Shown here: in pieces, positions 1 to 64,000 of the stretch | Position numbering within the stretch: the first letter of the stretch is position 1 | Layout of the letters: each line of letters begins with the position of its first letter | NCBI RefSeq assembly: GCF_014205225.1 | Contig: NZ_JACHNB010000001.1 | Location: 6,677,501 to 6,741,500, forward strand | Reading direction: 5' to 3' | Origin: Actinoplanes octamycinicus | Lineage (GTDB): Bacteria > Actinomycetota > Actinomycetes > Mycobacteriales > Micromonosporaceae | Length of the DNA stretch: 64,000 nucleotides | The notes under the pieces: generated by a model | The model's database searches: none | The model's input: the letters and a program-made list of their open reading frames with translations, nothing else | Told to the model about the DNA's origin: nothing | Position numbers and translations under genes: made by a program

Positions 1-1
1 G

Positions 2-2215
2 ATCGTGGTGGTGGACAACTGCGAGAGCCTTCTGCCGGACCCGGACGACGCGGTGGCCGAGATCTTCACGCTGTGCCGCCGCCTGCTCGACGCGGACCCG
101 CGAACCAGATTCGTCTTCACCACCCGCGAGTCGCTCCCGATCCCGTTCGAGCGGCCCGCCGCGGAGCGCACGCTGGGCGCCCTGCACCCGGCCGACGCGG
201 TCGAGCTGGTCGCCGAGGTGATGAAACAGCACGGCTGGACCCCGCCGGAGGACGACGCGGGCGAGGCTCCGCAGCAGATCACCGACTTGGTCGAGGCGGT
301 GAACCGGCACGCCCGGGCGCTGGTGCTGCTGGCCCGGGAGGTCGCCCAGCGCGGGGTCACCGCGACCACCGCCGACCTGCGCTCCCTGATGACCCACCTG
401 GAGGTCCGGCATCCCGGGGATCGAGAGAATTCCCTGTACGCCAGCGTGGAGCTGTCCCTGCGCCGCCTCTCCCCGGAGTCCCGCCGCCACGTGCGAGCGG
501 TAGCGGTCTGCCACGGCGGCGTCCACTTCGCTGTCCTCACCGTGTTGACCGGCCTCACCGGCGACGCCCTCCTGCGAGTGACGGCCGAAGTGATCGATGT
601 CGGTCTGGGCGAGGATTTGGGCGACGGTCATCTGCGCCTCGACCCGGGCCTCGCCCCGTACCTGCTCGGCGAACTGACAGCCGGCGAGATCGAAGCCCTC
701 CGCGAAAAGTGGATCAAGGCCATGGCCGGGCTGACCGAGCAGATGAACAACGACCCGGACGTCTATCGCGCCCGCCGGCTTACCTCGGTGGAACTGCCCA
801 ATCTGGTGGCCATGCTGGACCTGCTCCCGGGGCCGTGGCCGCCGGACGACGTGGTGACGCTCGCGCATCACGTGGAGTGCCTGTTGGAGAACCTGGGCCG
901 GCCGCGAGCGCTGGCCCGGGCCGTCCAGGCGCGCGAAGCGGCCTCGGCGGAGCTGAACGGTTGGTCCGCGGCGCGGTTCCGATCCGATGGGGCGACCATC
1001 GATCGCCTGATGGAGCGCGGCGATCTCGGCGCCGTGCGCGCCGCCTCCGAACAGTTGCTCGCCAGGTGTCTCGAGGCGGGCGAGCAGGCCTACCCGCTGG
1101 CCGCGAGTGACATCGCCGCGGCATACCTGCGCCTGGGCCGGTCGCTGAACGCGATCGGTAACGCCGAGGCGGCACTGGCGCCGCTGGCTGAGGCACGCCG
1201 GCGATTCACGGCGATGACCGATGGCACCGATGATCGGATGATCAGCCTGGTGATCACCGAGATCGGCAACAGCTGTGTCCGCCTGGGCCGCCTGAGCGAC
1301 GCCGCCACCGCCTACGAGGAGGCCATCGAGCTGACGTCGAAGGCCGGTGAGCTGCGGGACGTCGCGGTCAACAAGGCTCAGCTGGCCACCGTCCGGCTGG
1401 AGCAGAAGCGGTACGACGAGGCGCTGCGGGGCTACCGGGAAACCCTCGACACCTTCCGGACCATGGGCGAGCCGCTCCGGGTCGCCGACTCCTGGTACCA
1501 GATCGCCCTCGTGTACCAGACCGCCGGTCAGTGGGATGCCGCCGAGCAGGCGCACCGGGAGGCCCTGGCGATCCGCGTCCGGGAGGACGACGTTCCTGGC
1601 CAGGCCAACAGCCTTCTCGGACTGGGCGTCGTGTCGGCAAACCGCGAGCGGTACCAGGACGCGGTCGCGTTCTTACGGCAGACCGCTGAGTTGCGCGCGC
1701 GGATGAACGATCGCCGGGGCGAGGGGAGCGCCCGTGGCAACCTCGCCCAGGCGCTGACCTTTCTCGGTCGTTACGACGAGGCCCGCCGTGAGATCGAGTC
1801 GGCGATCGCCCGCCTGGAACCGTTCGGGCATGCCGATGAGATGTGGATGGCCTGGCACATGGCGGAGCGGCTGGAGACGGCGGCCGGCCGGGCCGAGGAG
1901 GCGCTGGCCGCCCGGCGAAGGGCGAGGGACATCTACCTCGCCTACCGGCGGGCCGGCGGCGAGAGCCAGGCCAGGCTGGGCTTCGCCGTGGCGTTCTTCA
2001 CCCAGCAGGCCCTGCAGCACGGCCGTGGTCAGGCACTGCAAGCGCTGAACGAGTCCACCGCGCCGGAGGTGCCGCCGTGGTCGCTGGTCAAGCGTCAGAT
2101 CCGGGCCGTTCTCGCCGGCGACCGGGCCCGGATCGAGGCGGGTGAAGCCGACCTGGACTTCCTGGACGCCGCTGAGATCCGGCTGATGATCGAAGTGCTC
2201 GACCGGGACGGATAG
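2..2215 (+). CDS. STAND NTPase with TPR repeats, 5'-truncated (paralogue of the next gene)
   Basis: The reading frame is open from the first base, so the N-terminus lies outside the window. The visible part starts in the Walker B strand (hydrophobic run ending VVVDN) of an NB-ARC ATPase, continues through the 'FTTRES' sensor-like motif, a winged-helix-like region, and about 400 residues of helical repeats with TPR character. It aligns end to end with the C-terminal half of the gene at 2237, including the ending 'DLDFLDAAEIR', so the lost part probably carried TIR and CHAT domains too. It lies 21 bp upstream of that gene on the same strand and is probably cotranscribed. By analogy with STAND proteins it should sense a ligand through the TPR region and oligomerise. 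Function is inferred. Confidence 0.85.
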   Translation: MVVVDNCESLLPDPDDAVAEIFTLCRRLLDADPRTRFVFTTRESLPIPFERPAAERTLGALHPADAVELVAEVMKQHGWTPPEDDAGEAPQQITDLVEAVNRHARALVLLAREVAQRGVTATTADLRSLMTHLEVRHPGDRENSLYASVELSLRRLSPESRRHVRAVAVCHGGVHFAVLTVLTGLTGDALLRVTAEVIDVGLGEDLGDGHLRLDPGLAPYLLGELTAGEIEALREKWIKAMAGLTEQMNNDPDVYRARRLTSVELPNLVAMLDLLPGPWPPDDVVTLAHHVECLLENLGRPRALARAVQAREAASAELNGWSAARFRSDGATIDRLMERGDLGAVRAASEQLLARCLEAGEQAYPLAASDIAAAYLRLGRSLNAIGNAEAALAPLAEARRRFTAMTDGTDDRMISLVITEIGNSCVRLGRLSDAATAYEEAIELTSKAGELRDVAVNKAQLATVRLEQKRYDEALRGYRETLDTFRTMGEPLRVADSWYQIALVYQTAGQWDAAEQAHREALAIRVREDDVPGQANSLLGLGVVSANRERYQDAVAFLRQTAELRARMNDRRGEGSARGNLAQALTFLGRYDEARREIESAIARLEPFGHADEMWMAWHMAERLETAAGRAEEALAARRRARDIYLAYRRAGGESQARLGFAVAFFTQQALQHGRGQALQALNESTAPEVPPWSLVKRQIRAVLAGDRARIEAGEADLDFLDAAEIRLMIEVLDRDG

Positions 2216-2236
2216 ACCTGGAACGGGGTCGGTCGT

Positions 2237-5200
2237 GTGGTGGAGGTGGGCAGCGGCGCGGGCGGGGACAGTGGACCGGTGACGACGTCGACGGGTGAGG
2301 TCTTCATCTCGTGTGCGGCGGAGGACCGGGAGTTCGCCGCCGACCTGCGCCGACGTCTCGAAGAACTGCGGATCCCGGTCTGGGCCGGCCCGCGCGAGCT
2401 GCGCCCGGGCAGCAGACCCGACCCGGAGGCCGCCACCGCCGTCGCCCGCGCGGGACACGTTCTTGTCGTGCTCAGCCCCAGCACCGTCAACTCCCCGCAG
2501 GTCCGCCGGGAGATCGCCGCCGCGCTGGCCCGCACCGGCGACGGCGTCCGGGTGATTCCGCTGCTGCTGCCCGGCATCACCCCGGACGCCCTGGACCTGT
2601 GGTTCCCGGAGCGCCCGCTGGCCGTCCCGGTCGAGGCCGGCCCGGGCGGCCTCAGCGTCGCCCTCCCGGCCCTGCTCGCCGCCCTGGGCCGGCAGGCGCC
2701 CGACGACCCGCAGGCCTTCGCGCTGCCCGCGGCGAAACCGGTCGAGGAGTTGATCCTCAAGCTGACCGACCCGCGGATGGAGACCGTCGACGGCTGGCGC
2801 CGCGCCCGGGCCACCGCGACCCTGATCTACGAGCCGGCCCGCCCCGGCGCCCGCGACGTGGAGAGCCTGCCGTTCCCCTTCACCGCCCCGCTCGGCCCGA
2901 TCGAGACCGCCGACCTGCGCTGGTACCTGGAGGAGTACCACCTCTGGCCGGTCGGCCAGTTCACCCGCCGCGCCGACGGCATCCAGAAGCGGCTCCCGTC
3001 CTGGGGCGGTGATCTCTACGCCGCCGCGCTCGCCGACGAGGAGGCCTGGGAGGCGCTGACCGCCTGGCAGCACGCCGCCGGTGACGCCGACCGCCGGTTC
3101 TCGGTGATGGTCTACGGCGACCTGCCCCGGGCCGCCGGCGAGCGGGACCAGGCCGCCGCCCGGGAGGCGGCCACCGAGCTGCTGTCGCTGCCCTGGGAGC
3201 TGCTGCACGACGGCCGGGGCTGGCTCTTCCAGGGCCGGGAGCCGGTCCGGGTCCGGCGCCGCCTGCCGAACCGGCGGCGGCAGCCGGACCGCCCGACCGA
3301 GCTGCCGGTGCGGATCCTGCTGGTCAGCCCGCGTCCCGAGGTCGACCGGGACGGCGATCCGATCGCCTATCTCGATCACCGGACCGGCGCCCGGCCGCTG
3401 GTCGAGGCGCTGGAGAACCTGGGCGAGCTGGCCCGGCTCACCATCCTGCAGCCACCGACCTACGCCGGGCTGCAGCTCGCGCTGCAGGAGGGAGATCAGG
3501 GATTTCCGTACGACGTGGTGCACTTCGACGGCCACGGCGCGATCGGCACGCTGAGCTTCGAGGATCCGGCCGACCGGGAACGGCGGCGGGTCGACGTGGT
3601 GGACGCCGCGCAGCTGGCCGGGCTGGTCCGCCGGCACCGGATCCCGCTGGTCCTCCTGGAGGCCTGCCGGACGGCGATGTCGGAGATGGACCCGACCGCG
3701 TCGGTCGCCGCGCGGCTGCTCGACGAGGGGGTGACCTCGGTTGTCGCGATGAGCCACAGCGTCCTGGTGGAGACCGCCCGCCGGTTCGTGCAGAGCTTCT
3801 ACGCCGAGCTGGCCCGTGGCGCCCGGGTCGGCGCCGCGATGCTGGCCGGGCAGCAGGAGCTGTACGCCGACCGGGCGCGTGGCCGGGTGCTCGGGGCCGG
3901 TGAGCTGCGCCTGCAGGACTGGTTCGTCCCCGTGCTCTACCAGGAGGAACAGGACCCGCAGCTGATCACCAAGGTGCCGCCGGACGCGGTCCTGCGGCTG
4001 GAGGCCAAGCGCCGCCGGTACCGTCTCGGTGACCTCCCGGACCCGCCGGAGCACCGGTTCCGCGGCCGCGGCCGGGAACTGCTCGCCCTGGAACGGCTGC
4101 TGCACCGCCATCCCTGGGCGGTGGTCCGCGGCATCGGCGGGCAGGGCAAGACCGCCCTCGCCGTCGAGCTGGCCCGCTGGCTGGTCCGCAGCGGACGGTT
4201 CGAGCGGGCCGCGTTCGTCGGCCTCGACCGGCACCGCGACGCCCGGGCGGTGCTGGACACTCTCGGCCGTCAGCTGGCCGGCCCCCGCTACACCGTGGCG
4301 CAGTACCCCGACCTGGACCTCGCCGTCCAGCCGGTCGCCCGGGCGCTCGCCGACCACACCACCGTCGTGGTGGTCGACAACGGGGAGAGCGCTGCGGCCG
4401 TACCGGAAATCTTCGATCTTTGCCGTGGACTGCTCGACGCGGATCCGGGCACCCGGCTGATCTTCACCAGCCGCGAGTCGCTGCCCGCCCCGTTCGATCG
4501 GCTGGGCCGGGAGCGGGAGCTGGGCGCCCTGGACCGGCCGGACGCGGTCGACCTGGTCGGCGAGGTGATGAAACAGCACGGCTGGACGCCGCCGGAGGAG
4601 GACGCGGGGGAGGCGCCGCAGCAGGTCACCGACCTGGTCGAGGCGGTCGGCCGCCACGCCCGCGCGCTGGTGCTGCTGGCCCGCGAGGTGGCCCGGCGCG
4701 GGGTCACCGCGACCACCGCCGACCTGCGGTCGCTGATGGCCCACCTCGACGAGCGGCACCCCGGCGATCGGGAGAATTCCCTGTACGCCAGCGTGGAGCT
4801 GTCCCTGCGCAGGCTCAGCCCGCTCTCCCGCGAGCACGTCCCGGCGGTCGCGGTCTGCCCCGGCGGGGTCCACCTGAGCGTCCTGGAGGCGATCACCGGT
4901 CTCCGGCTGGACGGTGCCCGGCAACTGGCCACCGAGCTGATCGAAGTCGGTCTGGCCGAGGACCTGGACAACGGCCACCTGGGTCTGGACCCGGCCCTGG
5001 CGCCCTACCTGCTCGGCGAACTGCGAGACAAGCCGGCCGCCGATCTCCGCGAGCGCTGGGCCGACGCGATGCTCGCCCTGACCGCCCGGCTGCGGCGCTG
5101 GGAGTTCACCGCGGACGCCGACCGGGCCCGGGAGCTGACCGTGCTGGAGCTGCCCAACCTGCTCGGCATGCTGGACGTGCTGGCCGCGAGCCGGCCCGCG

Positions 5201-6577
5201 CAGGAGGTCGTGGCCGCCGCCAACCACGTGGTGGCCCTGGTGGAGGATCTGGGCCGGCCGGGCGCGGTGGCGCGCGCGATCCGGGTGCGCGACCAGGCCA
5301 GGCCGGATCTCACCGGCTGGTCCGAGGCGCGCTTCGACGCCGACGTGACCGACATCTTCCGGCTGGTCGACGACGGTGAGCTGCCGGCCGCGCTGACCGC
5401 CGCCCGGCGGCTGGTCGACCGGTGTCTGGCGGCGGGCGAGGACGCCTATCCGCACGCCGCCCACGACATCGCCGCCGCCTATCACCACCTGGGTCAGGTG
5501 GTGATGGAGGGCAACGATCCCGAGGCCGCGCTGGTCCCGTTCGCCGAAGCCCGCCGACGTGCCGAGGCGTTGCCGGGCGAGGACGGCGACGGGCTGGACA
5601 TCGCGGTCGTCGCCGACATCGGCAGCTGCATGCTGGACCTGGGCCGGTTGATCGACGCGGGGGCGGCCTTCGAGGAGGCGGTCGCGCGTTCCACGCGCGC
5701 CGGTGAGGTCCGGGCCGCGGCCATCCACAAGGCCGGGCTCGGCTCGGTCCGGCTGGAGCAGTTCCGGTACGCCGAGGCGCTGCGTGCCAACGAGGAAGCC
5801 CGCGACACCTTCCAGGCGCTGGGCGAGCCGCTGATGGTCGCCGGGTACTGGTACCAGATCGGGCATGTCCACGTCGTGGCCGGGCGGCCCGGCGACGCGG
5901 AGCACGCGTTCCGGGAGTCGCTGGCCATCCGGGTCCGGGAGGGCGACCTCACCGGGCAGGCCGCCTGCCTGCTCGGCCTGGGCGACAGCTATGGAATGCG
6001 GGGCCGGTTCGAGGACGCGGCCGCCTTCGCACAGCAGGCGGCGGACGTGTTCGTCCAGCTGAACGACGTCGTGGCGGAAGGTGTCGCGCGCGGCAACCTG
6101 GCCGGGGTGCTGATCGGTCTGGGCCGGTACGAGGAGGGCCGCCGCGAGATCGAGCGCGCCTTCGAGTGCTTCGAGCCGTACGGGGCAGCCGTGCAGCCGT
6201 GGAAGATCTGGAGCACGCTGGAGCGCCTGGAGCGGGCGGCCGGGCGTACCGGAGAAGCCTCCGCGGCCCGGAAGCAGGCGATGGACCTCTACCTGGCCTA
6301 CCGTGAGTCGGGCGGCATGACCCAGGCGCCGCTGGGTCCGTCGGTGATGTTCTTCGTCCAGCACATCTCCCGGCACGGGCGGCAGCAGGCTCTCCGAGTG
6401 CTCGACGAGGCGGAGCCGCCGGACCGGCCGCCGTGGCCGGTGTTCCGGCGCCAGATGCGGGCGGTGCTCACCCGCGACCGTGACCAGCTCATCGCCGGCG
6501 AGGACGACCTGGACTGCCTGGACGCCGTCGAGCTGCGGATCCTGGACCGGATGCTGGACGGCGACAGTCAGTGGTGA
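2237..6577 (+). CDS. TIR-CHAT-NB-ARC-TPR protein (predicted STAND immune/signalling protein)
   Basis: This 1446-residue protein has four parts. Residues 20-140 form a TIR-like fold (VFISCAAED; VLVVLSPS; RREIAAAL). Residues 190-565 form a CHAT caspase-like protease with the His motif HFDGHG (His433) and Cys motif LLEACRT (Cys477). Residues 605-880 form an NB-ARC ATPase with Walker A GIGGQGKT (632-639) and Walker B VVVVDN (710-715). The rest is TPR-like. The known model is that ligand binding by TPR triggers NTP-dependent oligomerisation and activates the N-terminal effectors. Two effectors, TIR (often an NADase) and CHAT (protease), on one chain is unusual. Whether the TIR is catalytic cannot be settled by eye; it may be an adaptor. 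The GTG at 2237 is taken as start; a second in-frame GTG at 2279 still precedes the TIR domain. A hairpin follows the stop directly. Confidence 0.88.
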   Translation: MVEVGSGAGGDSGPVTTSTGEVFISCAAEDREFAADLRRRLEELRIPVWAGPRELRPGSRPDPEAATAVARAGHVLVVLSPSTVNSPQVRREIAAALARTGDGVRVIPLLLPGITPDALDLWFPERPLAVPVEAGPGGLSVALPALLAALGRQAPDDPQAFALPAAKPVEELILKLTDPRMETVDGWRRARATATLIYEPARPGARDVESLPFPFTAPLGPIETADLRWYLEEYHLWPVGQFTRRADGIQKRLPSWGGDLYAAALADEEAWEALTAWQHAAGDADRRFSVMVYGDLPRAAGERDQAAAREAATELLSLPWELLHDGRGWLFQGREPVRVRRRLPNRRRQPDRPTELPVRILLVSPRPEVDRDGDPIAYLDHRTGARPLVEALENLGELARLTILQPPTYAGLQLALQEGDQGFPYDVVHFDGHGAIGTLSFEDPADRERRRVDVVDAAQLAGLVRRHRIPLVLLEACRTAMSEMDPTASVAARLLDEGVTSVVAMSHSVLVETARRFVQSFYAELARGARVGAAMLAGQQELYADRARGRVLGAGELRLQDWFVPVLYQEEQDPQLITKVPPDAVLRLEAKRRRYRLGDLPDPPEHRFRGRGRELLALERLLHRHPWAVVRGIGGQGKTALAVELARWLVRSGRFERAAFVGLDRHRDARAVLDTLGRQLAGPRYTVAQYPDLDLAVQPVARALADHTTVVVVDNGESAAAVPEIFDLCRGLLDADPGTRLIFTSRESLPAPFDRLGRERELGALDRPDAVDLVGEVMKQHGWTPPEEDAGEAPQQVTDLVEAVGRHARALVLLAREVARRGVTATTADLRSLMAHLDERHPGDRENSLYASVELSLRRLSPLSREHVPAVAVCPGGVHLSVLEAITGLRLDGARQLATELIEVGLAEDLDNGHLGLDPALAPYLLGELRDKPAADLRERWADAMLALTARLRRWEFTADADRARELTVLELPNLLGMLDVLAASRPAQEVVAAANHVVALVEDLGRPGAVARAIRVRDQARPDLTGWSEARFDADVTDIFRLVDDGELPAALTAARRLVDRCLAAGEDAYPHAAHDIAAAYHHLGQVVMEGNDPEAALVPFAEARRRAEALPGEDGDGLDIAVVADIGSCMLDLGRLIDAGAAFEEAVARSTRAGEVRAAAIHKAGLGSVRLEQFRYAEALRANEEARDTFQALGEPLMVAGYWYQIGHVHVVAGRPGDAEHAFRESLAIRVREGDLTGQAACLLGLGDSYGMRGRFEDAAAFAQQAADVFVQLNDVVAEGVARGNLAGVLIGLGRYEEGRREIERAFECFEPYGAAVQPWKIWSTLERLERAAGRTGEASAARKQAMDLYLAYRESGGMTQAPLGPSVMFFVQHISRHGRQQALRVLDEAEPPDRPPWPVFRRQMRAVLTRDRDQLIAGEDDLDCLDAVELRILDRMLDGDSQW

Positions 6578-6614
6578 GTGCCCGGGAGCGCGGGGGCAGG
6601 GCGCTCCCGGGCAC
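6578..6614. terminator. Bidirectional hairpin terminator between convergent genes
   Basis: A perfect 14-bp inverted repeat (arms 6578-6591 and 6601-6614, loop of nine) begins at the base after the STAND gene's stop codon and ends five bases before the stop of the convergent lectin gene. No T-run follows, as is common in actinobacterial terminators. Confidence 0.8.
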
Positions 6615-6619
6615 GCTCA

Positions 6620-8824
6620 TCACGGCCCGGCGGTCAGGTAGGTGACCTGGTGACCGCTGTTCGCGGCCGCGCCGGTGTTGTTGATGACGTGGCTGATCGT
6701 GCCGGTGCCGCCGAGCGACACGGTCACCATGTCGTGGAACTTGACCCCGCTCACCGCCGGCACCTCGAAGGCCCGCGCGTTGACCACCGACGAGTTCACG
6801 TTGAAGTAGCAGTAGCTGCCCAGCCCCCACGCCTCGTGGCTGGTGACCGAGTCGGCGACCTTGTACGCGGCCCAGCCCTGGGTGGACCCGTTCATGTAGG
6901 CGGCCTGGTTCGGCGGGTCGTACGGCATCTCGTTCTGGTAGAAGTAGGTCCGGCCGCCGTTGCCGTTCCAGATCGTCTGGTACTGCTGGTAGTGCTCGAC
7001 GAAGAGGCCGTAGAAGGTCACGTTGTTGCCGTTGACCACCAGGCCGTTGCGGGCGGTGTTGGTGGTCCAGCCGACCGTCCCGCTGTTGCCGTGGTCGGCC
7101 CGCCAGATCCAGGCGTGGTCACCGATCACGTTGTTGCTGTTGATCTGCACGCTGACCGTGGCCTTGCCGGCGATCGAGCCGCCGATCCGGACGAAGACGT
7201 CGGACAGCACGGTCGGGTTCGCCGCGTGCGACGCGGTCGAGCCGGCCGGGCCGACCTGCAGCAGGATGTTCGAGTTGGTGGTGCCGGCGTCGAGCAGCAG
7301 CCCGGCGATCCGCACGCCGTCCACGTCGGCCACGTGCATCGCGTCGACGCCGCCGTCCGGCACGAAGGTGGCCAGGCCCAGGCCGAGCACCACGGTGCCG
7401 GCGCGGTTCACGTTCAGCGTCTGGTTGAGGTGGTAGACGCCCGGCGTGACCAGCAGGTTCTTCCCGGCGGCCAGGGCCGCGTTGATGGTCGCCGCGGTGT
7501 CGCCGGACTTGACCACGTAGAACGTGCTGATCGGCAGCGAGGTGCCGGCCGGCGAGCCGGACGCCCACGTGGTGCCGGACGTGTTGCTCCGCAGGGCGGG
7601 GACGAAGACCTGGTAGGCGCCGGCGCTGTCGACGTACAGGTAGGGCTTCTCGGCGACGGTCGGCGTGGTGCCGACCGTGGTGTACGGCGGCGACGGGAAG
7701 GTGTTCGCGGGGGCGCCGGTGGAGCCGACGAAGACCTGGTTCCAATTGGAGCCGGACCAGCTGCCCATCGCCGAGTTGCGGGTCAGCCACTGCTGCTGCG
7801 TCCCGGACTGGATCTGCCCGTCGATCTTGGAGTCGGCGAGGAACCCGCCGGACGACCAGCCGCCGTCGGAGAGCGCCAGGTTGCCGCGCACGTGCATCCG
7901 CCGGTACGGCGCGGCCTGCGACACCGCCCACCGGTCCAGCCCGTCACCGGGCGTCACCGACAGGCCCTCGGCGGAGCGCCAGAAGTTCTGCGTGGCGTTC
8001 TGCGAGCCGTCCGGCCACCAGTCCGCCTCGGCGTGCACGTGACCGTTGATGGTCACCTGGTCCGGGGTCAGCCCGAGCCCGGCCACCTGGGTGAAGAACC
8101 CGACGTTGGCGTCCACCGAGTACGACCCCGGCTTGAACAGCAGCGCGTAGCGGGCGTTCCCGAACTGGTTGCTGACCTGCGCGTTGAAGACCGAGTTCAG
8201 CTTGCTCTGGATGGTCGACGCGCTCATCGACGGGTCGAAGACGGTGACGTTCGGGCCGAGATCCGGGTTGTTCGGGTTCGGCGGCACGGTGGTCGGCGGC
8301 GTGGTGGGCGTGGTCGTCCCGCCGGAGAACGTCCACTTCTGATTAGCGCCGCCGGAGCAGTCCCAGAGCTGCAGCTTGGCGCCGTCGGCGAGGTTGTTGT
8401 CCTTGATGTCGAGGCACTTGTTCGCCGCGACGTTGACCAGGTCGCGGCCGGCGGTCAGCGTCCACTTCTGCGAGGCGACCGAGTCGTAGCAGTCCCACAG
8501 GTGCACGACCGCGCCGTTGGCGGTCGCGTTGTTCGCCACGTCCAGGCACTTGCCGAGCGCCTTGACCTGGCCGTTGTCGGCGAGCGTCCAGGTCTGGTTC
8601 GGTCCGGTCGAGCAGGTCCACATCTGTGGCTGGTTGCCGTTCGCGGTGCTGCCGCCGGTGACGTCGAGGCATTTGCTGTTCGCCGAGCTGACCAGGGTGC
8701 CGCTGCTGGCGGCCAGCGCCTCGGTCACGCCGGCCACGCCGAGCCCGGCGACGACCAGCCCGATCGTGCCGGCGGCCAGCCAGCGGGTCCGCCGCCCGGG
8801 ACGGCGGGGGTGGGGAGCGGTCAT
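6620..8824 (-). CDS. Secreted ricin-type lectin plus right-handed beta-helix protein
   Basis: A secreted protein of 734 residues. The start is the ATG at 8824, preceded by AAGGG at good spacing; upstream in-frame codons extend into the promoter region. Residues 1-40 are a typical signal peptide (Arg-rich n-region, long hydrophobic core, ALA-A cleavage). Residues 42-165 are a ricin B beta-trefoil with three QxW-type motifs (NQTWTL, SQKWTL, NQKWTF) that should bind sugar polymers. A Pro/Thr linker follows, then about 540 residues of repetitive beta-strands like pectate-lyase/beta-helix proteins of actinomycetes, some annotated as 'adenylyl cyclase' without evidence. Role in polysaccharide binding or degradation outside the cell is inferred; I cannot point to catalytic residues. 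Confidence 0.8.
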   Translation of the reverse strand: MTAPHPRRPGRRTRWLAAGTIGLVVAGLGVAGVTEALAASSGTLVSSANSKCLDVTGGSTANGNQPQMWTCSTGPNQTWTLADNGQVKALGKCLDVANNATANGAVVHLWDCYDSVASQKWTLTAGRDLVNVAANKCLDIKDNNLADGAKLQLWDCSGGANQKWTFSGGTTTPTTPPTTVPPNPNNPDLGPNVTVFDPSMSASTIQSKLNSVFNAQVSNQFGNARYALLFKPGSYSVDANVGFFTQVAGLGLTPDQVTINGHVHAEADWWPDGSQNATQNFWRSAEGLSVTPGDGLDRWAVSQAAPYRRMHVRGNLALSDGGWSSGGFLADSKIDGQIQSGTQQQWLTRNSAMGSWSGSNWNQVFVGSTGAPANTFPSPPYTTVGTTPTVAEKPYLYVDSAGAYQVFVPALRSNTSGTTWASGSPAGTSLPISTFYVVKSGDTAATINAALAAGKNLLVTPGVYHLNQTLNVNRAGTVVLGLGLATFVPDGGVDAMHVADVDGVRIAGLLLDAGTTNSNILLQVGPAGSTASHAANPTVLSDVFVRIGGSIAGKATVSVQINSNNVIGDHAWIWRADHGNSGTVGWTTNTARNGLVVNGNNVTFYGLFVEHYQQYQTIWNGNGGRTYFYQNEMPYDPPNQAAYMNGSTQGWAAYKVADSVTSHEAWGLGSYCYFNVNSSVVNARAFEVPAVSGVKFHDMVTVSLGGTGTISHVINNTGAAANSGHQVTYLTAGP

Positions 8825-8886
8825 GGTGCGACCCTTCATGGGAAACGGGGGAGGCCCAGCATTTCCGCGGTCCCCCAGGCCCTCAA

Positions 8887-8914
8887 GGTTCTTTAAGGTT
8901 CCGTTAATGGTTCC
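8887..8914. promoter_or_regulatory. Three GGTTC direct repeats at about one-turn spacing
   Basis: GGTTC occurs at 8887, 8897 and 8909 (steps of 10 and 12 bp) in an AT-richer stretch 65-90 bp upstream of the lectin gene start. Spacing near 11 bp resembles arrays bound by OmpR-family response regulators such as PhoP, but the hexamers do not match a PhoP box well. Operator role is a guess. Confidence 0.3.
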
Positions 8915-8946
8915 GGAACAAGAACGCTGATGTGTTTCATCGCGCC

Positions 8947-8972
8947 CCGGGGTGTAGGTAGCCACACCCCGG
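8947..8972. promoter_or_regulatory. Inverted repeat in divergent promoter region
   Basis: A perfect 9-bp inverted repeat CCGGGGTGT / ACACCCCGG, arms 8947-8955 and 8964-8972, lies between the lectin gene (leftward) and the CPBP protease gene (rightward). A shorter one (GTCAC/GTGAC, 8980-8994) follows. Either could be an operator. Confidence 0.35.
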
Positions 8973-9025
8973 CTCGGTAGTCACCGGTAGTGACCGTGAT
9001 CCCGCCCCGATGATCTCCTCGACAC

Positions 9026-9859
9026 ATGTCGATGCGAGTCAAGGGAATCCTGGTCTACCTGGCCATTTCGTTCGGAGTGGTCTGGCCGTACCTGTTCGTG
9101 GCCCGGCTCGCGCTGGGCTGGTCGCTGGTCAACCCGCTGGTCCAGCTGCCGGTGGCGTTCGCCCCGGCGATCGGCGCCTACGTGGTGCGCCGCTGGGTGA
9201 CCCGGGAGGGCTTCGCCGGCGCGGGGCTGCGCTGGCGCAGCTCCGTCCGGCTGTGGCTGACCGGGTGGTTGGCGCCGCTCGGGATCACCCTGATCATGCT
9301 GGCCTGCGCGCTCGCGGCGGGCTGGTGGGACTTCCGGCTCGACGGCGGCGGGCTGCTCTTCCTGCTGATCACCCAGGTGGTGCTGACCCCGGTCTACTTC
9401 GGTGAGGAGTTCGGCTGGACCAGCTTCCTCTGGCCGCGCCTGGTGCCCGGCCGGCCCCGCACGTCGTTGCTGGTGACCGGGCTGATCTGGGCGGTCTGGC
9501 ACTACCCGCTCGCCTTCCTCGGCTACGCCGAGTTCACCGACCGGGCGATCAGCCTGCCGCTGTGGACGCTGATGTTCATCCTCTTCGAGATCCTGCTCTG
9601 CTGGCTCTACGCCGCCAGCGGCTCGGTCTGGGTGACCAGCCTGGCCCACGCCGGCAACAACGTGGTGATGGGCCTGCTCAGCGAGGAACTCCTCGGCGAC
9701 CTGACCAGCGTCCAGATGCTGCTCTGCACCGACCTGGCGCTGGCCCTGGTCTGCCTGCCCCTGCTCGCCTCCAAGGCCTTCACCCCGGCCCGCCGCCCCA
9801 CGACACCGGCCGGCCCCGGCGCCCCGCTCCAGGGGCCGCGCGTCACGCCGCGGGTCTGA
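9026..9859 (+). CDS. CPBP-family intramembrane glutamic endopeptidase (Abi/CAAX type)
   Basis: A polytopic membrane protein of 277 residues with about seven or eight hydrophobic segments. The CPBP motifs are all visible: motif 1 'GEEFGWTSFLWPR' (paired Glu), motif 2 'WAVWHYP' (His) and motif 3 'LAHAGNN' (His and Asn). The Arg usual in EExxxR is Thr here, a change seen in many bacterial members. Family members cleave or bind prenylated or other membrane substrates and often give bacteriocin self-immunity; the substrate cannot be told. The C-terminal tail is Pro/Ala-rich and soluble. Its 3' end overlaps the convergent MFS gene by 17 bp. Confidence 0.85.
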   Translation: MSMRVKGILVYLAISFGVVWPYLFVARLALGWSLVNPLVQLPVAFAPAIGAYVVRRWVTREGFAGAGLRWRSSVRLWLTGWLAPLGITLIMLACALAAGWWDFRLDGGGLLFLLITQVVLTPVYFGEEFGWTSFLWPRLVPGRPRTSLLVTGLIWAVWHYPLAFLGYAEFTDRAISLPLWTLMFILFEILLCWLYAASGSVWVTSLAHAGNNVVMGLLSEELLGDLTSVQMLLCTDLALALVCLPLLASKAFTPARRPTTPAGPGAPLQGPRVTPRV

Positions 9860-11105
9860 CCGGCTCCGCCGGCACGGCGGCGGTGCCGTCCTGGGCGGCG
9901 GTCACGTGGCGGTGCAGCAGTAGCGCGAGCAGCGAGGCGAGCAGGCAGCCGGCGACGATCAGGACCACCCAGACGCCGCCGAGCCCGGCGCCGATCAGCG
10001 GGCCGGCGGTGATCGGGGCGATCACCGAGGCGATGCCCATGTTCATGGTGTTCGCCGCGTTGTACCGCCCGCGCAGTTCGTCAGGCGCGATCGCGTTGAT
10101 CAGGGCGGGCTGCATCGGCGAGAGGACGGTCTCGCCCAGGCCGAAGACGACCATGCAGGCGATCACCAGGACCGCGGCGAGCAGCGGGAACCGGTCACCG
10201 GCCAGGCCGCCCGCGCCGAGGATCAGCCAGGAGAGGCCGAAGACCGCGCCGACCACGGCGAGGCTGCGGCTGCGGCTGCGGCCCTCCAGGCGGCGCATCA
10301 CCGGGACCTGAACGGCCAAGATGATCACCGTGTTGGCGGCGATGGCCCAGGCGACCACCCGGGGACTCACCTCGGCCACCCGTACCGAAAAGGCGGCGAA
10401 GCCGACCTCGAACTGCGCGTAACCGCACGTCATCAGGGTCAGGCCGAAGATCAGCAGGCGCCGGAAGGGGCGGTCGCGAAACATCACCCGGTAGCCGCCG
10501 GTAGCCGGGCGGCCCTGGCCGGACCGGCGGCCCACCGCGGGCATCGCCAGCAGGATGACCATGGGAACCAGGTACGTCGCCGCGTCGATCAGGTAGATCG
10601 CCTGGAAGGTGACCGGCCGGTGCACGTCGACCACCGCCCCGGCGATCAGTCCACCGAGGCCGATCCCGATGTTGAGCATGGTGAACTGCATCGCGAACGA
10701 CCGCTGCCGCTCGTGCTCGCCGGTCAGCTGGGCGAGCAGGGTGTGCCCGGCCGGCCAGCTCGGACCGTTGCCGGCGGCCGCCACGGTGATCGCCAGGAAG
10801 GCGAGCGCGGGCGACCCGGCGAACGCGAGCAGGACACCACCCACCGCCTGCGCCAGCCAGCTGACGATCCCCACCGGCCGGGCGCCGAACCGGTCCATCA
10901 GCGTCCCGCCGACCGGGGCGAACACCAGCATCACCGCACCGAACCAGCCGATCGCGAGCCCGGCCACCGCGTCCGGCAGACCGCGCACATCGGTCAGATA
11001 GATGAACAGGAAGGGGACGGTGAGACCCCGCCCCAGCGCGTTGAGCAGCACGCCGAGCAGCAACCATCGCGCCTCCCGGCGCTCCGGCAGGGTGTCACGC
11101 AGCAT
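9843..11105 (-). CDS. MFS transporter, drug:proton antiporter type
   Basis: The protein has 420 residues and twelve predicted membrane segments. The start is the ATG at 11105 (MLRDTLPERR), which fits the family N-terminus; a GTG 13 codons upstream is possible. Loop 2-3 carries the MFS motif A form 'GTLMDRFGARP'. Such proteins export drugs or metabolites in exchange for protons; the substrate is unknown. It overlaps the convergent CPBP gene at its 3' end and is divergent from the sigma factor gene at 11228. Confidence 0.85.
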   Translation of the reverse strand: MLRDTLPERREARWLLLGVLLNALGRGLTVPFLFIYLTDVRGLPDAVAGLAIGWFGAVMLVFAPVGGTLMDRFGARPVGIVSWLAQAVGGVLLAFAGSPALAFLAITVAAAGNGPSWPAGHTLLAQLTGEHERQRSFAMQFTMLNIGIGLGGLIAGAVVDVHRPVTFQAIYLIDAATYLVPMVILLAMPAVGRRSGQGRPATGGYRVMFRDRPFRRLLIFGLTLMTCGYAQFEVGFAAFSVRVAEVSPRVVAWAIAANTVIILAVQVPVMRRLEGRSRSRSLAVVGAVFGLSWLILGAGGLAGDRFPLLAAVLVIACMVVFGLGETVLSPMQPALINAIAPDELRGRYNAANTMNMGIASVIAPITAGPLIGAGLGGVWVVLIVAGCLLASLLALLLHRHVTAAQDGTAAVPAEPVRPAA

Positions 11106-11227
11106 GCCCGGATTCTGCCCGAACGGATGACATTCGCCGGACACCGGGGATTTCCCCGGCGCGGCGTGCCCGCCTCCGTGGGCAGTCTGCAGAGGTCAGA
11201 CGACCGGTGCGGCCGACGGAGGCGGAC

Positions 11228-11800
11228 ATGCGACAGCTGATGATGGACGATCTGGCGGCGGTGGTGACCGACGCGCGGGCCGGTGACGAGCGGGCCTGGC
11301 GTCGGCTCGTCGAGGTTTACGCTCCGCGGCTGCGGCTGATCGCACGCCGCTTCCGCATCCCACCGGACCAGGTCGGCGACCTGCTGCAGGCGACCTGGCT
11401 GCAGCTTTTCAACGGGATCGACCGGCTGCAGTGCCCGGAGGCGGTCGGCTCCTGGCTGGCCGTCACGATGCGGCGTTTCTGCCTGCACGCGGTGGCCGGC
11501 CGGGACCGGGAATGCCCGGTCCCGGCGCTCGACGAGTGGCTGACCCAGCCCGGCGACGCCCCGGACACCGACCTGCTGCGCGCCGAGCAGGCCGCCTCGG
11601 TCCGCCGCGCGCTGGCCCAGCTCCCGGAACGGCAGCGCCGCCTGCTCTGGCAGATGGCCACCGACCCGGATGCCCGGTACACCGAGCTCAGCGCCCGGCT
11701 GGACATCCCGGTCGGCGCCATCGGCCCGACCCGGGCCCGCGCCCTCGGCCGGTTGCGCCGCCTGCTGCTCGACGAGGAGCGCGCCACCCTGCGCGGCTAG
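11228..11800 (+). CDS. RNA polymerase sigma-70 family (ECF-like) sigma factor
   Basis: The 190-residue protein has a sigma region 2 (about 15-85: 'RARAGDERAWRRLVEVY', 'DLLQATWLQLFNGI') and region 4 (about 125-185: 'LPERQRRLLWQM', HTH 'YTELSARLDIPVGAIGPTRARALGRLR'-like, shown in part). It lacks regions 1 and 3, as in the ECF group. The ATG at 11228 has the Shine-Dalgarno GGAGG at 11218-11222 and is preferred to the GTG at 11207. No anti-sigma gene is adjacent, so its signal is unknown. Confidence 0.85.
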   Translation: MRQLMMDDLAAVVTDARAGDERAWRRLVEVYAPRLRLIARRFRIPPDQVGDLLQATWLQLFNGIDRLQCPEAVGSWLAVTMRRFCLHAVAGRDRECPVPALDEWLTQPGDAPDTDLLRAEQAASVRRALAQLPERQRRLLWQMATDPDARYTELSARLDIPVGAIGPTRARALGRLRRLLLDEERATLRG

Positions 11801-11843
11801 GTCGTGCTCCGGAATCCGACCGGGCCCGCGGCGTGGTCCAGCC

Positions 11844-12554
11844 CTAATCCCAGCAGAGGCAGAACGGCTTGCCGGCCGGGTCGGCGTAGACCCGCCAGTT
11901 CTCCCCGTCGGCGTGCAGGGCGGTGGCGCCCAGTTTCAGCACCGCGGCCTCGGCCGCGTCGACGTCGTCGACCGTCACGTCGAGGTGGAACTGCTGCGGG
12001 TGGGCCGGGTCCGGCCACTGCGGCGCGCGGTAGTCGCCGACCTGCTGGAACATGATCGGTTGCGCTCCGTCCTCGCCGATCATCGCCATCCCGTCGCCCT
12101 CGTAGGTGATCGGCTTGCCGAGCACCTCGGACCAGAACGTGCTCAGCTGCTTGGCATCCGGGCAGTCGAGCATCACGCCCATCAGCGTGGTGTCCTCCCG
12201 CGCGGTGTGCAGGCACAGGTCGAACGGGTGCCCGGCCGGGTCGGCCAGGGTGAACCAGGTCTCGTTCCGCTTCAGCAGCTGGGCGCCCAGCTCGACGGCG
12301 CGGGCCGACGCGGCCTCCAGGTCGGGCACGCGCAGGTCGAGGTGCGCCTGCTGGGGGAACGCCGGGTCGGGCCACCGGGGCGGCACGTGGTCGGGCGCGA
12401 GCTGGACGGCGACCCGCCAGCCCTGCCCGGCATCGATCGAGACCCAGTCGTCCTCGACATAGCGCTCGGACCAGCCGCCCAGGGCGATGTAGAACGCCGC
12501 GAGCCGCCGGGCGTCGGGTGCGTCGAGCACCACCGCGCGCAATGTGCCGATCAT
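11844..12554 (-). CDS. VOC-superfamily protein with two glyoxalase-like domains
   Basis: The 236-residue protein is an internal duplication of the beta-alpha-beta-beta-beta fold, each half ending in a similar motif: 'DPAGHPFDLCLH' near residue 115 and 'DPAGKPFCLCWD' at the end. These endings are typical of the actinobacterial glyoxalase/bleomycin-resistance/dioxygenase superfamily. Metal ligands and substrate cannot be assigned. The ATG at 12554 has AGGAGGAG six to seven bases upstream. Last gene of a tightly packed leftward group (14774 to 11844). Confidence 0.85.
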   Translation of the reverse strand: MIGTLRAVVLDAPDARRLAAFYIALGGWSERYVEDDWVSIDAGQGWRVAVQLAPDHVPPRWPDPAFPQQAHLDLRVPDLEAASARAVELGAQLLKRNETWFTLADPAGHPFDLCLHTAREDTTLMGVMLDCPDAKQLSTFWSEVLGKPITYEGDGMAMIGEDGAQPIMFQQVGDYRAPQWPDPAHPQQFHLDVTVDDVDAAEAAVLKLGATALHADGENWRVYADPAGKPFCLCWD

Positions 12555-12567
12555 CCGCAACTCCTCC

Positions 12568-13170
12568 TCAGATCAGGCCGTGCAACACCGCCGCGAAGGC
12601 CGCCGGGTCCCGCAGGTGCGGGAACGGGCCGTCGGCGACGTGCGCCTGCGGCGCCGCGCCGACCGGCACCCCGGACCACTCCCGGTAGGTCGCGGCCACC
12701 TCCGCGTCCGGCTTTCGGACAGCGAACTGACGGTACGCCTCGGGTACGACAGACACGTCCCCGTCGTCCACCGTGATCACCGTCTGCACCACGTACCGGC
12801 TGGCGAACTCGTGCGCCAGCACCGCCCCGGCGCCGTGCCCGACCAGCACCGGCGCCCGGTGCAGGTCCAGCCGGTGGACCAGCGCCGCGAGGTCGGTGAC
12901 CAGCCCGGACAGGTCGGGCCGGGCCGCCGAGTCACCGTGTCCGGGCAGGTCCACCGCCACCGCCGCGCAGCCGCCGTCCAGCTCCGCGGCGACCGGCCAC
13001 CACATCGTCCGGTCGTAGAACAGCCCGTGCAGCAGCAGCACCGGACGTCCGAACCGGCCCCACCGGTCGTAGACCAGGCGGTTCCGGGGACTCCCGTGGG
13101 CGTGGGTGCTGCGGCGCGGCGGCTGTGGATGCACGAGAACGGTCTTCCCTGAATCGGTCGGCACGAACAT
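12568..13170 (-). CDS. Alpha/beta-hydrolase fold protein lacking the usual catalytic residues
   Basis: A 200-residue alpha/beta hydrolase: oxyanion motif 'LLLHGLFYD', strand-turn 'VDLPGHGDS', then the nucleophile elbow 'VLVGHGAGAV'. The elbow has Gly where GxSxG needs Ser. The C-terminal 'GPFPHLRDP' matches the family motif GHFPHLEDP, with Pro at the catalytic His. The protein is also short (family about 260-280) because the lid is nearly absent. It looks like a pseudo-enzyme or a binding protein. Start: ATG at 13170, weak Shine-Dalgarno. It lies 13 bp upstream of the VOC gene and 30 bp downstream of the reductase gene, so an operon is likely. Confidence 0.75.
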   Translation of the reverse strand: MFVPTDSGKTVLVHPQPPRRSTHAHGSPRNRLVYDRWGRFGRPVLLLHGLFYDRTMWWPVAAELDGGCAAVAVDLPGHGDSAARPDLSGLVTDLAALVHRLDLHRAPVLVGHGAGAVLAHEFASRYVVQTVITVDDGDVSVVPEAYRQFAVRKPDAEVAATYREWSGVPVGAAPQAHVADGPFPHLRDPAAFAAVLHGLI

Positions 13171-13200
13171 CTCGTACAACGACCGCCGCGGGCACCCCGG

Positions 13201-14028
13201 TTACGCCGCGGTGACGGCCGGGGCCAGGAATTCGCCGGCGCCGCGCAACCGGGTGACCAGCCGGGCCTGGGTGGCGGCGCAGTCGAGCCGCACGGCGAGC
13301 GCGCCCGGCAGGCCGCTCCCGGCGCGCAGCGCGACCGGCAGCGCGGACTCGTCCAGGCCGTCCCGGCGGGCGATCAACACCCCCAGGCGGTGCCGGGAGA
13401 TCGCCTCCGGGCCGGCGACGTTGTGGACCCCCGGGCGGGCCGCGGCGGCCAGCTCCAGCACGGCCGCGGCCAGGTCGGTGACGTGCACCGGGCAGCGGAT
13501 GTCGTCGGAGAACAGCGCGCCGGTCCGCTCCCCGGAGGCCAGCTCCCGGACGAAGCGCTCGATCACCGACCGGCCACCGCCGATGATCAGCGAGGTGCGT
13601 ACCACAGCGGCGTCCGGAACCAGGCCGCGGACCGCGAGTTCGGCGGCGGCCTTGGCCGCACCGTAGGGCGTGACCGGGTCCGGCGTCGCGGCCTCGTCGT
13701 AGGACTCCGCCCGTCCGGAGAAGATCGCGTCGCTGGAGACGTGCACCAGGCGTGCGCCGGTCGCGGCGGCCGCGGCCGCGACGTGCATGCCCCCGTCCGC
13801 GGTGGCCGCCCAGTCGGCCTGCTGATAGGCCGCGTTGACGATCACCTCCGGTCGGACCGCGGCCACGAGCGCGCGCACCGCGGCCCGGTCCCGGATGTCG
13901 AGGCGACGTCCGCCGGATCCGATGGGCTGGCTGCGGAAGGTCGCGGTGATCTCGTGACCCGCGATCCGCGCCTGCCGGACCACTTCTCGGCCGAGCAGCC
14001 CGCTACCCCCGACGACCAGCATCCTCAT
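13201..14028 (-). CDS. NAD(P)-dependent sugar-nucleotide reductase/epimerase (RmlD-like SDR)
   Basis: A 275-residue extended short-chain dehydrogenase. The Rossmann motif GGSGLLG is at residues 7-13, 'VIVNAAYQQAD' follows, 'VHVSSDAIFSG' holds the catalytic Ser/Thr region, and YxxxK is 'YGAAK'. This order matches RmlD/dTDP-4-dehydrorhamnose reductases and MAT2B-like proteins. No sugar-biosynthesis genes are nearby, so the substrate is open. The start overlaps the stop of the upstream gene by four bases (ATGA), implying translational coupling. Confidence 0.85.
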   Translation of the reverse strand: MRMLVVGGSGLLGREVVRQARIAGHEITATFRSQPIGSGGRRLDIRDRAAVRALVAAVRPEVIVNAAYQQADWAATADGGMHVAAAAAATGARLVHVSSDAIFSGRAESYDEAATPDPVTPYGAAKAAAELAVRGLVPDAAVVRTSLIIGGGRSVIERFVRELASGERTGALFSDDIRCPVHVTDLAAAVLELAAAARPGVHNVAGPEAISRHRLGVLIARRDGLDESALPVALRAGSGLPGALAVRLDCAATQARLVTRLRGAGEFLAPAVTAA

Positions 14029-14774
14029 CGCCCACCCCGAAATCGCCCACCTCGAAATCGCGCACTCCGAAATGGCTCATCCGGAGATCGCTCCTCCCGG
14101 AACGGCCCGCTCCGCGACTGCTCGCCGCGAAACCCCTGGGATCGCTCGCCGCGGGCCGCGATGGCGTCCGCCCAGCGGCGGAACCGGCGATAGGCGAAAC
14201 CCGGGGCGCGGGACGTCGCGAGCAGCACGTCGCTGTGCCCATATCCGCCCCATTCCCAGGTCAGCAACGTCATCGTGGTCATCCTGCGGCGCACCCGCCG
14301 CCGGATCCGCTGGATCTCCCGGTCGCTGAATCCGCAGGAATGCAGCCGGTGCGCGCAGATCGCGTCGGTCTCGGCGCCGTATTCGGTGTCCAGGAACGGT
14401 TCCAGCAACGCGCCCCACACATCGACCCGCTTGCGCACCTTGACCGGCGCCGCCGCCAGGTCCGCCGCGTGCGCCCGGGCCAGGAAGACCGTCCGCCCGT
14501 TGCGCAGCCGCAGCTCCGGCGGGAACGCCTCCGGGTCCATGTCGCGCACCCGCGACCACGGGATGAACCGGCCGGAATAGCGCACCTCAGGCGAGAACCG
14601 CGGCCAGGCCAGCGTCACCCCGTCCGCCCCGATCCGCACCGCCTCCGCGAACGGCCCCCTCACACGCGCCAGCATGTCATGCCCGGCGGCCGCTGCCACG
14701 CGCCGGACCGCTTTCCCTCCGGACCGCCGATGTGCCGGTACGCCGATCCGCCCCGCCGCGACCACGACGGTCAC
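14025..14774 (-). CDS. Conserved hypothetical protein with basic, repetitive C-terminus
   Basis: I do not recognise the family. The central part (about residues 40-190) looks folded, with 'LAWPRFSPEVRYSGRFIPW', 'VDVWGALLEPFLDTEYG' and a helical basic stretch 'QRIRRRVRRRMTT'. The last 45 residues are Arg/Gly/Phe/Ser-rich and made of short near-repeats (FREERS, FRSARF, FRGGRF), and the DNA there has ~15-bp near repeats. GTG at 14774 is the longest start; ATG at 14675 (MLARVRG) is about equally likely because the first 33 codons have weaker GC3 bias. Coupled to the reductase gene by ATGA. Confidence 0.6.
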   Translation of the reverse strand: MTVVVAAGRIGVPAHRRSGGKAVRRVAAAAGHDMLARVRGPFAEAVRIGADGVTLAWPRFSPEVRYSGRFIPWSRVRDMDPEAFPPELRLRNGRTVFLARAHAADLAAAPVKVRKRVDVWGALLEPFLDTEYGAETDAICAHRLHSCGFSDREIQRIRRRVRRRMTTMTLLTWEWGGYGHSDVLLATSRAPGFAYRRFRRWADAIAARGERSQGFRGEQSRSGPFREERSPDEPFRSARFRGGRFRGGR

Positions 14775-14787
14775 CCGCCGACCGCTC

Positions 14788-16158
14788 TCAGCCGGCGCGG
14801 CGGGAAGCGGCCAGGCTGTTGTCCTCCTCGACCTGGTCGTGCGTCTCCGGGGTGACGCAGACCAGGTCCGACGGGGTGACCAGGCGCCAGATGTAGCCGG
14901 ACAGGCAGGTGTCCGGGCCGTAGTCGCCGCCGGTCGGGCTGCGCCGGGAGTCGGCCGCGGCGTTGTCGGCGCGGGCCTGGTCCCGGGTCTCCGGCGGGAC
15001 GCAGACGTGGTCGCCGGCGATCGCCTCCCGCCACACGAAACCGGACAGGCACTCGTCCCCGCCGCCGGTGGAGCCGGCCGTCCCGGTGCCGGTGACCTGC
15101 GCGGTGGTGCCGTCCTCCGGGCTCGGCAGGTTCTGGTGCACGACCAGGGTGGCGGAGCGGTCGCCCTCGGCGGACGGCCGGAACGTCACGGTCATCTCGC
15201 AGGCCTCCTCCGGATCCAGCCAGCGGTCCGCGCAGTCGCCGCCGGCGGTGAAGTCGCCGGCCGCGTCGCCGCGCATCTCGACGCCGGTCACGTGCAGCCG
15301 GTCCGGACCGTGGTAGCGGACGGTCGCGATCGGACAGCCCCGCGACTCGCCGACGGTGGCGCTGCCGCACCGGACGGCGGACAGCTCGACGACCGCCGGG
15401 TCGGTCGGCGCCGGGTCCGGGTCACCGCCCTTGCCCGGGTTCTCCTCGATCAGATCGGGGAAGGTCCCGGTACGGTCGCCGGCCCCGGGCACCACCGACC
15501 CGCCGGTGGCCTTGTCGCCCAGGGTGAAGCCGGTCACCGTGATGACCAGGGCGGCCACGCTGAGCAGGACGATCGCGGCGACCCGGACCCGGCCCTTCTC
15601 GCCGGTGTACTTGGTGGAGAAGACCGTGGAGATGACCGGGCCGATCGTCGCGCCGGCCAGGGTGCCCCAGCTGCCGCTGTTCAGCGCGGCCGGGATCACC
15701 GTGCCGACGACCGAGCCGGCGACCGCCAGGAACAACGCGCGGACCCCGAAACCGGGGGCCTGGCGCAGTTCCTGGCGCAGCGATTCGCTTTCCGCGGGCG
15801 GCTCTCCGGCGTACGAGAAATTGATTCTGGTATCGGCCAGCTCGATCTGATCGCCTGGCCGCAACGGGTGGGTGCCGTGGATCGGGGCGCCGTTGACCCG
15901 GGTGCCGTTGGACGATCCCAGATCCTCGATCTCGAATCGGTCGCCACGGCTGCGGATGACCGCGTGCCGGCGGCTGACCAGGTCGCTGGGCAGCACGACA
16001 TCGCAGGTGGAGTCACGGCCGATGGTCGTACCGGAGGAATCCAGCGAATGGTGGCGGCCCGCGACGGTGATGGTCGCCGGCCCGGTTCCGATCGCCGAAG
16101 CGGCCGGCTGGATCCGGGTTGCGGCGGCGTCCGGGCCGCTGGTCGATCGTCGCGCCAT
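14788..16158 (-). CDS. FHA-domain membrane protein with two extracellular Cys-rich repeats
   Basis: The 456-residue protein starts with an FHA phosphothreonine-binding domain (about 25-115: 'TTIGRDSTCDVVLP', 'VSRRHAVI', 'LGSSNGTRVNG'). Two hydrophobic segments follow (about 140-165 and 190-220). The outer part has a beta-sandwich-like stretch with 'CEMTVTFRPS' as in ASPM/HYDIN-type domains. It ends in two ~45-residue repeats of the pattern CLSGxxWR...VCVxPETxxQxxxDN found at the C-termini of many actinobacterial secreted proteins. So it probably links Ser/Thr-kinase signalling inside to something outside. ATG at 16158 has GGGGAGAA seven bases upstream. Confidence 0.82.
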   Translation of the reverse strand: MARRSTSGPDAAATRIQPAASAIGTGPATITVAGRHHSLDSSGTTIGRDSTCDVVLPSDLVSRRHAVIRSRGDRFEIEDLGSSNGTRVNGAPIHGTHPLRPGDQIELADTRINFSYAGEPPAESESLRQELRQAPGFGVRALFLAVAGSVVGTVIPAALNSGSWGTLAGATIGPVISTVFSTKYTGEKGRVRVAAIVLLSVAALVITVTGFTLGDKATGGSVVPGAGDRTGTFPDLIEENPGKGGDPDPAPTDPAVVELSAVRCGSATVGESRGCPIATVRYHGPDRLHVTGVEMRGDAAGDFTAGGDCADRWLDPEEACEMTVTFRPSAEGDRSATLVVHQNLPSPEDGTTAQVTGTGTAGSTGGGDECLSGFVWREAIAGDHVCVPPETRDQARADNAAADSRRSPTGGDYGPDTCLSGYIWRLVTPSDLVCVTPETHDQVEEDNSLAASRRAG

Positions 16159-16486
16159 GACGTTCTCCCCGAGGGAAATCCCCGTGTCCTGTCTCCCGGG
16201 TAAGACAGCCCGGCGCCAGGTTCTGATACCACCCCGCGGTGTCGGGGAACGGCTCGGTCGAGCCGGCGGCCTGGCCGCCCTGGGTGAGGGGCACGCCGGC
16301 TCGCTCCGCGCCGGCCACCGCGCAGCGTATCCGAGGTGGCGGCGGCAGCCTGTCCTCAATCGGACGGTGACAGGGAGTCGATAGCGGATCGAGAGCGGGC
16401 GACGGGAGGATGGCCTGCACCGGTCGGGGTCGACGCCCCAAGCTCTGGCCCCGTCCGGCCCGTTCCTGGGGATGGGGAGGGGATCG

Positions 16487-16517
16487 GTGACGGGCCTGTC
16501 GTGGGCGGGCCCGTCAC
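16487..16517. repeat. 10-bp inverted repeat (hairpin)
   Basis: GTGACGGGCC (16487-16496) and GGCCCGTCAC (16508-16517) are perfect inverted arms around an 11-base loop. It lies far from any stop codon, so it may be an operator rather than a terminator. Confidence 0.5.
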
Positions 16518-16653
16518 ACCACCTTTCCGGTCAGCGGTCGTCTGACGCGCCGTGACCGAAGGATGCCCTGCCGCTTCCGACGCGCCGCACGCCGAGGTCC
16601 AGGACCGCCATCAGCCCGGCTCGGGCGGACGACGCCGGGCACCCGTCAATGAT

Positions 16654-16699
16654 CGCCTGTCGCCTGTCGCCTGTCGCCTGTCGCCTGTCGCCTGTCGCC
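16654..16699. repeat. CGCCTGT heptamer repeated 6.5 times
   Basis: Six perfect copies of CGCCTGT in tandem, then a partial one, at 16654-16699. A classic slippage-prone microsatellite about 200 bp upstream of the LuxR operon; copy number is likely variable between strains. Confidence 0.95.
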
Positions 16700-16779
16700 G
16701 TCCGGGCCGGGCGGCGAGATCACGGTTCGATCCGGCTCCACCTGCGGGTACGCGGTTCGGGGGCGGTGCCGGGCCGATC

Positions 16780-16813
16780 GGCCTAGGGAGGCCGGACCGG
16801 TGGCCTAGGGAGG
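16780..16813 (+). promoter_or_regulatory. Paired GGCCTAGGGAGG direct repeats, 22 bp apart
   Basis: The 12-mer GGCCTAGGGAGG occurs at 16780-16791 and 16802-16813, two helical turns apart and about 90 bp before the first gene of the LuxR operon. This spacing suits a dimeric activator binding one face of the DNA. Role inferred. Confidence 0.4.
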
Positions 16814-16904
16814 TGTCGGCGGTGTGGCTAGGCAGACCTTCCTAACGTCCGGCGCGGAACGCGGCCGAGTCTGGACCGGAAACCGGAAACGGTGGGGGGA
16901 GCAG

Positions 16905-17153
16905 ATGATGTCCGCGACGATGCTGACCGTGGCGCGCACCGATGCGCTCTTCGTGAGCGCGCTGGCCACCGGCTCGCGGCCGGGGCGGGAGCAGGTCGAG
17001 TCGGTGGTCCGGGCGATGGTCCGGCTGTGCCATGGGTCCCGGGGGTGCGCGGCCGAGGTCGCCGCCTGTTACGGGGAGGTGCCCGAGTACGCGGTCCGCC
17101 GGATGGCCTGGGCCCGCCGGGTGATCGCCACACACTTCGGCGGCGCGCGATGA
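16905..17153 (+). CDS. Small conserved-type hypothetical protein heading the LuxR operon
   Basis: An 82-residue protein with start ATG at 16905 after a strong GGGGGGAG; the ATG three bases further is also possible. It is mostly helical, with 'LFVSALATGSRPGREQVESVVRAMVRL', shown in part, and two Cys in a 'GSRGCAAEVAACYGE' loop. Family not recognised. The stop overlaps the next gene's ATG (ATGA), so the two are translated together and this may be a partner of the ATPase-less LuxR protein. Confidence 0.65.
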   Translation: MMSATMLTVARTDALFVSALATGSRPGREQVESVVRAMVRLCHGSRGCAAEVAACYGEVPEYAVRRMAWARRVIATHFGGAR

Positions 17154-18514
17154 CCGCGCCCGCGTTGACGCAGCGCCCGGCGAGCACGACCGCGCTGACC
17201 GAGCGCCCGGAAGGACGCCCGGCGAGCAGGGCGGCGCTGGCCGAGCGGCCGACCGCGGAGATTCTGGAGCACCTGTCCACGCTGGCCCGCGGCGCGACCG
17301 GGCACGCCGCCGCGGCCGCCGCCCTGGAACTGGCCGCCGAGGTGACACCGACCGGCAAGCGCCGGCTGCTCACCCTGGCGGCCGCCGACGCGCAGCTCGC
17401 GGGGGAGCCGGGACGGGCGGCCGAGCTGCTGCGGCGGGCGGCCGCGACCGGCGAACCGGCACCCGCCGCGCAGGTGGGCGTCGACGAGTCGGTCGCGGCC
17501 GCCCGGCGGGAGATGGCCTTCGGCCGGTTCCGGCGGGCGGAGCGGGAACTGGCCACGACGGCGAGCCGGCTCTGGGCCGGTGGGGTGATCGTCCGGCTGC
17601 CGGCCGTGCTCGCGCTGCGCAGCTGGGCACTGGCCCGGGCCGGCAACCTGGCGGCCGCGTCCGCGGACGCCGAGCAGGCGCTCGCCCTCGCTCGGCTGAC
17701 CGAGAACGTCCCGGTGGCGGCGCGGGCCCATCACACCCGGTTGCTGCTCGGTGTGCTGCGCGGCCGGTCCGGCGCGGCCGCCGACTCGCACCGGGAGGCG
17801 GAGGCCGGACTCGCGGCGGGACCCGGCGTACCGAAGCGGATCGATCCGGTCAGTGCTGGACTGGAACTGCTCGCGGACCTGGCCGCGTGCCGGCCCGGCG
17901 ACCTCGCCGGACCGGCGGAGGTCGCCGCGGAGTTCCTTCCCGACCTGCTGGAATGCCGGCTGATCCGGGACCGCGGACTGAGCGACGAGGACCTGTACAC
18001 GCTGCGCGGGCTGACCAGTTCGGCGCCGGCGCCGATCGCCGCGAACGCGTGGCGGGTGCTCGGGCTGACCGCCCGGGACGGCGCCAACGACTGCTTCGCC
18101 CGGGCCGCCCGGCTGCACGCCACGATGGATCTGCCGTTCGACAACGCGCGGGTGCACCTGTCGTACGGGGAAAGGCTGCGCCGCGACGGTGACCGCCGGG
18201 CGGCGCGCAACCAGCTGCGGACCGCGCGGGACGGGTTCGCCCGGCTCAACGCGGTGCCCTGGGCACAGCGCGCCGAACGCGAGCTGACCGGCACCGACGA
18301 GCGTCGCGCCGGGCGCGCGCCGACCGGGCTGACCCCGGCGGAGTACCAGGTGGCGCGGATCGTCGCGACCGGAGTGTCCACCCGGGAGACCGCGGCCCGG
18401 CTGTTCCTGAGTCCGAAGACCGTCGAGTTCCACCTCGGCCGGGTGTTCCGCAAACTCGGCGTCACCAGCCGCGCGCAGCTCGCGCACGTCTTCCCGGAGC
18501 TGTCCGGGCAGTAA
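17150..18514 (+). CDS. LuxR-family regulator without ATPase domain
   Basis: The 454-residue protein ends in a LuxR/GerE helix-turn-helix (about 390-450: 'LTPAEYQVARIVATG', 'SPKTVEFHLGRVFRKLGV'). The remainder is alpha-helical with TPR-like character. No Walker A motif is present, so it resembles the C-terminal half of a LAL regulator. Residues 5-35 contain short near-repeats (ALTQRP, ALTERP, ALAERP). Start ATG 17150 overlaps the upstream stop. The full LAL regulator follows 12 bp downstream, so the two probably act on related promoters. Confidence 0.82.
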   Translation: MTAPALTQRPASTTALTERPEGRPASRAALAERPTAEILEHLSTLARGATGHAAAAAALELAAEVTPTGKRRLLTLAAADAQLAGEPGRAAELLRRAAATGEPAPAAQVGVDESVAAARREMAFGRFRRAERELATTASRLWAGGVIVRLPAVLALRSWALARAGNLAAASADAEQALALARLTENVPVAARAHHTRLLLGVLRGRSGAAADSHREAEAGLAAGPGVPKRIDPVSAGLELLADLAACRPGDLAGPAEVAAEFLPDLLECRLIRDRGLSDEDLYTLRGLTSSAPAPIAANAWRVLGLTARDGANDCFARAARLHATMDLPFDNARVHLSYGERLRRDGDRRAARNQLRTARDGFARLNAVPWAQRAERELTGTDERRAGRAPTGLTPAEYQVARIVATGVSTRETAARLFLSPKTVEFHLGRVFRKLGVTSRAQLAHVFPELSGQ

Positions 18515-18526
18515 ATACTGCTGTGT

Positions 18527-21460
18527 ATGGCAGCCTGGAAAGGCTTCGTGGGGCGGGCGGCGGAGCTGGCCGCCCTCGCCGAGGCGCTCGACGACGCCGC
18601 CCGCGGTGATCCGCGGACGGTGCTGATCGCCGGTGAGGCCGGGGTCGGCAAGACGCGGCTGCTCGACGAGTTCGAGACCCGGTGCGCCGGCCACGATCTG
18701 CTGGTCGCCCGGGGTGCCTGCGTGTCGGTCGGGGCCGGCGAGCTGCCCTACAGCCCGTGGCTGGCCGCGATGCACGCGGTCGAGGCGGAGGTCGGCGCGG
18801 CGGCCCTGGTCGAGGGCGCCGGTGGCGGGCAGGCGGCACTGTCCGCGCTGATCCCGGCGCTGACCGATTCCGGTCACCCGCGGGAGGGTGGTCAGCTGGC
18901 CCGGGCGCACCTGTTCTCGCTGTTCCTGGAGATGCTCGGCCGGCTCGCCGGGCAGCGGCCGCTGGTGCTGCTGCTCGAAGACCTGCACTGGGCGGACACC
19001 TCGTCGCTGGACCTGCTGCTGTTCCTGAGCCGCAACCTGCGGCACGTCCCGGTGCTGCTGGCCGGCACCTTCCGCACCGACGAGCTGGACGAGGACTCCC
19101 GGCACCGGGTGGTGATCGGCGAGCTGATCCGCGGCCGCGGCACCGGCTACCTGGAGCTGAACCGGTTCGACCGGACCGAGCTGGGCGTCTTCCTGCGCGC
19201 GTCGGGCGGCGCGGTCTCCGATCGGGTGATCACCAAGGTGCACGAGCGGTCCGGCGGCAACGCCTTCCTGGCCCAGGAGATCCTCGCCGCCGAGCAGCGC
19301 AACCCCGGCGGCCCGGTCCCCGACCACCTGCGTGACCTGCTGATGATGCGGGTCGAGGGGCTGTCCGAGGAGGGACAGCAGGTGGTCGGCGTGGTCGCGG
19401 CGGCCGGCCGCCCGGTGTCCGGGGCGCTGCTCGAAGCGGCCAGCGGACTGCCCGGTCCGGCACTGCGGTCCGGTTTGCGCGACGCGGTGGCCAGGCAGGT
19501 CCTGGTCCGTACCACCGAGGAGCGGTTCCAGCTGCGCCATTCGCTCACCGCGGAGACGTTCTACCAGGACCTGCTCCCGGGCGAGCGGGCCGGACTGCAC
19601 CGGGCGGTGGCCGCCGCGCTGTCCGCCACGGCCGGCCCGGACGCGTCGCCGGTGGTCCAGGCCGAGCTGGCGCACCACTGGTTCCACGGCCGCAAGGACG
19701 ACGACGCGCTGTTCTGGACGCTGCGGGCGGCCCGGTCGGCGGCGGTGGTGCACGCCTACGCCGAGGCCCGCCGGCAGTACGGCCGGGTGCTGGAACTGTG
19801 GCGGCGGGTCCCGGACGCGTTCAAGCTCTGCGAGACCACCTATCCGCGGCTGCTGGACGAGGCCGCCGAGGTGCTCGACTACGCCGGCGACCCGCAGCGT
19901 GCGGTGGAGCTGACCGGCGAGGCGATCCAGGTGGTCGGCGTCGACGGCGACCCGCAGGTCCTGGCGGCGCTGCACGAGCACCTGGCCCGGCTGCGCTGGC
20001 GGGCGCACGACACACCCGGGGCGGTCGACTCGGCGCGCAAAGCGATCGCGCTGCTGGACGGGGTGCCGCAGTCGCCGCTGCAGGCCCGGGCCGGGGCCAC
20101 CTTCGCCCGGGTGCTGATGCTCAGCGGCCACTACCGGCAGGCGCTCGCCGAGGGCACCGCCGCGCTGGCCGTCGCCACCGCTCCGGTCGAACGCGGCTAC
20201 CTGCTGGTCACCCTCGGGACGGTGCGGTTCCTGCTGGGCGAGCGGGAGGCCGGGGTGGAGCAGCTGTGGGAGGGGCTGGCGCTGGCCGAGAGCACGGACA
20301 GCAAGGAGAACATCCTGCGGGCGTACACGAACCTGTCCTACTGCCTGCAGATGCTGAACCGGCTCGACGAGGGACTGGAACTGGCCCGCCGCGGCTGTGA
20401 CCTGGCGGCCGGCTTCGGGATGCGGATGACCACCGGGACGGTGCTGGTCGGCAACGCCGCGGACATCCTGCTCGACCTGGGACGCTGGGACGAGATCGAG
20501 AAGCTGATCGGCGAGGTGCTGCCCGACGAGGCCGCCGACGACCTGCCGCTCTACCTGCAGTACGTCCGGGCCGAGGTGTTCGTCGCCCGGGACGAGCGGG
20601 GCGCGGCCCGGGACATCCTCGACCGGGTGATGAGCGGTTCGGCGGGCAAGACCGATCAGGACTTCGTCGGGCACGTGTACGCGGCGCTCGGCGCGCTGGA
20701 GATCGCCGACGGGAACTGGCGGGCCGCGCGCCGGGCCGTCGACGAGGGACTGGCCAAACTCGGCGACGGCGAAGGGGTGTTCCCGGCGCTGCGACTGGCG
20801 GTCTGCGGGCTGCAGGCGGCCGGCGAGGCGGTCGCCAAGCACGCCACCCGGGAACGCTGGCAGGCCTGGGCGAGCCTGCTCGCCGAGCGGGCCGACGCGA
20901 GCCTGGCGGCGTTGCGGGCACCGAGCGGCGGGCGGGCGCTGCCGGTCGCCGAGGCGCTCGCCCGGGTGGCCGAGGCGGAGCTGCGACGGATCCGCGGCGA
21001 GCCGCAGGAGGAAGCCTGGAGCGAGGTCGCCCGGACCTGGGCGGAACTGGGCCATCCGTACCCGGAGGCGCAGGCCCGGCTGCGGCTGGCGGCCTGCTTG
21101 CTGCGGCGCGGGGCGACCGCCGCGCTGCACCGGGAGCTGACCACGGCGGCCCGGCTGGCCGCCGGGCTCGGTGCCCGGCGGCTCATCCGCGAGCTGGACG
21201 CGATGGCCGCGATGGCCGGGGTCTCGCTCCAGCCGGACGCCGCGCCACCGGCCGGCGACGACGGCGCGGACTGGGGGCTGACGCCGCGGGAGACGCAGGT
21301 GCTCGACCTGATCGCGCTCGGTTACACCAACGGGCGGATCGCCCGCAGCCTGGACATCGCGGAGAAGACGGTGAGCGTGCACGTCTCCAACATCCTGGCC
21401 AAGCTCGGCGCGGCGAACCGGTGGGAGGCGGCGCTGATCAAGCGGGGGCAGGCTTCCTGA
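18527..21460 (+). CDS. LAL-type LuxR regulator (AAA ATPase plus HTH)
   Basis: A 977-residue protein with the standard large ATP-binding LuxR plan. Walker A GEAGVGKT is at about 36-43 and Walker B 'LLLEDLHWAD' at about 148-157. A long TPR-like helical region spans 380-880. The LuxR HTH is at about 910-970 ('LTPRETQVLDLIALG', 'IAEKTVSVHVSNILAKLG'). LAL proteins activate catabolic or secondary-metabolite operons in response to a ligand. Targets are unknown; the leftward papain-like gene and divergent subtilase are the nearest candidates. It ends 27 bp from the convergent peptidase gene. Confidence 0.9.
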   Translation: MAAWKGFVGRAAELAALAEALDDAARGDPRTVLIAGEAGVGKTRLLDEFETRCAGHDLLVARGACVSVGAGELPYSPWLAAMHAVEAEVGAAALVEGAGGGQAALSALIPALTDSGHPREGGQLARAHLFSLFLEMLGRLAGQRPLVLLLEDLHWADTSSLDLLLFLSRNLRHVPVLLAGTFRTDELDEDSRHRVVIGELIRGRGTGYLELNRFDRTELGVFLRASGGAVSDRVITKVHERSGGNAFLAQEILAAEQRNPGGPVPDHLRDLLMMRVEGLSEEGQQVVGVVAAAGRPVSGALLEAASGLPGPALRSGLRDAVARQVLVRTTEERFQLRHSLTAETFYQDLLPGERAGLHRAVAAALSATAGPDASPVVQAELAHHWFHGRKDDDALFWTLRAARSAAVVHAYAEARRQYGRVLELWRRVPDAFKLCETTYPRLLDEAAEVLDYAGDPQRAVELTGEAIQVVGVDGDPQVLAALHEHLARLRWRAHDTPGAVDSARKAIALLDGVPQSPLQARAGATFARVLMLSGHYRQALAEGTAALAVATAPVERGYLLVTLGTVRFLLGEREAGVEQLWEGLALAESTDSKENILRAYTNLSYCLQMLNRLDEGLELARRGCDLAAGFGMRMTTGTVLVGNAADILLDLGRWDEIEKLIGEVLPDEAADDLPLYLQYVRAEVFVARDERGAARDILDRVMSGSAGKTDQDFVGHVYAALGALEIADGNWRAARRAVDEGLAKLGDGEGVFPALRLAVCGLQAAGEAVAKHATRERWQAWASLLAERADASLAALRAPSGGRALPVAEALARVAEAELRRIRGEPQEEAWSEVARTWAELGHPYPEAQARLRLAACLLRRGATAALHRELTTAARLAAGLGARRLIRELDAMAAMAGVSLQPDAAPPAGDDGADWGLTPRETQVLDLIALGYTNGRIARSLDIAEKTVSVHVSNILAKLGAANRWEAALIKRGQAS

Positions 21461-21487
21461 GGCTGCCTTCGCTTGTTGCCGGCCTGA

Positions 21488-22384
21488 TCACATGATGTTG
21501 CCGCCGCGCCAGCGGTGGTTGAAGGCCGGCATCGCACCCGGGCGGTCCGAGGTGCGCAGCTCGAACAGGTCCTGGGTGAGCTGCTCGCGCAGCGGCGGGT
21601 TGCCCTCCAGCGCGGACGGCTGCACCACCGTGTAGGCCTCCTCGGCGTAGGTGAGCAGGAACTCCGGTGACAACCGGCGAACCCGGCCGGCGCTCAGGCA
21701 GAAGAACTCCCGCTGCGAATACCCGGTGATCGCGACGCAGTGGCTGGACAGGCTGCCCGGGGTGGCGTCGTAGACCGGGCCGTAGCCGGGCACGTACCAG
21801 GCGTCGCGCGGCACACCCTTGCCGTCCTTGATCGACTGGGGCAGGGCCAGGCCGATCAGGACGCCGCCGAACCGCAGCACCGCCTCGCGGACCTGGTCCA
21901 GGTTGCGCGGCTCGATCTCCAGGAAGGCGCGGGCGTCGGGCAGCAGGCCGGCCAGCGGCCGCTCCTGGTTCACCCACAGCTTCAGGGCCAGCAGCAGGCT
22001 GGCGCCGAAGTCGTTCTGCGCCTTGCGCCGACCGGAAACGGTCGAGTGCTGGTCGCGGCCACGGGTCCCGCGGTGGAACGGCGACACCTTCTCGTAGATC
22101 TTGAGGGTGTCCTCCAGGGTCGGCGTGTACTGCTCCTTCGCCGCCGCGTACCAGGACTGGGCGAGCAGGGCCATCGCGGCCGGCACGCAGTTCTGGAATC
22201 CGACCTCGCCGAGCGGCTCGCCGGCGGCCAGGTCGACCCGCAGGTCGCCGAGGTGGAAGCGGCTGTCGGGCTGCAGGCCGTACGCCGGGGTGTCCGGCGG
22301 CTGATCCAGATATTGCAGATACTGGCTCATCTGCAGGGTGCGGATGTCGGTCTCGGCGGCCAGACGGCCGGCCAGAGCGTCCAT
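21488..22384 (-). CDS. Papain-like (C1-type) cysteine peptidase homologue, cytoplasmic
   Basis: A 298-residue protein with no signal peptide. 'GFQNCVPAAMALL' (Cys66, with Gln64 before it) looks like the C1 nucleophile helix, and 'SLSSHCVAITGYS' (His215) looks like the C1 His strand. The following segment keeps the C1 layout, but the usual NSWG reads LSAG, so the catalytic Asn appears lost. Assignment is by motif order only. ATG 22384 has GGAAGGA upstream. It is divergent from the subtilase gene at 22637, with repeats between them. Activity and substrate are unknown; it could be the partner or target of the subtilase. Confidence 0.6.
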   Translation of the reverse strand: MDALAGRLAAETDIRTLQMSQYLQYLDQPPDTPAYGLQPDSRFHLGDLRVDLAAGEPLGEVGFQNCVPAAMALLAQSWYAAAKEQYTPTLEDTLKIYEKVSPFHRGTRGRDQHSTVSGRRKAQNDFGASLLLALKLWVNQERPLAGLLPDARAFLEIEPRNLDQVREAVLRFGGVLIGLALPQSIKDGKGVPRDAWYVPGYGPVYDATPGSLSSHCVAITGYSQREFFCLSAGRVRRLSPEFLLTYAEEAYTVVQPSALEGNPPLREQLTQDLFELRTSDRPGAMPAFNHRWRGGNIM

Positions 22385-22406
22385 GTCGGATCCTTCCTCG
22401 TCCTCA

Positions 22407-22505
22407 CTTCGCTTCGCGCTCGTTGCGCGTGTCCTCGTTGGGGCGTCTCTTCGCTTCGCGCTCGTTGGGCGTGTCATCGCTCCGTGGTCGTTGGGCGTGT
22501 CATCG
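22407..22505. repeat. ~42-bp direct repeats in the divergent peptidase promoter region
   Basis: A 31-bp segment at 22407-22437 recurs with two mismatches at 22449-22479, and its latter half recurs again at 22480-22505 (core CGTTGGGCGTGTCATCG). It lies between the divergent papain-like and subtilase genes and so could carry operators, or be intergenic repeat DNA typical of this genome. Confidence 0.85.
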
Positions 22506-22636
22506 CTTGGCTCACTGAGCGTGCTGAGGCTAACGCCGATCGTGGTCCGTGGCGCTGCCGGATCTGCGACAGCCGCCGATGTATCTGCCCGGTCCGGCAC
22601 CGGCTCTCTTCCTGGCAGAGGGGAAGGACAACCGAT

Positions 22637-23923
22637 ATGTCGATGGACAAGTTCGAGCCGCGGCTGGTCGAGGCGATCGGCGCGGAGACCGCACGGGCCC
22701 GGGTACGCGGATTCGCCGCGACCGAGGTCACCGAGGGGCAGAAGTTCGAGGTCACCATCTCGCACCACGAGGCGCTGTCCGCGCCCGAGGGCCACGGCGG
22801 CCCGGCCGGCCTGGAGCAGTTGCAATTGCAGGCGCAGGCCAGCCAGCAGCCGATCATCGACCGGATCGACGGGCTCGGAGTGAACGCGCGTCGGCACACG
22901 CTGACCAACGCGGTCACCGCCGAGCTCACCCCGGCCCAGATCGAGCAGGTGGCCCAGCTCGACGAGGTGAAGCTGGTCCGGCTGGAACGCCTCGACAAGG
23001 TGACCGCGATGGATCAGAGCGTCGCGGTGATCGAGGCACGCGAGGCCTGGGAGGAATTCCGGACCGCCGGGTCCGGGGTACGGGTCGCGGTGCTGGACAC
23101 CGGCATCGACGGCAGCCACCCGGCGCTGTCCGGCAAGGTGGTCGACGAGTTCAGCACGGCCGGCGAACCGGTCAGCGTGCCCGGCGACCACGGCACCCAC
23201 TGCGCCGGCACGATCGCCAGCAACGACGCGGTCTACCGCGGGGTCGCCTGGCAGGCCGACCTGATCAACATCAAGGTGCTGACCGCGGCCGGCATGGGCA
23301 CGCCGGCCGGTGTGGTCGACGGCCTGGAGCAGGCGGTCCGCCGCAACGCGCAGGTGGCGAGCCTGAGCCTGGGCTGGAGCGAGATCTTCCACGGATGGGT
23401 GTGCAACGACGCCGACTGCATCCTGTGCCAGGCCGCCGACAACGCGTCCCGGCTCGGCGTGACCGTGGTGGTCGCGGCCGGCAACGAGGGCAACGTGGGC
23501 GCGCCGACCGGGCAGCTGAACATCCGGCACCCCGGGGCGGCCCGCCGGGTGATTACCGTGGGAGCGGTGGACAAGGGCAAGCAGCTGGCCGCGTTCTCCA
23601 GCATCGGACCGGGTAGCGGGCGGGTCGGGCCGGGCAGCCCGATCCGACTGACCAAACCGGACCTGGCCGGTCCCGGCGTGGACATCGTCTCGTCGGTGCT
23701 CGGCGGCGGGTTCGCCTCGTTCAACGGCACGTCGATGGCGACCCCGCACGTGGCCGCGGTCGCCGCGCTGGTGATCGAGCAGAACCCCGGGATCCGGCCG
23801 ATGGTGGTCAAGAAGCTCCTCGAGGACACCGCGGAGCGGCTCTCCTACGGACCGAACGAGACCGGGTACGGCCTGGTGAACGCGTTCGCCGCGATGCTGC
23901 CGATCCTGGGCAAGGCGGCGTGA
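22637..23923 (+). CDS. S8 subtilisin-like serine peptidase without signal peptide
   Basis: A 428-residue protein. Residues 30-120 resemble an inhibitor-I9 propeptide ('HTLTNAVTAELTPAQIEQVAQL'-like, shown in part). The catalytic domain follows with Asp154 (VLDTGIDGSHP), His185 (GDHGTHCAGT), oxyanion Asn283 (AAGNEG) and Ser366 (NGTSMATPHVAA). No signal peptide or membrane segment is visible, so it appears to act in the cytoplasm or leave by another route. A CX4CX2C cluster (Cys256, 261, 264) sits in a loop and could bind metal. Start ATG 22637 follows GGAAGGA at nine bases. It is coupled by a four-base overlap to a stand-alone I9-like gene. Confidence 0.88.
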   Translation: MSMDKFEPRLVEAIGAETARARVRGFAATEVTEGQKFEVTISHHEALSAPEGHGGPAGLEQLQLQAQASQQPIIDRIDGLGVNARRHTLTNAVTAELTPAQIEQVAQLDEVKLVRLERLDKVTAMDQSVAVIEAREAWEEFRTAGSGVRVAVLDTGIDGSHPALSGKVVDEFSTAGEPVSVPGDHGTHCAGTIASNDAVYRGVAWQADLINIKVLTAAGMGTPAGVVDGLEQAVRRNAQVASLSLGWSEIFHGWVCNDADCILCQAADNASRLGVTVVVAAGNEGNVGAPTGQLNIRHPGAARRVITVGAVDKGKQLAAFSSIGPGSGRVGPGSPIRLTKPDLAGPGVDIVSSVLGGGFASFNGTSMATPHVAAVAALVIEQNPGIRPMVVKKLLEDTAERLSYGPNETGYGLVNAFAAMLPILGKAA

Positions 23924-24222
23924 GCGCCGACAAGGTGGACCCCGCGATCCTCCGGGTGGAGGGGGATCGCGGGGTGCCGGTCGTCATCGAGCTGCACGCC
24001 GTGGCGGCCGGGGAGGCGGGGCTGGCCGGGCTCGCCGAGCAGGTGCACGACGCGCAGGCCGGCGTCTTCGAGCACCTGAACCGGCTCGGCGTGACCGGCG
24101 CGCGCGGGTTGACGCTCACCAACGCGGTGGTGGTCACGCTCAGCAGGGATCAGATACTGGAGATGGCAGCCCGCTCCGACGTACGAAAAATCCTCCTCGA
24201 CGAACCGAGACAGGTCACCTGA
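23920..24222 (+). CDS. Stand-alone inhibitor-I9-like protein
   Basis: This 100-residue protein matches the prodomain of the subtilase directly upstream: 'LTLTNAVVVTLSRDQILEMA' here against 'HTLTNAVTAELTPAQIEQVA' there, followed in both by a strand ending in a conserved 'V(K/R)'. I9 propeptides fold their protease and then block its active site. A separate copy in the same operon (GTGA overlap at 23920-23923) suggests a diffusible inhibitor or chaperone for the S8 enzyme, that is, an immunity function. GTG start. No secretion signal. Confidence 0.75.
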   Translation: MSADKVDPAILRVEGDRGVPVVIELHAVAAGEAGLAGLAEQVHDAQAGVFEHLNRLGVTGARGLTLTNAVVVTLSRDQILEMAARSDVRKILLDEPRQVT

Positions 24223-24593
24223 CCGCTCCGGAGCCGCCGCCTGTGCCGCACCGCTCCCGGCTTCGTCCTCGGTCCCGTCCTCTGCCGCGCCTCCGGCTCC
24301 GCCCTCCGCCGCGCCCCCGGCTCCGCCCTCCGCTGCACCTCCGCTCCGCCCTCCGCCGCGCCCCCGGCTCCGCCGTCCGCTGCACCCGGCGCCGTCCACC
24401 GCTGCACCTCCGCTCCGCCCTCCGCCGTGCGCTCAGTTCCCGCCTCGGCGCGCTGTCGGCCCCGGCCACGCGCCGCCTCGGTGTCGCTCGGTGAAACCGC
24501 GCGTGAACGTTTCCCGCGGCGGGCTCCGCGCACAGCGGATCCCGCGCCCCGGGCGTGTTCTCTACGACGAGCACCCGACGGGGGAGGAAATGC
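24223..24593. other. Gene-free interval with degenerate repeats
   Basis: No credible gene; frames here only give low-complexity Ala/Gly/Arg/Pro translations. It holds the repeat block 24297-24432 and the promoter of the sigma factor operon. Confidence 0.6.
24297..24432. repeat. Degenerate ~47-bp repeats, pyrimidine-rich
   Basis: A unit beginning CTCCGCCCTCCGCCG recurs at 24297, 24344 and, after a small insertion, 24413. The top strand is almost purely C/T/G with CTCCGC motifs. It lies downstream of the solo-I9 gene. Confidence 0.8.
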
Positions 24594-25112
24594 ATGGAGT
24601 TCGAGGAGTTCGCGGCCGCGCGGTCACCCGCCTTGCTGCGCTACGCGATGCTGCTCAGCGGGAACCGGGAGGAGGCCCGCGACATCGTCCAGGAGGTCCT
24701 GGCCAGGGCGATGTTGAAATGGCCCAGAATCACCTCCGCTGGTGAGCCGCACGCCTACGTCCGCCGGATGGTGACCAACGAGTTCCTGTCGCTGCTGCGG
24801 CGCCGCCGCCGACTCTCCTTCGTCCCTTTGGAGCAACGCGATCTCGACGGTCCGCACGCGCCCGTGACGCCCGCTCATCAGGTCGCCGACGACGAACTGT
24901 GGCATCTGCTCGGCACCCTGCCCAGGCAGCAGCGCGCGGTGATCGTGCTGCGCTACTACGAAGGCCTCAGCGACCAGGAGATCGCCGACGTGCTCAACTG
25001 CAGCCCGGGCACCGTGCGTGGGTACGCCAGCCGGGCCCTCGCCACCCTTCGGATCGAACTGGTCGACACCTCCGCCGGATATCCGGCCATCGCTCATGGG
25101 GGAGCACTGTGA
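24594..25112 (+). CDS. SigE-family RNA polymerase sigma factor
   Basis: The 172-residue ECF-type sigma factor has region 2 ('LLRYAMLLSGNREEARDIVQ') and region 4 ('LPRQQRAVIVLRYYEGLS', 'NCSPGTVRGYASRAL'). It matches the SigE family common in actinomycetes, which are usually encoded with a membrane partner. ATG 24594 has GGGGAGGA at 24581-24588. The stop overlaps the next gene's start by one base (TGATG). A GTGAAC...GTTTCC stretch 90 bp upstream could be part of an autoregulated promoter; this is not established. Confidence 0.88.
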   Translation: MEFEEFAAARSPALLRYAMLLSGNREEARDIVQEVLARAMLKWPRITSAGEPHAYVRRMVTNEFLSLLRRRRRLSFVPLEQRDLDGPHAPVTPAHQVADDELWHLLGTLPRQQRAVIVLRYYEGLSDQEIADVLNCSPGTVRGYASRALATLRIELVDTSAGYPAIAHGGAL

Positions 25113-26221
25113 TGCGGACTCTGGAAGACCTGCGGGAAACCCTGGACCGGCACGCCGGCGACACCCCGGCGGACGGTCGTCTGCTGCCTGACGTGCGGGG
25201 GCGGGCGGCTCGCCTGCGCCGCCGCCGCACGATCACGCGGGGCGTGGCGCTGGGCGCGGCAGTAGCGGTCGCGGCGGGCGTGAGCCCCTTCGTCCTCCGG
25301 TCTCCGTCGCCGGATCCGGCGCCTGCCGCGGGGCGAACCGTCACCCGCACCCCCGCTCAGACGAGCATCGCCCTGGCCGACGGCTCCCCGTTCATGATCC
25401 TCAACCGGGAGAGCACGGCGACCGGGCAGCACGTGACGGTCCGCAACATCGGTGACGTGCAGGCGAAGCATCCGGGTGAGGCGGGGCTCAACCCCGGCGG
25501 AGAGGTGCTCGCCTTCGAACCGGGCGCCTTCGACCCGGAGACCTTGAGAAAGGGGACCCCGGTAACGATCGGCGCGCACCAGGGCTGGTACGTCCCGCAG
25601 CTGCACGTCGGGGCCGAGAACTCCAACTTCGACGGCTCGTGGGTCGGCTGGCGCGACGAGACCGGCATGTGGGTGCTGGTCGGCACGCTCGGCCCCAGCA
25701 AGCGCGACGATCTGGTGGCGGTGGCCCGCGACGTGCGGATCGTCGAGGCCTCCGACGCGATCGCGCCGATCCGGCTCGGCTGGGTGCCGCCCGGACTGAA
25801 GATCCAGTGGGCCTCGGGGAATCCGTCGAAGACCGGGGGCTTCGGCGCGTCCTTCAAGCTCGGTTATGACGGGGAGAAGGGACCGGACCTGTCCTATTTC
25901 CCGAGACGCGACGCGGTGACGGCCCTCGCACTGCAGGTCGGCTCGCAGAGCCCGGACTGGCTGAACTATCAGCACGAGCTGGACGGCCAGAAGCCGGAGA
26001 AGATCAATGGGGCGGAGGTGTGGTACCTGCCGCGGCCCAACGGTCTTTTCGACAGCCCGGAACCGGGGGCGGACATGATCGTCCGTTTCGGTGGGTGTGT
26101 GGCGACCCTGCACGTCCGCGACAGGGCCCAGATCACCGAGGCCGACCTGGACCGCATGCTGCAGAACGCCACCCTCGGCACCTGCGATGACGCCGAGGAC
26201 TGGCAGCCCTTGCTGGACTGA
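25112..26221 (+). CDS. Single-pass membrane protein, putative anti-sigma partner
   Basis: A 369-residue protein: a short cytoplasmic N-terminus rich in Arg ('RGRAARLRRRRTITRG'), one membrane segment (about 43-62), and a large extracellular part with a Pro/Ala linker and two globular stretches. This arrangement and coupling to a SigE-family sigma gene are typical of the partner proteins of these sigma factors. No zinc-type anti-sigma motif is visible in the N-terminus, so anti-sigma activity is inferred from context only. Start ATG 25112 overlaps the sigma stop. Confidence 0.7.
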   Translation: MRTLEDLRETLDRHAGDTPADGRLLPDVRGRAARLRRRRTITRGVALGAAVAVAAGVSPFVLRSPSPDPAPAAGRTVTRTPAQTSIALADGSPFMILNRESTATGQHVTVRNIGDVQAKHPGEAGLNPGGEVLAFEPGAFDPETLRKGTPVTIGAHQGWYVPQLHVGAENSNFDGSWVGWRDETGMWVLVGTLGPSKRDDLVAVARDVRIVEASDAIAPIRLGWVPPGLKIQWASGNPSKTGGFGASFKLGYDGEKGPDLSYFPRRDAVTALALQVGSQSPDWLNYQHELDGQKPEKINGAEVWYLPRPNGLFDSPEPGADMIVRFGGCVATLHVRDRAQITEADLDRMLQNATLGTCDDAEDWQPLLD

Positions 26222-26281
26222 AGCGGTCGCGCCCGAGCCGGCGTCGCCGCGCGCCCGCAGCTCGCGTGGCGCGACCCTCGA

Positions 26282-26347
26282 CCGGCCCGGGAGCGTCCGG
26301 GTGCTGTCGTCAGCCCCCGGCCGGCCCGGCAGCGTCCGAATCCTGTC
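26282..26347. repeat. Two-copy ~27-bp direct repeat
   Basis: A 27-bp segment at 26282-26308 recurs at 26321-26347 with four mismatches (shared CCGGCCCGG-AGCGTCCG and CTGTC). It lies just upstream of the hairpin, between convergent genes. Confidence 0.8.
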
Positions 26348-26348
26348 T

Positions 26349-26381
26349 CGCGGCCCACGTCTCGTCCGAGCGTGGGCCGCG
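26349..26381. terminator. Hairpin terminator between convergent genes
   Basis: A perfect 11-bp inverted repeat, CGCGGCCCACG / CGTGGGCCGCG, with an 11-base loop lies between the convergent membrane-protein and TetR genes. Confidence 0.7.
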
Positions 26382-26429
26382 CGACACCATCCGGGGCTCA
26401 CACCCGTCCCTATCGGCGGTCCGCTCGGA

Positions 26430-26924
26430 TCAGGACCCGGCCGCCGCCTGATGACGCAGCTCATCGGCCACCTGCGCGCCGGACGGGGCGTGCTCCGGAT
26501 CGACCAGCCACTGCAGCATCAACCCGGTGAGCAGGGCCAGCGGCACCGACCCGCCGAGTCCCTCCCGCCCCTGCTGCTGTGCCTGTGCCAGGAACTCGCG
26601 CAGCTCGGGGGAGTGCTCGGCCTGCACCGCAGCCTCCAGCTGCGCGACCCACAGCGGGCGATGCGTGCCGAACGTGTCGATCAACGCCTGCCAGCGCTCC
26701 TCCGGCGACCCGTCCGCGGCGCGCTCGGCGATCGTCTCGCTCAGCTCCTCGACGGCCTCGATCAGGGCATGGACCAGCAGCGACTCCCGTGAGCCGAAGT
26801 GGTAGCCGATCGCGGCGTGATTGACCCCGGACGCGAACGCGATGTCCCGCACGGTCGTGCGCGCCCAGCCACGCTCGGTCAGACATTGCTTCGCCCCGGC
26901 CAGAAGGGCTTCCCGGTTTCCCAC
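26430..26924 (-). CDS. TetR-family repressor
   Basis: The 164-residue protein is short for TetR but has the N-terminal HTH ('TTVRDIAFASGVNHAAIGYHFGSRESLL') in full, shown here as key parts TTVRDIA, GVNHAAIGYHF. The ligand domain is all-helical. Start GTG 26924 with no good Shine-Dalgarno. It is divergent from an FAD monooxygenase gene across an 84-bp region with a strong palindrome. The usual logic is that TetR represses both genes and is released by the monooxygenase's substrate, for example a drug or phenolic. Confidence 0.85.
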   Translation of the reverse strand: MGNREALLAGAKQCLTERGWARTTVRDIAFASGVNHAAIGYHFGSRESLLVHALIEAVEELSETIAERAADGSPEERWQALIDTFGTHRPLWVAQLEAAVQAEHSPELREFLAQAQQQGREGLGGSVPLALLTGLMLQWLVDPEHAPSGAQVADELRHQAAAGS

Positions 26925-26947
26925 GGCTCGATCATACCCGCCATCTT

Positions 26948-27001
26948 AACCACATGGTTTATCCAAATGGATTGACCATATGGATAAAACCCGGCTACGG
27001 T
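26948..27001 (+). promoter_or_regulatory. TetR operator and overlapping promoter of the FAD monooxygenase
   Basis: Perfect arms TTTATCCA (26958-26965) and TGGATAAA (26981-26988) flank a CCATATGG palindrome (26976-26983); an AACC-N4-GGTT element precedes at 26948-26959. A promoter reads TTGACC (26972-26977), 18 bp, TACGGT (26996-27001), so the right arm lies between -35 and -10. The ATG follows seven bases after the -10, implying a leaderless mRNA. Confidence 0.7.
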
Positions 27002-27008
27002 CGTCGGC

Positions 27009-28076
27009 ATGAGAAACGTTCTGATCTCCGGCGCGAGCGTCGCCGGCCCCGCCCTGGCCTGGTTCCTGCGACGTGACGGCGTCCGGGTCACCCTCGTCGA
27101 GCGTGCTCCCGACCTGCGCGACAGCGGTTATGCCGTGGACTTTCGCGGTGCCGCCCTCGACGTGCTCGCCGACATCGGCATCCTCGACGAGGTCCGCGCC
27201 CACGAGACCGGGATGCGTGGCGTCACCATGCTGGCGCCCGACGGCTCGATCACCGGTGAGCTGCCGGCGTCCGCGTTCGGCGGTGACCTCGAGGTGCCCA
27301 AGCGGGCGCTGACCCGCATCCTGCACCAGGCGGTCGACGCCGAGTTCCTCTTCGACGACACCATCACCGCCCTCGAGCAGCACGACGATCGGGTGACGGT
27401 CGCCTTCGAGCGTGCCCCGGCCCGTGACTTCGACCTGGTCGTCGGCGCCGACGGCGTGCACTCAGCGGTCCGCCGCCTGGCCTTCCCCGCCATCGACCCG
27501 ATCGAGCACCTGGGCATGTCCGGCGCCGGCTTCACCACCGGTAACCTCTTCGGCCTGGACCGGCGGGGCCTGCTCCAGCCGGATGCCGGCCGGGCGGTCT
27601 TCGCCTTCTCCGCCGGCGATCCCGACCGGATGACGGTCAGCCTCTCGTTCGGGACCGCCACTCCCGAGCTCGACCGCGCCGGTCGGGCCGCCCAGGAGGC
27701 CGCCGTGCGCGCGGCCTTCGCCGGCCACCCCTGGCCGGAGGTGCCGCGCCTGCTGGACGCGATGGCCGCCGCGCCCGACTTCTACTTCGCCTCGACCTGC
27801 CAGGTCCGCCTGGACTCCTGGTCGACCGGCCGGGTCGTCCTGCTCGGCGACGCCGGCTACTGCGCCGCCCCGACCAGCGGCATGGGCACCTCCCAGGCCC
27901 TGATCGGCGCGTCCACGCTGGCGCGCTGCCTGGCCGAGGCCGACGGCGATCACACTGCCGCCTTCGAGCGCTATGAGAAGGAGTTGCGCCCCTATGTCAC
28001 CGACAATCAGCAGCTGGGCCGGCAGGCGGTCGCCGCTTTCGGCGGTGACGCCGCCGACAGCCCCGAGAGTGCCTGA
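27009..28076 (+). CDS. FAD-dependent monooxygenase (aromatic hydroxylase type)
   Basis: The 355-residue protein is a class A flavoprotein hydroxylase. It has an N-terminal FAD Rossmann motif ('ISGASVAGPALAWFL', GxSxxG form), the central DG motif ('VVGADGVHSAVRR') and the GD motif ('VLLGDAGYCAAPTSGMG'). It is similar in size to proteins that inactivate tetracycline or rifampicin or hydroxylate phenols; the substrate cannot be told. Divergent TetR control is likely. A four-copy tandem repeat begins directly after its stop codon. Confidence 0.88.
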   Translation: MRNVLISGASVAGPALAWFLRRDGVRVTLVERAPDLRDSGYAVDFRGAALDVLADIGILDEVRAHETGMRGVTMLAPDGSITGELPASAFGGDLEVPKRALTRILHQAVDAEFLFDDTITALEQHDDRVTVAFERAPARDFDLVVGADGVHSAVRRLAFPAIDPIEHLGMSGAGFTTGNLFGLDRRGLLQPDAGRAVFAFSAGDPDRMTVSLSFGTATPELDRAGRAAQEAAVRAAFAGHPWPEVPRLLDAMAAAPDFYFASTCQVRLDSWSTGRVVLLGDAGYCAAPTSGMGTSQALIGASTLARCLAEADGDHTAAFERYEKELRPYVTDNQQLGRQAVAAFGGDAADSPESA

Positions 28077-28238
28077 GCAGCTTCCGCCGGCCCTGGGCAC
28101 CCGCCGGTGGTGACTGGGCAGCTTCCGCCGCCTGGGCAGCTGCCGATGGTGACTGGGCAGCTTCCGCCGGCCCTGGGCGGCCGCCGATGGTGACTGGGTA
28201 GCTTCCGCCGGCCCTGGGCGGCCGCCGATGGTGACTGG
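28077..28238. repeat. Four tandem copies of a 41-bp unit abutting a stop codon
   Basis: Copies at 28077-28117, 28118-28156 (39 bp), 28157-28197 and 28198-28238; the last two differ at one base. Each starts GCAGCTTCCGCCG (GTAGCTTCC in the fourth) and ends GGTGACTGG. The array begins at the first base after the monooxygenase stop, and the TGA-GCAGC junction there recurs as TGG-GCAGC. Confidence 0.95.
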
Positions 28239-28287
28239 GCTGCGCAGCGCGGTGCATCCAGCTGAGGGGCGCTTCGGGTTTCTGCCG

Positions 28288-28905
28288 TCAGAGGGTGCCG
28301 CGGCGGGACTCCCACATCGCGCGGGTCATTTCGTATTCGACTTCGCCGGCTTCGCTTCCCGGGAGGGGGTCATCCCAGATGGGGTGGAAGGTGCGGACAT
28401 AACGCATACCCACGCTCTCCATGACGCCTCGGGAGCCGATGTTGACCGCCATGGTCTGGGCGATCACCCGGCTCTGTCCGACGGTGTCGAAGGCGTGCCG
28501 CAGCAGTGCTCGCGAGGCTTCGCTGGCCAGCCCCTGTCGCCAGTAACGCCGGGCCAGCCGGTATCCCAGCTCGGCGACCGTCGGATCGTCGGGTTGGTCG
28601 TCGCCGTGCGCCGGGGGCAGCATCATCAGGCCGACGAACTCGCCCTCGGCCTCGGTGTCCGGCGCCGACGAGTCACGGCGTCCGCCGTCGGAGCCGAAGG
28701 CCATCCAGTATCCGAGCCCGTCCACCTTGAGCCCCAGGGCCATCCGCTCCGCGTGGGAGGAGACCACTTCGTCGCGGGTCCGGGCCCGACCCCAGATGTA
28801 TTTCAGCACTTCGGGATCGGCGTCGAGGTCCACCTCCAGCTCGAAGTGCCGATCAGCCAGGGGCACGAGCAGCAGCCGATCGGTCCGCAACGTCGGTTGA
28901 CTCAT
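28288..28905 (-). CDS. GNAT-family N-acetyltransferase (RimJ/RimL type)
   Basis: The 205-residue protein opens with 'LRTDRLLLVPLADRHFE', the typical start of RimJ/RimL acetyltransferases, and carries the acetyl-CoA region 'LARRYWRQGLASEASRALL' and 'MAVNIGSRGVMESVGMRYV'. ATG at 28905; longer in-frame starts run into the promoter of the next gene. These enzymes use acetyl-CoA to modify amino groups of proteins or small molecules. Acceptor unknown. Confidence 0.85.
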   Translation of the reverse strand: MSQPTLRTDRLLLVPLADRHFELEVDLDADPEVLKYIWGRARTRDEVVSSHAERMALGLKVDGLGYWMAFGSDGGRRDSSAPDTEAEGEFVGLMMLPPAHGDDQPDDPTVAELGYRLARRYWRQGLASEASRALLRHAFDTVGQSRVIAQTMAVNIGSRGVMESVGMRYVRTFHPIWDDPLPGSEAGEVEYEMTRAMWESRRGTL

Positions 28906-29009
28906 GCGGTCACCCAAACACACGGTTCCACCCGCCGCGATCACATTTCGAGGTGACCGTCTGACACTGCCCGGGTACCGCCGCGCGTCAGGTGGGCGTT
29001 GTGCGGACC

Positions 29010-29037
29010 TTGCCCGGGGTCGGGGAGCCGGTACGCT
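29010..29037 (+). promoter_or_regulatory. Predicted promoter of the PIN toxin-antitoxin pair, leaderless
   Basis: TTGCCC (29010-29015), 16 bp, TACGCT (29032-29037), then six bases to the ATG at 29044. No Shine-Dalgarno precedes the ATG, which fits leaderless translation. Confidence 0.5.
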
Positions 29038-29043
29038 GGCGGC

Positions 29044-29220
29044 ATGGAGCAGGACACCAGGCCGAAGCTGAGCGTCGAGGACATTCACGCCCGGATGGGG
29101 CTGGCGGTCACCGCCGAGGGGAAGGCGAAGGCGCGCCAGCGCCGGCGGTCGGCGGAGCGGGCCCGGGATGCTGAGGGGCGCGCGGCGTTTCTGGCCGGGC
29201 TGCGGTCGCGGCCCGCGTGA
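29044..29220 (+). CDS. Small basic protein, putative antitoxin of a PIN toxin
   Basis: A 58-residue protein: 'LSVEDIHARMGLAVTAEGKA' then a highly basic helix (KARQRRRSAERARDAEGR). It is not a clear RHH, AbrB or Phd antitoxin. The role is inferred from size and from the four-base GTGA overlap with a PIN-domain gene, the standard arrangement of type II toxin-antitoxin pairs. The basic helix could bind DNA, and the C-terminus would then mask the toxin. Confidence 0.6.
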   Translation: MEQDTRPKLSVEDIHARMGLAVTAEGKAKARQRRRSAERARDAEGRAAFLAGLRSRPA

Positions 29221-29615
29221 CCCAGGGGCGCGACGCCAAGCTGGTTCTGGACACGTCGGCGATCACCGCGTGGGTGCGTGGTTCGATGGCGGTCGGCGAG
29301 ACCCTGGCGGAGATCAACGATGAGGGCGGCGCGGTGGTCATCCCGCTTCCCTGCCTGGTCGAGGCCGGCTACCAGACCGCGATGATCGAGCGGGAGCGGC
29401 TGGACCTGCTGCTCGCGCACCCGGCCACCTTCCTGGTCGAGGACGACGCCGAGGACTGGGAGGCGCTGGTCGCGCTGCGGGCGCTGACCGGCCGCGCCGA
29501 CTGCGCCTCGGCCGCGATGCTCGCCCTCGACCTGGGCGTCGACGTGATGACCGGCGACCCGAGCGCCTACAAGGGCGTCGCCGACGGCCGGATCGTCCTG
29601 CACATCGAAGACTGA
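29217..29615 (+). CDS. PIN-domain protein, putative VapC-like ribonuclease toxin
   Basis: The 132-residue protein has the acidic residues expected of PIN nucleases: Asp12 in 'LVLDTSAITAW', Glu in the 'CLVEAGYQ' helix, Asp in 'GRADCASAAML' and Asp in 'MTGDPSAY'. PIN toxins cleave tRNA or rRNA in a Mg-dependent way. GTG start at 29217 overlaps the antitoxin stop. Its own stop codon lies in the first unit of a 55-bp tandem array. Confidence 0.8.
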   Translation: MTQGRDAKLVLDTSAITAWVRGSMAVGETLAEINDEGGAVVIPLPCLVEAGYQTAMIERERLDLLLAHPATFLVEDDAEDWEALVALRALTGRADCASAAMLALDLGVDVMTGDPSAYKGVADGRIVLHIED

Positions 29616-29776
29616 CCGAGGCAAGCCGCGCCGCGGGCCGCGAGAAGCACGCGGACGCTCGCAACGCTGACCGCGGCAAGCCGCCCCGCGGGCGGGGAGA
29701 AGCACGCGGACGCTCGCAACGCTGGTCGCGGCAAGCCGCCCCGCAGGCCGCGAAAGGCACGCGGACGCCCGGAACG
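29612..29776. repeat. Three tandem 55-bp units beginning at a stop codon
   Basis: Copies at 29612-29666, 29667-29721 and 29722-29776. Copies 1 and 2 start CTGACCG, where TGA in copy 1 is the stop codon of the PIN gene; copy 3 starts CTGGTCG. Each contains GGCAAGCCG and GCACGCGGACGC. The unit thus duplicates the 3' end of the gene including its stop. Confidence 0.95.
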
Positions 29777-30024
29777 CTGGTCGCTCGAAACGACGCAGAC
29801 GCGCGCAGCTCGCAGCGGCTGGCCGGAGGAGGCAATGCGGAGGTGGGCGCACCACGCCCGGCCGCCTTCTTGGGGAAGCGGCGCGGGCATGCCAGCGGTT
29901 CGAGTTGGCGGCTGAAGGGAACGGCGCGACCCCGTACAGGGAATCGGCCGGAGGCTGCGGGATCTGCGGAACGGGTGCAGCGGTCCGGGTCGGTGGCGAG
30001 CCGGACCGCTGCGATCCGAGGGGG
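29777..30024. other. Gene-free 3' interval
   Basis: Between the 55-bp array and the stop of the dehydrogenase gene. I see no gene or strong hairpin in it. Confidence 0.5.
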
Positions 30025-31407
30025 TCAGGCGGGCCAGGCGACGCTCAAGTAGTGGGTCTCCTGGAATTCTCGGAGGCCGTCGCGGGCGCCCTCGCGGCCG
30101 AGGCCGCTCTGCTTGACGCCGCCGAACGGGGCGGACGGGTCGGAGACCAGGCCTCGGTTGATGCCGACCATGCCGGCCTCGACGGCCTCGCCGAGGCGGA
30201 TGGCGCGGGACAGATCGCCGGAGTAGACGTAGCCGGCCAGGCCGTACTCGGTGGCGTTGACCTGTTCCAGCATGGCGGCCTCGTCGGTCCAGGTGACGAT
30301 CGGCGCGACCGGGCCGAAGATCTCGTCCTGCAGGATCTCGGCGTCCGGCGCCACGTCGACCAGCACCGTCGGCGGATAGAAGTGCCCGGGCAGCGACGGC
30401 GTCGCCGCCTGATGCGAGATCCGGGCGCCGGCCGCCACCGCCCCGTCGACCGTCCGGGTCACCCGGCGCAGCGCCTGCGCGCTGATCAGCGGCCCGATGT
30501 CGGCGCCGCCGGCGGCCGCGCCCACGGTCAGCTTCTCGACGGCCGTGCCGAACCGGGCCACGAACTCCTCGGCCACCGTGGCGTGCACGTAGAAGCGGTT
30601 CGCCGCGGTGCAAGCCTGGCCGCCGTTGCGGAACTTGGCGATCATCGCGCCGGCCACCGCGGCGTCCAGGTCGGCGTCCTCGGCGACGATGAACGGCGCG
30701 TTGCCGCCCAGCTCCATCGACGAGTTGACCACCCGGTCGGCGGCGTGTCGCAGCAGCACCCGGCCGACCGCGGTCGACCCGGTGAACGAGATCTTCCGGA
30801 CCCGCTGGTCCGCCAGCCACGCGCCGACCACCGCGGACGCGTCGGACGTGGTCACCACGGTGACCACGCCGCCCGGCAGACCGGCCTCGGTCAGCAGCTC
30901 GGCGATGGCCAGCGCGGTCAGCGGCGTCTCCGCGGCCGGCTTGAGGACCGCGGTGCAGCCGGCCGCGAGGGCCGGGCCGACCTTGCGGGTGATCATCGCG
31001 GCCGGGAAGTTCCACGGGGTGACCAGCGCGGCCACCCCGACCGGGCGGTGGGTGACCAGGGTGCGGACGCCGCCGGCGGGGGCCTCGCCGTACTCGCCGC
31101 CGGGGCGGACCGCCTCCTCGGCGAACCAGCGGAAGAACTCGGCCGCGTAGGTCACCTCGCCGGCCGCGTCGGTCAGCGACTTGCCGTTCTCCCGGGAGAT
31201 CAGCTCGGCCAGTTCGGCGCGGTCGCGCAGCATCAGCTCGAACGCCCGGTGCAGGATCTCGGAGCGGTGCCGCGGTGCGGTCCGCGCCCACGCCGGGAAC
31301 GCCGCGTGCGCCGCATCCACGGCCGCCCGGGCGTCGGCGACACCCTGGTCCGGCACCTCGGCCACGGCTTCCAGGGTGGCCGGGTCGGCAACGACGATCG
31401 TGCTCAT
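30025..31407 (-). CDS. gabD: NAD(P)-dependent succinate-semialdehyde dehydrogenase
   Basis: The 460-residue aldehyde dehydrogenase has the general-base Glu in 'ELGGNAPFI', the catalytic Cys in 'NGGQACTAANRF' and the cofactor loop 'FTGSTAVGR'. 'VTPWNFPAAMITRK' is characteristic of the succinate-semialdehyde branch. It would oxidise the succinic semialdehyde made by the coupled gabT product to succinate. The start overlaps the gabT stop by four bases (ATGA). Confidence 0.92.
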   Translation of the reverse strand: MSTIVVADPATLEAVAEVPDQGVADARAAVDAAHAAFPAWARTAPRHRSEILHRAFELMLRDRAELAELISRENGKSLTDAAGEVTYAAEFFRWFAEEAVRPGGEYGEAPAGGVRTLVTHRPVGVAALVTPWNFPAAMITRKVGPALAAGCTAVLKPAAETPLTALAIAELLTEAGLPGGVVTVVTTSDASAVVGAWLADQRVRKISFTGSTAVGRVLLRHAADRVVNSSMELGGNAPFIVAEDADLDAAVAGAMIAKFRNGGQACTAANRFYVHATVAEEFVARFGTAVEKLTVGAAAGGADIGPLISAQALRRVTRTVDGAVAAGARISHQAATPSLPGHFYPPTVLVDVAPDAEILQDEIFGPVAPIVTWTDEAAMLEQVNATEYGLAGYVYSGDLSRAIRLGEAVEAGMVGINRGLVSDPSAPFGGVKQSGLGREGARDGLREFQETHYLSVAWPA

Positions 31408-32726
31408 CTGGTCTCCTCGAAGGCGGCGGCGAGCACGTCGAAGGCGTCGTGCAGCAGTTCGTCGGAGATCGGCAGGGGCGGCAGGAAACGGAGGACATTT
31501 CCGTACGTCCCGCAGGTCAGGACGATCACGCCGCGCTGGTGGGCGTACCGGGAAATGTCGCGGGCCAACCGCGGATCCGGCTCACCGGAGCCGTCCCGGA
31601 CGAGCTCGACGGCCAGCATCGCGCCGCGCCCGCGCACGTCGCCGAGCCGGCCGTCGCCCGCCTGGATCTTGTGCAACCGGCCCTTGACCAGGGATTCGAT
31701 CTCCCGGGCGCGGGCGGTGAGGCCCTCCGTCTCGATCGTCTCGATCGCGGCCAGGGCGGCGGCGCAGGCGAGCGGGTTGCCGCCGTAGGTACCGCCGAGC
31801 CCGCCGGAGTGCGGCGCGTTCATGATCTCGGCGCGACCGGTCACCGCGGACAGCGGCAGGCCGCCGGCGATGCCCTTGGCGGTGACGATCAGGTCCGGCA
31901 CCACGCCCTCGCGGTCGCAGGCGAACATGTCGCCGGTGCGGGCGAACCCGGTCTGCACCTCGTCGGCCACGAACACCACGCCGTTGGCCCGGCACCACGC
32001 GGCCAAGGCCGGCAGGAAACCGGGCGCCGGCTCGATGAAGCCACCCTCGCCCTGGATCGGCTCGATCACCAGCGCGGCAAGGGTGTCCGCGCCGATCTGC
32101 TTCTCGATCTGGTCGATCGCCCGGGCCGCCGCGACCCGGCCGTCGAGCGCGCCGTCGCGGAACGGGTAGGACAGCGGCGCGCGGTAGACCTCGGGCGCGA
32201 ACGGGCCGAAGCCGTGCTTGTAGGGCATGCTCTTCGCGGTCATCGCCATGGTCAGGTTGGTCCGGCCGTGGTAGGCGTGGTCGAAGACGACGACCGCGTT
32301 GCGCCCGGTGTGCGCCCGAGCGATCTTGACGGCGTTCTCCACCGCCTCGGCGCCGGAGTTGAACAGCACGCTGCGCTTCTCGTGATCGCCGGGCGTGACC
32401 CGGTTCAGCGCCTCGGCCACCGCGACGTACCCGTCGTAGGGGGTGACCATGAAGCAGGTGTGCGTGAACGCGCCGGCCTGCTCGGTGACCGCCGCGACGA
32501 CCCGCGGCGCGGACGCGCCCACGGTGGTGACCGCGATGCCGGAGCCGAGATCGATCAGCCGGTTCCCGTCGACGTCGAGCACGATGCCGCCCTCGGCCCG
32601 CGCCGCGAACACCGGCATGGTGGTGCCGACGCCACCGGCCACCGCGGCCAGCTTGCGTTCCATCAGTTCCTGGGACCGGGGGCCGGGCAGGTCGGTGACC
32701 AGCCGGCGTTTCTGTTCGAGGCTCAC
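31404..32726 (-). CDS. gabT: 4-aminobutyrate (GABA) transaminase
   Basis: A 440-residue class III PLP aminotransferase. It carries 'VLFNSGAEAVENAVKIAR', 'FDHAYHGRTNLTMAMT', 'VFVADEVQTGFARTG' and the PLP Lys in 'VTAKGIAGGLPLSAV'. It converts GABA plus 2-oxoglutarate to succinic semialdehyde and glutamate, followed by GabD. GTG at 32726 (VSLEQKRRLV) matches the usual GabT N-terminus; no clear Shine-Dalgarno. Divergent LysR gene 76 bp away. Confidence 0.92.
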   Translation of the reverse strand: MSLEQKRRLVTDLPGPRSQELMERKLAAVAGGVGTTMPVFAARAEGGIVLDVDGNRLIDLGSGIAVTTVGASAPRVVAAVTEQAGAFTHTCFMVTPYDGYVAVAEALNRVTPGDHEKRSVLFNSGAEAVENAVKIARAHTGRNAVVVFDHAYHGRTNLTMAMTAKSMPYKHGFGPFAPEVYRAPLSYPFRDGALDGRVAAARAIDQIEKQIGADTLAALVIEPIQGEGGFIEPAPGFLPALAAWCRANGVVFVADEVQTGFARTGDMFACDREGVVPDLIVTAKGIAGGLPLSAVTGRAEIMNAPHSGGLGGTYGGNPLACAAALAAIETIETEGLTARAREIESLVKGRLHKIQAGDGRLGDVRGRGAMLAVELVRDGSGEPDPRLARDISRYAHQRGVIVLTCGTYGNVLRFLPPLPISDELLHDAFDVLAAAFEETR

Positions 32727-32752
32727 GCCGGTCAGTCTGTTCAGCAGTGCGT

Positions 32753-32792
32753 ATGCTCGTCCAGTTCCTGTTGGGCCTGTGATCCATGCTCG
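32753..32792. promoter_or_regulatory. Divergent gab/LysR promoter region with ATGCTCG repeats
   Basis: ATGCTCG occurs at 32753-32759 and 32786-32792, 33 bp (three turns) apart, in the 76-bp region between gabT and the LysR gene. This is a plausible site for LysR binding; no perfect T-N11-A element was identified. Confidence 0.35.
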
Positions 32793-32802
32793 GGAGGCAT
32801 AA

Positions 32803-33687
32803 GTGGAGGTGCGGCTGCTGCGGTACTTCGTCGCGACCGCGGAGGCCGGGACGGTCAGCGCGGCGGCGGTCCGGCTGCACCTGACCCAGCCGGCGCTGTC
32901 CCGGCAGCTGCGGGTTTTGGAACGTGATCTCGGGGTGTCGCTCTTCGACCGCGCCGGCCGCCGGCTGGACCTGTCGACCACCGGGCGCGCGTTGCTGCCG
33001 CTGGCCCGGGACGTGCTCGGGCGGGTGGACGCGCTGCGGGTGGCGGCCATGGTCGCCGCGTCCGGGCGGCTGGAACGGCTGACGATCGGAGCGCCGACGG
33101 TGACCCTGACCGACGTGGTGTCGCCGTTCATCGCCACCCTGGCCCCGGAGGACCCGACCGCGGACGTGCTCGGCGCGGACGGTCTGTCTCCGGTGGAGAC
33201 GCTGCGGCTGGGGGCCGACCTGGCGATCGGGACGGTCCGGGCGCCTGATCCGTTCCGGTCGTTGCCGCTCGCCGTGCTACCGGTCTGGGCCTACGTGCAC
33301 GCGGACCACCCGTGGGCCGGCCGCGGCGAGGTCCCGCTCGCCGAGCTGCTGACGTCGACGCTGATCGTGCAGCCGGCCGCGTTCACCGCCCGGCAGTCGC
33401 TGGAGGCGGCGATCACCGCGGCCGGGGCCTCCTGCACGTCGTCGATCGAGGCGGCCAACGGGACGGTGGCGCAGGCCCTCGCCGCGGCCGGCCGGGGAAT
33501 CGCGGTGGCCTCGGACGATCCCCGGTTCGGCCTGGTGCCGCTCGCCGTCGACGTGGGCGGCCGGCACCTCAGCGTGCGGCTCGCCGCGGTCTGGGACTCC
33601 CGGCACGCGGCCGCGCCGACCCTGGAATCGTTCGCCGAGCGGCTCGGCGCGTTCGTCCGCGACCGCTACGACGCCGCGGCCGCCTGA
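32803..33687 (+). CDS. LysR-family regulator, probably of gabTD
   Basis: The 294-residue protein has the N-terminal winged HTH ('LRYFVATAEAGTVSAAA', 'LTQPALSRQLRVLERDLGV') and a periplasmic-binding-like effector domain. GTG 32803 has GGGAGG five bases upstream. Divergent position makes gabTD activation in response to GABA or a related amino acid the simplest guess. Confidence 0.88.
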   Translation: MEVRLLRYFVATAEAGTVSAAAVRLHLTQPALSRQLRVLERDLGVSLFDRAGRRLDLSTTGRALLPLARDVLGRVDALRVAAMVAASGRLERLTIGAPTVTLTDVVSPFIATLAPEDPTADVLGADGLSPVETLRLGADLAIGTVRAPDPFRSLPLAVLPVWAYVHADHPWAGRGEVPLAELLTSTLIVQPAAFTARQSLEAAITAAGASCTSSIEAANGTVAQALAAAGRGIAVASDDPRFGLVPLAVDVGGRHLSVRLAAVWDSRHAAAPTLESFAERLGAFVRDRYDAAAA

Positions 33688-33694
33688 CCGCCGC

Positions 33695-34876
33695 TCAGGC
33701 CAGGTGGGGAACCACCGCGACCAGGTCGAAGGCGTCGGCGACCGGAAGGTCGATGTAGCCGTCCAGGTTGCGGAAGCGCTGCGGGCCGTCCGGGGCGCCG
33801 CGCAGCGGGCGCAGGTCGGTGAGCCGCGGCGAGGCGGGACCGGCCAGGAACGCCTCGACGCTGCCCGGGGCGGGCGGGGCCAGGTCGACGGTGAGCACCT
33901 CGACGCCGCGCTCGGTGCCCGGCGCGGGCCGCCGGGTAGGGGTGCGGCCGCTGACGGCCGTGACCGCAATGGAGTGGTACGCCTCGCCGAGCTCCCCGGC
34001 CAGGTGACTCCCCAGCACCGGGACCTCGAAGGTCCCGCCCAGCATGATCGGAATCCGCTGCAGGTGCGTGTTCGCCGCCGAGACGACGATTCGCCGCCCG
34101 TCCCGGAGCAGGTGCCGCACGGTCTCCGCCATCGCGGCGTCGCGCACGTTGACCGCCGCGTGGATCCCCGACCCGCCGGCCGCCGCGGCCTGGGCACGCA
34201 GCATCTGGTCGAGGAGCACGGCCAGGCGCAGCTCGTGCCGGGCGGTGACGTGTCCCGAGGCGCCGCCACGTCGCTCGTAGAGGGGACGCAGCGCGTCGAC
34301 GCGGGTGGCGAGTTCGGACAGCAGCAGGGTCAGGGCGTCCCGGTCGGCGGCCGGCGTTGCCCGGTAGGCACGGAGCGCCGCCATCGTGTAGGGGCTGGCC
34401 CAGCTCCGGGCGTACGTCCGAATGTGATCGACGATGGTGATCGCTGCCGGGTCGACCTCGGCGAGGTAGCGCGCCACGCCCTCCAGGGCCGGCAGCAGGG
34501 AGCCGAGGTCGGCGGGCAGGTCGAGGCCGGCGAAGCGGACGTCGCCGCCGCCGGCGTTGTGCTCGCGCAGCCAGGTGAGCAGCTCGCGAGTCTCCTGGGC
34601 GGCGCCGAATCCGTACGTCAAGCCTTGCTCAGCGACCACAGCGATGTCGTCACCGGGCGGCGAACCGTGCACCCAGCGATCGATCAGCAGCCCCTCGCTG
34701 AAGCCGGACTCCAGGGCGAACGCCGTGAACCCCATCCGCTCCACCAGGAACCGGACGATCTGGCCTCTGAGCTGCTGGAACTCCCGGACGTCGTGTGCCG
34801 ACTCGCCGATCCCGACGACCTGCGCGTCGCCGATCAATGTCGGTAGCGACTCGAGGTCGTCCAGGCTCGCGGGCAT
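33695..34876 (-). CDS. Erythromycin-esterase family protein
   Basis: The 393-residue protein carries the family hallmarks: 'VGIGESAHDVREF' (catalytic-type His), 'AFALESGFSEG' (Glu), and 'VSAANTHLQRIP' (His). Characterised members (EreA/EreB) open the macrolactone ring of erythromycin; many homologues have other, unknown ester substrates. ATG 34876 has AAAGGAG upstream. Divergent from a small ORF and a serine hydrolase, with a 34-bp conserved element between. Confidence 0.85.
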   Translation of the reverse strand: MPASLDDLESLPTLIGDAQVVGIGESAHDVREFQQLRGQIVRFLVERMGFTAFALESGFSEGLLIDRWVHGSPPGDDIAVVAEQGLTYGFGAAQETRELLTWLREHNAGGGDVRFAGLDLPADLGSLLPALEGVARYLAEVDPAAITIVDHIRTYARSWASPYTMAALRAYRATPAADRDALTLLLSELATRVDALRPLYERRGGASGHVTARHELRLAVLLDQMLRAQAAAAGGSGIHAAVNVRDAAMAETVRHLLRDGRRIVVSAANTHLQRIPIMLGGTFEVPVLGSHLAGELGEAYHSIAVTAVSGRTPTRRPAPGTERGVEVLTVDLAPPAPGSVEAFLAGPASPRLTDLRPLRGAPDGPQRFRNLDGYIDLPVADAFDLVAVVPHLA

Positions 34877-34925
34877 TCCCGGCTCCTTTGTGGTCACCGA
34901 CGCACCCTATCGACGAGGGCAAAAG

Positions 34926-34959
34926 CCTAGAATCCTAGGACGCCTTAGGGGAGGTGCGG
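34926..34959. promoter_or_regulatory. 34-bp conserved element with CCTAGAATCCTAGG dyad (copy 1)
   Basis: CCTAGAATCCTAGG followed by A-C-GCCTTAGGGG and GTGCGG. A second copy at 59347-59380 has 30 of 34 identical bases. It lies between the esterase gene and the 42-codon ORF. CTAG-N4-CTAG dyads are typical regulator sites, but I cannot name the regulator. Confidence 0.55.
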
Positions 34960-34980
34960 TGCGCCATCAGACTCGACGGC

Positions 34981-35109
34981 ATGCGCGACGACCTCGACAT
35001 CACCCCGGACGGCTGCCCGTTGAGCGCGGAATTGACGGCCGCCGGTCTGCGGTTGATCCGCTGGCTCGACGAGTCGCACCACTGGTTCGCCGCGAGCCGG
35101 CGCGGGTAA
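34981..35109 (+). CDS. 42-residue small ORF upstream of the serine hydrolase
   Basis: An ATG-to-TAA frame encoding MRDDLDITPDG, then 'LTAAGLRLIRWLDESHHWF'. It ends nine bases before the hydrolase start, so the two could be cotranscribed and coupled. An in-frame GTG at 34954 would lengthen it by nine residues. Codon third positions are GC-rich as in real genes. It could be a genuine small protein or the remnant of a longer regulator. Function unknown. Confidence 0.4.
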   Translation: MRDDLDITPDGCPLSAELTAAGLRLIRWLDESHHWFAASRRG

Positions 35110-35118
35110 GACATCGTG

Positions 35119-36135
35119 ATGCCGGGGATCCAGGAGCGGGTGCAGCGGTGCATCGACGGGCTGGTCGCGAGCGGCGCGGAGACGGCGGTGCAGGTCGCCG
35201 TCTATCGGGACGGCGCGCCGATTGTCGACGCGGTGGCCGGGCCGGTCACCTCCGGGACGCCGATCTTCAGTTTCTCCACGGGCAAGAATGTGACAGCCAC
35301 CCTCGCGCATCTGCTCGTCGCGCGCGGATATCTCGATTACGACACCCGGATCGCGGATCTCTGGCCGGAATTCGAGGCGCGCGGCAAGGGTACGGTGACG
35401 CTGCGGCACGTGCTGACCCATACGGCCGGCCTTCCGGCCATGCCGCGGGAGATCACCCCGGGCGAGCTTGCCGACTGGTCCCGGGTGTGCGCGGCGCTGG
35501 CGGCCGCCGAGCCGCGGTGGCGTCCCGGGACGGCGACCGGCTACCACTCGTACACTTTCGGCTTTCTCGTCGGGGAACTGGCCCGCCGGGCGACCGGGCA
35601 GCCGATCGGCGAGTTGCTGCGGGACTGGCTCACCGTGCCGCTCGGTATCGAGGGGGAGCTGTACTTCGGTGTTCCGTCGCTTTCCGGGTTGGCGCGGATC
35701 GATCCGGGGCCGTCGTGGCCGGCCGGCGACAATGCCGTTCTCGCGCCGTGGGAGAGCCGGCCGAATGCCGATTTCGGCAACGACCCGGAGATTCTGCGCG
35801 CCGACATACCGTCGGTGGGTTGTGTCACCGCGCACGGGCTGGCCGCGATGTTCAATGCGGTGCTGCGCTGGGGGCTGGTGGATGCCACTGTCGCTTTCGA
35901 GGGTGTCGACCAGGTCTTCGGCAATCCGGTGCGGATGGTTCTCGGCTATCCACTGGGCCCGATCGGGTCGGCGGCCGCTTTCGGATGGCCTGGTGGGGGA
36001 GGCAGCTACGCGTACGCGGATCCGGCTTCCCGGATCGCCTTCGCGGTGACGAAGACGCGGCTCACCCCGAATTTCGACACCGCGTTTCTGGTCGACGAGC
36101 AGATCCGGGCAGCGGATCGGGACCGGACTGCCTAA
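35119..36135 (+). CDS. Serine hydrolase of the beta-lactamase/class C PBP fold
   Basis: The 338-residue protein has the SxxK nucleophile motif in 'FSFSTGKNVTATL' (STGK), a Tyr motif 'GYHSYTFG' (YHS for YxN) and a C-terminal 'FGWPGGGGSYAYAD' in place of the KTG strand. No signal peptide, so cytoplasmic. The family includes esterases such as EstB and D-aminopeptidases; substrate unknown. ATG 35119 is chosen, directly after an in-frame GTG at 35116; Shine-Dalgarno weak. Confidence 0.82.
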   Translation: MPGIQERVQRCIDGLVASGAETAVQVAVYRDGAPIVDAVAGPVTSGTPIFSFSTGKNVTATLAHLLVARGYLDYDTRIADLWPEFEARGKGTVTLRHVLTHTAGLPAMPREITPGELADWSRVCAALAAAEPRWRPGTATGYHSYTFGFLVGELARRATGQPIGELLRDWLTVPLGIEGELYFGVPSLSGLARIDPGPSWPAGDNAVLAPWESRPNADFGNDPEILRADIPSVGCVTAHGLAAMFNAVLRWGLVDATVAFEGVDQVFGNPVRMVLGYPLGPIGSAAAFGWPGGGGSYAYADPASRIAFAVTKTRLTPNFDTAFLVDEQIRAADRDRTA

Positions 36136-36144
36136 CCTGGTCGG

Positions 36145-36918
36145 GTGCTGTCGCGGACAACGCTGTCGTTGCTGGCCGGTGCGGCGCTGATCGCCGTGCT
36201 GGGCGGGTTGTTCGGGTCCGCGCCGGCGACCGGCGGCGGGTGCCTGGTGGCGTTCGGTGTGCTGGCGGCGCAGCGGTCGGTGCCGCTTCGGATCCGGGTG
36301 ATGCTGTGTGCGGGCCTGGCCCTGCTCGGCGTCGCCGTGGTGCGATACGTGTGGGACTGGGCGGATCCGATGGGCGGCGGGGTCGACACCGCCGAGCTGG
36401 TCGCCCGGATCAAGGATCCGGCGTGGCAGCGCGCCCGGTTCCAGCGGGATCTGCTGGTGGCGGGCTGTCTGGCCGCGGGGTTCGGCATCCTGGCCGGGAC
36501 CACGGTGTATCTGTCCCGGGGGCGGCTGCGGGCGGTTCCGGTCCCGGTGGCCGCGACGCTGATGGCGATGGTCGCGCTGGTTCTCGTGCCGGTGCTCGGG
36601 TCGTTCACGAACATGGTGGTGGGGACGGCCGTTTTGGTCGGCGGTTACCTGTGGGTGATGCGGCGGGCGGTCCGCGGGTACGGCGCGGTCCCGGTCGCGG
36701 TGGCCGGGTCGACGGTGCTGGCCACCGTGGTCTGGCAGGCCGTGGACCTCGCGTCGCGCAATCGGCCCCGGCCGGTCGAGCCGGGAGTGTTCTATGCGGT
36801 CGCGGTGGCCGTCGACACCGGGCCGGACGTGGAGCTCGCGGTCGAGGTGGGGCTGCTCCTGCTGGCGGCCTCCGCCGTCGTGCTCGCCTGCGGGCGGCTG
36901 AGCCGGGACCGCGCCTAG
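36145..36918 (+). CDS. Polytopic membrane protein of unknown function
   Basis: The 257-residue protein has about seven hydrophobic segments and a charged loop 'ARIKDPAWQRARFQRD' near residue 85. Family not recognised. GTG 36145 lies nine bases after the hydrolase stop; a TAACCT hexamer six bases before the start also allows a separate leaderless transcript. Confidence 0.7.
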   Translation: MLSRTTLSLLAGAALIAVLGGLFGSAPATGGGCLVAFGVLAAQRSVPLRIRVMLCAGLALLGVAVVRYVWDWADPMGGGVDTAELVARIKDPAWQRARFQRDLLVAGCLAAGFGILAGTTVYLSRGRLRAVPVPVAATLMAMVALVLVPVLGSFTNMVVGTAVLVGGYLWVMRRAVRGYGAVPVAVAGSTVLATVVWQAVDLASRNRPRPVEPGVFYAVAVAVDTGPDVELAVEVGLLLLAASAVVLACGRLSRDRA

Positions 36919-37015
36919 CTGGGCCAGGCGGCGTCTTTTCCTTTGCGGAAACCTGCTGCCAAGGGCGCCGGTTATCGTTCCACGGTCAGCGGCGGATGCG
37001 GCGCGGCGGAGCGTT

Positions 37016-37459
37016 TCAGCAGGCCACCCAGCAGTAGAGACGGTTTGTGGTGCCGGCTGCGGACCGTGCCAACTGGGCGATCTCGGAAAGGAGGGCTGTG
37101 GCGGTCTCCGCATCGATGTGCGTGCCGTCCGCCACCACCAACGGGTGCCATGACTCGGCGATCTCGCGCAGCCGGAGGGGAGAGGCTTTGATCAGATCGA
37201 GGACCAGCTCGTCCGGGAGGGCGAAGACGGCACTGCCGTCGTTCACGAAGTCGGCCACCATGGTCAGGTCGTACCGCTCGGGCGGGTAGGCGGCGGGGCG
37301 GCCGGCCGACAGCTCGCGCCAGGCGAGCACCGCGTCGTCGGCGTCGAAATAGATGTCGCTGGCGTCCACCACCGGATATCTGCCGGCGGGCCCGCTGTTG
37401 CGGACGGCGGCGGCTGCGGCGTCGCCGGGTGCGGCGAAGAACTCGACGTACTTGCTCAC
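37016..37459 (-). CDS. Hypothetical protein
   Basis: A soluble 147-residue protein with no motif I can name. Notable stretches are 'DADDAVLAWRELSAGRP', shown in part, and a C-terminal 'LYCWVAC'. The layout recalls small DUF1877-like proteins, but the match is weak. It lies 64 bp downstream of the siderophore decarboxylase on the same strand and may be an end-of-operon passenger. Confidence 0.6.
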   Translation of the reverse strand: MSKYVEFFAAPGDAAAAAVRNSGPAGRYPVVDASDIYFDADDAVLAWRELSAGRPAAYPPERYDLTMVADFVNDGSAVFALPDELVLDLIKASPLRLREIAESWHPLVVADGTHIDAETATALLSEIAQLARSAAGTTNRLYCWVAC

Positions 37460-37523
37460 CAGGGCATCCTCTCGGACCGGCCGGCAACGATTCCGGCGGT
37501 GCGGAGCAGCGGGCCGGCGGTTC

Positions 37524-38660
37524 TCAAAGGATCACGAAGTCGGGAGGCGGGTGGCGGAGGAAGTCGTGGTGCGAGATGTCCCAGCCATAAGCGCCGGTGC
37601 GGGCGAAGACCAGACGGTCGCCGACTCGCAGCCGCGCGACGTGCTGGCCGCGGGTGAGGACGTCGCGCGGAGTGCACAGCTCGCCGACCGCGTCGACCGG
37701 GGTGTCGGTGATGGCGGGCCGGGGATAGGGGCGGTCCCAGGTGTCGATCGGAAGGACGGTGAACGGATGGCTGTAACCCCAGGCGGCGGGCAGCCGGAAA
37801 TGATGGGTGCCGCCGCGCAGCACGGCGAAGGTGCGGCCGTGGGTGGTCTTCAGGTCGAGGACCTCGGCGGTGTAGTAGCCGGCGTCGGCGGCCAGGTAGC
37901 GGCCCGGTTCCAGGATCAGCTCGACGCCGTCCGGGACGGTCACCCGGGACAGCGGGGCCAGGTCGATGCTGGCGGGGGAGGTGTAGTCGACGCCGAGGCC
38001 GCCGCCGGCGTTGACCACGCGGAGGTTCAGGTGGTGGCGGGCGGCGGTGGTGAGCGACCAGTCGAGGGCGTCGCGGAGGAAGCCGGCGTGCGCGGCGCCG
38101 TCCAGGTTGTTGGAGACCGCGTGCAGGTGGAAACCGATCACGGTGAGGCCGGCCGGGATCGCGTCGAGGACGGCGGGGAGCTGGCTCTCGTCGATGCCGA
38201 ACGGGGTCGGGGTGCCGGTCATGGCGTGGCTGCCGGTGACGCCGACGGTGCTGCGGTTGACCCGCAGGCAGATGTCGGTGCGCAGGCCGAGACCGGCGAG
38301 GCGGTCGAGTTCGTGGCGGCTCTCGACGTTGAGCAGGGCGCCGGCTGCCACGGCGGCGGCCAGCTCGGCGTCGGTCTTGGCTGGGCCGCCGAAGACGATG
38401 CGGCGGGCGCCGGCCTGGACGGCGAGGGCGAGTTCGCCGCCGGAGGCGACCTCCAGGCCGTCGCAGGCCGCGGCGAGCGTGTCGACGACGGCGCGGTGGC
38501 CGTTGGCCTTCACGGCGTAGAGCAGCGTGGTGCGCGGCGGCAGGGCCGACCGCAGATGATCAGCCTGCCGGCGCAGCGCGGCGGTGTCGTAGAGATAGGC
38601 GCAGGCGGGCGCCGGCAGGCGGCGCAGCGCGTCGGCGACCGGCCCGGGCGGCTCAGCCAT
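37524..38660 (-). CDS. PLP-dependent decarboxylase of the siderophore cassette (LysA/SbnH-like)
   Basis: The 378-residue fold-type III enzyme has PLP Lys51 in 'LLYAVKANGH', 'EVASGGELALA', the Gly-rich phosphate loop 'VVNAGGGLGVDY', and the active-site Cys in 'GELCTPRDVL'. It belongs with diaminopimelate/ornithine decarboxylases. Next to NIS synthetases, such enzymes (SbnH in staphyloferrin B) make the diamine arm or decarboxylate an intermediate. Start ATG 38660 overlaps the upstream synthetase by eight bases. Confidence 0.85.
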   Translation of the reverse strand: MAEPPGPVADALRRLPAPACAYLYDTAALRRQADHLRSALPPRTTLLYAVKANGHRAVVDTLAAACDGLEVASGGELALAVQAGARRIVFGGPAKTDAELAAAVAAGALLNVESRHELDRLAGLGLRTDICLRVNRSTVGVTGSHAMTGTPTPFGIDESQLPAVLDAIPAGLTVIGFHLHAVSNNLDGAAHAGFLRDALDWSLTTAARHHLNLRVVNAGGGLGVDYTSPASIDLAPLSRVTVPDGVELILEPGRYLAADAGYYTAEVLDLKTTHGRTFAVLRGGTHHFRLPAAWGYSHPFTVLPIDTWDRPYPRPAITDTPVDAVGELCTPRDVLTRGQHVARLRVGDRLVFARTGAYGWDISHHDFLRHPPPDFVIL

Positions 38661-40206
38661 GGAGCGGGTTCTCCACCGGGAGGTAAAGGTCGCCGTCGCC
38701 GGCCAGACGCATCCGGACCAGGGCTTTGTGCGGGACGGTGGGCGCGGTGAAGGCGGCGTGGTCGGCGCGTGCCTCGGGCGAGTCCAGCGCGTCGTAGGTC
38801 TCGTCGACGACGTCGCGGACGATGCGCCAGGCGGTGGTCTCGCTGAGGGAGAGGAGGAGGCCGAGTTGCAGCACGATCTCGCCGAGGTGGGCCTGGAAAG
38901 CGGTGTAGCCGAGCTTGGCGCGCATGACAGCCGGGTCGTCGGTGCCGACCACCGAGCCGGGCCACAGGTCGACGCGATGGCCGGCGGCGGCGAGGCGGGG
39001 CAGGTGCAGGCGCAGGCCGGCGAAGTCGCGCAGGGCGAGGCGGTGCGGGTGTCCGTTCGTGAAGGTGGGGAGGCAGTTCTGCAGATGGGCTTCGAGGGCG
39101 ACGCCGCGGGCGGCCAGGCGCAGCAGCGGCGGGAGCAGCAGGCGGGTGTAGTCGGCGAGCCAGCCGGCCGGGCCGCCGCCGTGCTGGTCGACGAGCTCGG
39201 GCAGGCGGTAGGGCAGGGCGCTGCCGGGGATCGCCTCCTCGCCGGCCGCAAGGCGGCCGGTGAGGCCGTCGCGCAGGATGGCGGAGAGGTCCCGGCCGGA
39301 GCCGGCCGGGACGGCGGCGCCGGCGGTCTCGGCCATCAGCAGCAGGGACGGCTCGTCGGCGGCGAGACGGTGCAGCAGGGCGGAGACGGCGGGGCCGTTG
39401 CGGGTGCTGGCGACCGAGATGCTGCGGCGGGTGGAGGTGACCTGGATGTCGAGGGAGACCTTCACGTAACGGCGGGTGCCGTCGGCGGCCGGCGGGAGGA
39501 GCAGGGTGCGCAGCGCGGCGGTCGGGACGGCGTCGAGGTGGCCGTCCAGGTGGCGCAGCGTGCCATCGGCGAAGAGGGCCTGGTAGCGCCGGGTCACCAG
39601 GGCCAGCTGCCAGGCGTGGACCGGTTGGAGGCGGTAACCCGGCGGGACTGGGGAGATGCCCGGATACAAAGCGCCGAAATCGTCGCCGAGGTGGGCGTCA
39701 TCGCGGACCGCGATGAATCGGATCTCGGTGTGCCCGGCCTCCAGGTCGTGGGCCAGCACGTCGCAGGTGTCCCAGCCGAGCCGGGTCCGGCCGCACGGGT
39801 GCAGGTTGTGACCGGAGATGGCCAGCCGTTCGCCGGCGATGGCCGATTCGTCGGCGTCACCGCCGGGCACCGGGCCGGGCCGGGCCAGCGCGATCGCCAG
39901 GTTGATCACCGCGTTGCGGATCTCGGCGGCGAAGGCGGGTGCGTCGATGGCGAGCAGGTCGGCCGGATCGGCCACGCCGGCGCTGTCGAACTCGACGCGG
40001 TGGAAGGCGTGCCGGGTCCCGCCCCGGTGGTCATCGGTGAGACCCTCCCGGGCGAGGGCGCCGCGCAGCCGCCGTCCGACCGTCTCCGCGGCGGCCGGCA
40101 GGTGGTCGAGGAAGCCGGCGACCAGGTGCGGTGCGTGCACGGCGAGGGCCGCCTGGGTGTGCGCGGCGGCCGCGGCGAGCCGGCCGGTGGTGAGGCTCGA
40201 GGTCAT
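38653..40206 (-). CDS. IucA/IucC-family NIS siderophore synthetase (second)
   Basis: The 517-residue protein has 'SGHNLHPCGRTRLGW' (the ATP-binding signature near residue 130 of IucA/IucC enzymes), 'ISVASTRNGPAVS' and 'VALEAHLQNCLP' (family His/Asn motif). These enzymes adenylate a carboxylate such as citrate and condense it with an amine or alcohol. The start overlaps the upstream synthetase stop by four bases (ATGA). Confidence 0.9.
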   Translation of the reverse strand: MTSSLTTGRLAAAAAHTQAALAVHAPHLVAGFLDHLPAAAETVGRRLRGALAREGLTDDHRGGTRHAFHRVEFDSAGVADPADLLAIDAPAFAAEIRNAVINLAIALARPGPVPGGDADESAIAGERLAISGHNLHPCGRTRLGWDTCDVLAHDLEAGHTEIRFIAVRDDAHLGDDFGALYPGISPVPPGYRLQPVHAWQLALVTRRYQALFADGTLRHLDGHLDAVPTAALRTLLLPPAADGTRRYVKVSLDIQVTSTRRSISVASTRNGPAVSALLHRLAADEPSLLLMAETAGAAVPAGSGRDLSAILRDGLTGRLAAGEEAIPGSALPYRLPELVDQHGGGPAGWLADYTRLLLPPLLRLAARGVALEAHLQNCLPTFTNGHPHRLALRDFAGLRLHLPRLAAAGHRVDLWPGSVVGTDDPAVMRAKLGYTAFQAHLGEIVLQLGLLLSLSETTAWRIVRDVVDETYDALDSPEARADHAAFTAPTVPHKALVRMRLAGDGDLYLPVENPLHG

Positions 40207-41564
40207 GCGTGCACCGCCATCGGGTTGGGCTGGAACGTCCAGATGTCGTCGAGCGGGTCGGCGGCGAGGCGCATGGCGGTGGTCGCCTTGATCGGCAGTG
40301 GCTCGGTGAGCAGCTCGGGGACCTGGCGCAGGCCGGCGGCGACGATCGCCCAGAGCCGGTCGGGTTCGGCGCCGTGATGGGCGGCGAAGGCGTCGACGAG
40401 CTGGCCGGCGACGGTGCCGAGCGCGGCGGCGGCGAGCTTGGTGCGCAGCGTGGCCGGGTCGTCGGTGAGCAGGTCGCCGTGCAGGTCGAGGCCCAGCTCG
40501 CGGCTGACCCGGACGCCGCCCAGGTCGCGGTAAAGGATCCGGACCGGGCGGCGGTCGCGGAGCACGACCAGGGTGTTCTGCCCGTGCGCCTCCAGCGCGA
40601 CGCCGCGGGTGAGCACGGTGGCGAGCGGGGTGAACAGGAGGTCGGTGAGCTGGGCGAGCCAGGCGTACGGGTCGTCGACCGTGCTCAGGAAGTGGTTGGT
40701 GAAGATGCCCAGCGGCACGGCCTGCTCGCCGGGGGCGAGGCGGGGCGCGCGGCGCACCAGGTGTGCCAGGCGCCGGTCCGGCCCGTGCTCGGTGATCACC
40801 GCGCCGGCCTCGGTCTCGGCGAGGATGTCGATCGGCAGGTCCGCGGTGAGCCGCTGCAGGGCGGCGGAGAGGATCGGCCCGTTGTGCACCGCCGCTGGGG
40901 AGACGGTGCGGACCGCGGAGGTCATCTGTACGTCGACGGCGGTCTTGAGGTGTGGGCCGCCGCTGACCGGGGCGACCGTGCGCAGCGACATCAGCGGCCG
41001 CATCGGCCGGGTCGGGCCGGCGTCGGTCAGCCACGGGTACTGCTCGCGCAGCCGGGCGGCCTGCCACGGGTGGGCGTAAAGGACCGGCTGGGCGGCGCCG
41101 TGCCAGCGCTCGGCCGGGACCCGCAACCGGCGCAGCCGGATCACCGGGCGGTGCTCGGGGGCGTAGGCCAGGACGTCGGCGACGGTCATCCCGGCGCGGG
41201 TGCGGCAGCCTGGGTGCAGCGGGTGCCCGTCGGTCTCGAACTGCTCGATCCGCCCCAGGTCGGTCTCGGTCAGCGACGGCCGGACCGCGTTGGCCCGGGC
41301 CAGGGCGAGGTTCGCGACGCTGTTGGCGACCTCGGTGACGAAGGGGGTGCCGGGCCACAGCTTGGCGGTCAGCTCGACCGGGTCCATGTCGGCGTAGACG
41401 GCGCCGGGCAGCGGCTCACGCTCGATCGCCAGCCGCAGCCGGCGCAGGATCGCCGCGCGCGCCCCGGGCAGTGCCGCGTCGTAGCGTTCGACCAGGTCGG
41501 GGCGGAGATTTTCGAGCTCCGCGCGGGTCTGGGCCGGGTCGGCGGTGGGGGTCGGCTGCGGCAC
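40203..41564 (-). CDS. IucA/IucC-family NIS siderophore synthetase (first)
   Basis: The 453-residue protein is paralogous to the next gene: 'TDGHPLHPGCRTRAGM', 'SAVRTVSPAAVHNGP' and 'VALEAHGQNTLVV'. The GTG at 41564 (VPQPTPTADP) is taken as start, with GGTGGG directly before it; an upstream extension to 41666 would be translated repeat DNA and is rejected. It heads a three-gene operon with coupled starts. No IdeR/DmdR iron box was seen upstream, although iron control would be expected. Confidence 0.88.
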   Translation of the reverse strand: MPQPTPTADPAQTRAELENLRPDLVERYDAALPGARAAILRRLRLAIEREPLPGAVYADMDPVELTAKLWPGTPFVTEVANSVANLALARANAVRPSLTETDLGRIEQFETDGHPLHPGCRTRAGMTVADVLAYAPEHRPVIRLRRLRVPAERWHGAAQPVLYAHPWQAARLREQYPWLTDAGPTRPMRPLMSLRTVAPVSGGPHLKTAVDVQMTSAVRTVSPAAVHNGPILSAALQRLTADLPIDILAETEAGAVITEHGPDRRLAHLVRRAPRLAPGEQAVPLGIFTNHFLSTVDDPYAWLAQLTDLLFTPLATVLTRGVALEAHGQNTLVVLRDRRPVRILYRDLGGVRVSRELGLDLHGDLLTDDPATLRTKLAAAALGTVAGQLVDAFAAHHGAEPDRLWAIVAAGLRQVPELLTEPLPIKATTAMRLAADPLDDIWTFQPNPMAVHA

Positions 41565-41604
41565 CCCACCATTGTCGCGTTGATCCGCGGACGTGTGTGG
41601 TCCA

Positions 41605-41733
41605 GGGCGTCGCGAGGCGAGCGACGACACATCCCGCTGCGGGGTGTCGCGGGCGAGCGACGACACACCCGGCCGCAGCGTGTCCTGGGGCGAGCGACGA
41701 CCTTCAGCCGCAGGGTGTCGAGGGGCGAGCGCC
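41605..41733. repeat. 3.5 tandem copies of a 35-37-bp unit upstream of the siderophore operon
   Basis: Units at 41605-41641, 41642-41678, 41679-41713 and partial 41714-41733, each with GTGTCG...GGCGAGCGACGAC. The array fills the space between the siderophore operon start and the TetR stop, so it occupies the operon's promoter region. Confidence 0.9.
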
Positions 41734-41741
41734 CGGCGCGC

Positions 41742-42302
41742 TCAGTGGACGAGCAGGGCGGTCAGCAGCTGGGTCAGCCAGGTCCGGGCCGCGTCGGTGT
41801 CGCCGTCGAGGAGCAATTGGACGGTCACCCCGTCGTAGGCGGCGATCACCGCGCGGGCGGCGGCCGGCACGTCCGGCAGTTCCAGCGGCATGGTGGCCAG
41901 GCGCTGCTCGATCGCGGCCCGGAGAGCGGCGCGGTGCTCGGCGAGCCGGCCGGCGACCTCCGGGTTGCGGGCGGCGTGCAGCAGGAAGTCCGTCTTGATC
42001 AGCAGCCAGTCGCGGTCGAGCAGCAGGGTGTCGGCGACCCGGGCGATGACCGCGGGGAAGTCCGGGTCGGGATCCGCCAGCGCCGCGGTGACCTGGGCGG
42101 CGATCAGGTCGGCGCGGTCGTCGTAGAGGGCGAAGAACAGCTCGTCGAGGCTGGCGAAGTTCGAGTAGAAGGCGCCGCGGGTGTAGCCGGCCGCCTCGCA
42201 GACCTCCTCGATCCGGGTCTGGCCCCAGCCCTTGGCGGCGAACACTTGCAGGGCGGCGTCGAGCAGCCGGCCGCGGGTCTCGGCTCGTCGGCGGGTGACC
42301 AT
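41742..42302 (-). CDS. TetR-family repressor
   Basis: The 186-residue protein has 'RGRLLDAALQVFAAKGWGQT' and the recognition helix 'CEAAGYTRGAFYSNFASLDELF', split here at GYTRGAFYSNF. Start chosen at ATG 42302 (MVTRRRAETRG), because longer in-frame ATGs at 42314 and 42329 lie in or next to the operator. Divergent from the KstD-like flavoprotein gene; two palindromes between them point to joint autoregulation. Confidence 0.85.
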   Translation of the reverse strand: MVTRRRAETRGRLLDAALQVFAAKGWGQTRIEEVCEAAGYTRGAFYSNFASLDELFFALYDDRADLIAAQVTAALADPDPDFPAVIARVADTLLLDRDWLLIKTDFLLHAARNPEVAGRLAEHRAALRAAIEQRLATMPLELPDVPAAARAVIAAYDGVTVQLLLDGDTDAARTWLTQLLTALLVH

Positions 42303-42323
42303 GCCGCCGAGCATAGCCTTTCC

Positions 42324-42357
42324 ATACATTCGTGTATCCGATACATTTTCGTATCGG
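42324..42357. promoter_or_regulatory. Two adjacent palindromes: TetR operators
   Basis: ATACA-TTCG-TGTAT (42324-42337) and CCGATAC-ATTTTC-GTATCGG (42338-42357) are both perfect and abut each other, in an AT-rich patch between the divergent genes. Each is a good TetR-dimer site. Confidence 0.75.
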
Positions 42358-42386
42358 AGTGGTCTGGATCACCGTGGGGAGTTGCT

Positions 42387-44051
42387 GTGGACGTCATCGT
42401 GGTGGGCGCGGGGCTGGCCGGCCTGGCCGCCGCTCATGAGATCACCAGCGCCGGGAAACGGGTGATCCTGATCGACCAGGAGAACCCGGCGAACCTCGGC
42501 GGCCAGGCCTGGTGGTCGTTCGGCGGGCTGTTCTTCGTCGACAGCCCGGAGCAGCGGCGCGCCCGGATCAGCGACAGCGTCGAGCTGGCCTGGAGCGACT
42601 GGCGGGGCAGCGCCGGCTTCGACCGGCTCGACGACGAGGATTCCTGGGCGGTCAAGTGGGCCCGGGCGTACGTCGAATTCGCCGCCGGCGAGAAGCGGTC
42701 CTGGCTGGCCGGCATGGGGTTGAGCTGGCTGCCGTTCGCCGGCTGGGCCGAGCGGGGTGACCTGCGCGCGGGCGGGCACGGCAACTCGGTGCCGCGCTTC
42801 CACATCACCTGGGGCACCGGCACCGGCGTGGTCGAGCCGTTCGCCGCCTCCGCGCACCGCGCCGCCGAGCGGGGCCTGCTGGAGTTCCGGCACCGGCACC
42901 GCGTCGACGAGCTGATCGTCGAGGCCGGCACGGTGGTCGGCGTCCGGGGGAAGGTGCTGGCCGACGACGACAGCGCCCGCGGCGTCGCCTCCAACCGCGA
43001 CGAGATCCAGGACTTCGAGGTACGCGCGCAGGCCGTGATCGTGACGACCGGCGGCATCGGGGCGAACCACGACCTGGTCCGGCAGTACTGGCCGGAACGG
43101 CTCGGCACCGCCCCGCGGACGATGATCACCGGGGTGCCGGCCTACGTGGACGGCCGGATGCTGCAGATCGCCGAAGACGCCGGGGCGCGCCTGGTCAACC
43201 GGGACCGGATGTGGCACTACACCGAGGGCATCCGCAACTGGGACCCGATCTGGCCCGGGCACGGCATCCGGATCCTGTCCGCGCCGTCGCCGATGTGGTT
43301 CGACGCGCTCGGCCGGCGGCTGCCGCAGCCGTACTATCCGAGCTACGACACCCTGGGGACGCTGCGCTACCTGCGGACCACGCCGGATCTGGCCGAGCAC
43401 GACCACTCCTGGTTCATCCTCACCCAGAAGATGATCGAGAAGGAGTTCGCGCTGTCCGGGTCGGAGCAGAACCCGGACATCACCGCGAAGGACCGTAAGG
43501 CGTTCCTCAAGGGCCGGATCATGGGCAAGGGCGCGCCCGCGCCGGTCGAGGCGTTCAAACGGCACGGGGCCGACTTCGTGGTCGCCCCGACGATCGACGA
43601 GCTGGTCGCCGGAATGAACAAGCTGACCGACACGCCGCTGCTGGACGCGGCGCACGTGCGCGGGCAGATCGAGGCCCGCGATCGGCAGTTGGCCAACAAG
43701 GTCACCAAGGACGCGCAGGTCCAGGGCATCTACAACTCGCGGCGCTACATCGGCGACAAGATCGGCCGGACGTCCACGCCGCACCGGATCCTGGACCCGG
43801 CGGCCGGCCCGCTGATCGGGGTGAAACTGCACATCCTGACCCGCAAGACGCTCGGCGGGATCCAGACCGACCTGGACTCGCGGGCGATCGGCCTGGACGG
43901 GCAGGTGCTGCCCGGCCTGTACGCGGCCGGTGAGGTGGCCGGGTTCGGCGGCGGCGGCGTGCACGGGTACAACGCGCTGGAGGGTACGTTCCTCGGCGGT
44001 TGCCTGTTCAGCGGCCGCAACGCCGGTCGGCACGCCGCCCGCGCGCTGTGA
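42387..44051 (+). CDS. FAD-binding dehydrogenase of the 3-ketosteroid-delta1-dehydrogenase/fumarate-reductase type
   Basis: A 554-residue flavoprotein. The FAD motif is at the very N-terminus (VVGAGLAGLAAAHEI, GxGxxG), 'VIVTTGGIGANHDLV' is in the middle, and the C-terminal FAD segment is 'GLYAAGEVAGFGGGGVHG'. The family (KstD-like 'FAD-binding dehydrogenase') oxidises steroid or other alicyclic substrates. GTG 42387 has GGGGAG five bases upstream. TetR control is likely through the palindromes at 42324. Confidence 0.88.
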   Translation: MDVIVVGAGLAGLAAAHEITSAGKRVILIDQENPANLGGQAWWSFGGLFFVDSPEQRRARISDSVELAWSDWRGSAGFDRLDDEDSWAVKWARAYVEFAAGEKRSWLAGMGLSWLPFAGWAERGDLRAGGHGNSVPRFHITWGTGTGVVEPFAASAHRAAERGLLEFRHRHRVDELIVEAGTVVGVRGKVLADDDSARGVASNRDEIQDFEVRAQAVIVTTGGIGANHDLVRQYWPERLGTAPRTMITGVPAYVDGRMLQIAEDAGARLVNRDRMWHYTEGIRNWDPIWPGHGIRILSAPSPMWFDALGRRLPQPYYPSYDTLGTLRYLRTTPDLAEHDHSWFILTQKMIEKEFALSGSEQNPDITAKDRKAFLKGRIMGKGAPAPVEAFKRHGADFVVAPTIDELVAGMNKLTDTPLLDAAHVRGQIEARDRQLANKVTKDAQVQGIYNSRRYIGDKIGRTSTPHRILDPAAGPLIGVKLHILTRKTLGGIQTDLDSRAIGLDGQVLPGLYAAGEVAGFGGGGVHGYNALEGTFLGGCLFSGRNAGRHAARAL

Positions 44052-44055
44052 TGCC

Positions 44056-44097
44056 GGCGGGGGTGGCCCGGACGAGCGCGCCCGGTCCACCCCCGCC
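44056..44097. terminator. Hairpin between convergent genes
   Basis: Perfect 11-bp arms GGCGGGGGTGG (44056-44066) and CCACCCCCGCC (44087-44097) lie five bases after the flavoprotein stop and nine before the glycosidase stop. Confidence 0.65.
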
Positions 44098-44105
44098 GTG
44101 GTTGC

Positions 44106-46097
44106 TCACGGCCGGTACAGGTCCGTGGTGAGCCGGCAGGCGTCCGGCGCGGCGGTCACGTTGGCGAACTGCTGCCAGCCATCGCCGATGTCCCGGCCGG
44201 AGATCGCCCACGCGTTGTCCCACTCCCGCTGCCGGTACTGCAGGAAGTCGCCGTCCTCCTGCAGGCCGAACATGGTGTTGCCGCCGGGGGAGACGACACC
44301 CCTGGTGAACTGCTGCCAGCCGGCGCCGAGCTGCTGCCGCTTGGTCACCCAGGTGCGGGTGTTGGTGTCGAACCGGTAGCGGTAGAACTTGCCGTCGGCG
44401 GCGGCCCGGGCGAAGAGCACCCCGGCGTCGGCGGCGATCAGCAGGTCGTACTGGCCCCAGTCGCCGTCGATGGTCTGGTTGATCGGCCAGGTCGAGGTGT
44501 TCTCGTCGAGCCGCGACCAGACCAGGTTCCCGGCGCTGTCGATCCGGTAGAAGTCGCCCTGCCGGTCGACGGTGATCTTGTCGCGCCAGGCAGCGTCCGC
44601 GTACATGGCGAACTGGGTGCCGAGCGACCCGGCCGGGTACTTCCAGCGGTCCGTCTCGCCGCGCCAGACGTACTGGTAGAGGCCGCCGCTGTTGATCCCG
44701 TAGACCCGGCCGCCGGGGCCGGCGAGCACCCGGCCGAACTGGTTCCAGCCGGCGCCGATGACCGAGGAGGACCAGGTCGTGGTGGTGGTGCTCGGCTGGG
44801 TCAGCTGGTAGAGGGTCAGGCTGCCGTCCGGCTTGGCGGCGAAGATGCTGGCCGGGCCGGTGCAGTCGGTGGAGCGGGCGGTCGAGGTCAGGCCCAGCCC
44901 GTTGGGTACCTTCCGGAGCGGGTTCTCGCCGGAGCTGCTGATGGCCGACAGCGTACTGGTGCCGGAGGCGCGGGTGACCATCGTGGTCGAGCCGCCGCCG
45001 TCGAGGCTGATCGCGTCATCGGCGCCCAGGCCGAGCATGATCTCGCGCATCTGTGCGAAGGTCGCCCCGGTCGACTCGTCGCCGTCCGCGGCGACCAGCC
45101 AGATCTTCCTGCCGTCGGCGGAGAACCCGAGGGCCGTGCGCGCCCGGGTCGTCGTGTTGGTGATCGGCTTGGGCGCCGGCGCCCCGTCCACCAGCAGGAT
45201 GTAGTCCGGGTGCGCGCCGAGGACCACCTGCGCGGCCGTCGGCGGCTGCTGCGGCACCTGCTCGTTGTTCTGCTCGACCGGCCGGTAGTTGACGGTGACC
45301 GCCGCGCCGACGGTGAGGTCGTTGAGCCGGTCGATCCCGGTGCCGGTCCCGACCAGCACGATCGAGCCGGGCTGGACCGCGCCACCGAGCGTGGCGTTCC
45401 GCTCGCTGCGCCTGGTCACCTTGCCCCCGCTGATCACGACCTCGAGCCACGAGGTGGCCTTCTCGACCGTGCGTGACCGGTTGGCGCTGCTCCAGAGGTC
45501 GTTGTAGATGCCGACGCCGTTGGGGATCAGGTACGGCGAGTTGAGCTGGTCGGCCGAGAACGCCGCGTGGCCCTCGGGGGTGACGCTCGCCTGCAGGTAG
45601 ATCTGGGCGAGTCGGGCCAGGGTCCCGGTGCCGTTCGAGACGAACGAGGCCACGTCGTTGTACCCGGCGCTCCTGGCGCGGGCGCCGCGCAGCTGCCCGT
45701 TCTTGATCGACGCGCCGTCGGGCGCGTTGGTGCTGATCGCCTCGTCGCGGGGATCCCAGAAGTCACCGTTGATCGCGGCCACCGACTTGGCGTTGGTCGC
45801 CATCACCTTCACGTCCTGTTTCTCACCGACCGACGGCGGCGACAGGTACTGCACCTGCAACGTCGGGGTGCTCAGGTCGGCCTCCACGACGTGTACCGGA
45901 CGGGCCGAACCCGAGCCGGTCACCGTGCTCTGCCGCAGGCCCGGCGCGAGCGTGGTGGTGCCGGTGACGCCGATCGCGGTGACCGCGGCCGCTGCCGGGG
46001 TCGGCGCGGCGGCGCCGGAGGCGAGCAACACCGGCAGCATCACGACGGCGGTGCGGCGCCATCGCGATGCGGCCAGCAAGGGGTGTGACAGTGCCAT
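44106..46097 (-). CDS. Secreted phosphodiester glycosidase (NAGPA-type) with lectin-like propeller
   Basis: A 663-residue secreted protein; ATG 46097 has AAAGGA upstream. The signal peptide (1-38) ends in 'ASGAAAPTPAAAA'. Residues 60-420 are a phosphodiester glycosidase (DUF2233/NAGPA) domain with 'VAAINGDFWD' and the signature 'SLDGGGSTTMV'. The last 240 residues form repeats with 'GAGWNQF', 'GAGWQQF' and 'GDGWQQF' at ~45-residue steps, like tachylectin-2 five-bladed propellers that bind GlcNAc. It likely cleaves a sugar-phosphodiester, perhaps cell-wall or exopolysaccharide linked. Target inferred. Confidence 0.87.
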   Translation of the reverse strand: MALSHPLLAASRWRRTAVVMLPVLLASGAAAPTPAAAAVTAIGVTGTTTLAPGLRQSTVTGSGSARPVHVVEADLSTPTLQVQYLSPPSVGEKQDVKVMATNAKSVAAINGDFWDPRDEAISTNAPDGASIKNGQLRGARARSAGYNDVASFVSNGTGTLARLAQIYLQASVTPEGHAAFSADQLNSPYLIPNGVGIYNDLWSSANRSRTVEKATSWLEVVISGGKVTRRSERNATLGGAVQPGSIVLVGTGTGIDRLNDLTVGAAVTVNYRPVEQNNEQVPQQPPTAAQVVLGAHPDYILLVDGAPAPKPITNTTTRARTALGFSADGRKIWLVAADGDESTGATFAQMREIMLGLGADDAISLDGGGSTTMVTRASGTSTLSAISSSGENPLRKVPNGLGLTSTARSTDCTGPASIFAAKPDGSLTLYQLTQPSTTTTTWSSSVIGAGWNQFGRVLAGPGGRVYGINSGGLYQYVWRGETDRWKYPAGSLGTQFAMYADAAWRDKITVDRQGDFYRIDSAGNLVWSRLDENTSTWPINQTIDGDWGQYDLLIAADAGVLFARAAADGKFYRYRFDTNTRTWVTKRQQLGAGWQQFTRGVVSPGGNTMFGLQEDGDFLQYRQREWDNAWAISGRDIGDGWQQFANVTAAPDACRLTTDLYRP

Positions 46098-46309
46098 GAA
46101 GATCCTTTCCCCGTACCCCACCCGAAAGACTGATCCACAGTGTTGCCGCGCCGGGAGGGGCGATACAGACAGCGGCGGAATTCGATCTTAGGAGAGGCGG
46201 TCGAGGGATCGGCCGGAGGCGCGGGCAGGTAGGTTCCGGGGCGGCTGCGTGGTGCGCGGCCGCGACGCGGGGCGGCACCCGACCCGCTCGTGCTGACCAG
46301 GGAGGACCT

Positions 46310-47080
46310 GTGCCGGAACAGCCGACGCTGGAGGAACTGATCACCACGTGCCGGGCGGTGTCCGGCTGGTCCTGGCGGGCTGCCGACCTGCCGGCGCTCG
46401 CCGCCCGGCTCGGCTGGCAGCTGCGGTGCGCCGGGCTCGACTACGCGTCCGCCGACGCGCCGTGGCCGGGCGGGGAGCAGGCGATCAGCGTCCTCTACCA
46501 CCGGCACGCCGTCGACCGGGTCTCGTTCGCCCTCACCCTCCCGATCGACAGCATCAGCGCCGACCTGGCCGCGGCCGGCGCCCTGCTCGGCGAGCCGGCC
46601 TGGGAGTCCGGCGGAATCCGCGGCTGGCCGCAGTTCACCATCCGGCCCCGGCCGCCGCAGACGGTCCTGGACTGGAGTCCGGCCGAGGCGTACGAGGGTG
46701 ACCCGGCCACGCTGGCCGAGACGTGGGAGCGGCTGCACGTGGTGCTGGCCGACATCGACAGCGAGGGCGAGGAGAGCGACACGCTGATCCTGTCCCACGG
46801 GCCGTACTACGTGCAGGTGCAGTACACCGCTGACCAGAAATTCGTCGAGGCGGTCGCCGACTGCTACCTGCCCGGTCAGCACCGGTACACCGGCGCCCAG
46901 CTGGCGCTGCTGCACCAGCTCGGCTGGCAGCCACACGACTCGGCGAACTGGTCGGGCAGCGGCCTCCACGGCGAGCTTGCCGCGGTGTTCGTCCGCACGC
47001 TGCGCGACGTGTTCGGCGCCGGGTCGGCCAGCGAGGTGACCGCGCGCCGTTTCGACGTCGAGGGCCGCCGGGAGTACTGA
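46310..47080 (+). CDS. Hypothetical protein (DUF6301-like N-terminal part)
   Basis: The 256-residue protein seems to have two parts: an alpha/beta N-terminal half opening 'GWSWRAADLPALAARLGW', and a C-terminal 70 residues that restart 'FVEAVADCYLPG'. The first part recalls DUF6301-type actinobacterial proteins. Start ATG-equivalent at 46310 follows GGGAGGAC. The YbaB-like gene follows 130 bp downstream. No function can be assigned. Confidence 0.6.
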   Translation: MPEQPTLEELITTCRAVSGWSWRAADLPALAARLGWQLRCAGLDYASADAPWPGGEQAISVLYHRHAVDRVSFALTLPIDSISADLAAAGALLGEPAWESGGIRGWPQFTIRPRPPQTVLDWSPAEAYEGDPATLAETWERLHVVLADIDSEGEESDTLILSHGPYYVQVQYTADQKFVEAVADCYLPGQHRYTGAQLALLHQLGWQPHDSANWSGSGLHGELAAVFVRTLRDVFGAGSASEVTARRFDVEGRREY

Positions 47081-47210
47081 ACGCCGCGCGCCCGGCGCCG
47101 GTTCATCGGCGGCGGTCAAATTGGCGCCGGTCGCATGCTGTCGGCTCGCTGTCAGCCGGGTCCGCCCCGCAGGCGTTTCCGTAGGGGTGAACCGAGAGGA
47201 CGGCGAACCC

Positions 47211-47762
47211 ATGCGCGAGAACGTCACGAAGCTGCCGCGGATCCGGGTCGACGACGTGGTCGCGGCCCTCGGACCGGACCTGCGACCCGGGGCCGACCAG
47301 GTCGGGGTGGACGACGCCGGGCTGGTCCGGGTCCGGGTGACGGCCGGGGGCGGGGTGTCCGCGGTCGAGATCGCCGGCCGGTTCGCCGGGGTGGACGCGC
47401 TGGCCGCGGCGATCCTCGGGGCGTACCGGCAGGCGCTGCTGAAGCGGATGGCGGCCCGGCTGGTCGGCGGCGCCGGTCCGGACCCGGCGCCGCCCCGCGA
47501 CGACGCGCCGGGGCTGACCGACGAGCGGTGGCTGGACTGGGTCCGCGACGCCCTGGACCGGGCCGACCGGCAGCTGACCGCGATGGGCCGCGCCCGCCCG
47601 GCCGCCGAGGAGATCACCGGTCCGGACCGCTTCGTCCGCGTCCGCGTCGCCGGCGGCGTGGTCACCGACGTCTTCATCGACGCCCCACGCGCCGCCGAAC
47701 GCTCCCCGGACGCGGTGGCCGCGGACGCCCGCTCCGCTCTCGACCAGGCCGCCCACACCTGA
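47211..47762 (+). CDS. YbaB/EbfC-like protein with two repeated domains
   Basis: The 183-residue protein has two halves that share a YbaB-like pattern: 'VRVRVTAGGGVSAVEIAGRF' followed by a helix, and 'RVRVAGGVVTDVFIDAPRA' followed by a helix 'DAVAADARSALDQA'. YbaB proteins bind DNA as nucleoid proteins; divergent actinobacterial ones have unclear roles. ATG 47211 is chosen; a GTG at 47187 is possible. Confidence 0.65.
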   Translation: MRENVTKLPRIRVDDVVAALGPDLRPGADQVGVDDAGLVRVRVTAGGGVSAVEIAGRFAGVDALAAAILGAYRQALLKRMAARLVGGAGPDPAPPRDDAPGLTDERWLDWVRDALDRADRQLTAMGRARPAAEEITGPDRFVRVRVAGGVVTDVFIDAPRAAERSPDAVAADARSALDQAAHT

Positions 47763-47784
47763 GCCGGCCACGATCGCACCCCGC

Positions 47785-47811
47785 CGAAGCAGTCGAAGCA
47801 CTCGAAGCAGT
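47785..47811. repeat. CGAAGCAGT nonamer repeated three times
   Basis: Three 9-bp copies (CGAAGCAGT, CGAAGCACT, CGAAGCAGT) and a partial fourth in the 149-bp gap before the hemoglobin gene. Confidence 0.85.
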
Positions 47812-47911
47812 GGAAGCGGCGTCGTCGTTGCCGGTGGGCGGGATGCGGGGCAGCGCCCCGGGCAGCGCCCATTCTACTCTCGGCCGTGAGTCACCGAGGA
47901 GGTCGAGACGG

Positions 47912-48349
47912 ATGACCACTCTGTACGAGTTCGCCGGCGGCGACGAAGCCCTGCACCGCCTGGAAGAGTTGTTCTACGACAAGGTGCTGGCCGACCCGGT
48001 GCTGCGCCGCGTCTTCCCGATCCGCCAGCCCACCCACGTCCGTCATCTCACCTGGTTCACCGCGGAGTCGTTCGGCGGCCCGGACCGGTTCACCACCGGC
48101 CCGGGCTTCCAGTACCTGATCGACGTCCACCGGAACCTGAAGATCACCGATGCGGAGCGGGACCGGTTCGTCGCGCTCTACCTGGAGGCGGTCGACGAGG
48201 CCGGGCTCCCCGACGACCCGGCTTTCCGGGCGGCGATCCGCGAGCACGTCGAGTTCGGTGTGCGGGTGGCCCAGCAGAACTCGCACGCCGAAACCGACGA
48301 GGGGCTGCACCCGATCCGCGCGGTGCCGGCCTGGACCTGGCCGGGCTAG
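47912..48349 (+). CDS. Group II truncated hemoglobin
   Basis: The 145-residue protein matches the 2-on-2 globin family: 'FYDKVLADPVLRRVFP', the distal region 'HVRHLTWFTAESFGGP', and the proximal His segment 'IDVHRNLKITDAERDRF'. Such proteins bind O2, NO or peroxide species and protect against nitrosative or oxidative stress. ATG 47912 has GAGGAGG upstream. It overlaps the convergent epimerase gene by four bases. Confidence 0.9.
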   Translation: MTTLYEFAGGDEALHRLEELFYDKVLADPVLRRVFPIRQPTHVRHLTWFTAESFGGPDRFTTGPGFQYLIDVHRNLKITDAERDRFVALYLEAVDEAGLPDDPAFRAAIREHVEFGVRVAQQNSHAETDEGLHPIRAVPAWTWPG

Positions 48350-49299
48350 ACCGCCAGCAGTTTGGCCTCCACCTCCGGGTCGAGGCCGACCGCCGGCCGG
48401 TCCGTACGCTTCGGGGCCTCGCCGGGCAGCGACCGCAACCACGCCCAGGTGTCCTCGACGGTCTCCCGGACCGGGCGGCACCGCAGCCCGGCCGCCAAGG
48501 CCTTGCGCACGTCGCCCTGGTGCATGAAGTCGTGGCCCTCGCCCGGCGGCAGCCAAATCGGCAGGTCGGTCCACGGCTGCACGCCGGCCGCCAGGATCGG
48601 CTCCGGGTCGGTCCAGCGCAGCTCGGCCCGCCCGCCGGTCACCTCCGCGGCCGTCTCCAGCAGCTCGCCCATGGTGGTGTGCCCGGACGGGCTGACCAGG
48701 TTGACCGGGCCCTCCGTGCCGATGTTGGCGAGGATGAACAGGGCCAGGTCGCGCACGTCGATGTACTGCAGCGGCAGGTCCCGCGGGCCGGGCGCCAGGG
48801 TGGGACCGCCGCGGTGCAGCCGGGTGAGCCACCAGGGCAGCCGGCCGACGTCCTCGTGCGGGCCGAGGATCAGGCCGGCCCGGGCGAGCAGCACCGGGCC
48901 GCCGAACGCCGCGGTCTCCCGCTCGGCGCGCAGTTTGTCGCCGGCGTAGCCCGGATCGTCCAGCGGGGCCAGGGGCGCGTCCTCGGTCATCCGCGCGGTC
49001 CCCGGCCAGAGATAGACCGAGCGGCTGCTGACGTACGTCAGATGTCCGGCACGGCCCGCGAGCGCGGTCGCGGCCGTGCCCACCGCGGACGCCTCCGCGG
49101 ACCAGGTGTCGATCACCGCGTCCCAGGTGCCGGGCCCGAAGTCGGGCGTGCCGAGCCGGTCGCCGACCAGCGTGGTCACGCCGGGCACCGGATCGCGCTG
49201 TCCGCGATTGAACACCGTCACCCGGTGCCCGGCCGCGACCGCTTCCGCCGCGAGCACGCGACCGACGAAACCACTGCCGCCCAGGATGAGAATCCGCAT
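48346..49299 (-). CDS. NAD-dependent epimerase/dehydratase (atypical extended SDR)
   Basis: The 317-residue protein has the Rossmann motif GGSGFVG (7-13), 'VTVFNRGQRD' for NADP specificity, 'LTYVSSRSVY', and a YxxxK equivalent 'YAGDKLRAE'. It resembles reductases related to isoflavone-reductase or chloroplast-CSP41-like NAD epimerases often annotated only as 'reductase'. Substrate unknown. Confidence 0.85.
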   Translation of the reverse strand: MRILILGGSGFVGRVLAAEAVAAGHRVTVFNRGQRDPVPGVTTLVGDRLGTPDFGPGTWDAVIDTWSAEASAVGTAATALAGRAGHLTYVSSRSVYLWPGTARMTEDAPLAPLDDPGYAGDKLRAERETAAFGGPVLLARAGLILGPHEDVGRLPWWLTRLHRGGPTLAPGPRDLPLQYIDVRDLALFILANIGTEGPVNLVSPSGHTTMGELLETAAEVTGGRAELRWTDPEPILAAGVQPWTDLPIWLPPGEGHDFMHQGDVRKALAAGLRCRPVRETVEDTWAWLRSLPGEAPKRTDRPAVGLDPEVEAKLLAV

Positions 49300-49357
49300 G
49301 CGGCCGAGCCTGCCGGATGGACCGGCCCGGCCCCAAACGGATCTGCTGACGGCAGAG

Positions 49358-49831
49358 TCAGTCGCCGAGGAAGGTCTCCACGGCCTCGACCACCAGCGCG
49401 TGGTCCTCGGCCTGCGGGAGGCCGGAAACGGTCACCACGCCGACCACCCCGGCGCCGGGCACCCGGATCGGGAACGCGCCGCCGTGCGCGGCGTACCGGA
49501 TCGGCTCGACGCCCATCGCCTCGTTCAGCTCGCGGCCCTTGGCGGCCAGCTCACGGCCGATCCGGTAGGACGACGCGGCGAACCGGTACACCACCCGGAC
49601 CTTGCGCTCGATCCAGGTGTCGTTGTCGGCGGTGGACCCGGGCAACCCGGCGTGGAACAGCTGCTGCTGGCCGCGGCGGATGTCCACCGCGACCGGCAAC
49701 CGGCGCTCGGTGGCCAGGTTGACCAGCAGGCAGCCCAGCGCCCAGGCGTCGGCCTCCTCGAAGCGGGGGAAGACCAGGCGTTTCTCCTGCTCCTCCAGAT
49801 CGGCGATCAGGTGCTGCAACTCGTCGCTCAT
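49358..49831 (-). CDS. UPF0303/HbpS-like heme-degrading-domain protein
   Basis: The 157-residue protein has 'AVDIRRGQQQLFHAGLPG', 'WIERKVRVVYRFAASSYRIG' and 'FPIRVPGAGVVGVVTVSGL', the pattern of the GlcG/HbpS fold in its UPF0303 branch. HbpS binds and degrades heme; direct evidence for this branch is thin. It ends a leftward operon and its start overlaps the TSUP permease stop by one base (TGATG). Confidence 0.82.
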   Translation of the reverse strand: MSDELQHLIADLEEQEKRLVFPRFEEADAWALGCLLVNLATERRLPVAVDIRRGQQQLFHAGLPGSTADNDTWIERKVRVVYRFAASSYRIGRELAAKGRELNEAMGVEPIRYAAHGGAFPIRVPGAGVVGVVTVSGLPQAEDHALVVEAVETFLGD

Positions 49832-50592
49832 CACTGCATTCTCATCTGGTCGACACCGAGCTTGACGATCAGGGCCAGCACCACGACCAGCAGCACGATC
49901 CGGACGAAGCCGGAACCCTTGCGCAGCGCCATCCGGGCGCCCAGGACCGCGCCGGCGATGTTGCAGACCGCCATCCCGGCGCCGAGCCACCAGTGCACGT
50001 GCCCAGTCGCCGCGAAGACGATCAGCGCGCCCAGGTTGGTGCCGGTGTTGACCAGTTTCGCCATCGCCGAGCCGTGCACGAAGTCGGCGCCGACGATCGT
50101 GGTGAACGCCAGGACCAGGAACGTGCCGGTGCCCGGCCCGATCAGCCCGTCGTAGGCGGCGATCAGCCCGCCGGCCACCGCGACCGCCACGCCGCGGCGC
50201 AGCGGGGTGCGTTTCTCCATGTGCTCGGCCAGGCCCATGGCCGGGCGCACGGTCACGAAGACCGCCACGGCGATCAGCACGACCAGCACGATCGGCCGAT
50301 AGACGGTCGGCGAGACGTGCCCGGCCAGCAGCGCGCCGCAGCCGGCGCAGACCAGGGCCAGGGCCGCGGACGGCCCGGCCACCCCCCAGTCGATTTTGGT
50401 ACGCCGGGCGTAGGTGATCGCCGCGGTGCTGGTCCCGCAGATCGCGGCGAGCTTGTTGGTGCCCAGCGCGGTGGGCAGCGGCAGTTGCGGGGCGGCGACC
50501 AGCAGCGCCGGCAGCAGCAGCAACCCGCCACCGCCGACGACCGCGTCGACCCATCCGGCCGCGGCGGCCGCCACCAGGAGCGTGACGATCAC
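49831..50592 (-). CDS. TSUP (TauE/SafE) family permease
   Basis: The 253-residue protein has about eight membrane segments and the two family signatures: 'GWVDAVVGGGGLLLLP' and 'ALGTNKLAAICGTSTAA' in the first half and 'GLIGPGTGTFL' with 'AKLVNTGTNLGAL' in the second. TSUP proteins export sulfite, sulfoacetate or other sulfur/organic anions. GTG start 50592 overlaps the 30-codon gene upstream by four bases. Confidence 0.9.
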   Translation of the reverse strand: MIVTLLVAAAAAGWVDAVVGGGGLLLLPALLVAAPQLPLPTALGTNKLAAICGTSTAAITYARRTKIDWGVAGPSAALALVCAGCGALLAGHVSPTVYRPIVLVVLIAVAVFVTVRPAMGLAEHMEKRTPLRRGVAVAVAGGLIAAYDGLIGPGTGTFLVLAFTTIVGADFVHGSAMAKLVNTGTNLGALIVFAATGHVHWWLGAGMAVCNIAGAVLGARMALRKGSGFVRIVLLVVVLALIVKLGVDQMRMQ

Positions 50593-50681
50593 TTACGGCC
50601 GCGCACCTTCTGCAGCCAGAGACCGAAGCTGGCGCCCACGATGAAGATCAGCATCGTGCAGCAGAGGGCCTTGGTGAACAT
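50589..50681 (-). CDS. 30-residue membrane miniprotein coupled to the TSUP permease
   Basis: A short frame starting ATG at 50681 after a strong GAGGAGAG. It encodes a Cys-containing hydrophobic helix (MFTKALCCTM, LIFIVGASFGLWL) and a basic tail (QKVRGRK), so an N-out or N-in single-span peptide with positive C-end. Its TGA overlaps the permease GTG (GTGA). The ribosome site and overlap argue that it is translated; a role as a small permease subunit is inferred. Confidence 0.65.
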   Translation of the reverse strand: MFTKALCCTMLIFIVGASFGLWLQKVRGRK

Positions 50682-50696
50682 CGGCTCTCCTCGTGG

Positions 50697-51326
50697 TCAG
50701 GGGTGTTCCTCCCGCTGGAGGTTACACAGCCCGCTGACCACGTCGTCCCCGGCGGCCAGCAACCGGTCCAGCTCGGCGGCGTCGCGCAGGCTCAGGTAGA
50801 CGAAACTGGCCTGCCCGTCGACGATGTCCAGGGCCGGGCGGCGCACCTGGTCCAGCCGGGCCAGCAGCTCGCCGGTGACCAGCGGCGCCAGGCTGCCGGA
50901 CAGCTCGGAGCCGGCGCCACCGGGCCGCGGGTCGACGTGCAGGTCTCCGGTCAGCTCGGGCGCCTCGATGGTGACCACCAGGGAGAACGCGTTGGTGCCG
51001 TGATCGTTGCCGAGCCGCGACTTGAAACCCGAGTCGACCAGCGCGACCAGCACCGCCGCGCTCGCCTGCCGCTGCCGGAACCGGCCGTGCGCGGCGCCGC
51101 GCTGGCGCAGGCCGGGCAGCGCCGCCATCCGGCCCACCGGGACCGTCGGGTTTCCCGGCGGGTCCCAGGTCCAGCGCCGTGCCTGCGCCTGCTCGCGCAG
51201 CTGGCGCACCCCCTGCCCGGAGGTGCGCAACTTGCCGATCTCCTTGCCGGCCATACCGAAGGCCATCACGCCTCGCACGATGATGGCGCCCAGCCCCACC
51301 GCCGCACCGATCACAGCCCAATCCAT
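50697..51326 (-). CDS. Hypothetical protein with N-terminal membrane anchor
   Basis: The 209-residue protein has one hydrophobic helix at residues 3-22 ('VIGAAVGLGAIIVRGVMAF') and a soluble alpha/beta domain. Family not recognised. ATG 51326 has GGAGGGAG upstream. It is the first gene of the leftward operon with the miniprotein, TSUP permease and heme-degrading-like protein, 15 bp from the miniprotein. Confidence 0.7.
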   Translation of the reverse strand: MDWAVIGAAVGLGAIIVRGVMAFGMAGKEIGKLRTSGQGVRQLREQAQARRWTWDPPGNPTVPVGRMAALPGLRQRGAAHGRFRQRQASAAVLVALVDSGFKSRLGNDHGTNAFSLVVTIEAPELTGDLHVDPRPGGAGSELSGSLAPLVTGELLARLDQVRRPALDIVDGQASFVYLSLRDAAELDRLLAAGDDVVSGLCNLQREEHP

Positions 51327-51406
51327 GCCGCGCTCCCTCCGGTCGTGCATTGATCTGTACCGGATGCGGTCAACCCGGACTCATCGCCGCCGGTTAGGGT
51401 CGGCGG

Positions 51407-52177
51407 GTGCGCCTGGCCACCTTCAACCTGCTGCACGGCAGGTCGCTGTCCGACGGCGCGGTCCACGCCGACCGGGTCCGCGCCGCCGTCGCCGACCTCG
51501 ACGCCGACGTGCTCGGCCTGCAGGAGGTGGACCGGGCGCAGCCGCGGTCCGGCCTGCTCGACCTGACCGCGCTGGCCGCTGACGCGCTCGGCGCGCCGGT
51601 GCACCGGTTCGCCGCCGCGGTGGTCGGCACGCCCGGGCAGACCTGGCAGCCCTGGCACGCCGAGGCCGACGCCGCCCACCCGCAGTACGGGATCGCCCTG
51701 GTCAGCCGGTTCCCGGTGCAGCGCTGGCAGATCACCGAGCTGCCCGCCGCGCCGATCCGCTCCCCGGTGCTGACCGGCGAGGGGCTGCTGCTGCTCAAGG
51801 ACGAGCCGCGGGTGCTGCTCGCCGCGGTGCTGGAGACCCCGCACGGGATCGTCAGCGTCGGCACCACCCACCTGTCGTTCGTCCCGGGCTGGAACGTGCG
51901 GCAGCTGCGCCACGCGGTCCGCGCGATGCGGGCGCTGCCGGCGCCGCGGGTGCTGCTCGGCGACCTCAACATGCCGGTCGGCCCGGTCCGGGCGTTCAGC
52001 GGGTGGCGGCCCCTGGCCCGGGCGGCGACGTTCCCCAGCGGCACGCCGCGCACCCAGCTCGACCACGTGCTGGTGGATCCGCGTGGCGCGACGGCGCTGG
52101 GCCGGGTCGTGCAGGTGCGCACCCCGCATCCGCCGGTCTCCGATCACCGGCCGCTGGTGGTCCGGATCGACCGCTGA
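51407..52177 (+). CDS. Endonuclease/exonuclease/phosphatase family hydrolase
   Basis: The 256-residue protein has all core EEP motifs: 'ATFNLLHG' (Asn), 'VLGLQEVDR' (Glu40), 'GTTHLSF' (His), 'LLGDLNMP' (Asp/Asn) and 'VSDHRPLVV' (Asp-His). It is a metal-dependent phosphodiesterase or phosphatase on nucleic acids, nucleotides or phospholipids. No signal peptide. GTG 51407 sits six bases after TAGGGT, suggesting a leaderless transcript. Confidence 0.87.
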   Translation: MRLATFNLLHGRSLSDGAVHADRVRAAVADLDADVLGLQEVDRAQPRSGLLDLTALAADALGAPVHRFAAAVVGTPGQTWQPWHAEADAAHPQYGIALVSRFPVQRWQITELPAAPIRSPVLTGEGLLLLKDEPRVLLAAVLETPHGIVSVGTTHLSFVPGWNVRQLRHAVRAMRALPAPRVLLGDLNMPVGPVRAFSGWRPLARAATFPSGTPRTQLDHVLVDPRGATALGRVVQVRTPHPPVSDHRPLVVRIDR

Positions 52178-52219
52178 ATCCGGTTCGCATTCAAGATCCG
52201 TCACGGTACGGTCCGCGCC

Positions 52220-53044
52220 ATGCGCCTGCGTCTGCGGCACCTCACCGCCTCCGGACACGTCGGGCTCTGGGGCTGCGCGCTGATGACCGTCGCGTCGCTC
52301 GTGGCCTTCCTGGGGGATCCGCGGACGGCGGCGTGCGGCCTGCTGTTCTTCGGCTCCGGCTGCGCCTTCATGGTCTCCGTCTGGCGTCGCGAGGCGATCA
52401 CCGAGGCGACCGCCGGGACCACCGGGCTGGTGCTCCACCTCGCCCGGCACGACCTGCCCGGATATCGGCGCATGGTGGCCGCGCTGACCCCGCTGCGCGG
52501 CTCCCGGGCCGCCGCCGCGCTCGCCACGCTGGCCGCCTGCGACCGGGCGCTGGACGGGTTGTTCCTTCACGCCCGCCGCCGCGAGCTCGACGGGCTGCCT
52601 TCGGCCGGCGGCACGCCGCCCGCGCCCGGTGGCACGCCGCTGGGCTGGGCGCTGGCCAGCCTGCATCCGGACGGGCACGTGCGTGCGGCGGCGGTGGCCG
52701 CGATGTGCCGCCGGCCGCGGGTCGAGTTCGCGCCGTTCCTGGTCGAGCGGGCCGTGGATCACGTCGGCGCGGTGCGGGCGGCCGCGCTGGCCGGGCTGCG
52801 CACGATGCTGGCCGACGAGGCGGCGTGGCGGCCGGTCGCCGGGTCGTATCGGCGGGTGGCCGGGCGGCGGCATGCCGCGGCGCTGGCCGGGCTGCTCGGC
52901 GCGGCGGGTGGAGGACCCGCCCTCGAGCCGGTCTGTTGCCGGCTCCAGGGCGTGTACTGCGGCATTCCCTTCGGGCCGTCCTGCGACTTCGTGGACCAGC
53001 AGCGACTGCGGCGCGACGCTCCGGGCGTGTCACGAGCGGGCTGA
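52220..53044 (+). CDS. Membrane-anchored HEAT-like helical protein, C-terminus inside a repeat array
   Basis: The 274-residue protein has two hydrophobic segments (about 15-55) and then Ala/Leu/Arg-rich helical pairs resembling HEAT repeats ('PDGHVRAAAVAAMCRRP', 'HVGAVRAAALAGLRTML'). A Cys-rich stretch (CCRLQGVYCGIPFGPSC) precedes the last 12 residues, which are encoded by the first unit of a 46-bp tandem array; the stop codon is repeated in each unit. ATG 52220 is seven bases after TACGGT, suggesting leaderless expression. Function unknown. Confidence 0.65.
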   Translation: MRLRLRHLTASGHVGLWGCALMTVASLVAFLGDPRTAACGLLFFGSGCAFMVSVWRREAITEATAGTTGLVLHLARHDLPGYRRMVAALTPLRGSRAAAALATLAACDRALDGLFLHARRRELDGLPSAGGTPPAPGGTPLGWALASLHPDGHVRAAAVAAMCRRPRVEFAPFLVERAVDHVGAVRAAALAGLRTMLADEAAWRPVAGSYRRVAGRRHAAALAGLLGAAGGGPALEPVCCRLQGVYCGIPFGPSCDFVDQQRLRRDAPGVSRAG

Positions 53045-53160
53045 GCGCGACTCGCGGCGGGACCGCTCCGGGCGTACCAGGAACGGGGTGAACGCGACTC
53101 GCGGCGCGACGCTCCGGGCGTACCGGAAGCGGGGTGAGCGCGACCAGCGGCGAACCCGTC
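53002..53160. repeat. 3.5 tandem copies of a ~46-bp unit overlapping a stop codon
   Basis: Units at 53002-53044, 53045-53091, 53092-53137 and partial 53138-53160. Units 1-3 end GGGCTGA, GGGGTGA and GGGGTGA; the first TGA is the stop codon of the upstream gene. The partial unit runs into the stop region of the convergent GNAT gene. Confidence 0.92.
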
Positions 53161-53674
53161 AGCGGGCGGCGGGTTTGGCCGGTCGCAGGTAGACGTCCTC
53201 CAGGCCGTCCTCCGGATCCCACTGCTCGCCGATCTTCTTGAAGCCGAAGCCCTTGATCGTGGCCCGCGAGCCGACGTTGTCCGGGCGGATGCTGGCGCGG
53301 ACCGCGGTGACCCGCGGGTCGCCGTCGGCGCGCTCGAGCAGGGCGCGCAGCATCGCCTTGGCGTAGCCCCGGCGGCGGTGCAGCGGATCGACCGAGTAGG
53401 CGACCTCGACCACCCCGTCGGCGTCCGGCGGGCCGTGGAAGCCGCCGTGGCCGACGACGACGCCGTCCGGGTCGGCGAGCGCGGCCCGGGCGATCCAGTC
53501 GGCGGCTTCCGGGTTCTTGGCGATGTCGTCGCGCCGGATCTGCCAGAGCCAGTTCTCGTCGACCAGGTACTGGCTCAGCGGGGTTCCGGCGGCCTGGCTG
53601 GCGGCGTCCAGGTCGCCCTCGATCAGGGCGGTGAGGGCGGCGGGGGGCAGCTTCACGAAGCGGATGGCCGGCAT
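53159..53674 (-). CDS. GNAT-family N-acetyltransferase
   Basis: The 171-residue protein has the acetyl-CoA-binding pattern 'VDPLHRRRGYAKAMLRALL' (R/Q-x-x-G-x-G/A) and 'ASIRPDNVGSRATIKGFGF'. Acceptor unknown. ATG 53674. Divergent from ohrR across 78 bp, so it may share regulation. Confidence 0.85.
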   Translation of the reverse strand: MPAIRFVKLPPAALTALIEGDLDAASQAAGTPLSQYLVDENWLWQIRRDDIAKNPEAADWIARAALADPDGVVVGHGGFHGPPDADGVVEVAYSVDPLHRRRGYAKAMLRALLERADGDPRVTAVRASIRPDNVGSRATIKGFGFKKIGEQWDPEDGLEDVYLRPAKPAAR

Positions 53675-53715
53675 GCGGCGATGATCACACACCGTGCGCG
53701 AACGCCGCCATTTCC

Positions 53716-53745
53716 ATTGCGCACAACTAAATTGCGCGCTACTGT
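53716..53745 (+). promoter_or_regulatory. Predicted OhrR operator and -10 of ohrR
   Basis: ATTGCGC is repeated at 53716-53722 and 53731-53737 in an AT-rich patch, with TACTGT (53740-53745) seven bases before the ohrR ATG. Known OhrR sites are built from ATTG/CAAT-type elements, so autoregulation is likely; a leaderless ohrR mRNA is implied. Confidence 0.5.
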
Positions 53746-53752
53746 TCTGGGC

Positions 53753-54169
53753 ATGCGGGAGAGCACGGCACTGGACCAGATGATCTGCTTCCAGCTCTAT
53801 GCGGCCAGCAGGGCGATGACGGCGCTCTATCGGCCGCTGCTCGACCCGCACGGGCTGACCTACCCGCAATATCTCGTCCTGCGGGTGCTCTGGCACGACG
53901 GCCCGACTACCGTGCGTGACCTCGGCCGGACCCTGCACCTGGACAGCGGCACCCTGTCGCCGCTGCTCAAGCGCCTCGAGACGCAGGGTCACCTGACCCG
54001 CAGCCGGGGCGCCGACGACGAGCGGACCGTGCTGGTCAGCCTGACCGCGTCCGGCACGCGGCTGCAGGACGAGATCGGTGATCTCACCCAGTCGCTGCTC
54101 TGCTCGGTCAACCTGAGCGTCGACGAGCTCGCTCAGCTGCACCACCTGCTCATCCGTGCCCGGAGCTGA
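53753..54169 (+). CDS. ohrR: MarR-family organic-peroxide sensor OhrR
   Basis: The 138-residue protein has the OhrR N-terminus 'LDQMICFQLYAASRAMTALYR', split as MICFQLYAAS; Cys12 is the peroxide-sensing residue. The wing HTH is 'LGRTLHLDSGTLSPLLKRLE'. Oxidation of the Cys releases it from DNA and derepresses ohr, which lies 51 bp downstream. Confidence 0.92.
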   Translation: MRESTALDQMICFQLYAASRAMTALYRPLLDPHGLTYPQYLVLRVLWHDGPTTVRDLGRTLHLDSGTLSPLLKRLETQGHLTRSRGADDERTVLVSLTASGTRLQDEIGDLTQSLLCSVNLSVDELAQLHHLLIRARS

Positions 54170-54220
54170 ATACCCGGCGCTCCACCCGGGCCGACAATCC
54201 CTCGAAAGGGGCACCTCCGC

Positions 54221-54640
54221 ATGACCGCGATCTACACCGCGTCCGCGACCGCGACCGGCGACGGCCGCAACGGCCACGTCCGCTCCAGCGACGGCGTGCT
54301 CGACTTCGACCTGGCCATCCCGAAGGAGATGGGCGGCCCGGGCGGCGCGCTGACCAACCCGGAGCAGCTGTTCGCGGCCGGTTACGCGGCCTGCTTCCAC
54401 AGCGCGCTCAAGCGGGTCGCCAGTGTGCAGAAGGTGACGCTCGCCGACACCGCGATCACCGTCGACGTCGGCATCGGCCAGCTGCCCAGCGGCGGTTTCG
54501 GCCTGTCCGTGGCGATCGAGGCGGAGCTGCCCGGCCTGCCCGAGGAGCAGGCCAAGGCCCTGCTCGAGGCCGCGCACCAGATGTGCCCGTACTCCAACGC
54601 CACCCGTGGCAACGTCGAGGTCCAGCTCACCCTCGCCTGA
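54221..54640 (+). CDS. ohr: Organic hydroperoxide resistance protein (thiol peroxidase)
   Basis: The 139-residue OsmC-family protein carries both reactive Cys motifs: 'YAACFHSAL' and 'HQMCPYSNATRGN'. It reduces organic and lipid hydroperoxides with lipoyl thiols. GAAAGGGG precedes the ATG. A strong hairpin terminator ends the operon. Confidence 0.95.
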   Translation: MTAIYTASATATGDGRNGHVRSSDGVLDFDLAIPKEMGGPGGALTNPEQLFAAGYAACFHSALKRVASVQKVTLADTAITVDVGIGQLPSGGFGLSVAIEAELPGLPEEQAKALLEAAHQMCPYSNATRGNVEVQLTLA

Positions 54641-54648
54641 TCCAAACC

Positions 54649-54693
54649 CGACAGCGGTCCGCGCCTCTGGTGCGGACCGCTGTCGTTGATTTT
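54649..54693 (+). terminator. Intrinsic terminator of ohrR-ohr
   Basis: A perfect 14-bp stem (arms 54649-54662 and 54672-54685, nine-base loop) followed by TTGATTTT, eight bases after the ohr stop codon. Confidence 0.92.
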
Positions 54694-54752
54694 CGGTACG
54701 CGGTCAGCGCTCGGCTCTCCACTGCGGACGCCGCACCGATTACAGTCGCTGC

Positions 54753-55121
54753 ATGTCCGTGGTGGCGATGGGTGCCCTCGAAGCCGCGGCCTGGGGTCTG
54801 CTCGGAGGGTTCATCGTCGAGGCCCTCGAATACTCGGCGGCGATCCGGAGGACCAAGGGCTGGCCGTGGCGGCGTCGCGGGGAGCCCGGACTCGGCCCGT
54901 CCCTGGTCGCCATCGCCCTGCGGCTGAGCGCCAGCGCCGGGCTGGCCGCCGCGGCCGGGGCCGGTGGGCAGGTGGCTGGGGCTTTCGGCGCGCTCGCGTT
55001 GGGGATCACCGCGCCTCTGGTCGTGGAGAAGATCCTGCAGCAGGCCGCGACGCGGTCGGTCGATGTCGGGGCGGCGCAGCCGCTCGCGGCGGGCGAGAGG
55101 GAGGCGTCCGATGCCCCGTGA
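54753..55121 (+). CDS. Small membrane protein preceding the pentapeptide-repeat gene
   Basis: The 122-residue protein has a hydrophobic N-terminal helix (1-25), a basic loop 'RRTKGWPWRRRGEPG' and two further hydrophobic helices (50-95). Not recognised, though similar small proteins accompany pentapeptide-repeat genes in actinomycetes. ATG 54753 is six bases after TACAGT (leaderless). Its 3' end overlaps the next gene by 11 bp. Confidence 0.7.
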   Translation: MSVVAMGALEAAAWGLLGGFIVEALEYSAAIRRTKGWPWRRRGEPGLGPSLVAIALRLSASAGLAAAAGAGGQVAGAFGALALGITAPLVVEKILQQAATRSVDVGAAQPLAAGEREASDAP

Positions 55122-56556
55122 CGCCGGCTTCGGCCGCCAGCTCCTGCGCGCCCTGGCGCGGAACACGCCGGCCTTCAAGCCGGTCCTCATCGCCCGGGCG
55201 AACCCCTACCGGAGCCGCCTGCTCGACGCTGTGACTCGTCGCAGCCCCGCCTTCACCGGCAGCCCGACGACGAAGAACCTCGCCGGTGCCCGGATCGCGC
55301 GGATCAAGCTGCCCGGCGCCGACCTCGCCAAGGCGGACCTGTCCGGAGCCGACCTGTCCGGCGCCGATCTGACTCGCGCCAGTCTGATCGGCGCGGACCT
55401 GCGCGACGCCGATCTGACCGGCGCCGACCTCTCCGGTGCCTTGCTGATCCGAGCCGATTTGCGGGACGCCCGCCTGCGCCGGGCCCGTCTGAACCATGCC
55501 GACCTGGCCCATGTCGACGCCTCGCGGGCCGACCTGACCGGAGTCGATCTCACCCAGGCGCGCCTGGTCTTCGCCCGATTCCCACAGGCTGACCTGACCG
55601 ATGCCCGGCTGACCCGGGCAAGCGCCGGCTTCGGCATGGATCTGACCGGCGCCGTACTGCGTGGCGCCGACCTGACCGAGGCGGATCTGGGCATGGCTGA
55701 TCTGACCGGAGCTGACCTGACCGGGGCGCGACTCGAGTCCGCCGAGCTCGGCGGTGCTCGGCTGAGCCGCGCCGTCCTGATCGGCGCGCACCTGAGCCGG
55801 GCCGATCTGGAGGGAGCGGTCCTGACCGGTGCCGACCTGCATCTTGTGCGGGGCGAACGGGTCAACCTGCGCGGCGCCAAGCTGGGCGACGCCACGTTGC
55901 GTGGCGCCGCCCTGATCGATGCCACGCTCAGCGCGGCGGACCTGACCGCGGCGGATCTGAGCGAGGCGAGCCTCGAGCGGGCCGATTTGTTCCGCGCCGA
56001 CCTGACCGAGGCCGTCCTGCACGAGGCCCGGCTGGTTGACGCCGGCCTTGCGGAGGCGAAACTGCTCCGAGCCAAGATGGAGCGGGCAGATCTGACCGGG
56101 GCAGGCCTCGCTTCGGCGAATCTGACCAGTGCCCGGCTCGCCGAAGCCCGACTCGACCGCGTCAACCTGTCCGGAGCCATCCTCAGCTGGGCCGACCTGA
56201 CGGACACCAGCCTGGTCGACGTATCGGCCGGTTACGCCACGGTGTCCCGGGCGCGCCTGTTCGGGGCGGATCTCACCGGCGCGGTGCTCACCGGCGCGGC
56301 CCTCGTCGAGACCGATCTGCGGAACGCCCTGCTGCTGCAGACCGACCTGGCCGAGACGGATCTGCGCGGCGCCCGGCTGCGGGGGGCCCGGCTGCTCGAC
56401 GTGACCAAGCTGGCCGACGTTCGCTGGGATATCCACACCGAGTGGCCGGTGGAGGTGGCCGACGAGATCCGGGACCGGTCCGAGGAGGTCGGGACGGGCG
56501 AGTTCCGGGTGGTGCCGCCGGCGATGCCGCCGGATCGGGACTTCGTGCGTCACTGA
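55111..56556 (+). CDS. Pentapeptide-repeat protein
   Basis: The 481-residue protein is nearly all A(D/N)LXX pentapeptides (residues 55-435; for example ADLSG, ADLTG, ARLTR), about 75 copies, which would fold as a right-handed quadrilateral beta-helix. Short N- and C-terminal caps are non-repetitive. Known members mimic DNA to protect gyrase (Qnr/MfpA) or act as scaffolds; this one is about twice as long as MfpA. ATG 55111 has GAGGGAGG upstream. Confidence 0.92.
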   Translation: MPRDAGFGRQLLRALARNTPAFKPVLIARANPYRSRLLDAVTRRSPAFTGSPTTKNLAGARIARIKLPGADLAKADLSGADLSGADLTRASLIGADLRDADLTGADLSGALLIRADLRDARLRRARLNHADLAHVDASRADLTGVDLTQARLVFARFPQADLTDARLTRASAGFGMDLTGAVLRGADLTEADLGMADLTGADLTGARLESAELGGARLSRAVLIGAHLSRADLEGAVLTGADLHLVRGERVNLRGAKLGDATLRGAALIDATLSAADLTAADLSEASLERADLFRADLTEAVLHEARLVDAGLAEAKLLRAKMERADLTGAGLASANLTSARLAEARLDRVNLSGAILSWADLTDTSLVDVSAGYATVSRARLFGADLTGAVLTGAALVETDLRNALLLQTDLAETDLRGARLRGARLLDVTKLADVRWDIHTEWPVEVADEIRDRSEEVGTGEFRVVPPAMPPDRDFVRH

Positions 56557-56604
56557 GTGGCCGGCACGGGAGCGGTGGGCGTACCGGAAATCTGCCGCAC
56601 CTTC

Positions 56605-56643
56605 CCGGCCAGGTCCCGTCCCCCGGCGACGGGACCTGGCCGG
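56605..56643 (+). terminator. Hairpin terminator after the pentapeptide-repeat gene
   Basis: A perfect 16-bp stem (56605-56620 / 56628-56643) with a seven-base loop, about 50 bp after the stop. It is the strongest hairpin in the window. Confidence 0.85.
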
Positions 56644-56839
56644 CGGGGGAGCAGCTGCGGATCTTCGGGATCCTCCTCATCGTGGCCGGGTGTCCGATCG
56701 ACACGGCTGTCGGACTGACCTTCGGCGGCGTCGCGGAGAGAACTCAGCCGGCCGCTGTGGTGCGGCGACGGCTGGACCGCGCGTGCCCGATGCTCTTCGG
56801 AACCCTCGGTCCGCCGGGTCAGCGGCACCCGGTGATCAG
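56644..56839. other. Intergenic region, no gene seen
   Basis: Between the terminator and the stop of the leftward hypothetical gene; no convincing gene or site. Confidence 0.5.
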
Positions 56840-57451
56840 TCAAGGCGGCAGGTCGCAGGCCTCGGCGGCCTGGCTGCGGGCCTCGTCCGCCAGCGACGGG
56901 TAGCGGTCGGCGATGGCCGCGTAGACGATCGCGCGCAGCGCCGGAGTGGCCTGGGCGCGGCCGGCCCGGGCCTGGAGGCTGCCGCAGTCCTGGATGATGG
57001 TCTCGTGGCGCAGGTAGCCGACCATCCAGCGGCGTAGCGAGGCCGAGCCGGGATCCGGGTCGTCGCCGGCGGAGGCCGGATGACGGCGGCGGCGGAAGGC
57101 GAGTGCGCGCTCGGTCAGGGCCGGCTCGTCGAGAACCGGGACGCGGATGTCCAGGGCGGCGATCTCGCAGAGGATGGCGGCCCGCTGGACGTCGGCGGCG
57201 GCCCGGCGCTGGGCGGCGCGCTGCACCGATCGGTGGTGCCAGCGCTGCCACTGATCGCTGCTCTCGGCGGCCAGCACCCGGGCCCGCCGGAACAGCTGCA
57301 CCGGGGGCGCGTGCCGCGTCTCCGGATGCGGGCAGAGCAGGTCGGGCTCGCCGAGAAACAGGCGGATCGCCGCCGCCGTCCAGCCGCGCTGGGCCAGGAC
57401 GGTCCGGCTCAGGCAGCGCTCATCGCGAATGATGTCATGCCGCAACTGCAT
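56840..57451 (-). CDS. Hypothetical protein of a mobile-element-associated type
   Basis: The 203-residue protein opens with 'RDERCLSRTVLAQRGWTAAAIRLFLGEPD', of which RGWTAAAIRLFLGEPD is the key part. This pattern is common in uncharacterised actinomycete proteins carried on integrative elements and prophages. It is basic and helical, perhaps nucleic-acid binding. ATG 57451. No integrase or att site is nearby, so if it came with an element, only this relic is left. Confidence 0.6.
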   Translation of the reverse strand: MQLRHDIIRDERCLSRTVLAQRGWTAAAIRLFLGEPDLLCPHPETRHAPPVQLFRRARVLAAESSDQWQRWHHRSVQRAAQRRAAADVQRAAILCEIAALDIRVPVLDEPALTERALAFRRRRHPASAGDDPDPGSASLRRWMVGYLRHETIIQDCGSLQARAGRAQATPALRAIVYAAIADRYPSLADEARSQAAEACDLPP

Positions 57452-57624
57452 GCACGACAGCTTGTCATGGGGCAAGGATCCGCGGCAAGCCCCGGCTGGC
57501 CGCCGGCAGGATCCAAGGCGTGTCGTTCGATATCGGCGTGCGTCGCCTCGCCGCCGTCGGCATGGGGGTTCGGCGGGGGTCCGACGGCGGTCGTCGATCG
57601 TGCATCTCCGATTCGGACCGGCGC

Positions 57625-57655
57625 ATGGCCGGGCCGCGGCGAGCGGCCCGGCCAT
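57625..57655 (-). terminator. Hairpin terminator of the MerR gene
   Basis: A perfect 13-bp stem ATGGCCGGGCCGC / GCGGCCCGGCCAT with a five-base loop, nine bases beyond the MerR stop codon on the minus strand. Confidence 0.8.
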
Positions 57656-57664
57656 ACTCCGGGG

Positions 57665-58255
57665 TCAGCCGGACTGGGGCAGGTGCCGGGCGCGCTGCGC
57701 CTGCATCTCGGCGAGCTGCTCCGGCGAGAGTGCCGCCAACGCCTGCGAGCGGCGCCGGCTCATCTCGGCCAGTTCGTCCGGGCTCAGCGTGGCGGCCCAC
57801 TCGGACCGTTGGCGCTGCATCTCGGCGAGCTGCTCCGGGGTGAGGGGTTCGGACATGGTCACCATCTCCTCGATCAATTGCAGGAACTCCGACGTCGACG
57901 GCTCGGCCATCCGGTCGAGCGCGCCGAGCACCCCGTGCAGACGGCTGCGCAGGCTGATCCCGCGCCGGATCCGCTCCTCGACCTCGGCGAGCTGCCGGCG
58001 CAGCAGCCCGACCGGGTCACCGGACGCCTCGGCGAGCGTGTCCCGGATCTCGGCCAGGCTCAGCCCGAACCCGCGCAACGCCAGAATGACGTGCAGCCTG
58101 CGCACGTCCTCGCCGGTGTAGCAGCGATGCCCGCCCGCGGTGCGGGCCGACGGCACGAGCAGGCCGAGCCGGTCGTAGTGGTGCAGCGCCCGCACGGTCA
58201 CGCGGGTCGCCCGCGCCAGCTCGCCGACGCGCCACTCACGCGGGGAATCCGCCAC
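57665..58255 (-). CDS. MerR-family regulator (TipA-like) with repeated C-terminal motif
   Basis: The 196-residue protein has a MerR HTH ('RVGELARATRVTVRALHHYDRLGLL'; key YDRLGLL) and a coiled-coil linker. The C-terminal third repeats 'LTPEQLAEMQRQR', 'LSPDELAEMSRRR' and 'LSPEQLAEMQAQR' at 21-residue steps. The repeat resembles a piece of the TipAS ligand domain but the full domain is absent. GTG 58255 has AGAAGGAGG upstream. Promoter with 19-bp spacer as expected for MerR. Confidence 0.87.
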   Translation of the reverse strand: MADSPREWRVGELARATRVTVRALHHYDRLGLLVPSARTAGGHRCYTGEDVRRLHVILALRGFGLSLAEIRDTLAEASGDPVGLLRRQLAEVEERIRRGISLRSRLHGVLGALDRMAEPSTSEFLQLIEEMVTMSEPLTPEQLAEMQRQRSEWAATLSPDELAEMSRRRSQALAALSPEQLAEMQAQRARHLPQSG

Positions 58256-58285
58256 GAAGCCTCCTTCTGCGGTGGTGCGTGCTCG

Positions 58286-58316
58286 ACGCTAGGACCTGAC
58301 GTGACGTCGGGTTCAA
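58286..58316 (-). promoter_or_regulatory. MerR-type promoter with 19-bp spacer and central dyad
   Basis: On the minus strand: TTGAAC (58316-58311), 19 bp, TAGCGT (58291-58286). The spacer contains the dyad CCTGACGT-G-ACGTCGGG (58295-58311). A long 19-bp spacer around a dyad is the hallmark of MerR-activated promoters, here probably autoregulated. Confidence 0.75.
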
Positions 58317-58370
58317 GTCCGCTTTGGCGATCATCTCGGAGGTGCGCCTTCTTGGCGAAGCCCCTTTTCT

Positions 58371-58391
58371 TTGACTCCGGTCAAGTAATGT
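58371..58391 (+). promoter_or_regulatory. TTGAC-N4-GTCAA palindrome and -10 of the MarR-GNAT gene
   Basis: A perfect palindrome (58371-58384) directly upstream of a TAATGT -10 hexamer (58386-58391), six bases before the GTG start. The position would let a MarR dimer block RNA polymerase. Confidence 0.6.
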
Positions 58392-58397
58392 CGCATC

Positions 58398-59267
58398 GTG
58401 GACGTCGAGCAGATCGAGCGGATCCGGGCCTTCAACCGCTATTACACCCAGCACCTGGGGCTGCTGACCGACAGCTATCTCGGTCAGGACCGGGCGCTCG
58501 GGCCGGCCCGGTTGCTCTACGAGATCGGGGAGCGGGCCGATCTGCGGGAGCTGCGCGTGCGGCTGGGGCTGGATGCCGGGTATCTGAGCCGGCTGCTGCG
58601 GGCGCTGCAGGAGCAGGGGCTGATCGCGGTTCGGCCGCATCCCGAGGACGGGCGGGTGCGGGTCGCCGAGCTGACCGAGGCCGGTCGGCGGGAGCGGGCC
58701 GAGCTCGACGAGCGGTCCCGGCGGGCGATCGCCGACTCGCTCGGCGGCCTGGACGAAGGGCAGCGGGCCGAGCTGGTCGCCGCGCAGGGCGCTGTCCACC
58801 GGCTGCTGCGGGTGGCGGCCACCACGATCACGGCGGTGGACCCGGCTGCGGCGGAGGCCCGCGAGTGCCTGCGGCGGTACGCGGCGGAGTTGGCGAAGCG
58901 GTTCCCGGAGGGGTACGACGCCGGCGCGCTGACCGAGCCGGATCAGGTGGACGGCACGATGCTGGTGGTCCGGGAGAGTGGGCGGGCGGTCGGGTGCGGG
59001 TTGTGGACGCGGCTGGGCGGTGGCGTCGCTGAGCTGCGGCACCTGTGGATCGCCGAGGACGCTCGGGGTGCCGGACTCGGTCGGCGGCTGCTGGGGGCCC
59101 TCGAGGCGGATGCCGCGGGGCAGGGGATCGTGGCGATCCGGCTGGGCACGCATCGGATGCTGACCGAGGCGATCGCGTTGTACCGGGGAGCGGGCTACAC
59201 CGAGATCGCCAACTACAGCGGTTCGCCCTACAACCAGCTCACCTTCGAGAAGACCGCGCTCGGCTGA
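58398..59267 (+). CDS. MarR-GNAT fusion protein
   Basis: The 289-residue protein has a MarR winged HTH in residues 1-140 ('LLYEIGERADLRELRVRLGL', 'AGYLSRLLRALQEQGLI') and a GNAT acetyltransferase in 160-289 ('LRHLWIAEDARGAGLGRRLL', 'LYRGAGYTEIANY'). This fusion is widespread in actinobacteria, where it is thought to couple DNA binding to small-molecule acetylation. GTG 58398; autoregulation through the TTGAC palindrome is likely. Confidence 0.9.
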   Translation: MDVEQIERIRAFNRYYTQHLGLLTDSYLGQDRALGPARLLYEIGERADLRELRVRLGLDAGYLSRLLRALQEQGLIAVRPHPEDGRVRVAELTEAGRRERAELDERSRRAIADSLGGLDEGQRAELVAAQGAVHRLLRVAATTITAVDPAAAEARECLRRYAAELAKRFPEGYDAGALTEPDQVDGTMLVVRESGRAVGCGLWTRLGGGVAELRHLWIAEDARGAGLGRRLLGALEADAAGQGIVAIRLGTHRMLTEAIALYRGAGYTEIANYSGSPYNQLTFEKTALG

Positions 59268-59346
59268 GTGGCCGCGCCGCCCGCAGGGCCGATCCTGAGA
59301 GCAGGCCGAGAGAGGCGGCGAGCGGTCGGCGCCTTACCGGGTCATT

Positions 59347-59380
59347 CCTAGAATCCTAGGATGCCTTAGAGGCAGTGCGG
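59347..59380. promoter_or_regulatory. 34-bp conserved element with CCTAGAATCCTAGG dyad (copy 2)
   Basis: Thirty of 34 bases match the element at 34926-34959. Unlike copy 1 it has no gene close by on either side, so it may mark a lost gene or be a mobile or structural element. Confidence 0.5.
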
Positions 59381-59562
59381 CAAGCCGCACCCAGCCCATA
59401 AAAAGCCGGCTTCGCCGACAGCCAACCAGAAACCCTTTGGCTCTGCGGTGGTGAGAGAAGCTCGGCACGGCAGGGGGTTGCACGGCGCTACGGCGGGTAG
59501 AGGCACGCGCGTCATCCGCGAGCGGAAGGAGGCCGCCCGGCGGCGCGCCGAGCCGCCGCAGG

Positions 59563-59692
59563 GGGCGCCACGGTGTCACTCCCAGCCGCAGCCTGGGGTG
59601 CGACGCCGTTACTCCCGACCGCCAGCTGGGGTGCGACGGCGTCACTCCCAGCCGCCGCAGAGGGTGCCACGGTGTCACGGCAACTGGCAGGC
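59563..59692. repeat. Tandem 33-bp repeats
   Basis: Exact 33-bp steps at 59563, 59596 and 59629, with a divergent fourth copy from 59662. Consensus begins GGGTGCGACGG-GT-ACTCCC. Confidence 0.9.
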
Positions 59693-59806
59693 GTAAGACG
59701 GCCGCGGGCGTCGGCGGGCCCGGCCCGGCAGCGCGCAGAGAGTAGGACGGCGCGGAGCGGGGACCGCCGGGAAAGATGCGTCGAGACGATCCGGGCTGGC
59801 CGCCGG

Positions 59807-60175
59807 TCAGGGGCCCCAGTCCAGCTGGGCCTCCGGGACGCCGACCGAGCGCCCATATGCCACCGCTTCCTCGCGTGCTGCCGGGTCGCCTACCGCGTAC
59901 CGAAAAATGCGGCCCGCGAAGACCACGACATGGTCGGCGGCGGCGCGGAAGTCCGCATACCACCCGCCCTCGGCGGCCAGGGCGGCGCTCAGCGCGGCGG
60001 CCAGCTCCTCGGCGCGGTCGTCGGGGGCGGAGATGTCGAGCAGCGTCCAGACCGGGGGCTGGCCCGGGCCGGGGGAGGTGATGGTGACCCGGGAGATGCG
60101 GGTCAGCTCGAGTCCCGGCACCGTCAGGGCGGCGCCGGGACGCAGGCTCTCGGCGAGGATTCGTCCTTTGACCAT
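59807..60175 (-). CDS. Hypothetical protein between two repeat arrays
   Basis: The 122-residue alpha/beta protein: 'LELTRISRVTI', 'PPVWTLLDISAPDDRAEELA', 'YADFRAAADHVVVFAGRIFRY'. Family not recognised; the pattern of a small antiparallel fold with an acidic helix could suit a ligand-binding or chaperone-like role. ATG 60175 has AGGA upstream. A 32-bp array begins about 50 bp upstream of its start. Confidence 0.7.
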   Translation of the reverse strand: MVKGRILAESLRPGAALTVPGLELTRISRVTITSPGPGQPPVWTLLDISAPDDRAEELAAALSAALAAEGGWYADFRAAADHVVVFAGRIFRYAVGDPAAREEAVAYGRSVGVPEAQLDWGP

Positions 60176-60222
60176 GCCGGTGATCCTGCCATCGGGATAC
60201 GACAAAAGTCCGGCACGCGTCC

Positions 60223-60381
60223 CGGACCCGTCCCACGGGGCGAGGGCGAATGCCGGACCCGTCCGACCCGGGCGAGGGCGAATGCCGGACCCGTCCGACC
60301 CGGGCGAGGGCGAATGCCGGACCCGTCCGACCCGGGCGAGGGCGAATGCCGGACCCGTCCGACCCGGGCGAGGGCGAATGC
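60223..60381. repeat. Five tandem copies of a 31/32-bp unit upstream of a gene
   Basis: A 31-bp variant (60223-60253), then four 32-bp copies (60254-60285, -60317, -60349, -60381) that are identical to one another, each containing CCGACCCGGGCGAGGGCG. There are no spacers, so it is not a CRISPR array. Identity of copies indicates recent expansion. Confidence 0.97.
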
Positions 60382-60451
60382 CGGACGCGCCCCGGACCCG
60401 TGCCACCACGACGGGAGATCCGGCGGCGGGAACGGTGCTCCGAGGGCGAGG

Positions 60452-60642
60452 AGGTCAGGGAGCGAGGCAGAGGTCAGGGAGCGAGGCAGAGGTCAGGGAC
60501 GAGGCAGAGGTCAGGGACGAGGCAGAGGTCAGGGACGAGGCAGAGGTCAGGGACGAGGCAGAGGTCAGGGACGAGGCAGAGGTCAGGGACGAGGCAGAGG
60601 TCAGGGACGAGGCAGAGGTCAGGGACGAGGCAGAGGTCAGGG
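60452..60642. repeat. Ten tandem 18/19-bp units ending on a stop codon
   Basis: Two 19-bp copies (60452-60470, 60471-60489), eight identical 18-bp copies (60490-60633; AGGTCAGGGACGAGGCAG) and a partial one to 60642. The partial copy contains TCA at 60637-60639, the stop codon (TGA, minus strand) of the acyltransferase fusion gene; every unit carries the same TGA. Confidence 0.97.
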
Positions 60643-62454
60643 GCGCGGGCGGACCCGGGAGGTGTCGTGCGGGCGGGACGTGTCGACGTACCGGGGCATC
60701 TCCATCTCGTCGGCGCGCAGCGGCGCGAGGGCCGTGTCGATGCCGGCCATGATCAGGCGGGTGGCCTGCATGGCCTGGGCACCGGGGGTGCCGGTGAGCG
60801 AGGTCAGATCGACCGGGTCGCCGAAGTTGACCGCGACGCGGGGGCGGTGCAGGAGCGCGCGGAGCAGGGCGCGGCCGATGTTCTTCGGGGCCTCGTAGGG
60901 CAGCACCGCATGCGCGCCCCACTGCGCGACCGGGACGACCGGTGCGCCGGTCAGGGTGGCCATCCGGGCGACGCCGGTCTTGCCGCGTTCGGGCCACATC
61001 CACGGGTCGAGGCCGATCCGGCCCTCGGGGTAGACCAGGACGGTGGCGCCGTCCTTGAGGGCCTGGGCGGCGGCCGGGAGGGCGTCGGCGACCTGGGCGG
61101 TGCCGCGGTCGACCCGGATGTGCTCGCAGGCGCGCATGGCGGCGCCGACGATCGGGGCGTCGAAGAGGCCGCCGGTCATCATGATCCGTGGGGCGAGGCC
61201 GGCTTTGTGGCAGGCCGCGACCATGATGATCGGGTCGCTGGGGCTGATGTGGTTGGCGGCCAGGATGATCGGTCCGGTGCGCAGCTCGGCGGGGACCTGG
61301 CCGGTGACCCGCAGCCGGCAGAACGGGAAGATCACCACGCGGGACAGGGCGAGCAGGAATCGCCACAGCAGCGGCGGTCGCCAGGTAGTCGACGTCTCCA
61401 TAGGCGGGCCATGATGGCATGTCCGCGCAGCGGCAGCTAGCAGCCGGTCGGGGTGTCCGACCGCGGGCGGCGAGGCGGGCCACGTGGGGGATGCCGGCGG
61501 TTCGGGCCCGGGCGTGTGCACCCGCAGCCGCACGGTGAAGCCGTCGCTGGAGCGGATCAGGGTGGTGTCGATCTCGAGCTGGTGGATGAGCCAGAGGCCC
61601 CAGCCGGGCAGCGAGGCGTCCGAGGTCGCCGGGACGAGCCCGGCCAGCTGGTCGGCGGGGCCGCTGCCGCAGTCGTGGACGCTGACCACGATGCGGTCCG
61701 GGGCGGCCCAGATCCGCACGGTGACCGGCGGCCGGCCGTGGGAGAGGGCGTTGCCGGCTGCCTCGGAGATGCCGTGGACGAGGTCTTTGAGGGTCTGGTC
61801 GGGCAGCCGGCCGGTGGCGATCCGGCGGAGCGCGTGCCGGGCTTCGGCGGGGGTCCGATCGGTCAGTTCGACCAGCGGGGTGCAGGCTTCCAGGGGGTCG
61901 GGTGGGGGCGGCAGTGGCTCGAAGTCCGGTGGTTCCTGGTAATGGGCGCTGGCGCGGCGCCAGCCCGACGACGCGACCAGCTGCGGGTGGGTGCGTCCGA
62001 CGGCGTCGAGCACCCGGGCGGGGGCGGCGGTGAGGTCGTAGAGGCATCGTCCCCATACGGGGAAGTCCTGCCAGACGGTGTTGACCGCGCTTTCGTACCG
62101 GTCCCAGCCCTCGAACTGCCGGCCGTTGCCGGGGTGCGGCACGTCGCCGGCGATCCGGATCTGCTCGGCGCCCATGGCGAGGTGGAATTCGAACAGCCGG
62201 CGGTAGGTGGCGATGGCCCTGGCCGGGGTGGCGTACAGGCCGCGGTCGACGATGAACTCGACCGGGGTGGGGTCGGACAGCCGGGATCGCAGGAGATTGG
62301 CCTTGCGGTCGTCGTAGCCGATCACGACGGGTTCGCCGGCGGCCAGTCCGTCCTCCACGAAGGGGACGATCAGGCCGAGGAATTCGGCGTCGGAATGGTA
62401 GAAGCCGGCTTCGTGGAAGTGGCCGAGGTAGCCGCGGGCGGCTCCGGTTCTCAT
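60637..62454 (-). CDS. MEDS - anti-sigma-type ATPase - PlsC acyltransferase, in one open frame
   Basis: The frame of 605 codons is unbroken. Residues 10-165 are a MEDS sensor domain ('FHEAGFYHSDAEFLG'). Residues 195-315 are an RsbW-like HATPase_c domain ('ISEAAGNALSHG', 'VHDCGSGPADQ', 'GWGLWLIHQL'). After a 35-residue linker, residues 352-605 are a PlsC acyltransferase with HX4D in 'ANHISPSDP' and 'VYPEGRIG'. Such a fusion is not a standard family. The linker ends in codons with poor GC3 (CTA, GCT, ACA, CAT, CCT) as in untranslated DNA. So it may be a recent fusion, or two genes joined by a lost stop; PlsC could also start alone at ATG 61401. Start ATG 62454. Confidence 0.7.
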   Translation of the reverse strand: MRTGAARGYLGHFHEAGFYHSDAEFLGLIVPFVEDGLAAGEPVVIGYDDRKANLLRSRLSDPTPVEFIVDRGLYATPARAIATYRRLFEFHLAMGAEQIRIAGDVPHPGNGRQFEGWDRYESAVNTVWQDFPVWGRCLYDLTAAPARVLDAVGRTHPQLVASSGWRRASAHYQEPPDFEPLPPPPDPLEACTPLVELTDRTPAEARHALRRIATGRLPDQTLKDLVHGISEAAGNALSHGRPPVTVRIWAAPDRIVVSVHDCGSGPADQLAGLVPATSDASLPGWGLWLIHQLEIDTTLIRSSDGFTVRLRVHTPGPEPPASPTWPASPPAVGHPDRLLAAAARTCHHGPPMETSTTWRPPLLWRFLLALSRVVIFPFCRLRVTGQVPAELRTGPIILAANHISPSDPIIMVAACHKAGLAPRIMMTGGLFDAPIVGAAMRACEHIRVDRGTAQVADALPAAAQALKDGATVLVYPEGRIGLDPWMWPERGKTGVARMATLTGAPVVPVAQWGAHAVLPYEAPKNIGRALLRALLHRPRVAVNFGDPVDLTSLTGTPGAQAMQATRLIMAGIDTALAPLRADEMEMPRYVDTSRPHDTSRVRPRP

Positions 62455-62901
62455 GATCCGGCCCCGGTCTCCGGTGACCTGGCGGTGGCGGGTCGTGGTG
62501 CTGTGGTCATGTCTCAGCCTTCCCCCTGGCGTGGGCGCTGATCTCGGGTTATTGTCCGGGTTGTGGCATGGTTCACCCGAAACGCTCGGTATTTCGGCAT
62601 GCCCGGCTTCACGGTGGTGCAACCGCTTGCTCTTCGGCGAGCTGCGGTATTCGCAGATGGCGTACGCCGCCGGCGCTTGGCATGATCCGGCGGCGATGCG
62701 GTGGGCCGTACCGGAGCTGATCCTCGGCACCCACGGCCACCTGCCCGGTTGTGCCGGACTCGACGCGACGGCCGGTCTCGGTGGCCGGCGCCGGGCGCGT
62801 CGCGAAGGCCGCTTTGGTGGTCTCACCCGGTCGGGTCAATCGGTCGGAACCGTTTTGCGGGTAGATTTCGCAGTCGTCGGCGTAGCCGGGATTGGGAGGA
62901 T
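62455..62901. other. 447-bp divergent intergenic region, no gene seen
   Basis: Lies between divergent MEDS-domain genes. GC3 pattern is not gene-like in any frame. It must contain both promoters, but I cannot place them with confidence. Confidence 0.5.
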
Positions 62902-63744
62902 GTGGCTCGCTTGCCGCTACTCGAACGGCTCAGTCCGGGTGACCACGTCTGCCTGACCGTGGACGACGACATGGTGCGCCGGGAGGCGCTGACCGAGGTG
63001 ATCGAGAGTGGTCTCCGTTACGGGTGCCGGGTGGTCTGTTGCGGCGCCGGCGAGGAGGTCTTCGGGTTCGTGAAGCAGCGTGCCGGTGCGGCGCTGGCGT
63101 CCGGCGCTCTGCGCGTCCCGTCGCTCGAGTCGTCCTATCTGCGCACCGGGGTCTTCGACCCGGTGGTGGCGCTGAGCTACCTGCGGCGCGAGGTCGATGA
63201 GGCGCGAGATGCCGGTTATCCGGGCGTGTACCTGCTCACCGACATGTCGTGGGCGGGCCGTCCGGTGCCGGGGATCGCCGCGTTGCCCGAGTACGAGGCG
63301 CAGGCCAACACGGTCTTCGCGGAGGGGTATGCGCTGGCCGTCTGTGCCTACGACCCGCGGGTCTTCGACGTGCCGGCGTTGCGGGGGTTCGCCCAGGCGC
63401 ATCTGGCCACGGTGGGAACGGGCGCGTCGTTCGATCCGGCTGGTGCGCTGCGGATGCGCCGTACCCGGGATCCGTTCGGGTTGTGCCTGGAGGGTGAGGC
63501 GGACCTGTTGAACCAGGCGGCGCTGAGTGCCGTGGTCGGCCAGGTGCTCGACAGCCTGCCGGCCGGGGTGCCGGCGGCGGTTGTCGACCTGTCCTCCGTG
63601 CGGTTCATGGACACCGCGGCGGCCCGGGTCCTGCTGCTGGCGTGGCAGCGCGCCGCGGGCCGGCTGCAGTTCGTCGGCCAGCCGGCGCTGATGGCCCGAT
63701 TGTTCCAGTTGCACGGTGCCGGCCAGCCGGCCGGCAACGCCTGA
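62902..63744 (+). CDS. MEDS-STAS regulator
   Basis: The 280-residue protein has a MEDS domain in the first 165 residues ('LSPGDHVCLTVDDD', 'GVYLLTDMSWA', 'ALAVCAYDPRVFD'). A STAS domain closes it ('VVDLSSVRFMDTAAARVLLLAW'; the Asp-Thr in FMDTAA replaces the usual D-S phospho-site). MEDS domains sense signals in regulators such as DcmR; STAS domains bind RsbW-like kinases. Start uncertain: GTG 62902 or TTG 62911, which has better spacing from GGGAGGA. Confidence 0.82.
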   Translation: MARLPLLERLSPGDHVCLTVDDDMVRREALTEVIESGLRYGCRVVCCGAGEEVFGFVKQRAGAALASGALRVPSLESSYLRTGVFDPVVALSYLRREVDEARDAGYPGVYLLTDMSWAGRPVPGIAALPEYEAQANTVFAEGYALAVCAYDPRVFDVPALRGFAQAHLATVGTGASFDPAGALRMRRTRDPFGLCLEGEADLLNQAALSAVVGQVLDSLPAGVPAAVVDLSSVRFMDTAAARVLLLAWQRAAGRLQFVGQPALMARLFQLHGAGQPAGNA

Positions 63745-63781
63745 ACGCCATGTCGCCGCGTGTGTCCAGAGGGAATCCCTG

Positions 63782-64000
63782 ATGATCGTTGACGCTCCCG
63801 AGTTCCACCATCCGGCTCTGCTCTATTCCCGGCAGGATGAGTACGTGGCGGCGGTCAGCGGGTTCGTCCGTGCCGCGGCGGACGACGGCAATCCGGTGCT
63901 GGTCGCGGTTCCCGGGGCGAACCTGCGGCTGCTGCGCGGCGCGCTCGCCGATGTCGGGGCTCGGGTCACCTTTGCGGACATGGCGGTGGCCGGCCGCAAT
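63782..64000 (+). CDS. MEDS-domain protein, 3'-truncated by the window
   Basis: Only 73 residues are visible: 'FHHPALLYSRQDEYVAAVSG', then 'VLVAVPGANLRLLRGAL', the start of a MEDS domain. By analogy with its neighbours a HATPase_c or STAS domain probably follows outside the window. It lies 37 bp downstream of the MEDS-STAS gene in the same direction; GAGGGAATCC is a weak ribosome site. Confidence 0.8.
   Translation, partial: MIVDAPEFHHPALLYSRQDEYVAAVSGFVRAAADDGNPVLVAVPGANLRLLRGALADVGARVTFADMAVAGRN

Follow-up and report, generated by a model that had tools for sequence, protein, structure and literature searches.

Why a bacterial subtilase that already carries a prodomain is followed by a separate gene for a protein of the same prodomain type, and whether a papain-like protein encoded next to this pair belongs to the same system, are the questions raised by a locus of Actinoplanes octamycinicus. 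The locus lies in a 64,000-nucleotide stretch of DNA, referred to here as the window. The initial annotation described a subtilase with an intact Asp/His/Ser triad and no signal peptide, its four-base overlap with a free I9 of its own prodomain type, a CX4CX2C motif in the protease and a divergent papain-like protein that keeps Cys and His without the Asn, and each of these features is borne out below. Its further proposal, in which the three genes form one system, is not supported by co-occurrence and synteny. The S8 subtilase and the solo I9 are a real two-gene variant, and the preferred reading, with a probability of about 0.6, is that they constitute a unit of a leaderless zymogen and a lineage-restricted, co-translated, prodomain-derived protein that would act as its inhibitor in trans. 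The features of the locus, in window coordinates, are as follows.

18527-21460, + strand: AAA/TPR/LuxR-type regulator gene
21488-22384, - strand: papain-fold protein gene without the catalytic Asn, 298 aa, a conserved neighbour
22434-22508, no strand: tandem repeat of 26 bp in 2.8 copies before the papain-like start, within a stretch missing from loci L032 and L033
22511-22540, - strand: conserved, putatively promoter-like block upstream of the papain-like gene, found in 11 upstream regions from 10 genomes
22637-23923, + strand: S8 subtilase gene, ATG start, 428 aa, with an N-terminal prodomain (about residues 1-123) followed by the catalytic domain
23402-23428, + strand: CX4CX2C motif of the S8 (C256, C261, C264), between the SLG and AAGN segments
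23920-23923, + strand: GTGA, the four bases shared by the end of the S8 gene (stop) and the beginning of the I9 gene (start)
23920-24222, + strand: solo I9-like gene, GTG start, 100 aa, an S8 prodomain homologue

The papain-like and S8 genes are divergent, and 252 bases separate their starts. The overlap of S8 and I9 recurs in the called ORF ends of L032 (8499/8502) and L033 (8294/8297), and the named relatives of the S8/I9/papain locus all belong to Actinoplanes. Behind the solo I9, the window holds tandem repeats (24/47/69 bp; 24275-24427) and an ECF-type sigma factor with the next gene (24594-26221, + strand). The sigma factor and that next gene are not present in L032 and L033, where a TetR-like gene comes next after the solo I9.

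The subtilase and its distribution

The source genome is a single contig of 10.28 Mb with 23 S8 matches, so a subtilase as such is unremarkable there. Membership of the window protein in the family is clear (PF00082, 168.4 bits against a cut-off of 21.8, E 2.8e-49). In an alignment of 25 sequences, consisting of the query and 24 chosen among 120 listed relatives, D154, H185, S366 and N283 are invariant; by correspondence to subtilisin, the first three are the catalytic triad and the fourth the oxyanion Asn. Invariant in the same 25 sequences, including two Vicinamibacterales/Vicinamibacteraceae proteins, are the three cysteines of the CX4CX2C motif, with H252 nearly so, and on these sequences the motif is a family-wide signature. 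The N-terminus is devoid of a hydrophobic stretch (the top 11-residue Kyte-Doolittle mean over the first 35 windows is 0.49), and K5, E7, P8 and R9 are kept in at least 90% of the aligned sequences. The missing signal peptide therefore looks like a trait of the family rather than the result of a wrong start, and the protein is best described as a leaderless subtilase zymogen that is presumably cytosolic and autoprocessing.

The scans of Pfam and NCBIfam gave no specific curated family above cut-off for this protein beyond the general Peptidase_S8 domain. Its prodomain stays under the Pfam I9 cut-off (12.8 against 21.2 bits), and the mycosin model of type VII secretion, TIGR03921, is not reached (130.5 against 278.75 bits). 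Among the matches listed, relatives at 58-75% identity come from Phytohabitans, Pseudonocardia, Nonomuraea, Saccharopolyspora, Kineococcus and Vicinamibacterales. In the genomes searched, this S8 is sparsely distributed: it was found in 3 of 67 genomes of the genus at E <= 1e-40 and in 4 of 300 of the family at E <= 1e-90. Outside the genus, with 4 or 5 candidates scored per genome and draws of class, phylum and order that may overlap, none was detected beyond the window copy in 394 class genomes at E <= 1e-90 or in 396 phylum genomes at 1e-70, and the Pseudonocardia relative P0071 as the query returned the window copy only from 328 order genomes at 1e-80. No S8 match was found on plasmids at 1e-60, nor on viral contigs with a single-protein query; the S8 alignment as query gave 51 viral loci, the best at 36% identity.

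This distribution bears on the immunity reading, in which the S8 would be a harmful intracellular effector and the solo I9 its antidote in a toxin-immunity or conflict module. Such a module is possible, though unlikely. The four-base overlap, the cytosolic-looking protease and its sporadic occurrence in the family fit it, as does the Phytohabitans-like genome G031, in which the S8 starts 83 bp downstream of a same-strand TPR-CHAT gene. However, the 18 kb read in G031 contain no solo I9 alongside the S8, four solo records stand against thousands of S8 relatives, the fused prodomain should restrain the protease already, and the S8 has neither a plasmid match at 1e-60 nor a viral relative above 36% identity. 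Nor do the defence models help: PADLOC, run on the S8, I9 and papain-like proteins, matched the S8 only, as a subtilase and as IetS. The S8 shares with IetS of the IetAS system the subtilase domain (PDLC02197, E 4.9e-18) but differs in having 428 aa against a profile of 749 positions, and it scores 44.1 bits against the cut-off of 900 for the NCBIfam IteS model. The adjacent ATPase, the AAA/LuxR protein two genes from the S8, was itself scanned as a candidate IetA partner and had no PADLOC match at 1e-5. To our knowledge, no bacterial system employs a stand-alone prodomain as an immunity protein.

The solo I9-like protein

The free protein is homologous to the S8 prodomains, with a hold-out HMM giving E 1.5e-9 and the best of 1000 shuffles 0.31. 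Its confident predicted model has a propeptide fold, nearest to ProN-Tk-SP. The protein matches no Pfam family at E <= 10, PF05922 included, and its placement in the tree is weak. A prodomain profile run against the 4,984 ORFs of the retrieved loci recovered only the S8 proteins of this family and the solos already known. In the source genome, Pfam I9 matches six places, four of them above the cut-off, and those lie in open frames of at least 412 aa each.

A decaying, functionless partial duplicate of the S8 prodomain would evolve faster, be shorter than its parent and occur in a single lineage, and the solo I9 does all three. Such a relic is nevertheless a doubtful explanation, slightly more so than the immunity reading, since the frame is open in all four known copies, dN/dS is below 0.5 in each of the three pairs tested, which places the frame under constraint, and the fold is confidently predicted.

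The papain-fold neighbour and the CHAT contexts

The third protein has a predicted papain fold, and C66 and H215, corresponding to the catalytic Cys and His, do not vary among the 18 relatives aligned. Its family is without the Asn that follows the His: in all 18 sequences the position, inferred from motif order, is held by L, R, V, A, F or Q. Papain-fold proteases such as xylellain and the cathepsins share with it the predicted fold, the Cys and the His; in contrast to them, it has no Asn, no Pfam C1 match, additional invariant cysteines (C216 and C229) and a nearly fixed C-terminal tail of the RWRGGNIM type (21488-21520, - strand), in which W292, G294 and I297 are invariant in 18 of 18 and whose model has a pLDDT under 50. 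For this Asn-less family, the Pfam and NCBIfam scans returned no specific curated family above cut-off. Viral contigs held no papain-like relatives, and a search of 197 class genomes gave the window's own copy and one distant match (G438, E 3e-10). The latter, on a short contig on which some genes, judged by eye, may be of phage type (L088 771-1436, - strand), reads Ile-Ser-Trp-Gly, where the papain motif is Asn-Ser-Trp-Gly.

A search of 300 family genomes detected the papain-like gene in 10, which belong to a single genus. In eight of the ten, the LuxR-type regulator lies tail-to-tail with it, with a gap of 1.2 kb in L035; the exceptions are L015, with another gene, and L013, where the contig ends. 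An S8 match (E <= 1e-40) is present in three of these ten genomes and adjoins the papain-like gene every time. The other seven, one of which (G216) is only 93% complete, have no S8 match at this threshold and carry other genes in its place, named by eye as an ABC-transporter-like set (four genomes) or an APH-like gene (three). The upstream block is retained in all ten, with or without S8, which indicates that the S8-I9 pair sits upstream of an existing promoter-like block. G031, in turn, is not among the genomes with a papain-like match in the family search, and the 18 kb read around its S8 contain no papain relative. The pair is known from a few Actinoplanes, where it lies upstream of the older papain-fold gene, which is probably a neighbour outside the pair.

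All three proteins recur in a fourth set (P0006, P0026 and P0146), each from a contig of 9,848 bases and probably all from the same one. Relative to the window, identity is 91% for its S8 and 86% for its I9, and drops to 78% for its papain-like protein, as would result from a transfer of the pair between lineages to the same site or from recombination that exchanged one side.

The three-gene proposal of the initial annotation, in which all three products would work together as a protease cascade, is improbable on these data and was rejected as a system on distribution; an outcome that the annotation itself had named as refuting, genes unlinked in other genomes, was observed. The adjacency of the three genes in three genomes, probably four despite the discordant identities of the fourth set, keeps the idea alive at low odds. 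Against it stand the seven genomes with no S8 match at E <= 1e-40, in which the papain-like gene keeps its own upstream block, the S8 of G031 with neither partner in the stretch read, and the lack of the Asn in the papain-like protein.

CHAT proteases act in bacterial conflict, and several CHAT genes were noted in this material. In G031, the TPR-CHAT gene upstream of the S8 has a CHAT match at E 3.1e-32, and opposite the S8 lie another subtilase of the S8 type (E 1.8e-27, without a prodomain-profile match), a sigma factor gene and a patatin-like gene. The whole region (L031 6975-16153) adds an FHA gene to this set, in which the sigma factor and the patatin-like gene were named by eye. The source genome has 16 CHAT matches, one of them less than 4 kb from another S8 and none adjoining the window S8. 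In that one case (L096 6794-11899), a TPR-CHAT gene is transcribed away from another S8 and a sigma factor, with identities assigned partly by position and by eye, and the cassette does not contain the S8 family considered here. At the edge of the window, a TPR protein (5-2215, + strand), whose frame probably starts outside the window, in a preceding region with a CHAT match, is followed by a TIR-CHAT-NB-ARC/AAA-TPR protein of 1446 aa (2237-6577, + strand); both are presumably conflict-system-like. CHAT linkage of the S8 as a rule was rejected, and the adjacency in G031 is a single case. Least probable of all, and very much so, is a reading in which the S8 family would be a cytosolic executioner protease with switches that differ by lineage, namely a caspase-like TPR-CHAT protein in the Phytohabitans-like genome and an operonic I9 antidote in Actinoplanes; the invariant CX4CX2C motif, close to the active site, would be a further switch, driven by metal or redox state.

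Comparison with known inhibitors and the proposed mechanism

According to PMC6993865, the propeptide of a subtilisin as a rule inhibits its own enzyme potently; three stand-alone I9 proteins, all eukaryotic, are named there besides Plasmodium SUB1-ProM and the mimic TgMIC5. The stand-alone I9 inhibitors POIA1 of Pleurotus, yeast peptidase B inhibitor, SPI-1 of Arabidopsis and Plasmodium SUB1-ProM are eukaryotic, whereas the protein described here is bacterial and its gene overlaps that of its presumed target. The first three show no significant sequence similarity to propeptides, while the solo I9 is a recognisable homologue of the prodomain of its presumed target. For a bacterial operonic solo I9, no publication was found in the open-access literature.

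The propeptides of intracellular subtilisins (ISP) are short. These enzymes, with the Bacillus inhibitor IPI, share with the present pair the combination of a leaderless subtilase and a reported intracellular inhibitor, as far as the accessible text of PMC3901451 and PMC6220982 describes them. In the latter excerpt, where the intracellular subtilisin is described, ISP propeptides bear a LIPY/F motif, which sets them apart from the S8 described here. IPI, in the portion of PMC3901451 at hand, has an Ig-like fold, is near no subtilisin gene in completely sequenced species and is doubted by its authors as a true intracellular inhibitor; its fold and gene placement thus differ from those of the solo I9. 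Of two papers on bacterial conflict systems with peptidases, the text available of PMC7159879 names subtilisin once and that of PMC8195603 leaves it unmentioned.

Gene order, homology, the predicted folds, the distribution in the searched genomes and the constraint on the I9 frame are established for this locus, and on them a mechanism may be proposed for the two-gene unit of zymogen and putative inhibitor. The S8 would be made as a cytosolic zymogen, with the fused prodomain serving as a folding chaperone and a temporary inhibitor. After this prodomain is cut and degraded, the solo I9 would inhibit the matured S8 in trans, and the overlap in translation would deliver the inhibitor together with the protease. 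By default, and by analogy with the intracellular subtilisins, the physiological role of the pair would be regulated intracellular proteolysis.

If the solo I9 does inhibit the S8, the pair would represent the birth of a stand-alone inhibitor, in which a prodomain was copied from its zymogen and retained as a co-translated brake. The pair would then also serve as a small model, in a bacterium, for the I9 inhibitors of eukaryotes.
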